This document shows, in pieces, positions 1-50,361 of a stretch of DNA of 50,361 nucleotides. The position numbers were made by a program, and so were the translations under genes. The notes below the pieces were generated by a model. The model made no database searches and had not been told where the DNA came from. It worked only from the letters and a program-made list of their open reading frames with translations. Every line of letters starts with the position of its first letter. Positions within the stretch are counted from its first letter, which is position 1. This DNA is from Planctomycetaceae bacterium (GTDB lineage: Bacteria; Planctomycetota; Planctomycetia; Planctomycetales; Planctomycetaceae): contig OMIV01000265.1 of assembly GCA_900299185.1 (NCBI GenBank), positions 1 through 50,361 on the forward strand, read 5' to 3'.

Positions 1-42
1 CTGTAGAGCTTGCGTAAATCACTCGATGCAGAAGGATGATTT

Positions 43-237
43 ATGAAAGCAGTATCCAAGCCGTTGACGGAGAAGTTGGCCTACCGCATGAAGGAAGCCG
101 CTGAGCAAGTCGGTTGCTGCGAGCGGCTTATCTGGGGCTTCATCAAGAGCGGCGAACTCAAGGCCGCGCGACTCGGACGCTCGGTGCGAATTATGCACGA
201 TGAGCTGGTCCGTTTTCTGGAATCCAGGCAGGGCTGA
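43..237 (+). CDS. Excisionase-family helix-turn-helix DNA-binding protein
   Basis: A 64-residue basic protein that is almost entirely one MerR/excisionase-type winged helix-turn-helix. It has the usual layout: a leading 'AYRMKEAAEQVG' helix, a recognition helix around residues 28-36, and the 'LKAARLGRSVRI' wing, ending in a helix that carries 'LVRFLESR'. Such proteins bind DNA next to attachment sites or promoters and act as recombination directionality factors or small regulators of integrated elements. The ATG at 43 has a good ribosome binding site (AGAAGGA at about 30-36). It opens a same-strand gene run that ends with a tyrosine integrase, which fits an excisionase role. That role is inferred from context; a plain transcriptional regulator is also possible. 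Confidence 0.8.
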   Translation: MKAVSKPLTEKLAYRMKEAAEQVGCCERLIWGFIKSGELKAARLGRSVRIMHDELVRFLESRQG

Positions 238-240
238 GCG

Positions 241-465
241 GTGCGAATAACGCTCGTGCTCATTCCGACGCCTGATGACTCGCGACCGTGGCAGATTCGG
301 TTGCGTCTGGCGCTCAAACACTTGTTGCGGGCTCAAGGTCTGCGTTGCGTCGAGTATCGACTGAGCAACGCGGACGGCTCGCAGGCTGACTTATCAAAAA
401 CAACACGGGCGACTGATACCGGCACAGACACAACTCAGACCGGTGATTCAGTACGCCCGGATTAA
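241..465 (+). CDS. Small hypothetical protein of the integrated element
   Basis: A 74-residue reading frame that starts with GTG three bases after the stop of the helix-turn-helix gene, so the two are probably translationally coupled. The product has a short hydrophobic start and an Arg-rich middle (around residues 17-40), with a polar Thr/Asp-rich tail. I recognise no domain. Its stop overlaps the ribosome binding site of the next gene. It could be a real small element gene or a chance frame; the tight packing on both sides is the only support. Confidence 0.4.
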   Translation: MRITLVLIPTPDDSRPWQIRLRLALKHLLRAQGLRCVEYRLSNADGSQADLSKTTRATDTGTDTTQTGDSVRPD

Positions 466-478
466 GGAAACCAACCTC

Positions 479-940
479 ATGGTTGAGATTGTGGACTCGC
501 TCAACGCTCGTGACGTGGAGCAAGCCGAGCGAGAGGTTATTGGCATCGCTCTGCGACATCCAGAAAGCTGGCCGAAGCTGGCGAAAGTTAGACCTGAATG
601 GTTTCGCGAATGGCGAGATCAACAACTCTGGCAAGCGATTCTACGCTGCTATGAGTGCAACGAAGGCATGGTTGAAGACCCGGTTCTTGGGGACTTGCTC
701 ATCGAAATGTTCGGCGACGATGCCGAAGACCTGGCAGCGCGAGCCGTCGACATTAGCCACACGTTTCTGCATTGGGAGTTTGTGGATTTCAACGTGACGC
801 TGCTCGAACGTGCTGGGACACGTCTGGCGATTCGGCGACAGGCTCAAGTTGTCATCGAGATGTGTGACTCGCGTCGACCGATGTCTGCGATTCGCGATGT
901 CCTTGCTCAACCGCCAATCGGCAAGGAGATCCTCATATGA
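479..940 (+). CDS. Stand-alone DnaB N-terminal-domain-like protein
   Basis: A 153-residue protein that resembles the helical N-terminal domain of the replicative helicase DnaB. Visible pattern: 'AEREVIGIALRHPE' (first helix of the fold), a Trp-rich 'EWFREWRDQQLWQAI' stretch corresponding to the 'F....H..IF' segment of DnaB-N, then helical segments to the end. There is no ATPase domain. In DnaB this domain mediates ring collars and primase/loader contacts, so a separate copy could act as a helicase-loading or primase-binding partner (inference). I chose ATG 479, preceded by AAGGAA at 464-469, over an upstream in-frame GTG at 443. The stop overlaps the next start as ATGA, implying co-translation with the DUF3987 protein. 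Confidence 0.6.
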   Translation: MVEIVDSLNARDVEQAEREVIGIALRHPESWPKLAKVRPEWFREWRDQQLWQAILRCYECNEGMVEDPVLGDLLIEMFGDDAEDLAARAVDISHTFLHWEFVDFNVTLLERAGTRLAIRRQAQVVIEMCDSRRPMSAIRDVLAQPPIGKEILI

Positions 941-2586
941 AGACCTCATGGCAATCCGAGTCGCTGGCGCGGCTCAAGAGTGTTGACGAGCAAGCGACTG
1001 ATTCACGGGCTCATAATGTGCTCGATGAAACTCCGACCGCTGGTGACTTCGACCATCAGCAACATCCAGAACCAGACGTCTTCGAGTGGCCAGAACCCAG
1101 ACCGCTGCCTAATGAGTTGCTCGATGTGGAAGCCTTCGAACCGACATTGTTGCCGGAGAAGTTCCGAGGCTGGATTGAAGACATCGCGGAGCGGCTGCAA
1201 TGTCCGATCGACTTCCCGGCGGTCGCTTCAATGGTCGTGCTTGCGGGCATCGTCGGCAGGAAGGTCGGCATACGACCGAAGCGGCGAGACGATTGGCTCG
1301 TCATTCCGAACTTGTGGGGAGCGGTCATCGGTAGGCCAGGCATCATGAAGACGCCTGCGCTGGCGGAACCGCTCAACGTGCTCAAGCGATTGGAGATCGA
1401 CGCCAAGCAAGCCTTCGATCAACAACGCGGCGAGCATGAGACCTTGCTGCTCGTAGCCGGAGCGACTCGCAAGAACCGCGAGGAGGAACTCAAGAAGGCC
1501 GCGAAGTCTGACGCCAACAAAGCTCGCGAGATCGCTGCGGAGATCATCGGACTCGATGCCGTGCCGGAGCCAGTGCGGCGGCGGTATCTCGTGAATGATG
1601 GCACGGTCGAGAAGCTCGGCGAGTTGCTGGCTCAAAATCCCAACGGTTTGACGATCTTCCGCGATGAGCTAACGAGCTTGCTAAAGTCGCTCGACAAGGA
1701 AGGCCAAGAAGGAGCACGAGGCTTCTATCTCACGGCATGGAACGGCGACTCGCGCTACACCTACGACCGCATCACACGCGGCACGCTCGACATCACGGCG
1801 GCTTGTGTGTCACTGATCGGCGGCATTCAACCAGGACCGCTCGGTGACTATCTCCGCGCTGCTGTCAAAGGCGGTGCGGGCGATGATGGATTGCTGCAAC
1901 GCTTTCAGTTGATGGTTTGGCCGGACACATCGACGTCGTGGCACAATGTCGATCGGTTTCCCGATTCGGCAGCGAAGCAACGCGCTTATGAGACTTGCGA
2001 GCGACTCGATGCTCTCGATGTTGCGAGCATTGGGACGGAATTGTCGGAGTCTGATTCTCAACCGTTCTTAAAGTTCGATAACGACGCTCAAGACGTGTTC
2101 GATGGATGGCGCGAGAAGCTCGAATTGCGATTGCGTTCTGATTGCGATCATCCGGCGGTTGAATCGCACTTGAGCAAGTATCGGTCGCTCGTGCCGAGTC
2201 TCGCGTTGCTGATTCATCTCGCTGATGAGCCTGATGGCGGGCCGGTCTCTGAAACGGCGACGCTCAAGGCGGTTGCATGGGCGAGCTATCTCGAAAGCCA
2301 TGCTCGACGCATCTACGGAGCAGTCTCGCATCGAGCATCATCAGGAGCAAAGGCGTTGGCCAGCAAGCTGCTGAAGAACGAGTTGTCGGCATCGTTCGCG
2401 CTGCGTGATGTGTATCGCAACGGCTGGACGCATCTCGGCACTCGTGACGAAGTCGACGAAGCCGTCAACGTGCTGATCGACCTCGATTGGCTCCGTGAAG
2501 TCCACGAGGAACGAGACAGCGGCAGACCTCCGACGTGGTACGTCGTCAATCCGAAAACTGCGGCAATGGCTCCGAGCAAGCACTGA
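937..2586 (+). CDS. DUF3987 P-loop protein (putative element replication helicase/primase partner)
   Basis: A 549-residue cytoplasmic protein of the DUF3987 family, common on plasmids, phages and integrated elements and usually linked to replication. A Walker A-like loop GRPGIMKT lies at residues 132-139. A Walker B-like strand 'TIFRDE' is at 239-244. They are followed by a conserved RecA-like segment with 'RGFYLTAWNG' and 'SLIGGIQPG', and a C-terminal winged-helix-like part ending 'TWYVVNP'. The first ~70 residues are acidic and probably flexible. It overlaps the DnaB-N-like gene by four bases, so the pair probably forms one replication module. ATPase activity is inferred from the motifs; helicase activity is not shown. 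Confidence 0.75.
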   Translation: MKTSWQSESLARLKSVDEQATDSRAHNVLDETPTAGDFDHQQHPEPDVFEWPEPRPLPNELLDVEAFEPTLLPEKFRGWIEDIAERLQCPIDFPAVASMVVLAGIVGRKVGIRPKRRDDWLVIPNLWGAVIGRPGIMKTPALAEPLNVLKRLEIDAKQAFDQQRGEHETLLLVAGATRKNREEELKKAAKSDANKAREIAAEIIGLDAVPEPVRRRYLVNDGTVEKLGELLAQNPNGLTIFRDELTSLLKSLDKEGQEGARGFYLTAWNGDSRYTYDRITRGTLDITAACVSLIGGIQPGPLGDYLRAAVKGGAGDDGLLQRFQLMVWPDTSTSWHNVDRFPDSAAKQRAYETCERLDALDVASIGTELSESDSQPFLKFDNDAQDVFDGWREKLELRLRSDCDHPAVESHLSKYRSLVPSLALLIHLADEPDGGPVSETATLKAVAWASYLESHARRIYGAVSHRASSGAKALASKLLKNELSASFALRDVYRNGWTHLGTRDEVDEAVNVLIDLDWLREVHEERDSGRPPTWYVVNPKTAAMAPSKH

Positions 2587-2658
2587 CAAAACCGCCAAAA
2601 GGGGCTTCTGTCAGTTTTGTCGGTTCGGTCTCAGGGGCTTTCTCAGTTTGAGAGCCCC
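2582..2658 (+). other. Two consecutive hairpins between DUF3987 gene and toxin-antitoxin pair
   Basis: The first inverted repeat pairs 2582-2592 (ACTGACAAAAC) with 2614-2624 (GTTTTGTCGGT, one G-T pair) and contains the DUF3987 stop codon. The second pairs GGGGCT (2634-2639) with AGCCCC (2653-2658), extended by CTC/GAG inside. No U-tract follows, so a simple intrinsic terminator is not clear. The structures may attenuate read-through into the toxin-antitoxin genes or stabilise the mRNA end. Confidence 0.3.
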
Positions 2659-2686
2659 GACGACCGGGAAACTCTGTCGCCTGAAT

Positions 2687-2710
2687 CGTATGCGCTCGCG
2701 TATGCTCTCG
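2687..2710 (+). promoter_or_regulatory. Tandem 12-bp direct repeat, candidate antitoxin operator
   Basis: CGTATGCGCTCG (2687-2698) is followed immediately by CGTATGCTCTCG (2699-2710), 11 of 12 bases identical. The pair ends 45 bases before the antitoxin ATG. RHH antitoxins commonly repress their own operon by binding short tandem repeats in this position. Binding is inferred; no convincing -35/-10 boxes were seen around it. Confidence 0.3.
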
Positions 2711-2755
2711 CTGAAAGCCGAACCTACTTCGACCTCACTCAGCAAAGGCAGCGAT

Positions 2756-3043
2756 ATGAGCGCGACCGTCCGCATCAATCCCGATACTCACGCCAAACTC
2801 AAAGCACTCTGCGATCAGACCGGCGAAACGATCCCGACCGTTCTCGATCAAGCCATCGAGCACTACCGGCGGCAACGTTTTCTCGAAGATTGCTCTCAAG
2901 CCTACGGCAAGCTGCGAGCTGACCCGAAAGCATGGCAAGAGGTACTCGCCGAACGTGCTGAACTCGATGGCACGCTGAGCGACGGGCTTGACGTGGTCGT
3001 CACATCAAAGACCAAAACAAAGCGGACATCCAAGAGCCGCTAA
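2756..3043 (+). CDS. RHH-type antitoxin of a MazF-like toxin-antitoxin pair
   Basis: A 95-residue protein with an N-terminal ribbon-helix-helix: strand 'ATVRINPDTHAKL', then two helices through 'PTVLDQAIEHYRRQ'. An acidic helical middle with 'WQEVLAERAELDG' and a very basic Lys/Arg/Thr tail follow. Antitoxins of this kind bind operator DNA through the RHH and wrap the toxin with the C-terminal part. The frame is open further upstream, but ATG 2756 is preferred because it has AAAGG at about 2744-2748 and starts exactly at the RHH strand. The toxin gene follows 13 bases after its stop, the normal antitoxin-toxin order. Confidence 0.75.
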   Translation: MSATVRINPDTHAKLKALCDQTGETIPTVLDQAIEHYRRQRFLEDCSQAYGKLRADPKAWQEVLAERAELDGTLSDGLDVVVTSKTKTKRTSKSR

Positions 3044-3056
3044 GAAGGTAACTCTC

Positions 3057-3398
3057 ATGACAACACCGACACGCGGTGAGGTATGGCTGATCGACTTCGA
3101 CCCAACAAAAGGCCGAGAGCAAGCGGGCAAGCGACCAGGATTGGTCGTCTCAACGAATGGTTTCAACAAGAGCCCGGCGGGACTGGTGGTCGTGCTGCCA
3201 ATCACCAGCAAGTTCAAAGGCATTCCGTGGCACGTTGAAGCATCTCCGCCTGATGGGGGCTTGAAGATGACGAGCTTCATCATGTGCGAGGCAGTGAGGT
3301 CGGTCTCGGTCGAGCGGTTTGTGAGTCGACTGGGCTCGATTCGGAAAGCGACTCAAGACGAAGTCGACGACCGACTGCGCATCCTCTTCGATCTGTAA
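3057..3398 (+). CDS. MazF/PemK-family endoribonuclease toxin
   Basis: A 113-residue protein of the MazF/PemK (CcdB-like fold) family, ribosome-independent or ribosome-associated mRNA interferases. It shows the N-terminal 'RGEVWLIDFDPTKGREQAGKRPGLVVS' pattern, with the conserved Gly-Arg-Pro turn and catalytic Arg. The 'VVLPITS' strand carries the conserved Thr/Ser, and a 'SFIMCEAVRSVSVERF' strand-helix follows. Length is typical. ATG 3057 has AGAAGG at 3043-3048 overlapping the antitoxin stop; a longer in-frame start is rejected. The pair probably helps keep the integrated element in the population (inference). Confidence 0.85.
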   Translation: MTTPTRGEVWLIDFDPTKGREQAGKRPGLVVSTNGFNKSPAGLVVVLPITSKFKGIPWHVEASPPDGGLKMTSFIMCEAVRSVSVERFVSRLGSIRKATQDEVDDRLRILFDL

Positions 3399-3448
3399 CT
3401 TTTCCGACCGGGCTTCATCGACAGCATTCGACAACGGAGTCATCAACA

Positions 3449-4801
3449 ATGGCGAGCTTTAGTTTCGACGCGGAAAAGAAGACCGCATTTATTCAATGGC
3501 GAGACATCAACAAGGATCGGCGCGGCATTCGATTGGCCGGAGTCTCAAAGACGTTTGCGATGCGGTTTCATTCGTTGGTCGAGACGCTGAGCGATGCTCA
3601 ACGCACTGGCAGCGGACTCGACCGACATACGACTGACTTCGTCAGTGGTCTATCCGATGAGTTCTACGACAAGCTCTCGAAGACCGACCTCATCGAGCCT
3701 CGCGTCAAAGCCACGACGGAACCGGCTGAGTCTGCGGATACGGACGGCATGACGTTGGGCAAGTTCCTGGCGGAGTACCTTGAGCGACGGACTGACGTGA
3801 AGGCGGGAACCAAGACCTTCTACACCCACACAGTTCGCAATCTCTTGGACTGCATTGGTGCCAAGAAGCTCGTGGCCGATGTCACTGAAGGCGACGCGGA
3901 TGAATTCCGCCGATTCCTCAAACGCGAAAAGCTGTCCGACGCGACGATCAATCGACGTTGCGGTCTGGCGAAGACCTTCTTCAGGTCTGCGGTTCGACAT
4001 CGACTCATCAGCTCGAACCCGTTTCAAGACCTCGCAGCAACCACGAAGATCAATGCAGAGCGACAACGCTTCATTGACCGCGAAACCATTTCAGCAGTCA
4101 TCGAAGCCGCGCCTGACGCTGAATGGCGATTGCTGATTGCGTTGTCTCGGTTTGGTGGGCTGCGAGTCCCGAGCGAACCGTTAAGCCTGAAATGGGCGGA
4201 CATCGACTGGGAGAAGTCCCGAATGAAGGTGACGTCGCCAAAGACCGAGCACCATCAAGGTCGGTCATTCCGATGGGTGCCGATTTTCCCTGAATTGAAG
4301 TTGCATTTGGAAGCCGTTTGGGAGCAAGCCGAAGACGGTGCCGAGTGGGTTATCTCGAAGCATCGACCGGCGGCGACTCAAGATTCATGGGGACATTGGA
4401 GAGCGGTCAATCTGCGAACTCAGTTCGAGAAGATCATTCGCCGAGCGGGTGTCGAACCGTGGCCAAAGCTCTGGCAAAACCTGCGATCGTCCCGAGAGAC
4501 TGAACTTTGCGAGCAACATCCGCTGCATGTGGTCTGCCAATGGATCGGCAACACAGAACGCATCGCGGCAAAGCACTATCTGCAAGTCCGCGACGAAGAC
4601 TTCGAGAAGGCCATCACGTCTCAAATAGTGATGCCAAAAGTGATGCCACTTGATGCCGTTTTGGGCTGCACGGGCTCGCACGACGAAACCGGTCATCTGA
4701 CGCAAGTCGTGTCGGTACAAGAAAAAACGGCTGCATGCGAAAACATGCAACCGTGTTCAGTGGGCAATACTGGATTCGAACCAGTGACTTCTACCGTGTG
4801 A
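3449..4801 (+). CDS. Tyrosine recombinase / integrase of the tRNA-Val element
   Basis: A 450-residue tyrosine-family site-specific recombinase. It has an N-terminal arm (1-90), a core-binding SAM-like domain (about 95-195), then a catalytic domain with Arg239 (in GGLRVPSE), Arg346 (NLRSSRETEL) and nucleophile Tyr377 (AKHYLQV). The two usual histidine positions are not His: Gln343 stands in the HxxR motif and Asn368 in the 'GH' motif (WIGN). As I recall, planctomycete integrases commonly share this pattern, so it is probably functional. ATG 3449 is preferred over upstream frames. The last residues (VGNTGFEPVTSTV) are encoded by antisense of the tRNA-Val gene, and the stop lies in its anticodon loop. 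This places the attachment site at the tRNA 3' half. Confidence 0.9.
   Translation: MASFSFDAEKKTAFIQWRDINKDRRGIRLAGVSKTFAMRFHSLVETLSDAQRTGSGLDRHTTDFVSGLSDEFYDKLSKTDLIEPRVKATTEPAESADTDGMTLGKFLAEYLERRTDVKAGTKTFYTHTVRNLLDCIGAKKLVADVTEGDADEFRRFLKREKLSDATINRRCGLAKTFFRSAVRHRLISSNPFQDLAATTKINAERQRFIDRETISAVIEAAPDAEWRLLIALSRFGGLRVPSEPLSLKWADIDWEKSRMKVTSPKTEHHQGRSFRWVPIFPELKLHLEAVWEQAEDGAEWVISKHRPAATQDSWGHWRAVNLRTQFEKIIRRAGVEPWPKLWQNLRSSRETELCEQHPLHVVCQWIGNTERIAAKHYLQVRDEDFEKAITSQIVMPKVMPLDAVLGCTGSHDETGHLTQVVSVQEKTAACENMQPCSVGNTGFEPVTSTV
4722..4753 (-). terminator. Intrinsic terminator of tRNA-Val
   Basis: On the minus strand a 10-bp stem (4753-4744 pairing with 4737-4728, one G-U pair) with a six-base loop is followed by six T residues (4727-4722). 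It begins 8 bases past the 3' end of the tRNA. This is a classic rho-independent terminator, and it lies inside the antisense 3' end of the integrase gene. Confidence 0.75.
4761..4801. other. Probable attachment-site end of the integrated element (tRNA 3' half)
   Basis: The integrase frame extends into the T-arm and anticodon arm of tRNA-Val, and the element genes all lie on the tRNA 3' side. Tyrosine integrases typically recombine within a tRNA 3' half and regenerate it from their own attP copy. A second, partial copy of this segment should lie at the unseen left end of the element. The exact crossover bases cannot be fixed from one junction. Confidence 0.5.
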
Positions 4802-4833
4802 AGATAGCACTCTAGCCGCTGAGTTAATTGCCC
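4761..4833 (-). tRNA. tRNA-Val (anticodon CAC)
   Basis: On the minus strand a full 73-base cloverleaf folds. The acceptor stem GGGCAAT pairs with ATTGCCC and the discriminator is A. The D-arm is ACTC/GAGT. The anticodon stem CTATC/GGTAG encloses loop TTCACAC, giving anticodon CAC, which reads the Val codon GTG. The T-arm is ACTGG-TTCGAAT-CCAGT. The 3' CCA is not encoded. The 3' half is the apparent integration target of the element to its left, and the whole gene remains intact. Confidence 0.93.
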
Positions 4834-5326
4834 GATGCTTGCGGGGCGGGTTTTAGTCGCGGTGGGGTGGGACTTCAACCTTGCTCGATGTGGGGCAGAC
4901 ATCTTCGTCGAGATGTCTCACGTGCTTCTGGCATCCAGCAGTTGGCGGCGAACTTTCCGCGAACATCGAGTGACGCAGCTTCGCGTTTTTCGCTCGGTTC
5001 ACTGGGGATTCGAAGCGGAATTGTCTCGATCTGTAGATCGTCGGTGAGGTCGAGCGGGAGTCATGTCGAGGTGCTGAGACGAGTGGTTCGTCGGACTCTT
5101 GATTGAGTTGGGAACAACCGTCATTTCCGTACTACGACGGCTTGATCATGACGACTCGCAAGACTTTCCCATCCTGCACGATTCGACTTCGGAGCTAGCT
5201 TGGAAGGAGCGTATCTCGTTTTGTTCTTAGCGAGTCCTGAGACAGCAAGGCCATTCGCTCGGTTTCCACTCGTTGCCTGACGCGGTTGTTCCAATCGTGC
5301 TTCAGGCTTTGAACCGGGAGGCAGTC
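4834..5326. other. Intergenic region, no gene seen
   Basis: This holds the tRNA promoter candidate and a perfect 8-bp hairpin, AGACATCT (4897-4904) with AGATGTCT (4911-4918) around a six-base loop. Short frames here have no recognisable content or ribosome binding sites. The acyl-CoA ligase leader occupies the right end. Confidence 0.5.
4850..4878 (-). promoter_or_regulatory. Candidate sigma-70 promoter of tRNA-Val
   Basis: On the minus strand TTGAAG (4878-4873) and TAAAAC (4855-4850) are separated by exactly 17 bases. A G+C-rich discriminator (CCGCCCCGC) follows before the tRNA 5' end at 4833. The spacing, position and GC-rich discriminator are typical of stable-RNA promoters. The -10 match is only partial. 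Confidence 0.45.
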
Positions 5327-7015
5327 ATGATCGCGACCAACTTGCCTGCAAGTCCAGAACGGCCTTGGCTGGATCACTACCCGGCAGGAGTCCCAAAGTC
5401 GCTGTCCATTCCCTCGATCCCCGCTTGGGGATTGCTCGACCGCACCGCTCACCGCCACCCGAACCGAGTGGCTTGCCAGTACTACCACCAAGAAGTGACG
5501 TATGCCGAGGTTGCTGAGAAAGCTCGGCGAGTGGCCTCGATGCTCCATCGTTTTGGACTCAAGCCCGGCGAGCGTGTCGGCCTATTGCTACCCAACTTGC
5601 CGGAGTACGTCTGGGTCTTGAACGGCATCTGGATGGCGGGCGGTGTCGCCGTCGCGCTCCGCCCGTTGATGGTGGCCGAAGAGATCGATGCGTTCTTGAG
5701 AACAACCGGCTGCCGCTTCGCCGTCAGCCTTGATGTGCTGGCGCCGTTGATTGTGAATGGCAAACACAAGCCCGAGCACTTCTTCTTCGTGACGATCAAC
5801 GATCGACTGCCCGCCTGGCAAAAACTGGGATATGTGTTTGCTCGTTGGCGAAGACTTGGCAAGTGGCCGACTCCCGATCATCCGAGTCAGCATGATTTGG
5901 CTGAACTCGTCGATGCGAGCGACCCGAACTTCGTGCCCTATCGATCAGAGTCTGTCGAAGTCCCAGCCTACATCCTTCCCACTGGAGGAACGACCGTGCA
6001 TCCGAAGGCCGTCACATTCAGCCATCGAAACTTGGTGGCGAATGCGTGGCAGATCTTCCATTGGGCGGGAGCCGCAGAAGCTCGCGAGCGGATGCTGTGT
6101 GTGTTGCCGTTCTTCCATAGCTATGGCTTAACGACTTGCTGCATGACCGGCGTGGCAATGGCCGCAACGCTCGTGATGCATCACCGCTTCATTCCTCGAG
6201 TGGTCATGAAACTGATGGAAGACCACCAACCGACGATCTTCCCGGCCGTCCCGGCCATGCTCGCGGCACTCAATCTCCTCTTGAGAGAGAAGCCCATTCA
6301 ATTTCGAGGACTGCGGTATGTGATCTCTGGCGGAGCACCGCTGGATCGAGCCATCGCAGATGAATTCTCGCGATACTCGGGAGCCATCGTGGTTGAAGGT
6401 TACGGAATGTCGGAAGCCAGCCCGGTCATCTCGACGGGGCCTTTGGATGGCACCGACGAACCCGGCACCATCGGCATGCCGCTGCCCGAGACCGATGTGC
6501 GAATTGTGAATGCAGAAGACGAAGTGACCGAGCTGCCGCCAGGTGAGATCGGTGAATTGGTCGTTCGCGGGCCTCAAGTGATGCTCGGCTATTGGCACGA
6601 TGACGAAGCGACTCGGCAAACGATTCGCGATGGCTGGCTGCATACCGGCGACTTGGGAACTCGAGACGCGAACGGCGTGTTTCGCATCGTCGACCGCAAG
6701 AAGGATCTGATTATCACCTCGGGCTTCAACGTGTATCCGGCCGATGTCGAACCGGTTCTCAGGAAGGCTCCGGGTGTTGCCGACGTCGCCGTGATCGGTG
6801 TGCCGGACGATGTCGCGGGAGAGATCGTTAAGGCCGTCATCGCGATCAAGCCGGGGACGACATTCGATCAATCCGCGTTCGACACTTTCACGGAGTTGCA
6901 CTTGGCAAAGCACAAACGTCCGAAGCAGGTCGTGATTGTCGAAGGCGACTTACCGAGGAACTTCCTTGGCAAAGTGCTGCGTCGAAAGTTGAAGCCAGAG
7001 GTCAGTAGCAAATGA
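5327..7015 (+). CDS. Acyl-CoA ligase / AMP-binding enzyme
   Basis: A 562-residue ANL-superfamily adenylate-forming enzyme, most like long-chain fatty-acid--CoA ligases. They activate a carboxylic acid with ATP to the acyl-adenylate and then to the CoA thioester. Motifs: phosphate loop T219-GGTTVHPK; YGMSE at 359-363; HTGD at 439-442; RKKD at 457-460 (hinge); and the probable catalytic lysine K549 in 'GKVLRRKL'. The phosphate loop departs from the usual SGTTGxPKG, with Val-His in place of Gly-Leu. ATG 5327 has GGGAGG immediately upstream; the longer frame from 5273 is rejected. An aldehyde dehydrogenase and an SDR follow on the same strand, suggesting a shared lipid or aldehyde route. Confidence 0.88.
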   Translation: MIATNLPASPERPWLDHYPAGVPKSLSIPSIPAWGLLDRTAHRHPNRVACQYYHQEVTYAEVAEKARRVASMLHRFGLKPGERVGLLLPNLPEYVWVLNGIWMAGGVAVALRPLMVAEEIDAFLRTTGCRFAVSLDVLAPLIVNGKHKPEHFFFVTINDRLPAWQKLGYVFARWRRLGKWPTPDHPSQHDLAELVDASDPNFVPYRSESVEVPAYILPTGGTTVHPKAVTFSHRNLVANAWQIFHWAGAAEARERMLCVLPFFHSYGLTTCCMTGVAMAATLVMHHRFIPRVVMKLMEDHQPTIFPAVPAMLAALNLLLREKPIQFRGLRYVISGGAPLDRAIADEFSRYSGAIVVEGYGMSEASPVISTGPLDGTDEPGTIGMPLPETDVRIVNAEDEVTELPPGEIGELVVRGPQVMLGYWHDDEATRQTIRDGWLHTGDLGTRDANGVFRIVDRKKDLIITSGFNVYPADVEPVLRKAPGVADVAVIGVPDDVAGEIVKAVIAIKPGTTFDQSAFDTFTELHLAKHKRPKQVVIVEGDLPRNFLGKVLRRKLKPEVSSK

Positions 7016-7051
7016 AGCAAGGCTCTCGCGCGTTCTCCAGCTTGAATTTAG

Positions 7052-7113
7052 GGTGATGCGAGTCGCGGAGCGACTCGCCGACGTTGGTCAGTCGCTCTGC
7101 GGCTGAGATTGGC
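7052..7113. repeat. 62-bp double-hairpin intergenic repeat, copy 1
   Basis: This matches 39935-39996 over 62 ungapped bases with 6 differences. It contains the perfect inverted repeat GCGAGTCGC (7058-7066)/GCGACTCGC (7070-7078), then CAGTCGC (7089-7095)/GCGGCTG (7099-7105, one wobble). A further palindromic GCGTGCC/GGCACGC lies just beyond it. It sits between the acyl-CoA ligase and the aldehyde dehydrogenase genes. It is REP-like in size and form. Confidence 0.8.
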
Positions 7114-7240
7114 GTGCCTGGCACGCTGCAAGTAGTGAATCGATCTATCTCTAAAACTGAGGAAATGCGAATCTTCGAAGCCTGCGAAAGCACCTCACGA
7201 ATCGTCCGGTTCATCAGCCAGTCCCTGAATCATCTCCACC

Positions 7241-9148
7241 ATGATCCGTCCTGGTCCTGACATCTATTCGCCGATCAATCGCTTGCCGGAAGTAATCCCG
7301 GCAACGCCCGGAAGCGGAGTGTCTGTCGCAGGACGAACAGCGGCAAAAGCTCAGACCTCGGAGTCCAAACTGCAAACGCTCGAAACATCACTCGAACGAT
7401 TGGATGCCGGCAAAAAACGGCTCGCCAAGCTGCCCGTCGGCGAGCGGATCTCGTTGCTTGAACAATGCATTCTGAGCATTGCCAATGTCGCCCAAGACTG
7501 GACTGAAGCCGCCTGCCAAGCCAAAGGCATCCCTTCGAAGAGCCCTGCTCGAGCCGAAGAGATACTCGCCGGCCCTGTCGCGACGCTGCGACAACTGCAG
7601 CTCTTTTTGACGACCATGCGACATATTCATCGTCGCGGTGCTCCGCCAATTCCGAAGCTCGTCGATCATCCTTCAGGCAAGCGGCTGGGTGCGGTGGTCA
7701 CTCCGACGTCCGGACTTTTCGATCCGTTGTGCTTCATCAATTTCACGGCCACCACGTGGCTGAACGAAGGCATCACTCGCGACAACATCCGGCAGCACTT
7801 GGCACCGGCTTACGAGGGGCTGGGGCGAACCGGACTTTCGGTCGTGCTCGGAGCTGGGAATGTTTCGAGCATCTCGCTCACCGATGCGCTGACGAAGTTC
7901 TGTGTCGAGAATCGCGCGGTGCTCATCAAGATGAACCCGGTCAACGAGTACCTAGGGCCGATCTTCGAGCGAGCTTTATCTCCGCTCATTGAGAACGACA
8001 TGCTGCGGATTGTGACTGGCGATGCAGAACTTGCGGCGAAGGCGATGCATGATTCCCGAGTCGACGACGTGCATATCACCGGTTCGGGACGCACGCACGA
8101 CGCAATCTGTTGGGGAGCCGACCTCGAAACTCAGCAACGCCGCAAGCAAACGAATGACTCGCTGCTCAAGAAACCAATCACGAGCGAACTGGGCAATGTG
8201 TCGCCGTGGATCGTCGTGCCGGGTGCGTATTCTCGCGGCCAATTGTGGAGTCAGGCACAGAACATCGTGGGTTCCCTGACTAACAATGCCGCGTTCAATT
8301 GCGTGGCCACTCGAGCCATCATGACCTGGAAACAATGGCCTGAACGAGAGCGGTTCCTGGAATTGATCGAGGGTTCGCTGGCGCATGTTCCGCAGCGCAA
8401 GGCGTACTACCCCGGAGCGCAACAGCGCTACGCCTCGTTTACGGGAGTGGCGCCCGACGACGCACAGAAGCATTTGAACTCGGGCACGCTGAAGAATCAC
8501 GGCCTTTCGGCCAGTCGCGTCCGGGCCGACGGGACGACGTACTTTGTCGCTGGTCCTCAACGTCGAGACGACTCGTTGCCTTGGACACTCATTCGCAACA
8601 TGAGCCCGCGCGATGCGTCGCCGTTGTTCTGCGAAGAATCATTCGTTTGCGTATGTGTTGAAGTCGCGATCGACGCGACGAGTCCCGAAGACTTTCTCAA
8701 CAAGGCAGTCGAGTTCTCGAACGAGAAACTGTGGGGCACGTTGGCTGGCTCAATGAGCGTCCCCAACGGCTTTCGCCGGAGCCAAAAGACCGCATTGCAA
8801 AACGCACTCGACCGACTGCGTTATGGCGTGGTCAGCCTGAATCAATGGAGCGGTTTGGCATTTGCACTGATGAGCCCGCCCTGGGGCGGCTACCCCGGCG
8901 GCACGAAGACAGATCCGCTTAGTGGAGTCGGTTGGGTGCATAATTCTCTGATGCTGACGGGCATCGAGAAGACCGTGGTTTCTGCACCCTTGGTGGTGGA
9001 ACCTAAGCCGCTTTGGGTGCCAACTCATTACCGGCCTGAGCCTGTGGCTTGGGCACTGCTGGAATTGTTCCAAAACCCGTCTTGGTTCAATGCGTCAAAA
9101 TTGACGATGAATGCGACTGTGGCGGCGCTGGCCCGCCAACCGACTTGA
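7241..9148 (+). CDS. Aldehyde dehydrogenase superfamily protein (long form)
   Basis: A 635-residue NAD(P)-dependent aldehyde dehydrogenase, oxidising an aldehyde to the acid or, in reverse-type members, handling acyl substrates. The general base Glu316 lies in 'ITSELGNVSP' and the catalytic Cys354 in 'NNAAFNCVATRA'. The cofactor-binding turn 'HITGSGRTHD' precedes them. It is about 140-150 residues longer than typical ALDHs because of an N-terminal extension of about 60 residues and inserts in the C-terminal half. ATG 7241 has no clear ribosome binding site. It lies between an acyl-CoA ligase and an SDR, so a fatty-aldehyde substrate is plausible (inference). Confidence 0.82.
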   Translation: MIRPGPDIYSPINRLPEVIPATPGSGVSVAGRTAAKAQTSESKLQTLETSLERLDAGKKRLAKLPVGERISLLEQCILSIANVAQDWTEAACQAKGIPSKSPARAEEILAGPVATLRQLQLFLTTMRHIHRRGAPPIPKLVDHPSGKRLGAVVTPTSGLFDPLCFINFTATTWLNEGITRDNIRQHLAPAYEGLGRTGLSVVLGAGNVSSISLTDALTKFCVENRAVLIKMNPVNEYLGPIFERALSPLIENDMLRIVTGDAELAAKAMHDSRVDDVHITGSGRTHDAICWGADLETQQRRKQTNDSLLKKPITSELGNVSPWIVVPGAYSRGQLWSQAQNIVGSLTNNAAFNCVATRAIMTWKQWPERERFLELIEGSLAHVPQRKAYYPGAQQRYASFTGVAPDDAQKHLNSGTLKNHGLSASRVRADGTTYFVAGPQRRDDSLPWTLIRNMSPRDASPLFCEESFVCVCVEVAIDATSPEDFLNKAVEFSNEKLWGTLAGSMSVPNGFRRSQKTALQNALDRLRYGVVSLNQWSGLAFALMSPPWGGYPGGTKTDPLSGVGWVHNSLMLTGIEKTVVSAPLVVEPKPLWVPTHYRPEPVAWALLELFQNPSWFNASKLTMNATVAALARQPT

Positions 9149-9291
9149 TTAGTACGTAGTTCTTATCAGGCATCCCTTCTTCTTGTGCCCATCTTCGAGA
9201 CTTCGAGTTGTCGTTCGCACGACTCGTCGCCTCAGCGTTCCTCAGTCAGAGGTCTTCACGACGGAGGCCTCACCAGCTTGAAGACAGAGCT

Positions 9292-10185
9292 ATGAAAACC
9301 ATTACCGGCAAACGAGTCTTGGTGACCGGATCGGGACACGGTCTGGGATTGGAAATCGCACGAGCCTTCGCCCGAGGCGGCGCGGAAGTGATTATCACCG
9401 ACCGCGACCTTCGACGTGTCGAAGACGCTGTCTACAGATTGACCACAGAGAAACTGAAGGTCTGCGGCTATGTGATGGATGTAACCGATGCTGCCGACGT
9501 GCGAGTCGTCCGCGAACAGATCCTTTCGGAAATTGGGTCCATCGACGTGCTGGTCAATAATGCTGGCATCGTGACCGGTGGAGCCTTCTTAAGCGTTCCG
9601 CTCGAAAAGCACTTGGCAACCTACGACGTCAACGCTGCCGGGCCAGTCATCGTGTCGCATCTATTTTTGCCTGACTTGCTCGCTCAGTCTGAAGGCCATC
9701 TGGTCAATGTCGCCAGTGCATCGGCACTCATTCCGTTACCGAATGCCGCGACCTACGCATCCAGCAAGTGGGCGGTCTTAGGCTTCACGGAATCTCTCCG
9801 TGAGGAACTCCGTTTAGCCGGTCATCGCAACGTGACGGTTACGGCCGTATGCCCGAGCTATATCAACACCGGCATGTTCAACGGAGTCAAAGCTCCGCTG
9901 TTGACGAGACTGCTGACTCCCGAGTGGCTCGCAGATCAAATCGTTCGTTGCGTGCTGAAACGCAAGGAGCAGCTTGTCGCCCCAGCTTTGGTCAATTTGC
10001 TGCCGCTCGCCAAAGCCACGTGGCCACACCGAGTCTTCGGCTGGCTGCTCGATCTAATCGGAGTCTCGACCAGCATGGCTCAGTGGCAGGGACACGGTCC
10101 GGCGGCGCCTGTAATACCAGTCACACCGCCAGTCGTTGAGCCGACTGCGGCGAAAGATCGAGAACCCATCACGACGGCGCATTGA
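9292..10185 (+). CDS. Short-chain dehydrogenase/reductase (SDR)
   Basis: A 297-residue classical SDR, an NAD(P)(H)-dependent oxidoreductase with a Rossmann fold. Cofactor loop TGSGHGLG is at residues 12-19, 'NNAG' follows in the fourth strand region, and the catalytic Tyr155-x3-Lys159 is paired with Ser142 in 'VNVASAS'. The C-terminal 40 residues are Pro/Ala-rich and outside the fold. ATG 9292 starts right at the first Rossmann strand; an upstream in-frame start at 9208 would add a low-quality basic leader. It is third in the same-strand run acyl-CoA ligase, aldehyde dehydrogenase, SDR, which fits acid/aldehyde/alcohol interconversion. The substrate is unknown. Confidence 0.85.
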   Translation: MKTITGKRVLVTGSGHGLGLEIARAFARGGAEVIITDRDLRRVEDAVYRLTTEKLKVCGYVMDVTDAADVRVVREQILSEIGSIDVLVNNAGIVTGGAFLSVPLEKHLATYDVNAAGPVIVSHLFLPDLLAQSEGHLVNVASASALIPLPNAATYASSKWAVLGFTESLREELRLAGHRNVTVTAVCPSYINTGMFNGVKAPLLTRLLTPEWLADQIVRCVLKRKEQLVAPALVNLLPLAKATWPHRVFGWLLDLIGVSTSMAQWQGHGPAAPVIPVTPPVVEPTAAKDREPITTAH

Positions 10186-10294
10186 GCATCGGCAAGCAGT
10201 CATCGACAGGCCGATCTAAGCGACCAGCAATAAGGCAGACGAGTCGAGCAGCTTCGTGAACACAAACTCCGAGGCTGCTCAAGCTCAGGAACAA

Positions 10295-10897
10295 TCATTC
10301 GCTGGCCTTCGGAGCGTCACTGGTTGGTCGCCGACCATCGCTCGCCTTTTTCGCCGTCTCTTCCTCGCGCGGTACGAATTGCAATGACGCCGAGTTCATG
10401 CAGTAGCGTCGCCCGGTCGGCTTAGGTCCGTCATCGAAAACGTGACCGAGATGCGAGTTACACTTCTTACAGACGACTTCCGTCCGACGGCGGATATGCT
10501 TGAAGTCGTCATGCTCTGCAACCGCATCAGTTCCCGCAGGAGCGTAGAAGCTCGGCCAGCCCGAGCCAGAATCGAACTTGGTCGTCGAGTCAAACAACAT
10601 CTCGTTGCAGACCACACAGCGATAAACGCCATCGCGTTTGTTGTTCCAGTACTCGTTGCGGAAGGCGAGTTCGGTGCCCTTCTCGCACGTCACGCGGTAT
10701 TGCTCGGGAGTCAGTCGCTTCCGCAGTTCAGCATTAGTAATGACACCGCCCTGCTCCGGCTCCAACGGCGGAGCAACTGAAACCGATGGTGCATCAGACT
10801 GGTCTTGCCCACTCAATTTCGAGTTGCTGACATTCCGCTCGCCATCGAAACAACCTGCTGCAATTAACGCGACGAAGCACCAGGCCAGACGCTGCAT
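10295..10897 (-). CDS. msrB: Peptide-methionine (R)-S-oxide reductase MsrB, predicted lipoprotein
   Basis: A 200-residue MsrB that reduces methionine-R-sulfoxide in proteins. Two zinc CxxC pairs are visible ('YRCVVCN' and 'VVCKKCN'), with the GSGWPSF motif, 'SHLGHVFDDGP', and the catalytic cysteine in 'RRYCMNSASL'. The N-terminus is a type-II signal peptide with lipobox LIAAGC (Cys16), so the enzyme is probably membrane-anchored on the outer face of the cytoplasmic membrane or in the outer membrane, repairing extracytoplasmic proteins. A Pro/Glu-rich linker joins the lipobox to the domain. It is convergent with the SDR gene; the 110-base gap has a weak 7-bp hairpin (10246-10252/10274-10280). 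Confidence 0.92.
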   Translation of the reverse strand: MQRLAWCFVALIAAGCFDGERNVSNSKLSGQDQSDAPSVSVAPPLEPEQGGVITNAELRKRLTPEQYRVTCEKGTELAFRNEYWNNKRDGVYRCVVCNEMLFDSTTKFDSGSGWPSFYAPAGTDAVAEHDDFKHIRRRTEVVCKKCNSHLGHVFDDGPKPTGRRYCMNSASLQFVPREEETAKKASDGRRPTSDAPKASE

Positions 10898-10945
10898 TTC
10901 AAACTCCTTTCACGACTCCGACATTTCGCCCCACCGGACGCTGTC

Positions 10946-11722
10946 ATGGAATTGTTGACTCATATTCGACGCACGCAACGGCCTCTGTCCGAGATCCGAT
11001 CGCGCACCAAGGAGATCTACGACGAATTGTTAACACGCTCGCGTTGGATCAACGAGCCCAACTTCAAGTCAATCCATAGCCGCGATTTGGAGTACCTCTT
11101 CGAACGCTACGACAAGCTGTTCTTCAATGGCCACCTTGGTCTCGGCGCTCGAGCTAACGGTACGCCGCTGACCTTTCGAGTCTCCAAACGCATGACTCGA
11201 GTGGGAGGTACGACCACACGCTTTCGCCCGCGCTTCTCACCGGGTGCCAGGAGTTCGTATGAGATTGCAGTGTCGTCGACGCTGCTCTTTGCCACGTTTC
11301 ATGACGTCACTCGTCCGATCTCGGTAACGGGGATCGAATGCCGAGACCGCATTGAAGCTCTGCAACGCATCTTCGAACACGAGCTAATCCATCTAACGGA
11401 GATGGTGGTATTTGATGATTCAAGCTGCTCGCAGTCGCGGTTTCAGTCGCTCGCGTTTCAGTTCTTCGCCCACACCGAAGCCACGCATCAACTCATCACT
11501 CCCGGCGAACGAGCCGTCGCGAAGTTTGGCATTCGTCCAGGTGACCGAGTCCGCTTTGTGATTGAGGGCATCGAATACTTCGGAGTCGTCAATCGCATTA
11601 CCAAACGAGCGACAGTGCTGGTCGAAGATCGCAATGCCCCGCTGTATTCAGACGGTCGCCGTTATGCGAAGTTCTATGTACCGCTCGGCTTGCTTGTGCC
11701 GTACGAGGACAAAGTCGCTTAA
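10946..11722 (+). CDS. SprT-like zinc metallopeptidase-domain protein
   Basis: A 258-residue protein with a SprT-like domain. The leading 'LEYLFERYDKLFFNGHL' matches the start of that fold. The zinc motif HELIH is at 145-149, and a third ligand probably lies in the following helix ('FFAHTEATHQ'). The C-terminal ~65 residues form a small beta domain ('IRPGDRVRFVIEGIEYFGVVNRI') like a KOW/SH3-type barrel. SprT-like proteins include the DNA-protein crosslink protease SPRTN and bacterial proteins of unclear role. It is divergent from msrB and about 75 bases upstream of the DUF1501 gene. Confidence 0.75.
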   Translation: MELLTHIRRTQRPLSEIRSRTKEIYDELLTRSRWINEPNFKSIHSRDLEYLFERYDKLFFNGHLGLGARANGTPLTFRVSKRMTRVGGTTTRFRPRFSPGARSSYEIAVSSTLLFATFHDVTRPISVTGIECRDRIEALQRIFEHELIHLTEMVVFDDSSCSQSRFQSLAFQFFAHTEATHQLITPGERAVAKFGIRPGDRVRFVIEGIEYFGVVNRITKRATVLVEDRNAPLYSDGRRYAKFYVPLGLLVPYEDKVA

Positions 11723-11797
11723 CCTCAATACCGTTCGATGATCCGAAGACGAGTACATCCACAACGCCTGATCGTCCGAAAAACAGCAGAGTCGATC

Positions 11798-13177
11798 ATG
11801 TCTAATCAACCTTTGAGTCGCCGAAGTTGGCTTCAATCTTGTTCCGCAATGAGCGGCGCGTTGTCGCTGCACCCATTGCTGTCGAACGCTGCTCGGGCCG
11901 CAGACCTGCGACCGATTGCCCCCGCTGGGCCTCACTTTCCCGCCAAGGCCAAGCACTTGATCTTCGTGTTTTTGACCGGTGGCGTTTCACATGTGGACTC
12001 GTTCGATGAAAAGCCCGCGTTGTTGCGTGACCAGGGCAAACTCGTTGACGGTCCGAATCTGCGAGGGACCACGAAGTCGCCGCTTCAACCTTCTCCGTTC
12101 AAATTCGCAAAGCATGGCGAGAGCGGATTGGTGTTGAGCGAATTGTTCCCACATCTGGCAAGCGTGGCGGACGACCTTTGCGTCATTCGCTCCATGCACA
12201 CGGACATTGTCGAGCACTTTCAAGCCTCGCTCGCGATGCACACCGGCTCTGCGACAGTGCCATTGCCAAGCATTGGCTCATGGTTGAGTTACGGGCTTGG
12301 CAGCGATAACCGCAACTTGCCTCCCCATATCGTTTTCTGCGAGCACTTGCCGTATGGCGGTTCGCAGTTGTGGGATTCAAACTTCCTTCCGCCTGAGCAT
12401 CAGGGATCGCGCCTCATACCTGGAAACGAGCCGATTCCGAACCTCAAGCCAATCGTCGAGAACGTCAAGTTGCGGATGCTCGAGGCTCAACTGCTCGACG
12501 AGGTCAACGCGAGCTTTGATGCAGCCCGACCAGGTGATCTCGTCGCACGAGCCCGAACCGAAAGCTTCAAGATCGCGCGTGGCATGATGGAGATTGCACC
12601 ACGAGTCCTCGACTTCTCTGACGAGACCGCCGCAACATTGGCCGCATATGGAGTGAAATCGGGCGACAGGAAGAGCTTTGCTTGGCAGTGTCTCGCAGCT
12701 CGTCGTTTGACCGAACATGGAGTTCGTGTGGTTGAGATCATCGATACCGGAGCCAGCGACGACTGGGACGCGCACGGCGACATGCAACAGCATCGCCCCA
12801 AAGCCCTCCGCGTTGATCAAGCGTTGGCGGCACTAATCCACGACCTGAAGCAACGCGGACTCTTTGAAGAAACATTGATCGCCGTATGCACGGAGTTCGG
12901 TCGAACTCCGTTCGATCCGGGCCGAGGCCGTAATCATTGGCATCGCGCCTTCACATGCTTGCTGAGTGGCGCCGGAGTGCGCGGGGGTCTGGCTCACGGC
13001 ACCACCGACGATTACGGGATTGAAGTCGTCGAGAATGGAGTCCACGTGCATGACTATCACGCGACAATCTTGCATTTGCTTGGGATCGACCACGAACGGC
13101 TGACATACCGTTTCGCAGGCCGCGACTTCCGCCCCACTGATGTTGCAGGCAATGTCGTGAATGCCATCCTTGCTTAG
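11798..13177 (+). CDS. DUF1501 protein, Tat-exported
   Basis: A 459-residue DUF1501 protein, a family expanded in planctomycetes with an alkaline phosphatase/sulfatase-like fold. A twin-arginine signal is visible (Arg8-Arg9 in 'SRRSWLQ', then a hydrophobic stretch and 'ARA-AD'). Conserved DUF1501 blocks: 'LIFVFLTGGVSHVDSFD', 'SMHTDIVEHFQA', 'CTEFGRTPF', 'GRNHWHRAF' and 'HDYHATILHLLG', which hold the Asp/His residues expected to bind metal. Family members often sit beside DUF1553/DUF1549 cytochrome proteins; none is adjacent here. ATG 11798 is chosen because the Tat signal begins there; the frame extends 20 codons upstream. The enzymatic role is unknown. Confidence 0.9.
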   Translation: MSNQPLSRRSWLQSCSAMSGALSLHPLLSNAARAADLRPIAPAGPHFPAKAKHLIFVFLTGGVSHVDSFDEKPALLRDQGKLVDGPNLRGTTKSPLQPSPFKFAKHGESGLVLSELFPHLASVADDLCVIRSMHTDIVEHFQASLAMHTGSATVPLPSIGSWLSYGLGSDNRNLPPHIVFCEHLPYGGSQLWDSNFLPPEHQGSRLIPGNEPIPNLKPIVENVKLRMLEAQLLDEVNASFDAARPGDLVARARTESFKIARGMMEIAPRVLDFSDETAATLAAYGVKSGDRKSFAWQCLAARRLTEHGVRVVEIIDTGASDDWDAHGDMQQHRPKALRVDQALAALIHDLKQRGLFEETLIAVCTEFGRTPFDPGRGRNHWHRAFTCLLSGAGVRGGLAHGTTDDYGIEVVENGVHVHDYHATILHLLGIDHERLTYRFAGRDFRPTDVAGNVVNAILA

Positions 13178-13442
13178 AAACAGTTGTAGGAAAACTTCCC
13201 GCACCGAGCTGGCAGCTCATTAAGAGCTTGCCGAGCCCCACATATGCGCCGCTCATTTGTTTTTGGCCTTCGATGTTGACGCACATTCGACAGCGTCCCG
13301 ATTTGGCCCGCAGTTTGCCTTACTTGGAATTCATCTGCCACATCGGCAGCAGCCAACTTTGGCAGCAAGAGCAGAATCAACTCGCTCATAGTGGCAGATC
13401 TTCCTTCATACGGTCATCTCGATTTAATGAGGAGCCCAGATC

Positions 13443-16088
<2,646 letters not shown>

Positions 16089-16144
16089 CGGAAATTACAT
16101 GTAGAGCAGCCTCGCCAACCAACGCCGTTGAGGATTTTCAAAGT

Positions 16145-16191
16145 AGCCTTCATGACCACTCGTGAAGGCTGTGCTCTCCATTTCGAAATGG
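16145..16191. terminator. Hairpins between convergent clpB and acyl-CoA dehydrogenase genes
   Basis: A perfect 8-bp stem AGCCTTCA (16145-16152)/TGAAGGCT (16163-16170) is followed by a 14-bp palindrome CCATTTCGAAATGG (16178-16191). Outer sequences near 16120 and 16194 (AACGCCGTT/AACGGCGTT) are also complementary. There is no T-tract, so bidirectional transcription end is inferred only from position. Confidence 0.35.
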
Positions 16192-16295
16192 TTAACGGCG
16201 TTGCTTTCTTCCCACAACAGGTTCGTCGTCGCGAGACGCGACTCGGCGTTTCGATTTACTGCTGATTACTCGCGATCAATCGATGCAGCCAGTGA

Positions 16296-18203
16296 CTAGT
16301 ACTTTCGCATGATTTCCAACTCGCCGACTTCGGCGAGGAGTGAGAAGCTGCCTTCGGCGATAGCTTCTCCGAGTTTGGTAACAGTGCGGAAATACTTGCT
16401 GTCAGGACGGGCTCCGGTGATGCGGCGACGCAGGTCGTGACACATTACATCGGCGGCGGCTCGGACAAGTTCATCGGGTTGACGAGCGGCGTAGAGAGCC
16501 GTCACCAGCATGACCATCATGTCTTGAATGCGTTGCGATAGGTCGGCCATTGCGCATTGTCGGTCGGCGAGGGTCAGCTTGAACTTAAACATCATTCCGT
16601 CGACGTCCATCCGACTCCGTTGCAGGCTGTCAGCAGCGAACTGAGCATGAGCCGCCAACTTCGGGTCAGCGAGATTGAGGTTCGCTCGCGTCCCTCCGCC
16701 AATCATCTGCTTCAGCTTCCAGCCAAAGTACGGCAAACTCGGCTTGAGCAATGCCATCGCATGAGCCGGGTTGAGTGGATTGGGTTGCTTGATTCCCGCC
16801 GCATGGAGGGCCTTGCCGATGGGTTCGAAGAATCGAGAACCATGCTCTTTTACCAATGACTTGAAGAAGGCCATGCCCAGCATCTCGCCTTCACCTTCGT
16901 AGATGCACGGAGCCAGGAAGTCATGCAAGTTGTCACCGAGCAAGTGGCCGTGCAGGAACGAGCGACCGCCATGCGTCTTCATGAAGAGTTCGATAGCCGC
17001 TTCTTTTTGAGATTCGCTGCCGAAGATCTTGGCGATGATGCATTCCATTTCGCCGCGATAGCCTTCATCGAGCAGCCAGCCGCACCAATCGGTCAGGGCG
17101 TCGCAAGCAACGATCAAACCTGCGAGGCGACCGACCCGTCGTCGCACCAACTCGCGAGTATCAATCGCGGCTCCATAGGTCTTGCGATACTTCGCCCACG
17201 GCAGCATGTTTTTCAACATGACTCGCATGGTTCCGGCAGCACCGGCACACAGCGCCACTCGTCCACGATTCAATCCGTGATAGGCAATCGTCAGTCCGTC
17301 GCCCTTGCCTGGTTGCAATAAGTTCTTGGCTGGCACTCGGAAGTTGGTGAACTTCAAGCCGTTGTTCCAAGACCGCGTCAGCGCGTAGATACCATACGGC
17401 ACGACTTGGAATTGCTCGTTCTCTTGATCGGGTAAGTCGGCGATCAAAGCTGCAGGCTTGCCGTCGATCTTGCAGACGATAGTGATCGTGCGACCGGTAA
17501 TCGCATTCGTGATGAAGAGCTTCTCGCCGTTAACGACGAAGTCATCTCCATCGAGTCGCGCTTCGGTCTTGAGAGCAGTGAGGTCCGATCCCGCTCCCGG
17601 TTCAGTGAGAGCAAAAGCCGAGAGACGCTGACCGCTCGCGAGTTTGGGCAAGTACTCGTTCTTCTGAGCTGTCGAACCGAATGTCCTCAATGGATCGACC
17701 GCTCCAATGCAGCCATGCACCGATGCCGTGCCAGCTACGGTGGGATCGACCGTCGCGATGCGAGTCAGGAACTTCGCAAAGGCGGAGAACGGAGCGGCGA
17801 CGCCTCCATACTCTTTATCGACGAGCAATCCCCAATAGCCTGCCGTGCCGAGATCGCGCAGCAACGCGGGGCTCATCTTGCCGTTCGCGTCGTAAATCGT
17901 GCCGGCATCTCGATGACGTTTCACGACGTTGTAAGAGTCATCCATCACCTTCTGACAATCGGGCGGAGTCGGAGTGTGATTCGGCAGAAACGTCTCAAGC
18001 GGGAAAGTGTCGTCCCAAACGGCTCGGTGAGCGGGACTGCCACCGGTTTGATACTTCTTGGCAAACATCTCCTCGACCTGCTCGTCGGCTCGATCGAGGG
18101 CACCCGTCTTTTTGGCTTCCTCGTCACTCTTGCCAGAGAGTTTGAGAGCGGTTTCGACGAAGGTTTCCTTCTCGGTGTTGGGAGTTGGGATTCCGGTCGT
18201 CAT
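16296..18203 (-). CDS. Acyl-CoA dehydrogenase family protein (long form)
   Basis: A 635-residue FAD-dependent acyl-CoA dehydrogenase, catalysing alpha,beta-desaturation of acyl-CoA in beta-oxidation. The FAD/substrate signature '[11 protein letters not shown]' lies near residue 200, then 'GEKLFITNA', and the probable catalytic glutamate is in 'IYEGEGEML' near 434. The extra C-terminal ~180 residues after the core resemble the second helical domain of very-long-chain or ACAD9-type enzymes. A charged 75-residue N-terminal region precedes the core. The ribosome binding site GGAAAGGA is well placed. It is convergent with clpB and could serve lipid breakdown together with the acyl-CoA ligase at 5327; no other beta-oxidation gene is adjacent. 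Confidence 0.88.
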
Positions 18204-18660
18204 AGCGATGTCCTTTCCGCTGCAAGCCGATGAGACGCGAGAAATGAAAGTTGCTCGCGCGGTGCCGAGGGAAAGGAGTCGCCTCGCGTGGCGTGTGATT
18301 CAGCCTTGTCTCCGTCGAGCATGCCCGGCGGGAGAACGCCGCAACGGCCACTCATTGAGGTGCCATCATCCCTCAGCACCGAACGGGCAAACGCTATCAG
18401 GTCAGAAGTGAGAGTTTGAAGAGGGACTTTCGCAGCATCGGCACTGCCATCATCCGCTCATCAACTTAATACGCCAGAAGGCAGCGCCGCAGACGGAAAT
18501 TGCGGTTTGATTCTGAGTAAGACAAGCATGAGCCGAGAGCGTCTTGCGTTTTCATGCCTTTCAGTCGCAGCGTGAATTTCCAGACGTTGAAGACGCCGCC
18601 GGTTACGTGGTGCCAATTGCCACCAGGCTCATGCGTCCTGCAAGCAAGCCAACATCGTCG
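18204..18660. other. Intergenic region, no gene seen
   Basis: This 457-base gap lies upstream of the acyl-CoA dehydrogenase and downstream of purD (both minus strand). It contains the dehydrogenase ribosome binding site and presumably its promoter. A 126-codon plus-strand frame that runs from 18544 into purD antisense has no recognisable content and is not called. Confidence 0.4.
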
Positions 18661-19932
18661 CTAGACGGCTTTGTCCGAGATATCTCGACGGCACCAACCG
18701 CCCGGCCACTGGATGAGGTCCGCCGCTTCGTAAGCACGAGCTTTCGCGTCGGCAAACGTGTCGCCCAAAGCCGTCACGCCAAGCACGCGACCTCCGTTAT
18801 TGACGACATTCTTACCGACCAGTTTCGTACCAGCATGAAACACTTTGACGTCGGGCACTTCAGCTGCGGCATCGAGTCCCGTAATCGGCAACCCCTTGGT
18901 GTAGTCGCCGGGATAACCTTCTGAAGCCATGACGACGCACACCGCTTGGCGAGTGTCCCACTCTAGCGGTTCGATCTTGTGCAACTGCCCCTTGGCTGCC
19001 GCGAGTAGGATTTGAGCGAGGTCGCTCTTGAGTCTCATCAACACCGGCTGAGTCTCGGGATCGCCAAAACGAACGTTGTACTCCAGCGTCTTCGGCCCAT
19101 CTTCGGTGAGCATGACTCCGGCATAAAGCACACCTCGAAACGGAGTCTCGCGCTGATTCATGGCATGAATCGTCGGAATGAGCATGGTCTTGGTGATCTC
19201 TTCCATCAGCTCGGGAGTGACGACATTCGCAGGGCAATAAGCCCCCATGCCGCCCGTGTTCGGACCTTCGTCGTTGTCGTAAGCGCGCTTGTGATCCTGA
19301 GCGACTTCCAGCGGCACGATCGTTCGTCCGTCAGTGATCGCCAAGATGCTGGCTTCCTGACCGACGAGCAGTTCTTCAATAACGATCTGCTTGCCTGCGT
19401 CGCCGAACTCGCGGAACTTCAGAATTCGGTCGATCGCGTCATGCGTCTCTTGGCGGTTCTTACAAACGATGACGCCCTTGCCCGCCGCCAAGCCGTTGGC
19501 TTTGACGACCCAACCTCGGTCGTCGACTTGATCCACCCATTGCTTCGCGAGCTCAACATGATCGAAGACGGAGAAATCAGCCGTGGGCACATTGGCAGAT
19601 TTCATCAAACGCTTCGAAAAGACCTTGCTGCCTTCCAACGCTGCGGCCGCTTTGGACGGACCAAACACTCGCAAGCCAGCGTTAATCATGCGGTCGGTCA
19701 AACCAGCGACCAGCGGAGCTTCAGGACCGACGACAACCAGATCGATCTTCTCTTTGGTCGCAAAGTCCACCAGGCCATTGATGTCCGAGTCGGCGATGTC
19801 GACGTTAATCGCATCCAGTCCTGTGCCAGCATTTCCGGGAGCACAGTAGACCGTTTCCACTGAGGGCGACTGCTTCAACTTCCAAACCAAAGCATGCTCA
19901 CGTCCACCCTGACCGACAACTAAGACCTTCAT
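18661..19932 (-). CDS. purD: Phosphoribosylamine--glycine ligase PurD
   Basis: A 423-residue GAR synthetase, second step of de novo purine synthesis (phosphoribosylamine + glycine + ATP). It begins with the diagnostic 'MKVLVVGQGGREHALVW', followed by 'VVVGPEAPLVAGL', the ATP-grasp segment 'VVKANGLAAGKGVIV', 'DHKRAYDNDEGPNTGGMGAY' and 'FRGVLYAGVMLT...EYNVRFGDPE'. Length and order are normal. It is a single gene here, divergent from the aminotransferase at 20300. Confidence 0.97.
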   Translation of the reverse strand: MKVLVVGQGGREHALVWKLKQSPSVETVYCAPGNAGTGLDAINVDIADSDINGLVDFATKEKIDLVVVGPEAPLVAGLTDRMINAGLRVFGPSKAAAALEGSKVFSKRLMKSANVPTADFSVFDHVELAKQWVDQVDDRGWVVKANGLAAGKGVIVCKNRQETHDAIDRILKFREFGDAGKQIVIEELLVGQEASILAITDGRTIVPLEVAQDHKRAYDNDEGPNTGGMGAYCPANVVTPELMEEITKTMLIPTIHAMNQRETPFRGVLYAGVMLTEDGPKTLEYNVRFGDPETQPVLMRLKSDLAQILLAAAKGQLHKIEPLEWDTRQAVCVVMASEGYPGDYTKGLPITGLDAAAEVPDVKVFHAGTKLVGKNVVNNGGRVLGVTALGDTFADAKARAYEAADLIQWPGGWCRRDISDKAV

Positions 19933-20299
19933 GTGAAATCCGCTTCCAACATTGACCGAACTCGAAAAAGGGGCGGGAGTATAGCCCTCGACTTCCAGTC
20001 CTCAATCAAGCTGAAAAGGCCCCGAGATGTCCTGCGAGAGACAGCAAATTACCACCCCTGATCAACCTCGTGAGAATCTCTCAACGGGCTGGCTTGCGAC
20101 CCTGCGTAGGAGGCTGTCGAATTCGCTTCGCCCATCGAACGGCCTGAATCCCGCCAGTGTCTGCGGCAGTCCTTCGTTTTCTGGGCGTCTCTGATTGCGG
20201 TCTTGATCGGCCCCAGCTGGCGATGAATTCCAATCGCCTTCGGCCCAACAGCAACAGAGACATTTTTGATTCGCACCTGCGGTACTCGGAGAGGTCGGT
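19933..20299. other. Divergent intergenic region between purD and aminotransferase
   Basis: The left end carries the purD promoter candidate. The right end has GGAGAGG directly before the aminotransferase ATG. No gene, RNA or strong hairpin was recognised in between. Confidence 0.4.
19978..20005 (-). promoter_or_regulatory. Candidate sigma-70 promoter of purD
   Basis: On the minus strand TTGAGG (20005-20000) and TATACT (19983-19978) are separated by 16 bases, about 45 bases ahead of the purD ATG. The -10 box is a good match and the -35 box is moderate. Confidence 0.4.
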
Positions 20300-21157
20300 A
20301 TGTCGGTGAAGGTCTACATCAACGGAAAGTTGCTCCCCAAAGAAGAGGCGACTGTCAGCGTCTACGATCATGGTCTGCTCTATGGCGACGGCGTCTTCGA
20401 GGGCATTCGAGTCTACAGCCGCAAAGTCTTCTTGCTCGCGGAACACGTTGACCGCCTCTACGAGAGTGCTCTGGCCATCCGCCTGACGATTCCGATGACC
20501 AAGGCCGAGATGACCAAGGCCGTGAACGATACGGTCGCGGCCAATGGCATCGTTGATGGTTATGTGCGACTGGTGGTGACGCGCGGTGCAGGCTCACTCG
20601 GCCTCGACATTCGCCGCACAAGCGACCCACAAGTCATTGTCATCGCCGACACCATCACCCTTTACCCAGCCGAGATGTATGAGAATGGGTTGAACCTGGT
20701 CACTGCGGCCACCATTCGCAATCACCCGGCCGCGCTGAGCCCGCGCATCAAGTCGTTGAACTATCTCAACAACATCCTGGCCAAGATCGAAGGTACGGAT
20801 CAGGGCTGCGTCGAAGCGTTGATGCTCAATCACAAAGGTGATGTCGCGGAATGCACCGGCGACAACATCTTCATCGTCAAAGATCGAGTGCTCAAAACTC
20901 CGTCGACGGACTCAGGCATTTTGAAGGGAATTACGCGCGACGTTGTTTTGAAGCTGGCTCGCGAAGCTGGTTACGCTGTCGAAGAAGTCACGCTGCAACG
21001 TCACGACATCTTCGTCGCCGACGAATGCTTCTTGACGGGATCGGCTGCCGAGTTGATTCCTGTCGTGCAACTCGATGGTCGTCCGATTGGCACTGGCAAA
21101 CCTGGTCCAGTCACCGGCGACTTGCTGAAGCGCTTCCAAGAATTCACTCGGAAGTAA
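20300..21157 (+). CDS. ilvE: Branched-chain amino acid aminotransferase
   Basis: A 285-residue class-IV PLP aminotransferase, transferring the amino group between Leu/Ile/Val and 2-oxoglutarate. It opens with 'VYINGKLLPKEEATVSVYDHGLLYGDGVFEGIRVY', the standard IlvE N-terminus. PLP would attach to Lys151 in 'SPRIKSLNYLNNILAK', and 'ECTGDNIFIV' and 'GITRDVVLKLA' follow. D-amino-acid transaminase and aminodeoxychorismate lyase share the fold, but 'GIRVY' with the SLNYLNN block favours IlvE. Ribosome binding site GGAGAGG. A Ser/Thr kinase gene follows 120 bases downstream. Confidence 0.9.
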   Translation: MSVKVYINGKLLPKEEATVSVYDHGLLYGDGVFEGIRVYSRKVFLLAEHVDRLYESALAIRLTIPMTKAEMTKAVNDTVAANGIVDGYVRLVVTRGAGSLGLDIRRTSDPQVIVIADTITLYPAEMYENGLNLVTAATIRNHPAALSPRIKSLNYLNNILAKIEGTDQGCVEALMLNHKGDVAECTGDNIFIVKDRVLKTPSTDSGILKGITRDVVLKLAREAGYAVEEVTLQRHDIFVADECFLTGSAAELIPVVQLDGRPIGTGKPGPVTGDLLKRFQEFTRK

Positions 21158-21277
21158 GTAAGCATTGAGGTCAAACTCTCGTCGAGCGGGCTGCTTGTCG
21201 CGGCCCGCTCAACCCGAGACTCTGCAGTCCTTTGCGTGCGTCCCTTGCTCGACGAGAACAGGATCCGCGTCGTGACC

Positions 21278-22531
21278 ATGCTGACCACAGCCTCCGACTT
21301 TCTCGAACACCTCGAACGCAGCAAGTTGCTGAGTCCCGAGTTGCTGGCTGAGGTTGTTGCCAAGTGTGAGCAAGCAGAGACGTCACCGGATGCAATGACG
21401 GTCGCGAAGTCCCTCGTTAAAGCTGGCAAGCTGACGCGACTCCAAGCCAACCGATTATTGGAAGGTCGCACGCGCGGCTACTTCATCAACGACTACCGCA
21501 TCGACGAAGTCTTGGGCTCAGGCGGCATGGGCTTCGTCTACATCGCTCACAACATGCGGACGGGCGAAGACGTCGCACTCAAGATGCTGTGTGAGCAAAG
21601 TGAAGTCGACGCGGGATTGCTGGCGCGCTTCCGACTCGAAGCTGAAGCCGGTCAAAAGCTGAATCACCATGCCATTATTCGCACACATGAAATCGGCAAA
21701 GCCATCGGGCTCTACGGCGATATTCACTACATGGTGATGGACTTGGTGCGCGGTGTCGGTGTCGACGAACTCGTTTCAATGGCTGGTCCCATTGCATGGC
21801 CAGTTGCCTGTCACATCGTCAGGCATGTCGCAGCAGGACTGCATCACGCTCATCGCTTGGGATTGGTTCATCGAGACATCAAGCCCGCGAACATCCTGGT
21901 TGATGAAAACGCCAACGCCAAAGTGCTCGACTTCGGACTTTCAGTCGCCTCGCAGGCCGAACAAGACGACGAGTTCTCACTCGCCATGATCTTTGGCCAA
22001 GACTGCTTAGGGACTGCGGACTACATCGCTCCCGAGCAAGCGATCGACAGCTTTTCGGTCGACCGGCGAGCCGACATCTACAGCCTGGGAGCCACGCTGT
22101 ATTACATGCTGTGCGGGCATGTGATGTTCCCGAATCGGCAGACGCGAGCTGAGACGATCGACGCGCAGCTCAACGAAGAACCGCCGCGCATTCGAGACCT
22201 TGTACCATCTCTTCCAGAGGAACTCGCCGCGATCATCAATCGCATGTTGGCCAAGAATCGTGACCATCGCTTTGAGACCGCGCGCGGGGTTTCAGCGGCC
22301 GTAGCTCCGTTCGCCAAGCCCAAGCACATCAGCTTCAACTTCCAACAGATTCTCGATCGCCGCAACATCCTCGCTCAGCAGCGCAAGAAGCTAATGGATG
22401 AACGAGCCAAACGCGTCGCCGCGCAGACGAGCCTCTCGGTGTGTACTCTCGATTCCAAGACCACTCGACCGCCGCAAGCTCAAATCGAAACGTCAATCCA
22501 CAAAGACACGCACGTTGGCGGCAAAGAGTAA
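21278..22531 (+). CDS. Cytoplasmic Ser/Thr protein kinase (Hanks-type)
   Basis: A 417-residue kinase. An N-terminal helical segment of ~60 residues ('TTASDFLEHLERSKLLSPELL') is typical, as I recall, of planctomycete kinases. The catalytic domain spans about 70-335 with glycine loop GSGGMGFVY, Lys102 in 'VALKML', 'HRDIKPANILVD' with catalytic Asp200, DFG at 218-220, and 'APEQA'. No transmembrane helix or sensor follows; the tail is basic and then polar. The start is ATG 21278; a GTG at 21272, with AGGA 8 bases upstream of it, is an equally good alternative. The substrate is unknown. Confidence 0.9.
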   Translation: MLTTASDFLEHLERSKLLSPELLAEVVAKCEQAETSPDAMTVAKSLVKAGKLTRLQANRLLEGRTRGYFINDYRIDEVLGSGGMGFVYIAHNMRTGEDVALKMLCEQSEVDAGLLARFRLEAEAGQKLNHHAIIRTHEIGKAIGLYGDIHYMVMDLVRGVGVDELVSMAGPIAWPVACHIVRHVAAGLHHAHRLGLVHRDIKPANILVDENANAKVLDFGLSVASQAEQDDEFSLAMIFGQDCLGTADYIAPEQAIDSFSVDRRADIYSLGATLYYMLCGHVMFPNRQTRAETIDAQLNEEPPRIRDLVPSLPEELAAIINRMLAKNRDHRFETARGVSAAVAPFAKPKHISFNFQQILDRRNILAQQRKKLMDERAKRVAAQTSLSVCTLDSKTTRPPQAQIETSIHKDTHVGGKE

Positions 22532-22655
22532 GACGACGTCTTCAGAACCGACTGTCTTCCATCAAGCTCACCACGTGCGCGTTCTTCGTCATTAAGAATC
22601 GTCGCGCGACGGCATCGGTCAGCGACTGCCGCGACCTCTTGTGAAAGCCAACATC

Positions 22656-23936
22656 ATGCGTTCGCCTGCGTCTTGTCAGATCTCGGTAAGCCGACTCGTT
22701 GTGAGGCTGACGCTGATGCTTACGTCGGTCGCCCCATCGTCACTCGTCGCTGCCGACTTCGCGATCAAAGACGGCGATACTGTGGTCTTCCTGGGAGACA
22801 GCCTCACCGCCGCGCGGACCTATGGAAAGATCATCGAAAACTACACCCTGCTCCGCTTCCCCGAACGGAAGGTCAAGTTCTTCAACGCCGGCTTCGGTGG
22901 CGATACAGCAGCAGGCGGAGCGAAGCGGCTCGAACGCGATGTGTTCTCATTAGGAGCGACCGTCGTAACGGTGGCGTTTGGAACCAACGACATTGGTTGG
23001 GGCGTACTCGCGGATGACGCTCACAAGCAGCAATACCTCGATGGCATTCGGTCGATCGTGACTCAATGCCGATCGCGCGGCGTGCGTGTCTTCATTTGCT
23101 CGGCCTCTATCACGGGAGCAGATCCCACCAAGAGCGAAGACAGCTTCTTGCAAAAGATGTGTGACGAGGGCCTGCAGCTCGCCAAAGAACTCGGGGGCGA
23201 AACCATCGATGTGCAACGCTCAATGCGCGACATCCAAAAGCGTGTGTGGGCTCACAACGAGAAGCTGCCAGCTGACAAGCAAAAGGACAAAGTCCAAATG
23301 TTTGTGGCCGACGGCGTGCACCTTAATGACCTCGGTCAACTCACGATGGGCTACGCAATTCTCAAGGGACTGAATGCTCCGCCGGATGTCTCTTCAGCGA
23401 CACTCGACGCCCAAACGATGAAAGCCGAAGAGGCCTTGAATTGCGAATTGTCCGACTTCAAACGCGATAGAACCAAACTGGAGTTCTCGCGTCTCGATCG
23501 CGGATTGCCGTTCAACTACGGCCTGTTCTATGCCCTCAACTACATCTGGGTGCCGGTACCCAATGAGCTAAGCCGTTATCAGCTCACAGTCCGTAACTTG
23601 CCCGCTGGCAAGTATCGCATCACGGCGGATGAGCGCGGGCTCGGCACCTTTTCAGCTCAGTCGCTGGCTCAAGGAGTGAACCTCACCTTTGCGACGGAGA
23701 ATGGTTGGGTTCCAGGTGGACCTTGGAACTCGCAAGCCAACGTGCTGCGAGAACTCACCGACGCCCGTCACGATCTCGCCGCCAGTCAGTTGATCGCACG
23801 AACGTTTCTCAAAGACGACGACCTGCTCACCAAGCTGCGCTCAAGTGAAGCCAAAGCCGATAACCAACTCATCGAGATGCAGCGTGAAGTCGCTCGTCCC
23901 CGCAAGTACCGCTTCGTTATCGAGCCCGTCGAATAG
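22656..23936 (+). CDS. Secreted SGNH/GDSL-type hydrolase
   Basis: A 426-residue SGNH hydrolase (esterase/lipase/carbohydrate-esterase fold). A signal peptide of about 34 residues ends near 'SSLVAADF'. Catalytic blocks: GDSLT with Ser49, the Gly in 'NAGFGGDTAAGG', GTND at 109-112 with the oxyanion Asn, and 'ADGVHLN' with Asp219 and His222. A C-terminal ~170-residue extension contains a beta-rich part ('YQLTVRNLPAGKYRITADERGLG'), as seen in planctomycete members found near cytochrome or sulfatase genes. An in-frame GTG at 22641 could add five residues. The probable role is removing acyl or acetyl groups from extracellular polymers. Confidence 0.85.
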   Translation: MRSPASCQISVSRLVVRLTLMLTSVAPSSLVAADFAIKDGDTVVFLGDSLTAARTYGKIIENYTLLRFPERKVKFFNAGFGGDTAAGGAKRLERDVFSLGATVVTVAFGTNDIGWGVLADDAHKQQYLDGIRSIVTQCRSRGVRVFICSASITGADPTKSEDSFLQKMCDEGLQLAKELGGETIDVQRSMRDIQKRVWAHNEKLPADKQKDKVQMFVADGVHLNDLGQLTMGYAILKGLNAPPDVSSATLDAQTMKAEEALNCELSDFKRDRTKLEFSRLDRGLPFNYGLFYALNYIWVPVPNELSRYQLTVRNLPAGKYRITADERGLGTFSAQSLAQGVNLTFATENGWVPGGPWNSQANVLRELTDARHDLAASQLIARTFLKDDDLLTKLRSSEAKADNQLIEMQREVARPRKYRFVIEPVE

Positions 23937-24061
23937 CCAACCTCGCTGGTGTGCTCGTCGCTACATCTCCCGATATCGATCGCGGTCATCTACTCGTTGC
24001 CGATTTCAATTAACTCCGCTTGAAGCCGAAAAGGGATTCCATTCTCAGCACGAGCCAAGCC

Positions 24062-25105
24062 CTACTTTACTTCTATGAATTCAGCATGAAGTCGGCCGGA
24101 CTCTGACAACTGACGCAAGATCGAGATCATGTCAGACGTTGGGACGCGCAGACGATTCAGAGCATCTAGCAAGTCAGAGAGTTGTTGCGGGTTCTGCTTC
24201 TTTGACGCGTCTTGCAGGGCCACAAATCGTTCGGTGGTATCAACCGTCAAACTTCGATGACTCACAACTGCCGGACTGATTTCCACATCGCCAGTTACTA
24301 CGACAGTGCCACTACGAGCATTCACAACGACTCGTGGCCGAGACGTCTCCTTAAGTATGACTTCTTCCAACAACGCCCCAAATTCTACGTGGTTGTCGTA
24401 TTGCTCGGGGATGTTGACATCCACAGCACGAATCGAGGCAGCGCGAGCAATCTCCTTGTTGCCAGCTTCCAAATAGAACTTGTCATTCACAGCACGCGCA
24501 ACTTCACGAGCCATCGAGAGACTGGCGTGTTCTGGCTTGATGAGCAGACGAAGCTGACGGTTGCGTCGGAGGATTCGCATATCGACGGACTCCTTCATGA
24601 TGAGACCGTTCGGAATCCGTCCAGAAGTCGGTAGCGTCTTATCCTCAATGAGGACGTCTCCGGCAGCCAATCCCAAGACACTACTGTCGCTGAGCAATTC
24701 GTCGCTCATGGGAGTCAAAATCAATTCGCCGCCCAGGAGACTCTTGCAAGTGCCGTAAATCGGCTTCACGTAAACATCGAGCCTCTGCCCCTTGCTGATT
24801 CCCGTTCGAGGAATCGTCGCCGAGACATTCACCACGGCAACGCTCCCTCCAGCCTTCTTCAGGTCGTCCAGATTTCGAATCGGACTGCCGTGGAGCGTGG
24901 AATACTGAGCAAGATGTTGCATTGCCGCTTTAAGGTCACCGCTATCGCCTGTCCCCATCAGCCCAACCACCAATCCCTGTCCGGTCAGTCGGATCTCTTG
25001 TTGGCCATCGAGCGTGCAGACTTGAGAAATTCGCAACGCGGCATCGACCGACCTGCAAGAAAAACTACAAACAACTAGAGAGATCAAGAGGAGTAGACGT
25101 GGCAT
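24062..25105 (-). CDS. flgI: Flagellar basal-body P-ring protein FlgI
   Basis: A 347-residue FlgI, the periplasmic ring subunit around the flagellar rod. A Sec signal peptide at 1-22 ('LLLLISLVVCSF...') is followed by the conserved 'RLTGQGLVVGLMGTGDSGD', 'AVVNVSATIPRTGISKGQRLDVYV', 'LLGGELILTPM', and a C-terminal 'LDALNRLRVPTSDMISILRQLSESGRLHAEFI'. Length is close to the family norm. ATG 25105 starts the signal peptide; the longer frame is rejected. It is last gene of the run flgF-flgG-flgA-flgH-flgI, 59 bases after the flgH stop. Confidence 0.95.
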   Translation of the reverse strand: MPRLLLLISLVVCSFSCRSVDAALRISQVCTLDGQQEIRLTGQGLVVGLMGTGDSGDLKAAMQHLAQYSTLHGSPIRNLDDLKKAGGSVAVVNVSATIPRTGISKGQRLDVYVKPIYGTCKSLLGGELILTPMSDELLSDSSVLGLAAGDVLIEDKTLPTSGRIPNGLIMKESVDMRILRRNRQLRLLIKPEHASLSMAREVARAVNDKFYLEAGNKEIARAASIRAVDVNIPEQYDNHVEFGALLEEVILKETSRPRVVVNARSGTVVVTGDVEISPAVVSHRSLTVDTTERFVALQDASKKQNPQQLSDLLDALNRLRVPTSDMISILRQLSESGRLHAEFIEVK

Positions 25106-25164
25106 TGCGCGTTCCCAGAACGATGAGTTGCAAACAGCGAACCTAATCACGAAGTGCCCGAGTC

Positions 25165-26010
25165 TTAGAACGGCGACAGGAAGTCCAATAGCCGCACTCC
25201 CCAATTGCGTTTGGTGCTGGCGTAGACTCGACCTTGCTGCTTTTTGACGATCTGCAAGTTCGCGATGTTCTCGCTGCTCGCCGTGTTGTCGGGATTGATG
25301 TCCGAAGACCGGACCTCGCCGGTGAGTGTGTACTCTGAGTAGTCATCCTGGTTCTGGATCACCTTGCGAGCTTCCAGAAGGATGGTCCCGTTCGGCTTCA
25401 CGTCTGCCACCTTGGCTGCGATGCGGTACTTAATGCCCTCTTGGTCGGTGACTAATCCCGACGAGTTGATGTTCGCATTGAGTTGCCCATCAATCTTGGG
25501 ATTGTTTCCCGCAGCGTTGGCGAGCGTTCCGCCGTCTCCTAATCACACAAAGCTCTTGAGGTCAGCCTTTAGTCCCGCGTTCTTCTGGCGATTGAACTTC
25601 TGGTTCATGATCACTTCCGACTTTTCATCCACGATGATCGTGACGATGTCATGCAGTTGGATTTTCTTCGGAGGCAGCGGATCGATGTAGATTCGGGAGT
25701 ATTCGCGAATCGTCCGCACTGGACCTGTGACTTCAAAGACAGGACCGGTTGGCAACAGCGGATCCGCTTCATTCTCCGCAGGCGGCGACGGAGGCAGTCT
25801 CGATTGAGAATGCTTTGCCAGTTGGATCGAGCCAGGAGCTTGCCTCACTGGTCCAGGCCAGCCAGCTTCGACTGACATGCTCTCGCGCGTGCGATACTCG
25901 ATACCGGGTTCAGGGCGCGTTCCGGGCGTGCGAGTCTGAGCAACAGCAACAGTCGACATGCCGACCAACACCGCGAGTGCTTGCAACCATGTGCCCATCA
26001 TCCGTGACAT
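25165..26010 (-). pseudogene. flgH: Flagellar L-ring protein FlgH interrupted by one in-frame TGA
   Basis: The reading frame is FlgH throughout, 282 codons including the final stop. It has a signal peptide (MSRMMGTWLQALAVLV...), a variable Pro-rich region, then 'IQLHDIVTIIVDEKSEV' and 'NRQKNAGLKADLKSFV'. After a TGA at 25545-25543, the same frame continues with 'LGDGGTLANAAGNN', 'YRIAAKVADVKPNGTILLEARK', 'YTLTGEVRSSDI', 'NIANLQIVKKQQGRVYAST' and ends '...LLDFLSPF' as FlgH does. No frame change is needed, so this is a single nonsense codon. TGA is an ordinary stop elsewhere in the window. It could be a true mutation, a sequencing or assembly error, or read-through. The N-terminal region has no lipobox cysteine, unlike enterobacterial FlgH. 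Confidence 0.85.
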
Positions 26011-26075
26011 GTTCTCATCCTTGAGTCGGGACTGTCCGTGAGATCGCCTCACTCCTAGAACAATTCTTACTGACG

Positions 26076-27257
26076 TTATTCGCGAATCACCTTCAAACCG
26101 GTCTTGATTGAACTCTCGCCACCATCAGTGAGTTCCACTTGCTTCATTCCAATCACGATTCCGCGTCGTTGAACTGGGCGTTCGGAAATCTTGGCAGTCG
26201 GGTCGGGAATGGTTTCCAGTGAAATGGGATCATTGAACCGCCCGTCTTGCAGGGCCTTGAATTCCTGAGTCACACGAATGTTGCCACTCACGACGACGCC
26301 CTTGATGATCTCGCCTCGCATGACCATTCGAGGCTCAGTCACCGCATCAACTTCGATCCTCTTACCGATTGGCAAGAAGCTTTTGGTTTCCTTGCCAAGG
26401 ACTTGGGTCAGTTCGGTAGCTTCACGAACTGCGTTATCGACTTCCTGCAGAGTGACATCCGACACTTGAATGATGTGCCCCGCCATCAACGCACGAGTCG
26501 TCGCGACCACCCGAATGCGTTTCTGGATCGTGGCATTCACATGCACGACTTCGGTCTGTCCCAATTCGTTCGTGATCTCGATCGCCACTCGATAGTGATT
26601 GCTGGAAGTCTTCTTACCTTCAATCAGTCGCAAACCGTCCATAGGAACGTCGAGCAACTTGGGAATCGCACTGTGAGGTACACTGACGGTGACCCGAGAG
26701 TTGGCCCACTGCGGTGACTTCTCTTCCAAATAGACTTTCAAGAGTTCTTGAACTCGGAAGTCGGCTTCTTGGATCTCGACGGCCTTCAAGTTCAACCAAC
26801 GTGAATCTTGTTTGGTCGATTTGGCTGGACGATCTGGTTCTTGAGAGAACGGTTCCTCGGCAGAGACCTTGGCAATCTTCGAAGCTGGTTGGATGAGGTT
26901 CGAAGGATCGCTCGCCAAGACAACAGTGCGAGACCGCGCCGCATCCGCCTTGCGAGTCACTGTGACAACCGTCCGCCCCGAAAACTCGATCGAGGACATT
27001 TCAATGGCGTGAGCTCGAAGCCGATCTGTGATCTGCTGCAACGTCAGACGATGTTGCTGTCCTGGTGCCGGAGCTGGTTCGATCGTCACCGCCTTCAATC
27101 GATCCAATGCTTCGGGGTCATCGTCAAAAACTTCGGCCACATCTTCGAGCCGAACAATCGACCGTTCGACTTGAGCCACACTGCGAATGCGAACGATGGC
27201 GGCCTCCGCCGAGACGGTGCTGACCAGCATCAACAATGTGATTAACAGCCGAGTCAT
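26076..27257 (-). CDS. flgA: Flagellar P-ring assembly chaperone FlgA
   Basis: A 393-residue periplasmic protein with a Sec signal (1-19) and the FlgA architecture. An N-terminal region has two divergent strands-and-helices repeats. A SAF-type domain follows from about 245 ('TTRALMAGHIIQVSDVTLQEVD', 'LGKETKSFLPIGKRIEVDAVTEPRMVMRGEIIKG'), typical of FlgA C-termini. It is longer than enterobacterial FlgA (about 220 residues) because of the extended N-terminal half. Ribosome binding site AGGA is 8 bases upstream. It lies in the flagellar operon directly between flgG and flgH, the genes whose products it helps assemble (P-ring FlgI). Confidence 0.9.
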   Translation of the reverse strand: MTRLLITLLMLVSTVSAEAAIVRIRSVAQVERSIVRLEDVAEVFDDDPEALDRLKAVTIEPAPAPGQQHRLTLQQITDRLRAHAIEMSSIEFSGRTVVTVTRKADAARSRTVVLASDPSNLIQPASKIAKVSAEEPFSQEPDRPAKSTKQDSRWLNLKAVEIQEADFRVQELLKVYLEEKSPQWANSRVTVSVPHSAIPKLLDVPMDGLRLIEGKKTSSNHYRVAIEITNELGQTEVVHVNATIQKRIRVVATTRALMAGHIIQVSDVTLQEVDNAVREATELTQVLGKETKSFLPIGKRIEVDAVTEPRMVMRGEIIKGVVVSGNIRVTQEFKALQDGRFNDPISLETIPDPTAKISERPVQRRGIVIGMKQVELTDGGESSIKTGLKVIRE

Positions 27258-27317
27258 GTTCGCGTCCTAGAACCAGTAGTGAGCACTTCGCCTGAGAGTC
27301 AATTGCCGGAGATCACA

Positions 27318-28115
27318 TCAGAACCGTCTGAGGTTCGAGATCAATTGCAGCATCTGATCTGCCGCTTGAATGATCTGGCTGTTGAGTTCGAAGTTGCGTT
27401 GGGTCTTGATGAGGTCCACCAACTCATGCACCGGCTCGACGTTCGAGACTTCCAACATTCCTTGTGTCAGTTTGCCGAGCCCAGTCGGCCCACCTGGCTC
27501 ACCACCTTGAGCTGGTCCGGATGCGGAAGTGGCGCCGTAAAGATTCTCACCCTTTTGCAGCAGACCGTTTACGTTCGTGAATTGGTAGAGCTGAATCTGC
27601 CCGACTTCGACAGTGTTGTTCTGGGTATCTTTGTAGGTAACTCTTCCATCTGCCCCGATGCCGATTTCTTGGGCGTTTGGTGGAATCGTGATTTGGGGTG
27701 AGATGAGGTGTCCGGTGGTCGCGGAAGTCATCATCAAACTCCCTTCGGAATTCAGCGTAAAATTCCCGGCACGGGTATAGGCCACTCCAGGTCCATCCGT
27801 GACTTGAAAGAATCCCGCGCCTGAAATCGCGACATCAAGCGGATTCTTTGTTGGCAAGAGGCTGCCCTGCTGAAAATCAATCGACGTGCTTTGGATACGA
27901 GTACCCAAACCGACGTGAGTTCCAGCTGGAGTTGTCCCGTTGCTTGTTTGAGCCCCTGGGACACGAACATTCTCGTAGAACGTATCTTCAAAGTTCGCTC
28001 GAGATCGCTTGAAGGCATTTGTACTGGCGTTAGCAATGTTGTTTGCCACGTTATCCAGAGCAAACTGGTGGGCTTCCATGCCCGTTGATGCTGAGTAAAT
28101 CGCTCGCAAACTCAT
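27318..28115 (-). CDS. flgG: Flagellar distal rod protein FlgG
   Basis: A 265-residue distal rod protein. The N-terminal rod signature 'SASTGMEAHQFALDNVANNIANASTNAFKR' is followed by 'TKNPLDVAISGAGFFQV' and 'YTRAGNFTLNSEGSLM'. The C-terminal 'QGMLEVSNVEPVHELVDLIKTQRNFELNSQIIQAADQMLQ' is diagnostic for FlgG. Length is as expected (~260). Strong ribosome binding site AAGGAG. It is cotranscribed after flgF with a 97-base gap. Confidence 0.95.
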   Translation of the reverse strand: MSLRAIYSASTGMEAHQFALDNVANNIANASTNAFKRSRANFEDTFYENVRVPGAQTSNGTTPAGTHVGLGTRIQSTSIDFQQGSLLPTKNPLDVAISGAGFFQVTDGPGVAYTRAGNFTLNSEGSLMMTSATTGHLISPQITIPPNAQEIGIGADGRVTYKDTQNNTVEVGQIQLYQFTNVNGLLQKGENLYGATSASGPAQGGEPGGPTGLGKLTQGMLEVSNVEPVHELVDLIKTQRNFELNSQIIQAADQMLQLISNLRRF

Positions 28116-28212
28116 GGCCGCACTCCTTGCTGCCGACTACCGAATCACAATCACATTCCCTGAGCAGTCAGCGACCTTTGGAGAAGTCATCTCACTGCTC
28201 GTCCTGCTTGAA

Positions 28213-28971
28213 CTAGCCACCGACCGATTGCAGTAACCGCCCCAGCGATTCGTCCTGCATGCGGATCATCGTGATGTTTGCTTCGAACGAGCGACCCGCC
28301 TCAATCATGCTGGTCATCTCTTTGATCGGGTTACAACCCGAGGCCTCCACGGCTCCTTGGCGAACTTCCGTCCCAAAGTCTCGATCGAGTTCCGCATGTG
28401 GACGAAACAAGCTCAGACCGACTTTCTCTAACTTCGAAGTGTCGGTATTCACGACCGCAAGTTGGTTGTTGAATACCAAGTTACCAGCACTGTCGTATCC
28501 ACTCATTTGGCCCGTCTTGTTGATCTCCATCCGCGTCACGTTGATCGGGATTTCGATGTTTGCGCCGGCGTCGCTCAGAATGGGCAAACCGGTGTCTTCC
28601 ATCACGAGGGTGCCGTCATTGAGCTTCATCCGTCCGTTGCGAGTCAGAAACTCTTGATCTCCATCGCGAACTTGCAAGAAACCCGACCCCTTAAGGGCGA
28701 CGTCATACTGTCGACCTGAGTTCAACATCGAAGCCGTTCGAAAATCAGTAGTGATCTGAGCCAGCGAAACGCCACCCGTCTGTCGTGCACGCTGAGTGGG
28801 ATCCGCAGCCTCGAAACTCTTCTGAAAGTCGACCGACGGATGGCCCTGAATAATGGCCTGATCACGCTTGAAGCCGGTCGTTGACGAGTTGGCAATGTTG
28901 TTCGCCAAGACGTCCTGACGCAGCGATTGAACGTCGGCGCCTTGAGCAGAGAGATAAAGACCGTAGAGCAT
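28213..28971 (-). CDS. flgF: Flagellar proximal rod protein FlgF
   Basis: A 252-residue rod protein of the FlgF/FlgG type. It starts 'LYGLYLSAQGADVQSLRQDVLANNIANSSTTGFKRDQ', has 'LKGSGFLQVRDG', and ends 'VEASGCNPIKEMTSMIEAGRSFEANITMIRMQDE'. The FlgF assignment over FlgG rests on its order directly ahead of a clear flgG and on the shorter, more divergent middle. It is first gene of the minus-strand flagellar run, so the operon promoter should lie in 28972-29424. Confidence 0.88.
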   Translation of the reverse strand: MLYGLYLSAQGADVQSLRQDVLANNIANSSTTGFKRDQAIIQGHPSVDFQKSFEAADPTQRARQTGGVSLAQITTDFRTASMLNSGRQYDVALKGSGFLQVRDGDQEFLTRNGRMKLNDGTLVMEDTGLPILSDAGANIEIPINVTRMEINKTGQMSGYDSAGNLVFNNQLAVVNTDTSKLEKVGLSLFRPHAELDRDFGTEVRQGAVEASGCNPIKEMTSMIEAGRSFEANITMIRMQDESLGRLLQSVGG

Positions 28972-29424
28972 GATTCCGAGCCTTCGTCCTTGAATCCAAC
29001 TCGGCCGCCAGGCGAACCATCAGTTCCATTGGCGTCTGAATCAGTGCGAAGTCTTGTGTTCAAGCCGACGTTTCAGCCGGCTAACCATCCTTGAACGAAA
29101 CTCACAACGAGTCGCGTCACTCTTAGGAATCGGCAGACGGACGCCGGAAACTTCAACTTAATCGGAAAAGTTTTCCCAAATAGCCAAGTCGCTCACTGAA
29201 CCGAGTCGAAGTCACAGGGAATCTCGGCCTCCGGCCAATCATGGAATTCCCATTCGTCAGCCTCAGGGAGGGAACCAAGTTTCGAGCGGTCGTTTCGAAA
29301 CTCGGTATCCCGCGAGGATTTGGCGCGGCTATCGCAATTGCCCTCACGAGGCTTGCGATCCAAGCCCGAGTTCCATCAGCTAACGCCATCACCGGCTTAG
29401 CTGCTCTTCCTTGAGAAAGACCGC
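28972..29424. other. Divergent intergenic region, flagellar operon and P-type ATPase leaders
   Basis: No gene is called. A minus-strand 96-codon frame (29153-29443) has no recognisable content. A sigma-28-like pair TGAAGTTT (29155-29148) and GCCGATTC (29134-29127) faces flgF, but the spacer is 13 rather than the usual 11 bases. Confidence 0.3.
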
Positions 29425-31302
29425 ATGGGATCACCGACTTCAATGTTGTCTGAGTTCTGGACCAACCGCCGGATGGTGGTCATCGCCGTGGCCGCGTTGC
29501 TCGGAATCGCAATTCATCTGGTGATGAGATTCGGGCTGCAGTCGGACGAGCGAATCACACTACTACCGTTGTGGTTCGTGCTCGCGTTCGGCGGAGTGCC
29601 ACTAGTGATTGGTCTGCTCAAGAAAGTCGTGGCATTCGAATTCGGGTCAGACTTGCTCGCGGGGTTGTCTATCGTCACCGCCGTGTTGCTGGGCGAGCAC
29701 CTGGCCGGAGCACTTGTGGTGTTGATGCTGTCGGGTGGCGAGGCCATCGAAAGCTACGCCGTGCGAAGTGCGTCGTCGGTCCTGCGAGCACTCGCGCAGC
29801 GGATGCCCTCGATCGCACATCGCCGCCAAGACGGACAAGTTGTGGACGTGCCCTTAAGCGATGTCGTCATCGGTGACACGTTGGTGATGTTTCCTCACGA
29901 CGCTTGCCCGGTCGACGGAGTGGTCATCGAAGGTCACGGCGTGATGGACGAGTCCTTCTTAACCGGCGAACCGTTTCAGATGTCGAAGACGCCAGGCTCC
30001 GAAGTCATTTCGGGAGCAGTGAATGGCGAGTCCGCATTGACCATCCAAGCCACTCGGCCTGCCGCAGATTCTCGCTACGCCAAGATCATGCAGGTGATGC
30101 GAGCAGCCGAACAAAACCGCCCGCGCATGCGGCGACTCGGTGACACGCTGGGGGCGTACTACACGCCGTTAGCGGTACTGATTGCGTTAGCCGCTTGGGC
30201 GATCAGCGGTCAGTCGCAGCGATTCCTGGCGGTGCTCGTTGTCGCCACTCCTTGCCCACTGCTGATTGCGATTCCCGTGGCCATCATCGGCGCCATCTCG
30301 TTATCAGCGAGACGCGGCATCATTGTGAAGAACCCGGTGGTCCTAGAGACGATCGCCACTTGTCGCACTGCCATTTTTGATAAGACGGGCACGCTGACCT
30401 ACGGACGCCCGCGACTCACCGATCAATTCTTGGCCGCCGGCGAGGACGCTCAATACGTGTTGAGATTGGTGGCGAGCTTGGAGCGGTACTCAAAACATCC
30501 ATTAGCTCAAGCCATTCTTGCAGCTGCCGAGTCCGATCATCTCGCCTTACAAGACGTCACCGAAATCAGCGAGCCGCCAGGACAAGGAGTGCGAGGAACC
30601 GTCGATGGTCACGTCGTTCGAATTGCCAGCCACGGGATGTTGACCAAGCACCCTGTCCCCGGCAGCGATCAGATGCCAGCTCATGCAGGCGGCCTCGAGT
30701 GCATGATCGTAATCGACGAACGCTTTGCAGCGACCTATCGCTTTCGTGACGAACCACGAGTCGAAGGCGTGTCGTTCATCAAGCACCTCAATCCTCGCCA
30801 TCACATCAATCACGTGATGATCGTGTCGGGCGATCGTGAGTCCGAAGTGAGATATCTCGCCGAGCGGATTGGCATCAGCGAGATCCACGCCGAGAAGACT
30901 CCCGAGGAGAAAGTGACCATTGTCCTCGCTGAAACCAAGAAATCGCGGACGCTGTATGTCGGCGACGGCATCAACGATGCCCCGGCCTTGATGTCGGCAA
31001 CCGTTGGAGTAGCCATCGGACAAAACAGCGACATCACCACCGAGTCAGCCGGTGTCGTGATCATGGATAGCTCGTTGGAGAAGGTCGACGAGTTCATGCA
31101 CATCAGCAGTCGTATGCGAGAGATCGTGCTGCAAAGTGCCATTGGCGGTATGGCCTTAAGCGTGATCGGCATGGCCTTCGCGAGCGTTGGTCTGTTGTCT
31201 CCCGTCGCCGGCGCTCTCTGCCAAGAGATCATCGACGTCGCCGCCATCTTCAACGCTCTCCGCGCCGCTATCCCACCCCGTGAACTCACCGACTTCGAAT
31301 AG
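29425..31302 (+). CDS. Heavy-metal P1B-type ATPase with TPC motif
   Basis: A 625-residue membrane pump. Transmembrane segments occur at about 16-35, 45-65, 70-115, 245-300 and 560-610. The actuator domain contains 'FLTGEP', the membrane metal-site motif TPCP has Cys277, DKTGTLT has phosphorylated Asp319, then SKHPLA and GDGINDAPAL. There is no N-terminal Cys-rich or His-rich metal-binding domain. TPC instead of CPC or SPC, together with 'QEIIDV' in the last helix, points to a less-characterised P1B group whose metal is uncertain (Co, Ni, Fe or Zn possible). ATG 29425. It is divergent from the flagellar operon with no adjacent regulator. Confidence 0.88.
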   Translation: MGSPTSMLSEFWTNRRMVVIAVAALLGIAIHLVMRFGLQSDERITLLPLWFVLAFGGVPLVIGLLKKVVAFEFGSDLLAGLSIVTAVLLGEHLAGALVVLMLSGGEAIESYAVRSASSVLRALAQRMPSIAHRRQDGQVVDVPLSDVVIGDTLVMFPHDACPVDGVVIEGHGVMDESFLTGEPFQMSKTPGSEVISGAVNGESALTIQATRPAADSRYAKIMQVMRAAEQNRPRMRRLGDTLGAYYTPLAVLIALAAWAISGQSQRFLAVLVVATPCPLLIAIPVAIIGAISLSARRGIIVKNPVVLETIATCRTAIFDKTGTLTYGRPRLTDQFLAAGEDAQYVLRLVASLERYSKHPLAQAILAAAESDHLALQDVTEISEPPGQGVRGTVDGHVVRIASHGMLTKHPVPGSDQMPAHAGGLECMIVIDERFAATYRFRDEPRVEGVSFIKHLNPRHHINHVMIVSGDRESEVRYLAERIGISEIHAEKTPEEKVTIVLAETKKSRTLYVGDGINDAPALMSATVGVAIGQNSDITTESAGVVIMDSSLEKVDEFMHISSRMREIVLQSAIGGMALSVIGMAFASVGLLSPVAGALCQEIIDVAAIFNALRAAIPPRELTDFE

Positions 31303-31609
31303 CGGCAAGTTACTTGAGACCTATCGCAGCAGCGGTGATCTGACCGTGCAAATAACGAAGCAACAGAACGCCTTCTCAAAATCGGTGTCGTCTCTGTTAC
31401 TTCCACCCACGACTTCGAATTGCATTTCTGAGTGCGTTGAGAACTGATTCGAGTCACACCCACTCCACACGTCGATGATTGCAGCCGCCTGATCAGACTC
31501 GGTAAGCAATTGCCTCGAACGGAGCTATCTTGCTGACGTGGCGATCAGCGTGGAAATGAATGGTCGATAACCATGACAGTGGCTCGATTGACCTCTGGGA
31601 GCGGATGAA
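31303..31609. other. Intergenic region, no gene seen
   Basis: A 307-base leader before the kinase-SUMF1 gene. No gene, strong hairpin or clear promoter boxes were recognised. GGGAG at about 31597-31601 is the ribosome binding site for the TTG start at 31610. Confidence 0.35.
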
Positions 31610-33880
31610 TTGGCTAACGAATTCGGCTCGGCGAAGAAGCATGAATCCAGCTCCGGCCAGAGCAGCGCCGAAAACGCCGTGACTGTTTATCGCGACTTTC
31701 ATGGCGACCAGCAGCAATCAGATCAGGCAGACGATGTTTCGCCAGAGAACAGCGTTGCGGACACAGTGAAGATTAATGCCAGCTCCGACGTTGTAGCCTC
31801 GTCGGCAGCAACGCCGTTTCGAGAGCAAGACGGTGCTGTCATCGATCAGTATCTGTTGGTTAAGAAGCTCGGTCAGGGGGGGATGGGCAGCGTGTGGAAG
31901 GCGCTGCATCTCAAGCTGCAAAAGCATGTCGCGCTCAAGCTGTTGCCACAGGAGTGGAATCAAAATCCCACCTTGCTGGCGCGGTTTGAGCGCGAGATGA
32001 AAGCCGTCGGTCGCTTAGAGCATCCCAACATCGTGCGGGCGCTGGATGCCGGTGAGGCTCAGGGGCACCACTTTCTGGTGATGGAGCTGGTCGAAGGAGA
32101 TGACCTTAGCGTGCTGGTGAAGCGACATGGACCGGTCACGGTGGCCGAGGCGTGCGAGTTCATCATGCAGGCCGCGCGAGGTCTCGCGTCTGCGCATGCC
32201 AGCGGGCTCATCCATCGAGACATCAAGCCGGGCAACCTGATGCTCAACCCACAGGGCGTCATCAAGATCCTCGATATGGGGCTTGCTCGCATTCAGGACG
32301 ACATCGCTCAGCCAACCGACAAAACGCAAGACAGCCCGCTGACGAGCTTTGGTCAGATACTGGGTACTCCGGATTACATGGCTCCCGAGCAATGGGAGAA
32401 CACGCAAGCGGTCGGAGCACGCACGGATTTGTATGCGCTTGGTTGTGCGTTGTTCTTGCTGCTGGTGGGACGTGCTCCATTCAATGACGAGAAGCATTCA
32501 ACCTTGGTCGCCAAGATGAAGGGCCACACGATGGAAGTGGTGCCCGACTTGGTCCGCGCGCGGCGAGATGCGCTCGCCACCCAGTCGCATCTGAAAGGCG
32601 ATGACATACCGCCTGAGCTGAATGCGATTTATCAGCGACTGATGGCGCGACTGCCCGAAGACCGCTTCGAGTCAGGAGAAGAACTCGCATTGTCTCTTGA
32701 GTCGTGCTTGCGATCGTTATCGCGAACAGTGCCTGCGGTCCTGGGCCAGAGCATGCTCGGCAGACCTGTAAAAACTTCAACACCTGAGAATTCCGCGAGC
32801 GCAGCCACACGCCCAATTCAGACCGAGAGCAGCGACGCCTCGACGATCACGCACGTGAATTCCACGGAGCGAGCTTCACGTCTTAGTCGCGTTTTGATGG
32901 TCGCCGTCGTTGTTGCGAGTGCTGCTCTGATTGCCGGAGTCATCTTCAAGAAGCCGCCATCAGAGCCGATCACAAAGATCGCGCCGCCCGTTGAACAGCC
33001 CGAGCCAGTGACGAATCCCTCAATTGGTTGGCACGGCTTGCCGATCGATCCGCCCAAGCTCGCGGTGGTGCCGTTTGGTGCCGATGAAGCGCAAGCTCAC
33101 CAGAAAGCCTGGGCCGAGCATCTCAAAGTACGAATCGAAATCGAGAACCACATCGGCATGAAGTTTCGGTTCATCCCGCCCGGCGAAATGGCGATCGGTC
33201 TCGGCACGCGCGAGCAACCGCAACGCGAGCTGAAGCGGCTCGAACAGTCGTACTACCTCAGCACAACCGAAGTCACCGTCGGCCAGTTCCAGAAGTTTGT
33301 GAAGGCCACTGGCTACATGGCCGAGCTCGACAAGTTCAAACCCGAACTCACGTGGAATGCACCGGGCTATGCCGTCTCTGACGAGCTGCCGGTCAACTAC
33401 GTCAGCCCAGCCGATGCCGCAGCCTTCTGTGATTGGCTCAGCAAGCCACCGGAAGGTGCGGATCAGGAAGCCGACGATGCAACTCGAAAGGTGCGTTACC
33501 GACTGCCGACCGTGTTGGAATGGCAATTCGCCTGCGCCGCAGGCGGCGAGGGACCATTTGGTTTTGTGAAGGAGCCTCAAGACCTACTCGACTTTGCATG
33601 GCTCAAAGAGAACATCGAGGGCAAACCGACTCACGTCCAGCCCGTGGGGACGAAGCGCGCGAACCCGTTTGGTCTCTCGGACATGCTGGGCAATGTTTGG
33701 GAGTGGAACCAATGGCCCGTCGCTGGCGATGTCGGAATCTGCGGCTGCGGCTACGACAACCCGGCGAATTCAGCGTTTGTTGAGCGTCGCTATCAAGGAA
33801 ATTGGTACCGCAACGAGAACGTCGGCTTTCGCGTGTTGAGAGAGCTCGATCCGGTCACTCTCCCAAAGTCTGATGAGTGA
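31610..33880 (+). CDS. Ser/Thr kinase fused through a TM helix to a SUMF1/FGE-like domain
   Basis: A 756-residue fusion. A polar N-terminal region (1-75) precedes the kinase domain (about 80-365: GQGGMGSVW, Lys110, HRDIKPGN with Asp204, 'DMGLA' in place of DFG, APEQW). A single TM helix lies near 427-446, then a Pro-rich linker, then a formylglycine-generating-enzyme-like domain (about 515-750: 'FRFIPPGEMAIG', 'STTEVTVGQFQKF', 'YRLPTVLEWQFA', 'GNVWEW', 'ENVGFRVLRE'). By topology the SUMF1-like part would be extracytoplasmic. The usual RGGSW strand reads 'VGICGCGYDN', so true FGE activity is doubtful; a ligand-sensing or structural role is more likely. The start codon is TTG. Confidence 0.85.
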   Translation: MANEFGSAKKHESSSGQSSAENAVTVYRDFHGDQQQSDQADDVSPENSVADTVKINASSDVVASSAATPFREQDGAVIDQYLLVKKLGQGGMGSVWKALHLKLQKHVALKLLPQEWNQNPTLLARFEREMKAVGRLEHPNIVRALDAGEAQGHHFLVMELVEGDDLSVLVKRHGPVTVAEACEFIMQAARGLASAHASGLIHRDIKPGNLMLNPQGVIKILDMGLARIQDDIAQPTDKTQDSPLTSFGQILGTPDYMAPEQWENTQAVGARTDLYALGCALFLLLVGRAPFNDEKHSTLVAKMKGHTMEVVPDLVRARRDALATQSHLKGDDIPPELNAIYQRLMARLPEDRFESGEELALSLESCLRSLSRTVPAVLGQSMLGRPVKTSTPENSASAATRPIQTESSDASTITHVNSTERASRLSRVLMVAVVVASAALIAGVIFKKPPSEPITKIAPPVEQPEPVTNPSIGWHGLPIDPPKLAVVPFGADEAQAHQKAWAEHLKVRIEIENHIGMKFRFIPPGEMAIGLGTREQPQRELKRLEQSYYLSTTEVTVGQFQKFVKATGYMAELDKFKPELTWNAPGYAVSDELPVNYVSPADAAAFCDWLSKPPEGADQEADDATRKVRYRLPTVLEWQFACAAGGEGPFGFVKEPQDLLDFAWLKENIEGKPTHVQPVGTKRANPFGLSDMLGNVWEWNQWPVAGDVGICGCGYDNPANSAFVERRYQGNWYRNENVGFRVLRELDPVTLPKSDE

Positions 33881-34656
33881 CCGGTACTCGTTCCATCTCA
33901 CAGCTTCGCTGCCTGCAAGCAGCACCGCCTCGCCCGATAACTCTGCATCGCCTTGTACGGCTGCACTATTTCTGACACTTGGCGATATGCAATGAAGCTA
34001 ACTACGTGATGTCGTGGCCTTGCACTTGGCCCAATCAATTCGGGAGCAACCTAAAGAAGATGTCGACGATTTTGTCTCCAGTACCAGCCGTGCTTATCGA
34101 TCAAGTCGCTTCGTGGCCCAGGGAAACGTCGCCCTCTGCGTTCGGCGAGAGATAAAGCGTACCCGTCAAAAACTATCTGCGGCTGGTTGCAATGCCGTCA
34201 CTTCGAGTCTGTCACTCCTCATCACCGCATTGAGATTTGTGGTTTCAAAGACTTCGAAACTTCCAACTTTCGTCGCCACCGCGGAAGCGAGAGAGCGTTT
34301 GGTAGGCTTTAAGAATACCGTCGCATCGCGACTCGACATGAGAAGTTAGCCGAATACTTCTTGGCGATAATTCACATCGGCGTGATTCGCCGATGCCTCA
34401 ACTTCGCCGCAGCAAGATCGATTTATTTTGGACACGGCCTCACCTGCAACTAGTTGGAAAAAGCCCGTGTTCTCTAGCGAACTTAAGACGGCGTTCATTC
34501 AACGCCTTTGAGGTTTCGTCACTCAAAGATCGGATCTCCGAGCGAAGTTCGGTTTGGTGGCTGCAGCAGGTAATTCTAATTGCGGTCTTGAGTGCGACCG
34601 TTGAGACTGCGGCCTCTACTTGGACTGGCATTCTTACTCAAACCTCGGAGGCCTCT
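33881..34656. other. Intergenic region, no convincing gene
   Basis: 776 bases before the sulfatase. A perfect 8-bp hairpin CATCGGCG (34375-34382)/CGCCGATG (34388-34395) with a five-base loop is present. A 111-codon plus-strand frame at 34014-34349 has no family resemblance or clear ribosome binding site. The sulfatase frame also stays open upstream to 34393, but that part lacks a signal peptide and is judged leader. Confidence 0.35.
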
Positions 34657-36000
34657 ATGCGAAGTGCGTTGTTACTCGTTGCTGCTCTGCTGAGCTTTTT
34701 GCATGTCGATCGTTTGATCGCGGCGGACGACAAAACCACGAAGCCCAACATTCTCTTCATCCTCGCTGATGACTTTGGATTGGACGGCGTCGGCTGCTAT
34801 GGCTCGGATCGCTTCAAGGGCAAGACGCCCAATCTCGACGCGCTCGCGGAGTCAGGCACGCGATTCACTCATTGCTACGCGATGCCTCTCTGCGGACCGT
34901 CGCGCTGCACGATCATGACGGGCCGCTATGGCTTTCGAACGGGCGGCGCATCGAATCAAACCGCCGGGCATCCATCGTTCAAAGATGAGCCGTCGATCGC
35001 ACGCACGCTCAAACAAGCCGGGTATGCAACCGGAATGGCCGGGAAGTGGCGACAGATGGGCGACACGCCGGGCAATTGGGGCTTCGATGAATGGATCACC
35101 GATCCGACCGCCGGCGGTTGGTATTGGAGGAACAGCTACACCAAGAACGGCAAGCTCATCGAGACGAAAGACGACGTCTACAACCCTGATGTCTGCATGG
35201 GCTTCACGCTCGACTTTCTGCGACGCCATAAAGAGCAGCCCTTCTTCTTTTACTTCCCTTCGCACTTGATTCACGGCCCGATTCTGAAGACTCCCGACAG
35301 CAAGGTTGATGGCAAGTCGAACCTCTATGAAGACAACGTCGCGTACCTCGATAAGCAGGTCGGGCAGCTCGTCGCCGAGATCGACAAACTCGGTCTACGC
35401 GAGAAGACGATGATCCTCTTCAGCGGCGATAACGGCACCGCCAGGTTCGGCGCCGAACAATCAATCCTCAACGGTCGCCACATCCACGGGCAGAAGGGAT
35501 CGATGCTCGAAGGCGGAGCACGAGTCCCGCTGATCGCCAGTTGGAAAGGCACGCTGCCCGGCAAGCAAGTGCGGCATGACCTCATCGACTTCAGCGACAC
35601 CTTTGCGACGTTTGCGGAACTCGGTGGAGCCAAGCTGCCCGACGGAGTGACGTTCGATAGTCGCAGCTTCGCCCCCGCGCTGCGCGGCCAGAAAGGCACG
35701 CCGCGTGAATGGGCCTTCGTGCAACTCGGCGGCAAGTGGTATGTGCGCGAGCCCGGCTTCAAGCTGACTCAAAGCGGCGATCTGTTCGACATGAGCGATG
35801 CGCCGTTCGTCGAGAAGCCAGTTGCTAAAGACTCGGAATCAGCCGAGGCCAAAGCAGCCCGAGCACGTCTGCAAGCAGTCCTCGACAAGCTCAACCCTGC
35901 ATCTGGAAAAGCATCGGCCGATGAGCCGCCGAAGAAACGCAAAGCTCTCAAGAAGAAGAACAAAGTGAAGACGGCGGCGGTCGCGTCAATTGAAAACTGA
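34657..36000 (+). CDS. Secreted Cys-type sulfatase
   Basis: A 447-residue arylsulfatase-family hydrolase, removing sulfate from esters, probably polysaccharides. The signal peptide (1-22) ends 'LIAADD'. The metal-binding start is 'NILFILADDFGLDGVG'. The formylglycine site is Cys79 in CGPSR, followed by 'CTIMTGR'. 'HLIHGP' and 'FSGDNGT' supply further metal and substrate ligands. The second sulfatase signature, normally GKWHLG, reads 'GKWRQMG', so Arg132 replaces the usual His. The tail is Lys-rich. ATG 34657 has GGAGG upstream. It needs a formylglycine-generating enzyme; none is certain in the window. Confidence 0.9.
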   Translation: MRSALLLVAALLSFLHVDRLIAADDKTTKPNILFILADDFGLDGVGCYGSDRFKGKTPNLDALAESGTRFTHCYAMPLCGPSRCTIMTGRYGFRTGGASNQTAGHPSFKDEPSIARTLKQAGYATGMAGKWRQMGDTPGNWGFDEWITDPTAGGWYWRNSYTKNGKLIETKDDVYNPDVCMGFTLDFLRRHKEQPFFFYFPSHLIHGPILKTPDSKVDGKSNLYEDNVAYLDKQVGQLVAEIDKLGLREKTMILFSGDNGTARFGAEQSILNGRHIHGQKGSMLEGGARVPLIASWKGTLPGKQVRHDLIDFSDTFATFAELGGAKLPDGVTFDSRSFAPALRGQKGTPREWAFVQLGGKWYVREPGFKLTQSGDLFDMSDAPFVEKPVAKDSESAEAKAARARLQAVLDKLNPASGKASADEPPKKRKALKKKNKVKTAAVASIEN

Positions 36001-36054
36001 AACGAGAAGTAGCCTCTGAAACATCTCGAGGCGTTGAGCAACGTTCCGCAGCAT

Positions 36055-36084
36055 GTTGGCCGCCGGTGAGTTCCGGCGGCCAAC
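36055..36084. terminator. Strong hairpin between convergent sulfatase and FG-GAP genes
   Basis: A perfect 12-bp inverted repeat, GTTGGCCGCCGG (36055-36066) and CCGGCGGCCAAC (36073-36084), closes a six-base loop. It lies 55 bases after each of the two facing stop codons (sulfatase and the minus-strand gene ending at 36139). No T-tract follows on either side; a bidirectional terminator is the likely role. Confidence 0.55.
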
Positions 36085-36138
36085 GAGCGTGCCGTTCAAT
36101 TCAAGATGCTCGCATTGCCCTGCCACCAGTCGAGGATC

Positions 36139-39100
36139 TCACTCCGTCGTAAAGAACTTGCGCCAGAATTCCTTGCGGCTTTGCTCGCGAACCTGACTCG
36201 CGAATGGACGCGGTGCGTAGTTCGGAGTGCCTTCGGGATCCGGATAGCCTTGCATCCCAACATACGGCAACGGGTCGATCGTTTGGCCATAGACCGTGTT
36301 GAGATCCGCGTCTTTGTCCCAACCGACGTTGTGCAAGATGTAATCTCGCTTCCAGCCGTTCGGCAGATCGGCAGTGGCTTTGAATCGCAACTGCAGCTCG
36401 TCACCCGCACCAAGCGTGACTTGGCGGTTGTCTTGAGCCGTCACCAGGTCAGTCACTCGACCATAACCCGTGAGTCGACCATCCAACGGCGGCCAGGAAG
36501 TGAGCGGTGCGAGTTGTGAGTAGTCGTAACGCTCGGGACCGAACTGCGGATGCGGGCTTTGCATCGAGAAGCCGCGGTAGCGCAACTCAGCAGCGACCAG
36601 CGGTTGCTCGGTCGAGCGAACTTCGACCGGTGCTTCATCGACCGTGAAGAAGATCTGATCCCAATACAGCTCCATCGTCGTCGCGATGCGGACGCGATAG
36701 TCGTTCGTCAGAAACGCATCCGACAGATTGACAACGATTGTCTTCGTCTTCCCGCCGGGGAAGCCCATGAAGGGTCGCACCTGCTGCCATTCACCCTTGG
36801 CGTCCGGCATCCAAATCGACGGCGGCTGAGTCGCCTCCAGATCGGGCCGCTGCGAGATCGCGATGTTGAGTGACGTATCCGTCGGCTTCATCCAGCCGGT
36901 GAGGAACAGCTTGATCTGTTTCGAGCCCTTGAGGTCGCCAAGCGATAGCTCGACATGATGCGGCTCCGTCAGTCCTTGTTTGATGCGGCGATCGAACGCG
37001 CGGACGTATTGATCGTCTCGTTTGCTGAGCAGCGGCAGCACATCACGACCTCGCTGATCGACAGCAGCAAGCGGCGTCTTCGGCGACTTCACGGTATGAA
37101 CTTGGAACTCCGCAAGATCCGACGGGCCGACCTTCTCATTCGAGAAGATCTCTACGTCAGCCGGATGATCAATCGCGAGTAGTCGCACCGAGTCGATGTA
37201 ACCAATCTCCCACAGCTCTTCTGTGAGGCTTAAGAGGTACTCGCCGTTCTTGGCTTTCAGTCGGTCGCCATCGATCTTGAGGAACTCCCAATCGCGTGTC
37301 GGAGCAAGCACGCCTTCTGCGAACTGCAGCCCGACCGGCGCCGCCCACAAACAGTCCGTGAAGAACGCCATGCGTTCTCCGTCCCAGGTGTAAAGATACG
37401 GACACGAACCCTTCAGCTTCTGCTGCATGCCGACCGTCTGGCCGGGCTTGGGCTCAATGAAGTTTTCAGGAACTCCGTTGGTCCACAGCACCCGCAGTGC
37501 ATCGGCTTTCTCCTTCTTTCCAAGCCCAAAGTGCGTCCATTGCCGGGTCACAACTTGTGGCACATACGACGCACCAGACTTCAGCTCGATCAAACTGCCG
37601 ACGCCCAGAATGTTGACTCGTTCGTTGGGACGTTGAGCTTCCTTGGCGTCCTCCGCACGAATCGGCAAACGCAGCGATTTGTTCGCGTTACCGCCGTCGT
37701 TCGTCACTACCGAGATGTTCTTCGCGGTCGCGACTAACACATCGAGATCGCCGTCTCCGTCAATGTCCTCGGTATCAACGGCAACGATCGAAGCATCGCG
37801 CTCGAACTCCACTGCCAGCGTGAATTCGGCCAGCGGTCCGCCTCGAAGTGTCTGCAACTTGGCTCCCGACCAAACGAGTAAGTCGCGGATGCCGTCGTTG
37901 TCGTAGTCCCAAACCAGGACACCACCCTTAGCCGCTTCGACGATTGGTCGCTGACCAACGATCTTCGTGACTCCGCCGTCAGGATTGGTGGTGCGGACGT
38001 ACTCAACCGACTTCGCTCCGCCGAGCACCAAGTCCCAACTGAAGTTTGAATCGGCATCGATCAAAGCCATGCTCGTCGCGTTTTTGAATTTGGCAGCATC
38101 CTCAGCAAACGGCTGCCAGCGGAACTGGCCATGTAAGACATTTTCCAGCAGCCCGGCTCCGTTCTCACCCAAGCAAACCACATCGATCGACACATTGCGG
38201 TTCCAATCGACCGCAATCATCTGCTTGATGCCTAAGTCCGCCGCAGGCAGCGCGGAGTACGCCGTCACGTCTCCGAAAGTGAAGTCATCGCGGTTGATCC
38301 ACAGCGACATTCCGCTTTTGGCCGACACGACCAAATCAAGATCTCCATCGTGATCAAAGTCGATGGGCAGCGCAGTTAAGACGTCTTTGATCGCGTTGAA
38401 GGCTTCCGCTTGAGGCATCAGGGTCAGCTCGCGACGGCCGTCCTTTCCCGGCCCGTTCTTCCAAACTTGTATGCCGCCTTCGCCCCAAGTCACGACATCC
38501 AGCGATGAATCGGCCACTTCGCCACCGTCCGCCGTCTTGAAGTTGGCGAGCGTGTTGCGGTCACGATCCATGTCGAAGTACGCCGCTCCACGAGTGCCAT
38601 CGGCAAGCTTCTGAGTCGCCACTTCCACCCAAGCCTTCTCGGCTCCGGGACCAAAGACGGTCAGAGCATTGGAACTCAACAAACACAGATCGACTTTGCC
38701 ATCAAGATTGAAGTCCGCCAAACGCACATCGCGGACATCGCTCGCACCGCCGCCTGGCAATTCAACGTTGCTCTGCGACAGCTTGACCGGAATGGAATCA
38801 GGCAAAGAGAGCGCAGCAGTTTTGTTCGTCGCGTAGTACGCAGCGCTGAAGTCATAGACAACGTACTCCAGCAGATGCTTCGCCACGCGTTTCTCGTCCA
38901 ACTGCCGAGCCACCTCGGGCCGCAAGATGTTGACCAAGATCGCGACGTTCGCGCGGATCGGTCCCCAATCTTTATCGGCCTTGGCTTCGGCCAACGCCTT
39001 CAACGTGTTGTCGATGTGCTCTGTCAAATCGATGCGGACAAACTTCTTGACCTTCTCGACGAACGGAGCGAGCACCGTCTTCGCATTGATCAACGTCTCG

Positions 39101-39762
39101 GCCAACGTTGAATCGGCATCGCGAGCCTGCTGCTGAGCGAACTCGGTCAACAAATAAATGTTCTGCGGCGCGAGCGAGTAGGCTCGCTTCAAGAAGGTCT
39201 TGCCCTTGGCAATCAACGCTTCGTCGTTGGACTCTTTAGCGACCGAGTACAGCTCGAAGGCAATCGCGGGATCTTGAGGAGCAGCTTGAGCCGCAAGCTC
39301 CAATTCATTGATCGCTCGCGGTGCCTCATTCACTAGCTTGGCGAAGCGAGCAGCCAACACTCGTGTGTCATCGCTGCCTGGAAATCGCTCGACCAACGTC
39401 AGCACCGCCGACTCAGCTCGCTCTACCAAACGCCGTTGATCTTCGGGCGTTGCGTCGGACTTGCGGTTCTCGGCCTGAGCCGCCAGCAAGCGCGTGACAG
39501 CGAGATTCTGAAATCCCATGCGATCAGACGGAACGACCTCTGCCAGTTGCTCTGACAACGCATCTGCTTGGCCAAAGTCGAGGTTCTCCAAATGAGCAAC
39601 GCTGAGGTTCTGCAGCGCTGCGATCTCCAACGGGCTCGCCACATGCGGCGGCGGGTTCTTGATCCGAGTGAGCCACAAATAAAGCCCAAATCCAAACAGC
39701 ACGACCAACATCGTCGGGCGTTGAAACATCGACTTGGGACGCGGCGAATCAGAGTATTCCAT
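36139..39762 (-). CDS. Membrane-anchored TPR / FG-GAP (VCBS) / ASPIC-UnbV protein
   Basis: A 1207-residue protein, probably facing the periplasm or cell surface. A membrane anchor lies at about 15-34 (PTMLVVLFGFGLYLWL). A helical TPR-like region spans about 45-310. FG-GAP/VCBS beta-propeller repeats from about 350 to 690 carry several calcium-type Asp loops ('ADFNLDGKVDL', 'IDFDHDGDLDLVV', 'WDYDNDGIRDLLV', 'DIDGDGDLDVLV'). An ASPIC/UnbV (CRTAC1-like) part follows from about 705 ('GVGSLIELKSGA...VTRQWTHFGLG', 'LRVLWTNGVPENF'). The remaining ~400 residues are beta-rich and unassigned. Such proteins are common in planctomycetes; the function is unknown, with polymer binding or adhesion likely. 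Confidence 0.85.
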   Translation of the reverse strand: MEYSDSPRPKSMFQRPTMLVVLFGFGLYLWLTRIKNPPPHVASPLEIAALQNLSVAHLENLDFGQADALSEQLAEVVPSDRMGFQNLAVTRLLAAQAENRKSDATPEDQRRLVERAESAVLTLVERFPGSDDTRVLAARFAKLVNEAPRAINELELAAQAAPQDPAIAFELYSVAKESNDEALIAKGKTFLKRAYSLAPQNIYLLTEFAQQQARDADSTLAETLINAKTVLAPFVEKVKKFVRIDLTEHIDNTLKALAEAKADKDWGPIRANVAILVNILRPEVARQLDEKRVAKHLLEYVVYDFSAAYYATNKTAALSLPDSIPVKLSQSNVELPGGGASDVRDVRLADFNLDGKVDLCLLSSNALTVFGPGAEKAWVEVATQKLADGTRGAAYFDMDRDRNTLANFKTADGGEVADSSLDVVTWGEGGIQVWKNGPGKDGRRELTLMPQAEAFNAIKDVLTALPIDFDHDGDLDLVVSAKSGMSLWINRDDFTFGDVTAYSALPAADLGIKQMIAVDWNRNVSIDVVCLGENGAGLLENVLHGQFRWQPFAEDAAKFKNATSMALIDADSNFSWDLVLGGAKSVEYVRTTNPDGGVTKIVGQRPIVEAAKGGVLVWDYDNDGIRDLLVWSGAKLQTLRGGPLAEFTLAVEFERDASIVAVDTEDIDGDGDLDVLVATAKNISVVTNDGGNANKSLRLPIRAEDAKEAQRPNERVNILGVGSLIELKSGASYVPQVVTRQWTHFGLGKKEKADALRVLWTNGVPENFIEPKPGQTVGMQQKLKGSCPYLYTWDGERMAFFTDCLWAAPVGLQFAEGVLAPTRDWEFLKIDGDRLKAKNGEYLLSLTEELWEIGYIDSVRLLAIDHPADVEIFSNEKVGPSDLAEFQVHTVKSPKTPLAAVDQRGRDVLPLLSKRDDQYVRAFDRRIKQGLTEPHHVELSLGDLKGSKQIKLFLTGWMKPTDTSLNIAISQRPDLEATQPPSIWMPDAKGEWQQVRPFMGFPGGKTKTIVVNLSDAFLTNDYRVRIATTMELYWDQIFFTVDEAPVEVRSTEQPLVAAELRYRGFSMQSPHPQFGPERYDYSQLAPLTSWPPLDGRLTGYGRVTDLVTAQDNRQVTLGAGDELQLRFKATADLPNGWKRDYILHNVGWDKDADLNTVYGQTIDPLPYVGMQGYPDPEGTPNYAPRPFASQVREQSRKEFWRKFFTTE

Positions 39763-40401
39763 GAAGCAATCCGATGGTCAGGACGTGTTTTGATTTGAGA
39801 TGCCGGGACGAGTGAGGAGCAAGGCGTCGCGCGCCGAGTACGAAACTGAAACGAACGCGCGCTGAGAAATCTATTGGAACGAAGTCTCTCTCACCGAGGA
39901 AGCCGGTTCGTCTGCCGTTCTGTTGATCGCGTTAGGTGATGCGAGTCGCGGAGCGACTCGCCTACGTAGTTCAGTCGCTCCGCGACTGAGACTGGCAACC
40001 CGAAGCCTTCACTTTGAAGACGCACAAGGAGCGTATCTGAGTGGCCGAAGTCGGGACTTCATCCATGCGTCTTGGGCTTGTTCGAACAAGTGCGAATCGA
40101 GTGTGGCGCGGACCGAGATGGAATCCCATGGCGATCAGCTAAGAGACGAACATTGGCCACAGAACGCACCATCGCGAGCATGGCCCCTGCTTCACGATGA
40201 GACGCCCTCAGACTAAGAATCGCTGTAGCCGAGATCGTCAGATTTCGAATCGCTCAAAGCTCTGAACTCGCGCGATTTCCGCGACATCGTGCGTTGCTGA
40301 ACGAATCCCCGCCGAGCCGGTTGTTGTTTGAAGAAGCAACTGTTCGGTCGCGGTTGGGCAGCTTCAAGTTTTCCGTACTTGCCGAAGAGGTCTCTGACTC
40401 C
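39763..40401. other. Divergent intergenic region with dispersed repeat
   Basis: 639 bases between two very large divergent genes. It contains repeat copy 2 (39935-39996). Short frames on either strand have no recognisable content. Promoters for both flanking genes must lie here, but no convincing boxes were identified. Confidence 0.4.
39935..39996. repeat. 62-bp double-hairpin intergenic repeat, copy 2
   Basis: The same unit as 7052-7113 with 56 of 62 bases identical and no gaps. Both stems are perfect here: GCGAGTCGC (39941-39949)/GCGACTCGC (39953-39961) and CAGTCGC (39972-39978)/GCGACTG (39982-39988), each with a three-base loop. Confidence 0.8.
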
Positions 40402-43400
40402 ATGCGTTTCCATCATCTTGTGCCCCTCGTTCTGTGCTCGTGGCTGAGCATTCTTTGTTCGCCTGCGGCGTTTGCTCAGAAGTGTTTGGCTCCGGACTTT
40501 AAGGTCGAGCTGCTGTATTCGGTGCCGGAGATTGAGCATCCCTCGGTCGTGGCTTGTGATGACGAGGGCAATCTCTTCGTGGGCGAAGACCCGATGGATA
40601 TGCGCGGGCCGACGAAGACTGAGTTCGATCGCGTGCTGTTCATCAAGTTTGGTCCCGACGGCAAGCCGATTCGCAAGACGGTGTTCTGCGACAAGCTCTC
40701 GGCGGTGTTCGGGCTCATTTGGCATGACGGAGCTTTGTATGTCATGCACGCGCCGCACTACTCGGTCTTTCGAGATACCGATGGAGATGGCGTGGCTGAC
40801 GAACGGAAGGACCTGGCTGATGGCTTCGGACCACCGGCGGGCGTTTATGGCTTCAACGATCACATCGTGACTGGCACGCGGCTCGGGCTGGATGGCCGCG
40901 TCTATGTCAGCGTTGGCGACAAGGGCGTGCCCAAGGCGGTCGGGGCCGATGGATCGGCCATTACGCTCGAAGGCGGCGGCGTCATTCGTATGAAGCTGGA
41001 TGGCACTCAATTGGAAGTGGTGTCATCTGGCACCAGGAATCATCTCGATGTGGCGATGGACTCGCTCGACAACATCTTCAGTTACGACAACACCGACGAC
41101 GGTCTCGGTTGGTGGACTCGATTCACGCATCACGTGCCGACGGGCTACTACGGTTACCCCTATGACTATTTGAAGAAGGACGGCGGCGGGCAGTCAGTCA
41201 ACCTGCGGCGACATCTCCCTCGTCTCAGTGAGCACGGCGGCGGGTCACCCGTTGGAGCGGCTTGCTATCGAGAGGCCGCGTGGCCTGCGACGTATGTCGA
41301 TAGCCCGTTCTTCTGCGAGTGGGGCAAGCAAAAGGTGCAGCGTTTCAAGCTCAAGAAGAAGGGTGCATCGTTCGAAGCCGAGATAGAAGACTTCTTGGTG
41401 AAGGATGACAGCAGCGAGCCCTTCCGACCGCTCGATCTCACCTTCAGTCCCGACGGCAAGCACATGTACTTGGCCGACTGGAACTACAACGGCTGGGTCA
41501 ATCCGGCTGTCAAAGGTCGGCTTTATCGAGTGACCTATGTCGGCAACGAGCCGGCAGCGAACAACGAACCGCCGCGTGCAACTAAGAACGCGAGCATCGA
41601 CCAGCTCGTCGCGTCGCTCGGTCATCCGTCTCACGCCGAACGCATGCAGGCGCAATTCGCGATCGCCAAGCAACCGGCGAATGTTGCGGTGCCTGCGCTG
41701 CGACGAGTCATCACAACTCAGGACTCGGCACCACGAGCCAAGGTGCATGCCATCTGGGCCATGCACGCGATCGCGACCGCGAATCCGAATGCTCCTCTAC
41801 CCGCCGATTTGCATTGGGATGAAGCGTTGAAGGACGCCGATGCCAGCGTGCGAGCGCAGGCAGTGCGTGCCATCGGGATGGGACGCGGAGACGCTTACAA
41901 ACTGCATGCGTTGCTGAGTGACTCAGACCCGACCGTGCGACTGCAAACGGCCGTGGCCATCGGTCGATACGGCAATCGTCAGCTCGATGCAAAGTGGAAG
42001 AGTACCGACTCCGGGCAACCGGGCGTCGTAGTGCCGCGAGAGTCAGAGACGGAGTTGAGCGAGCTGCAGCATGGCTGCGAAGACTGCGCGATCGTCTTGG
42101 CCAAGTCCTTGGGAGACGATGACGAGTACGTCCAACATGCGGTCATCCAAGCGCTGCGTGTCATCAATCATTGGTTGGATTTCGACAGCGCGTTGACGTC
42201 CGAGAACCCGCCCATTCGAGCTGCAGCAATTCTGACACTGACCGGCGTCTATGACGAAGACGCCGTCAAAGGACTGCGCGACGTGGCGTTGAATGGCTCG
42301 AACGAAGATCGGGCTCGCGCCATCGAAGGGCTCGCTGAAGTGCATCGCCGTGCGGCTCCGTATGTCAAAGGTTGGTGGGGCACTCGACCGGCTGCCGGCA
42401 AACCCGTGCGTCCGAAGAATCAAGACTGGTCGGGCACTTCGACCGTCGCAGCCAATCTGCGAGCGGTGATGGAAGGCAACTCGCCAGTCGAAGCGAAGCT
42501 GGCAGTCATCAAAGCGTGGCGCGACGTGAATGATCCCGCCGCGTTACCGTCGCTCAGATCGTTGGCTCAAGCGACCGACAAACCAGAGCTCGCTCTGCCA
42601 GCCGTCGTGACACTGGCCACTCTGAAAGACAAAGACTCGATGCCGCTGTTTGCCAAGATCGCCAGCGACGACAAATGCTCGGACGAGCTGCGTCGCGAAG
42701 CCGTGAAAGGCATCAGCGAAATCGGTTCGCCGCAAGCTGTAAAACAGCTGATCGAGATCGTCTCGGATGCGAAGACATCAACCGAGCTTGTCAGCCTGAC
42801 GCTGGAAGCGCTCGGTAAGTTGAAGAACGCCGAAGCCGCATCGGTCATCGAGAAACGATTGGACGATCCGAAGCCTGCCGTTCGCATCGCAGCCATTGAA
42901 GCTTTTGGTGCGGTACGTGGAGCGGACTCGGCGACTCGCGTTGCCGAACTGTTGAAGGACTCCGACGTCAGCGTGAAGAAGGCGGCGCTCAAAGAGTTGG
43001 GCCGCAGCTTGGGTGTCTTGCCAATCTCGACCGGCAAGAAGAACGAGAAAGTCAAACTGCCCAAAGACAAGCAGGGCTCGGTGCAAGAAGACACGCGCTC
43101 GACGTTGGTGTCCGCGATTGTGCTGGTTGCCAATGACCCGGCGGTGAAGTTCGAAGCCCAACTCGCGCTCGCTCAGATTGTCGATCGTCGAGCCTTGGGG
43201 CTGTACCTGGATGGGCTCGCCAGTCCCAATCCCGAACTGCGAAACACGTGCCTGAATGCGTTGACGGCTCTGCGTCCTCAAATCGGCGACGACATTTTGG
43301 CGCTGCATCAACGCAATGAACTGCCCGCCAAGGTGCGAGGCTCCTTGCAGCAAGTCTTCTCGGCTCCGGCTCCGCTATTGAAGTGGAACTTCTTGGGTTC

Positions 43401-44349
43401 GTTCCCCAAGGCCGCTAAAGACCAGTTGCCCTCATTCGATCGGACTCAAGCACCTGACCTCTCGACGCTGCATCATGCCGGTGAGCGAGCCGTCAAATGG
43501 AAGAGCATTGAAGTCACGGACAAAGACGGTCACTTCGATTTGATGAAGTTCGTGGATGGGCTGAAGAACGACGTCTGGGCTTTTGCTTACACAACGGTCG
43601 AATCCGACATCGAAGGACCGCGCAGCTTTGTGGTTGGCAGCGATGATCAAATCACCGTCCACATCAATGGCGAGAAGGTCTACGAATTCACCGGCAATCG
43701 AGGCTGGAGCAACAACTCGGGTTCGTTTACCGCAACTCTCAAAGCCGGAGCCAATCACATCTGGTTGCAACTCGGCAATGACGGAGCCGGCTTTGACTTC
43801 TCGGTGGGGATGAGCGGTCGCGATGCGAAGTACGCATTCCTCTTTGAGAACGCCGCACCGACGCTCGATATCGGTTCGTTCCGCGACTTCGCGATGAAGA
43901 AGCCCGGCAACGCGACCAAGGGAAAGTCGATCTTCGACAATCCTCAAGGAGTCGGCTGCATCAAGTGCCACGCCGTCAGCGGTACGGGCGGCAAAGTGGG
44001 ACCGGACCTCGTCGGCATTGGTGCTCGGTATCCCAAGGACGAATTGATTCGATCGATCCTGGAGCCAAGTGCTCGCATCGCCAACGGCTTCGATACTGGC
44101 ATCGTCGAGACCAAAGACGGCAAGGTCATTACGGGCGTGCTGAAGATCGACAGTCCCGAAGCCGTCGAATTGCTGACGGTCGACGGCAAGACGATTCGCA
44201 TCCCCGCTGACGACATCGAAGAGAAAACTCGCAGCCCGCTCTCGACGATGCCCAACGGTCTAAAGGATGGCCTCACCCTGCAAGACTTCGCCGACATCGT
44301 CGCGTACTTGGAGAGCCTTAAGCAGAGTGCCGAGAAGCCTCAGCCGTAA
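40402..44349 (+). CDS. PVC-type membrane-bound dehydrogenase with HEAT repeats and CxxCH heme domain
   Basis: A 1315-residue exported protein. A Sec signal (1-25, 'LCSPAAFAQ') is followed by a sorbosone/glucose-dehydrogenase-like beta-propeller (about 30-380: 'PSVVACDDEGNLFVGED', 'NHLDVAMDSLDNIFSYDN', 'DLTFSPDGKHMYLADWNYNGW'). HEAT repeats run about 395-960, then a jelly-roll, carbohydrate-binding-like part (about 1020-1140: 'SFVVGSDDQITVHINGEKVYEF'). The C-terminal cytochrome c domain has C1186-IKC-H1190 and a probable distal Met in 'PLSTMPNGL'. This is the planctomycete-enriched 'membrane-bound dehydrogenase / PVC heme-binding' family, thought to oxidise sugars or related compounds. ATG 40402 starts the signal peptide; the 36-codon upstream extension is rejected. 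Confidence 0.92.
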   Translation: MRFHHLVPLVLCSWLSILCSPAAFAQKCLAPDFKVELLYSVPEIEHPSVVACDDEGNLFVGEDPMDMRGPTKTEFDRVLFIKFGPDGKPIRKTVFCDKLSAVFGLIWHDGALYVMHAPHYSVFRDTDGDGVADERKDLADGFGPPAGVYGFNDHIVTGTRLGLDGRVYVSVGDKGVPKAVGADGSAITLEGGGVIRMKLDGTQLEVVSSGTRNHLDVAMDSLDNIFSYDNTDDGLGWWTRFTHHVPTGYYGYPYDYLKKDGGGQSVNLRRHLPRLSEHGGGSPVGAACYREAAWPATYVDSPFFCEWGKQKVQRFKLKKKGASFEAEIEDFLVKDDSSEPFRPLDLTFSPDGKHMYLADWNYNGWVNPAVKGRLYRVTYVGNEPAANNEPPRATKNASIDQLVASLGHPSHAERMQAQFAIAKQPANVAVPALRRVITTQDSAPRAKVHAIWAMHAIATANPNAPLPADLHWDEALKDADASVRAQAVRAIGMGRGDAYKLHALLSDSDPTVRLQTAVAIGRYGNRQLDAKWKSTDSGQPGVVVPRESETELSELQHGCEDCAIVLAKSLGDDDEYVQHAVIQALRVINHWLDFDSALTSENPPIRAAAILTLTGVYDEDAVKGLRDVALNGSNEDRARAIEGLAEVHRRAAPYVKGWWGTRPAAGKPVRPKNQDWSGTSTVAANLRAVMEGNSPVEAKLAVIKAWRDVNDPAALPSLRSLAQATDKPELALPAVVTLATLKDKDSMPLFAKIASDDKCSDELRREAVKGISEIGSPQAVKQLIEIVSDAKTSTELVSLTLEALGKLKNAEAASVIEKRLDDPKPAVRIAAIEAFGAVRGADSATRVAELLKDSDVSVKKAALKELGRSLGVLPISTGKKNEKVKLPKDKQGSVQEDTRSTLVSAIVLVANDPAVKFEAQLALAQIVDRRALGLYLDGLASPNPELRNTCLNALTALRPQIGDDILALHQRNELPAKVRGSLQQVFSAPAPLLKWNFLGSFPKAAKDQLPSFDRTQAPDLSTLHHAGERAVKWKSIEVTDKDGHFDLMKFVDGLKNDVWAFAYTTVESDIEGPRSFVVGSDDQITVHINGEKVYEFTGNRGWSNNSGSFTATLKAGANHIWLQLGNDGAGFDFSVGMSGRDAKYAFLFENAAPTLDIGSFRDFAMKKPGNATKGKSIFDNPQGVGCIKCHAVSGTGGKVGPDLVGIGARYPKDELIRSILEPSARIANGFDTGIVETKDGKVITGVLKIDSPEAVELLTVDGKTIRIPADDIEEKTRSPLSTMPNGLKDGLTLQDFADIVAYLESLKQSAEKPQP

Positions 44350-44680
44350 GCCGCCTGGCGAAGAGATCATGAGCCTGCAGGAGCCGCCGCCCATTCGCGT
44401 CGGCGACTCCTGGAAGCTGCGGCCTATCAATTTGGCTCACTCAATGCGCAGCATCAGCCCGTTTCGAAGCGATATTGACCCTCTTTTTCCGAGCGTCTTA
44501 TCTTCCCGCCCTTCACTCGATTCTTGAGCCACCTCGCGCCTGCTGGGTGGGGCCTGAATCACTGCGTTGTCGCTTCCTCTGACAACGCATATTCGCCGTT
44601 CGGCGTCCTGTCTGAATCCTGCCTCATCGCCATTTCGGCTCCTTCCCCTCGTCCGCACTTCTCCGCACGAAAGTCATGCC
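44350..44680. other. Intergenic region with two hairpins before the FlgI-like gene
   Basis: A perfect 9-bp stem TGCGTTGTC (44563-44571)/GACAACGCA (44581-44589) is followed within 5 bases by a tight CGCC-GTTC-GGCG hairpin (44594-44605), about 75 bases ahead of the next ATG. No U-tract is present. They could end the upstream transcript or form a structured leader. No gene was seen. Confidence 0.35.
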
Positions 44681-46648
44681 ATGTTCGTCCGCTTGAGCTT
44701 TCCAAAAGCAAGCCGGTCTTCGTTGGCTCTTTCCGTCATGTTGGCCGTGTTAGTCATCGGTCCGTTAAGCGGATGTCAGGGACTGGGCCTCAAAGGCGGG
44801 GACTGGTTCAAGAACCCGTTCGCCAAAAAGAAGAGCGCGACACGGTCTCAAAGTCCTGAAAAAGACGAGGACGACGACTTCGGAGACTCTGGCACCAAAG
44901 TCAAAACCCCGTTGGTCGGGGACTACACCACGTTCGCTGGCTTGCATGGCGTGGTGCTGCAAGGAGTCGGCTTGGTTGTCGGCTTAAATGGAACCGGCGG
45001 AGATCCTCCTCCCGGTGCGTATCGCGAAGCTCTTTTGGATGACCTTAAGCGTCGCGAAGTGCGACGTCCCAATGAACTCATTTCGTCGCCCGACACGGCT
45101 ATGGTCGTGGTCACGGCGATTCTGCCGCCGCTCATTCACAAGGGCGAACACTTCGATGTGGAAGTCCGTGTCGAGGGTGAAGGAGCTAGAAGTCTCAACG
45201 GCGGTTACTTAATGGAGACGATCCTCAGCGAAACCACGGTCGTGGCCGGACAAGGCCAAATGAAAGGCCATGTCGTCGCTAAGGCCAAAGGCCCGGTACT
45301 TGTTTCTACAGGCGAAGGTCGCAACGAAGACAAGGCCGGTGTGCTGCTTCGAGGCAAGGTGCTGGGCGGTGCTCGCTGCTTGATCGACCGTGATATGTCG
45401 ATCTATCTCAAGAGCGACTTCCGCAACTTCCGTAACGTGACTCGTATCGCCGACCGCATCGGCCAGCGTTTCTTTTCTTACAACGAGCACGGCACGCGCG
45501 AGCCTTTGTCAAAGGCGCAAACCGATCAACGCATCAATCTGAAGGTCCATCCGCGCTACAAAGAGAATGATGCTCGTTATCGAAACGTCATCGGGCATAT
45601 CGCCTTCCGCGAGACGCCGGTCGAACAGCGAGTCCGCATGCAACGTCTCGAACGCGAGCTGCTCACGCCCGAGAAATCAGAACGAGCAGCTCTGCAACTC
45701 GAAGCCATTGGCAATGACGCCATTCCGATTCTGAAGTCGGGCATCAAGAGCACTCATTTGGAGTGTCGGTTCCACTCGGCTGTGGCCTTGGCGTACCTCG
45801 AAGACTCCGACGGTCTCGATGTGTTGAAGGAAGCGGCTCTGAAGGAACGAGCCTTCCGCGTCTTCTGCTTTGCGGCCATGTCGGCACTGGATGATCCGCG
45901 AGCCCACATTGTGCTTCGCGAATTGATGAGTGCTCAGCCGGTCGAGAACAAGAAAGAGTACGACAGCGCTGAAACTCGTTACGGAGCCTTCCGAGCGTTG
46001 TGGACGCTGGACCCGAACGATCCCTTCATTGCTGGCGAACACATTCAAGACGAGTTCTGGCTGCATCCTTTGCACACAACAGGCAGCCCGATCGTGCATA
46101 TCACGCATCGCAAGCGAAACGAAATCGTCCTCTTCGGCCACGATCAAGAATTCATCACGCCGCTGGCTCTGCGAGCTGGCAATCACATCATGGTCACCTG
46201 CAGTCCCGGCAGCGAATACATCACCGTCAGCCGGTTTGCAGTGGGCGAGAAAGACAAGCAGATCAAGACGTCGCGTCGCATTGATGAAGTGCTGCGAGTC
46301 TGTGCCAAGCTCGGTGCCAGCTATCCCGACGTTGCTCAATTGCTGGTGCAAGCCGATCGACAACACAACTTGCCAGGTCGATTCGAAATCGACGCACTGC
46401 CTCGCGCGGGTCGCGTCTATTACCGAGACTCTGACAACAAGAACGAAACTCGAATTGGTCGACCGACTCAAGCCCCCACCATGTTCCAACAGACGATTCC
46501 CGAAGGCGTAGAAGGCGACGGCGAGGAATCCGAGTCGGAAGCATCCAAGGACAACTCTGGTCGAGCTTCGTTGGTCGATGCTCGGGCCGAGAAACCAGCA
46601 GCCAAGAAGGGCATCAACTGGTGGCCCTTCGGCAAGAAGGATGAGTAA
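44681..46648 (+). CDS. Lipoprotein with FlgI-like domain fused to HEAT-like repeats
   Basis: A 655-residue predicted lipoprotein with lipobox LSGC (Cys32). A basic/acidic linker precedes a domain of about 80-330 that matches FlgI blocks: 'GVVLQGVGLVVGLNGTGGD', 'AMVVVTAILPPLIHKGEHFDVEV', 'ARSLNGGYLMETIL' and 'INLKVHPRYKENDARYRNVI'. Next come HEAT-like helical pairs (about 345-445: 'AIPILKSGIKSTHLECRFHSAVALAYLEDSDGLDVL'), then a beta-rich part and a Lys/acidic tail. It is not in the flagellar operon and is unlikely to form a normal P-ring. It may form a related periplasmic or outer-membrane ring or scaffold (inference). ATG 44681 begins the signal peptide. smc follows 247 bases downstream on the same strand. 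Confidence 0.8.
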   Translation: MFVRLSFPKASRSSLALSVMLAVLVIGPLSGCQGLGLKGGDWFKNPFAKKKSATRSQSPEKDEDDDFGDSGTKVKTPLVGDYTTFAGLHGVVLQGVGLVVGLNGTGGDPPPGAYREALLDDLKRREVRRPNELISSPDTAMVVVTAILPPLIHKGEHFDVEVRVEGEGARSLNGGYLMETILSETTVVAGQGQMKGHVVAKAKGPVLVSTGEGRNEDKAGVLLRGKVLGGARCLIDRDMSIYLKSDFRNFRNVTRIADRIGQRFFSYNEHGTREPLSKAQTDQRINLKVHPRYKENDARYRNVIGHIAFRETPVEQRVRMQRLERELLTPEKSERAALQLEAIGNDAIPILKSGIKSTHLECRFHSAVALAYLEDSDGLDVLKEAALKERAFRVFCFAAMSALDDPRAHIVLRELMSAQPVENKKEYDSAETRYGAFRALWTLDPNDPFIAGEHIQDEFWLHPLHTTGSPIVHITHRKRNEIVLFGHDQEFITPLALRAGNHIMVTCSPGSEYITVSRFAVGEKDKQIKTSRRIDEVLRVCAKLGASYPDVAQLLVQADRQHNLPGRFEIDALPRAGRVYYRDSDNKNETRIGRPTQAPTMFQQTIPEGVEGDGEESESEASKDNSGRASLVDARAEKPAAKKGINWWPFGKKDE

Positions 46649-46676
46649 GACGGCTTACAGCCACTCCCTCTAACAA

Positions 46677-46704
46677 ACCCGATGCACCCAGTGGTGAGTC
46701 GGGT
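46677..46704 (+). terminator. Weak hairpin after the FlgI-like gene
   Basis: Outer stem ACCCGA (46677-46682)/TCGGGT (46699-46704) and inner stem CACC (46685-46688)/GGTG (46693-46696) with loop CAGT. There is a small internal bulge and no T-tract. Confidence 0.25.
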
Positions 46705-46895
46705 GTGTCTCCCCAAGCGAACTCTGCGTCGAACCCTGCTGACAGCCACCAACTCTTACTCACCGCGTCTCTGAAGCTTGCTCGGCAATCCGTCTCATTC
46801 CCACACCACAAAACCATTGAACTCGAAGCAGGGCTTCGGTTCTTACGTCCCTTGGCGAGGCTTGGGGACGAATATTCCGAACTCAAGGTCCCTCC

Positions 46896-49800
46896 ATGCT
46901 GAAGGCGCTAGATCTCTTCGGCTTTAAGAGCTTCGCGGATCGGACTCGCTTCGACTTCGCGCTCGGGATCAATGTGGTTGTGGGGCCCAACGGAAGCGGA
47001 AAGAGCAACGTCGTCGACTCGATGAAGTGGATCTTGGGCGACCAAAGTCCCAAGAGTCTGCGCGGCAAAGAGATGACCGACGTCATCTTCAACGGATCGA
47101 CGGGCCGCAAGCCAGCAGCCTTCGCCGAAGCCTCGCTGACCTTCGACAACACCACTCGCTTCTTGCCCGTCGATACCGACGAGGTCGTGATTGGCCGCCG
47201 TCTGTGGCGCAATGGAGATTCCGAGTACCTCATCAATGGTGCCGTCGCGCGGTTGAAGGACATCAAAGACGTCTTCTCGGGAACCGGTGCCGCCACATCG
47301 GCCTACAGCATCATCGAACAAGGTCGAGTCGATCAGATCCTGCATGCGAACGCTGCCGCGCGTCGCACGGTGTTCGAGGAAGCAGCCGGCATCAGCAAGT
47401 TCAAGGCGCGCAAAGTCGACGCGATCAAGAAGCTCGAACGAGTTACGCAGAACCTGCTGCGATTGACCGACATCGTGCAGCAACTCGACCAGCAGTTGTC
47501 GTCAACTCGTAACCAAGCCGCGAAGGCTGCGAAGTACCGAGAAGTCTCTGAAGAGCTAAAGAAAGTTTGGCTCGGCTTAGTGGCCGACGACTTCCGTCAC
47601 TTCAATCGAGAACTCGGTTCGCTCGACGCCAAGCTCGCGGGTTACAACGGCGAGATCGAGAAGTACTCGCAGCAACAGCAGCACATCGAAACGCGATTGG
47701 CGTCGTTCGATCAAGAACTCAATGGCGTCGAAGATCAACTGCGTGAGGCAGAACGTAGCGCGGCGGCCAATCGAGAAGAAGTGGTCAGCCAAGACTCGAC
47801 CATTCGCCACGCCACCGGACGACTGCGCGAACTCGAATCCGAACTCGTCCGACTACGACGGCAGCGAGGGACCACTGAATCGCGATTGAAACAAGTCGCC
47901 GAAGAACTCGAATCGTCGCGGCATGAGCTCGACACCTTCGATGACACGTACCTCGCGCAGCAATCCGTCTTACAGCAACATGACGAGCAGCTCGCCGAGC
48001 TAGCTCATCAGCAACAGGCCTTATTGCAGCAACTGGAAGTTCAACGACACGACCGCGCCGAATTGGTCAGACAAGGCCAGGAAACCAATCAGCGGTTGGC
48101 GTTGCTGCAGGCACAGATCGAGTCACTCCAGCAGAACCGCAAGCAGCTCAGCGAACGACGCGATGCGCTGTCGTCTGAGATCGATGCCTGCCAAATGGAA
48201 TTGAGTCGGCGGCAAGCGGCTGTCAACGAAGTGCTCTCGAAGTCGAGCGCCGTCAGCGAGTCGTATCAATCCATTCGTTCGAAGCAGAAGAAGCTGTTGA
48301 AGGAGCAAGAGGCGACTCAGCAACGATTGGCCGAGCTGCGAGAAAAACGCAGCGGCGCTCATGCTCGCGCGACGGTGCTGGAAGATTTGGAACAGCGCCA
48401 AGAAGGTCTCGCGATCGGCGTGAAAGAGATCCTCAATCGCGCTCGGTCTTCAAGTTCCGAACCGTGGAATCGAATCCTCGGCAGTGTCGCAGACTTGCTC
48501 GAAGTCGAGCTCGATAACGCGGCCATGCTGGAAGTCGCGCTCGGCAACCGCGCTCAGTTGATTGTGTTGGATGAGGTCGAACCGCTGATCGAGTACCTCA
48601 ACCGCAGCGGCGTGCGCATCGAAGGTCGAGTCGGCTTCGTCTCGTTGAAGGCCAAGGGTTTCAGTGACTTCACGCAAATTGATCTGCGCGGTGATCGAGA
48701 TGTCCTGCATCGCGCCGACGATCTGGTCAATCCGCTCTGCCCGCGTCGAGACCTCGCCGAGCGACTGCTTGCCAATACGTGGGTGGTGACTTCGATTGAT
48801 GCAGCTTTGCGACTCGCTGCCGAGCAACCCGCAGGTCTGCGATTCGTGACTCCTCAAGGCGAACTGCTCGACACCGACGGCTCGCTTTACGCCGGAACTC
48901 TGCGCGGCGAGACCGCCATCTTGTCGCGCAAGAGCGAACTCCGACGTTTGAAGAATGACATCATCCGCTTCGACCAAAGCGTCGAATCCAGCGAGAAGCA
49001 GATGCAGGGTCTCTCGGAGCAATTGGCTGCGATTGAAGCTGAGATGACAAACGCGGCTGCCGAGCGCGATGAGATCAACGACCGACTGTCGCAGCTCCGT
49101 TCGGAGTTTGACCGTCAGCAGCAAGTGCTCGATCGGCTCGTGCAAGATCGCGACATGATCGACACGCAACTGACCGAGAACTCGGTGTTGGTCACTGATT
49201 GCTCGGGTGATCTTGATCGCAGTCGCACGGACCTCTTCGAGATCGAAGAGTCAGAGCAGCTCTTGGAACGAGCCATCGCAGGTCTCGAACTACAAAGGAC
49301 CGAGACCGAAGAGCGACGGCACAAGCTCATGCAGTTGCAGACCGAAGAGAAGCTGAAGCTCGCGAAGAAGGAAGAGCGACGGTCGGGACTCGCCAAGACC
49401 GTCGAGCGTTTGCAGACGGAGTCGAAGACTCGTCGCGAGGAAGCCGAGGAAGTTGCCAAGCGGCACAAGCAATTTGCCGAGCAGCGCCGCGAGGTCGAAC
49501 TGCAGTTGCTGAATGCCACCTCGGAGCTGGCCGAGTTAGCGATCCATGCCGAGAAGGTCGCCGACGAAGTGGCGGGCTTGTCGCGACAGAAGCAACGCAT
49601 GCGTTCGGTTCGAGCGGAACTGAGCGAAGAAGAGACTCGCATTCGACAATCTCGCAATGCGGTCTCGGATCGACTGCATGAAGAGGAACTCCGAGCGCGA
49701 GAGATTCGACATCAACTCGCCACATGCGGGCAGCGCATCGAAGAAGAATATGCGATGTCGCTCGATCAAGTGGTCTCGTCAGGAGCATCTGCATTCCGAG

Positions 49801-50361
49801 ACCTCTTGCTCGCGCGCGGGATCATCACTGCCGACTCTTTGAACCAATCTGCGTCACAACAAGCGACCCAGGAGTCGGCCTCTGACGAAGACGTCGAGGC
49901 AGAAGGCGCGGCGAGTGATGACTCATCCGCCGTAGGCGACGCCGACGATCTGTTGTCCGACGATGAACTGGCCTTCGGAGCGTTGGGGCTGACTGAAGAG
50001 AGCGATGATGAAGCAGCACCGACCGAGCAGGCAGCAGCCGTGAAGACGCTTCCGCCGGATGATCCGCTGATCGACCCGACCGGCACGCTCAAGTTTGAAG
50101 ACGTCCGCGCGGAGCTTGATGAAGAGGTCAATCGCCTGCGTCGTAAGCTGAAATCAATGGGCAGCGTGAATACCGACAGCCTCAAAGAGATCGAAGAACT
50201 CGAAGGCAAGTACCAGCACTTTCATGCTCAATTGATGGACCTGACCGAAGCCAAAGACACGCTCGAAGACATCATCAAGAAGGTCAACGCCGAGAGTAAG
50301 CGGATCTTCTTTGAGTCGTTTGAGTCCATCCGCAAAGAGTTCCGCGAACTGTTCCGCAAGC
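46896..50361 (+). CDS. smc: Chromosome segregation ATPase SMC (partial, continues past window end)
   Basis: The first 1155 codons of SMC, which organises and helps segregate the chromosome with ScpA/ScpB. The N-terminal ATPase head starts 'LKALDLFGFKSFADRTRF', with Walker A GPNGSGKS at 30-37 and 'SIIEQGRVDQIL'. Coiled coil 1 spans about 170-505. The hinge is about 510-665 ('GSVADLLEVE...ALGNRAQLIVLD', 'GRVGFVSL'). Coiled coil 2 follows and holds an Asp/Glu/Ser/Ala-rich insert at about 985-1050. The frame then resumes conserved 'LRRKLKSMGSVNTDSLKEIEEL' and 'KRIFFESFESIRKEFRELF' leading into the C-terminal head. The ABC signature and Walker B lie beyond the window. ATG 46896 has AAGG 7 bases upstream. 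Confidence 0.95.
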   Translation, partial: MLKALDLFGFKSFADRTRFDFALGINVVVGPNGSGKSNVVDSMKWILGDQSPKSLRGKEMTDVIFNGSTGRKPAAFAEASLTFDNTTRFLPVDTDEVVIGRRLWRNGDSEYLINGAVARLKDIKDVFSGTGAATSAYSIIEQGRVDQILHANAAARRTVFEEAAGISKFKARKVDAIKKLERVTQNLLRLTDIVQQLDQQLSSTRNQAAKAAKYREVSEELKKVWLGLVADDFRHFNRELGSLDAKLAGYNGEIEKYSQQQQHIETRLASFDQELNGVEDQLREAERSAAANREEVVSQDSTIRHATGRLRELESELVRLRRQRGTTESRLKQVAEELESSRHELDTFDDTYLAQQSVLQQHDEQLAELAHQQQALLQQLEVQRHDRAELVRQGQETNQRLALLQAQIESLQQNRKQLSERRDALSSEIDACQMELSRRQAAVNEVLSKSSAVSESYQSIRSKQKKLLKEQEATQQRLAELREKRSGAHARATVLEDLEQRQEGLAIGVKEILNRARSSSSEPWNRILGSVADLLEVELDNAAMLEVALGNRAQLIVLDEVEPLIEYLNRSGVRIEGRVGFVSLKAKGFSDFTQIDLRGDRDVLHRADDLVNPLCPRRDLAERLLANTWVVTSIDAALRLAAEQPAGLRFVTPQGELLDTDGSLYAGTLRGETAILSRKSELRRLKNDIIRFDQSVESSEKQMQGLSEQLAAIEAEMTNAAAERDEINDRLSQLRSEFDRQQQVLDRLVQDRDMIDTQLTENSVLVTDCSGDLDRSRTDLFEIEESEQLLERAIAGLELQRTETEERRHKLMQLQTEEKLKLAKKEERRSGLAKTVERLQTESKTRREEAEEVAKRHKQFAEQRREVELQLLNATSELAELAIHAEKVADEVAGLSRQKQRMRSVRAELSEEETRIRQSRNAVSDRLHEEELRAREIRHQLATCGQRIEEEYAMSLDQVVSSGASAFRDLLLARGIITADSLNQSASQQATQESASDEDVEAEGAASDDSSAVGDADDLLSDDELAFGALGLTEESDDEAAPTEQAAAVKTLPPDDPLIDPTGTLKFEDVRAELDEEVNRLRRKLKSMGSVNTDSLKEIEELEGKYQHFHAQLMDLTEAKDTLEDIIKKVNAESKRIFFESFESIRKEFRELFRK

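Follow-up and report, generated by a model that had tools for sequence, protein, structure and literature searches.

An in-frame TGA in flgH of one of two planctomycete flagellar gene sets: probably a recent inactivating mutation or an erroneous base

Introduction

How is a single in-frame TGA inside flgH, within a flagellar operon that is otherwise open, to be understood: as a codon that is read through, as an erroneous base, or as the mark of a very recent loss? These three options were raised in the original prediction for the window (the whole stretch of 50,361 nucleotides of Planctomycetaceae DNA analyzed here), and they proved to be the right ones to weigh, with no positive support emerging for readthrough. 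Of these, a recent inactivating change in the gene or an error in the sequence accounts best for the stop, with a genuine mutation or strain variant held to be somewhat likelier than a consensus error. The case has calibration value: in a fragmented assembly, a lone in-frame stop in an otherwise intact gene has the look of either a newly arisen mutation or a wrong base, and this genome itself allows the low background of such stops to be measured. Should the stop be real, it would represent loss of the native L-ring at a very early stage in a bacterium that has two flagellar systems, and one could then test whether the FlgH of one system serves the other.

Results and discussion

Architecture of the interrupted flgH and its operon

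On the minus strand, the codons GTG (25548-25546), TGA (25545-25543) and TTA (25542-25540) follow one another in a single frame, just as had been described in terms of two halves joined as V-TGA-L. The TGA is the sole internal stop. On its 5' side the frame is open over 169 codons from a GTG at 26052, an ATG at 26010 being the likely start, which leaves 155 codons up to the TGA; on its 3' side 125 open codons run to a TAA at 25167-25165. With the TGA read through, the frame matches the FlgH family (PF02107) over profile positions 22-172 with an E-value of 1.2e-25, and its 90.5 bits, set against the curated cut-off of 27, place it in this family. Scanned alone, the downstream half still matches PF02107 through to the family end with 75 bits, and the upstream half gives no Pfam match at E 0.001. 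Hence, the original prediction that a single in-frame TGA splits flgH, with FlgH conservation on either side of it, is confirmed, as is its statement that flgF, flgG, flgA and flgI are open, each of these carrying the expected Pfam domain (Table 1). Further, the order flgF-flgG-flgA-flgH-flgI is identical in the corresponding contig of a genome from the same genus (G001). Open neighbors of this kind are equally expected of an error and of a recent mutation.

Table 1. Coordinates of the flgH locus, its operon neighbors and the other Pfam-supported single-stop splits in the genome
Feature	Location	Positions	Strand	Remarks
flgI (P-ring)	window	24062-25204	-	open; listed start falls within flgH, true start probably further in
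flgH, downstream part	window	25165-25542	-	125 codons + TAA; PF02107 positions 59-172; earliest in-frame start codon (ATG/GTG/TTG) is GTG 25410, 44 codons past the TGA
flgH, in-frame TGA	window	25543-25545	-	column holds Arg in 12 of the 13 closest loci
flgH, upstream part	window	25546-26010	-	ATG start (likely); signal-peptide-like N-terminus by eye; open frame reaches GTG 26052
flgA (P-ring chaperone)	window	26076-27257	-	open
flgG (distal rod)	window	27318-28115	-	open; 62% identity with same-genus copy
flgF (proximal rod)	window	28213-28971	-	open
L112	contig C28	3055-3057	+	TAG within DUF7133 (profile 2-43 and 45-383)
L111	contig C27	7744-7746	+	TGA within FGE-sulfatase (profile to 108, from 112)
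L186	contig C178:60001-80000	2877-2879	-	TAG within ABC-3 (profile to 97, from 107)

FlgH in relatives

A survey of 40 genomes, namely this one and 39 relatives, recovered FlgH in 29 of them, with 31 matches in total. The window's own copy is the only one with an internal stop, the other 30 matches being free of it, and the absence of the stop from relatives is as expected of a nonsense pseudogene. An alignment could be built for 21 of 23 loci, the remaining two lacking a tblastn match. Among the 13 closest loci (L005-L017, E 7.1e-37 or better), which are termed type A, the column occupied by the stop holds arginine in 12, encoded by CGN in 11 and AGG in one, and alanine in the remaining one, as opposed to a single arginine among the eight more distant loci. 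The same-genus FlgH is intact, has arginine at this position and shares 68% identity over residues 101-295. The comparison with flgH of close relatives, which had been proposed as a check, thus identifies the stop as a departure from a conserved arginine. A TAG in the same-genus flgH match was considered as a possible shared interruption and rejected, as it is the stop of flgA itself, lying 5' of the flgH start. When GTDB contigs were scanned using the read-through FlgH protein, no relative was confirmed; the sequence comparisons therefore rest on the search of the 40-genome set.

Selection on flgH and the age of the stop

At 33 near-invariant columns of the FlgH alignment the window differs at three, which falls within the range of one to seven seen in the 13 relatives. 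One of these departures is the stop itself, another falls on the first residue of the frame as given, and the third lies in an upstream column at which the same-genus copy also differs. Compared with the same-genus copy, the part upstream of the stop shows 54, 45 and 90 differences per 135 codons at codon positions 1, 2 and 3 (0.40/0.33/0.67), and the part downstream shows 32, 20 and 81 per 124 codons (0.26/0.16/0.65). This latter pattern indicates that the downstream half was constrained, and by these comparisons both halves were under purifying selection for most of their history. As the remainder of the gene has not decayed, the lesion is either recent or a consensus error. On the assumption that indels arise at 5-20% of the rate of substitutions, which is our own, the absence of a second lesion places the neutral divergence since the stop under about 4% at the lower of these rates and under about 1.5% at the higher.

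In Tajima-type counts made with 12 outgroups, changes unique to the window equal or outnumber those unique to the same-genus copy in 11 cases (30 vs 14 and 20 vs 7, for instance), the exception showing 9 vs 14. This surplus lies mostly, though not solely, 5' of the stop: 3' of it, two outgroups give counts of 9 vs 3 and 10 vs 5, and another gives 3 vs 7. Conserved sites show no decay, and there is no consistent downstream excess of window-unique changes. Given the equal or raised counts with most outgroups, a mild relaxation of selection on flgH is possible, one that would not be tied to the part 3' of the stop.

Other single-stop splits in the genome

To place the flgH stop against its genomic background, every in-frame stop flanked on both sides by 50 or more open codons was scored for coding potential, yielding 2,961 stops in 1,135,147 bases (14% of the genome). 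By the stricter two-sided coding score the flgH TGA ranks first among these, and by a simpler two-sided score it ranks third of 1,146 stops in 736,273 bases; on account of these ranks the two halves of flgH are not a chance juxtaposition. Single-stop splits inside Pfam domains number at least four in this 1.14 Mb with flgH included, the other three comprising one TGA and two TAG (Table 1). Such counts are lower bounds, as nine of the 18 best-scoring stops were inspected; the other half includes two TAA above 0.05 (L109 and L190). Four further stops (TAG at L179 and L090, TGA at L065 and L187) show no Pfam match across the stop, the scan of L179 having covered its upstream half alone, and were not counted as splits. 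Another candidate, L072, was rejected because it resembles an ordinary gene start. At L065 (contig C21, 14472-14474, minus strand), which lies near the native flhA, the frame of an 1814-residue cadherin/Ig-like surface protein ends at a TGA, past which a 580-residue frame without a Pfam match continues in frame; this is possibly a further single-stop split.

The three additional Pfam-domain splits point to a low background of nonsense lesions or errors that is not specific to flgH, and the mixture of TGA and TAG in this background fits pseudogenes or base errors rather than TGA-specific recoding. A sample of the same-genus genome (467,905 bases, 1,361 stops) was examined with unequal effort, in that inspection covered only the best of its 18 listed candidates (L200), which looks like two adjacent genes and was rejected as a split gene. 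Over the same score bar there are 10 stops in 1.14 Mb here vs 2 in 0.47 Mb there, which is no clear excess. Frameshift-like joints number 30 vs 18 in the same samples and, by a crude test, 3 vs 2 once those with a nearby start are set aside; as ordinary overlapping operon genes seem to dominate these joints, this survey by coding potential serves as a crude control only.

A second flagellar system

Contig C287 opens with a second flgH (C287:342-890) and flgI, both intact. The genome further encodes two flhA genes, two fliF genes, nine Flg_bbr_C matches, a second flgG on contig C33 and four Flagellin_N matches. One flhA, on contig C148, adjoins genes of the FlhB, FliR, FliP, FliM/N and FliL families, and the other, on contig C21, has SRP54-type GTPase (flhF-like) and ParA-type neighbors whose order matches that in G001. 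No internal stop was found among the second-set and other flagellar genes recovered in these searches, save that of the window flgH. The statement in the original prediction that the L-ring would be lost through a single nonsense mutation was therefore overstated: in the presence of a second system, loss of the type-A flgH need not mean loss of motility, and with a further, unbroken flgH in a separate flagellar set the find becomes an ordinary one.

The second, or type B, gene set was located at 225-2176 of contig C287 (L003) and 9753-17505 of contig C148 (L064). In G001 there is one FlgH match, and the second flhA of that genome is of another kind, with 38% and 35% identity to the two of the present genome. 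Foreign contamination is unlikely, as both the window and contig C287 find their best match in the same-genus genome: the window ClpB is 87% identical to its counterpart there, with the next best genus at 78%, and an 874-residue protein of C287 is 79% identical, with the next best genus at 55%.

A comparable pair of flagellar gene sets, each with a flgH, exists in Shewanella piezotolerans WP3, for which lateral flgH2 is reported to compensate for a polar flgH1 mutation (PMC5178100). In the present genome, compensation would involve two FlgH proteins that are just 22% identical, which makes substitution between the systems uncertain. As far as their available text goes, none of the literature matches listed reports two flagellar systems in planctomycetes.

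Alternative explanations

If the TGA were read through by a suppressor or near-cognate tRNA, some full-length FlgH could be made, and the conservation of the 3' frame as protein would be accounted for; the TGA split in the FGE-sulfatase gene (L111) could be viewed similarly. However, TGA is a routine stop in this genome, terminating 164 of 450 long frames (at least 350 codons) in the 1.14-Mb sample, which bears out the earlier opinion that a general code change is unlikely. A search of the genome for SelA did not find it. Out of 213 first-look tRNA candidates 150 were scored, giving 44 matches, all of which except that at C348:1-87 were typed by ARAGORN; none of the 43 typed tRNAs has a stop-reading anticodon (including TCA), in a list that is incomplete, lacking tRNA-Trp and tRNA-Tyr, and from which a suppressor could thus be missing. 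Neither selenocysteine insertion nor a code change at UGA is therefore indicated. Additionally, the base directly after the TGA is U, which in this +4 position lowers readthrough in E. coli (PMC5289835), the stop is peculiar to this one FlgH, and TAG, not TGA, is the codon at two of the other three splits with Pfam support. Readthrough thus appears very unlikely. More doubtful still is the notion of a real leaky or reversible switch, by which the native L-ring would be kept low or off while the second flagellar system or its FlgH substitutes. The least credible is the separate production of the second half from an internal start, with both parts cooperating: an AGGAG sequence does occur 3' of the TGA, but no in-frame ATG, GTG or TTG follows for 44 codons, the first one would yield a mere 81 residues, and the downstream piece, as judged by eye, has no obvious signal peptide. 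FlgH must be exported.

A consensus error, or a variant of a minority strain that became fixed in a mixed assembly while the living population keeps the gene intact, is a serious contender, if the less probable one. It agrees with the open operon neighbors and the undecayed remainder of flgH; the four Pfam-supported splits, with their differing stop codons, fit base errors scattered over the 1.14 Mb. By score alone, high-scoring stops show no clear excess over the same-genus sample. On the other hand, since random substitutions in flgH create a stop in about 4% of cases (4.0% of single changes in its codons, or 3.4% at a transition bias of 4), four stops would by our reckoning imply some 100 base errors in the sample, or about 1 in 10,000, which would be high for a short-read consensus, if the assembly is one. 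Nor, by the crude test above, are frameshift-like joints in excess. A recent nonsense change in the flgH of one of two flagellar sets is the best explanation of the sequence evidence and, on balance, a probable one; next in order of probability comes an erroneous consensus or a variant of a minor strain, then readthrough and finally internal restart.

Under a recent nonsense change, flgH of the native (type-A) operon would have acquired a point substitution at a conserved arginine codon, and translation would stop 155 residues after the ATG, ahead of most of the FlgH domain. As no nearby internal start rescues the remainder, no working type-A L-ring protein would be expected. The change would be young, the rest of the gene resembling one on which selection had acted until a very short time ago. 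Tolerance of the stop could be explained by the second flagellar system, in which both flgH and flgI are intact; the FlgH of that system might replace the broken one, or the native flagellum might simply be lost. Single-nonsense pseudogenes and strain-level null alleles occur in bacterial flagellar genes, and the window flgH is like these in having a lone in-frame stop in an otherwise intact gene, with intact neighbors and relatives. It differs in belonging to one of two flagellar sets and in being read from the consensus sequence of an assembly that is fragmented (383 contigs, 3.38% contamination) and probably metagenomic.

Other features of the window

Away from the flagellar operon, a phage-type integrase gene (3284-4801, plus strand) overlaps with its 3' end a tRNA-Val gene (4761-4833, minus strand), and a DUF3987 gene lies nearby at 937-2586; the region 3284-4833, together with the latter gene, resembles the border of an integrated element. 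Also distant from the operon, at 44567-46648 on the plus strand, is a gene for a 693-residue protein in which an FlgI-like domain is followed by a weak HEAT match under the cut-off.
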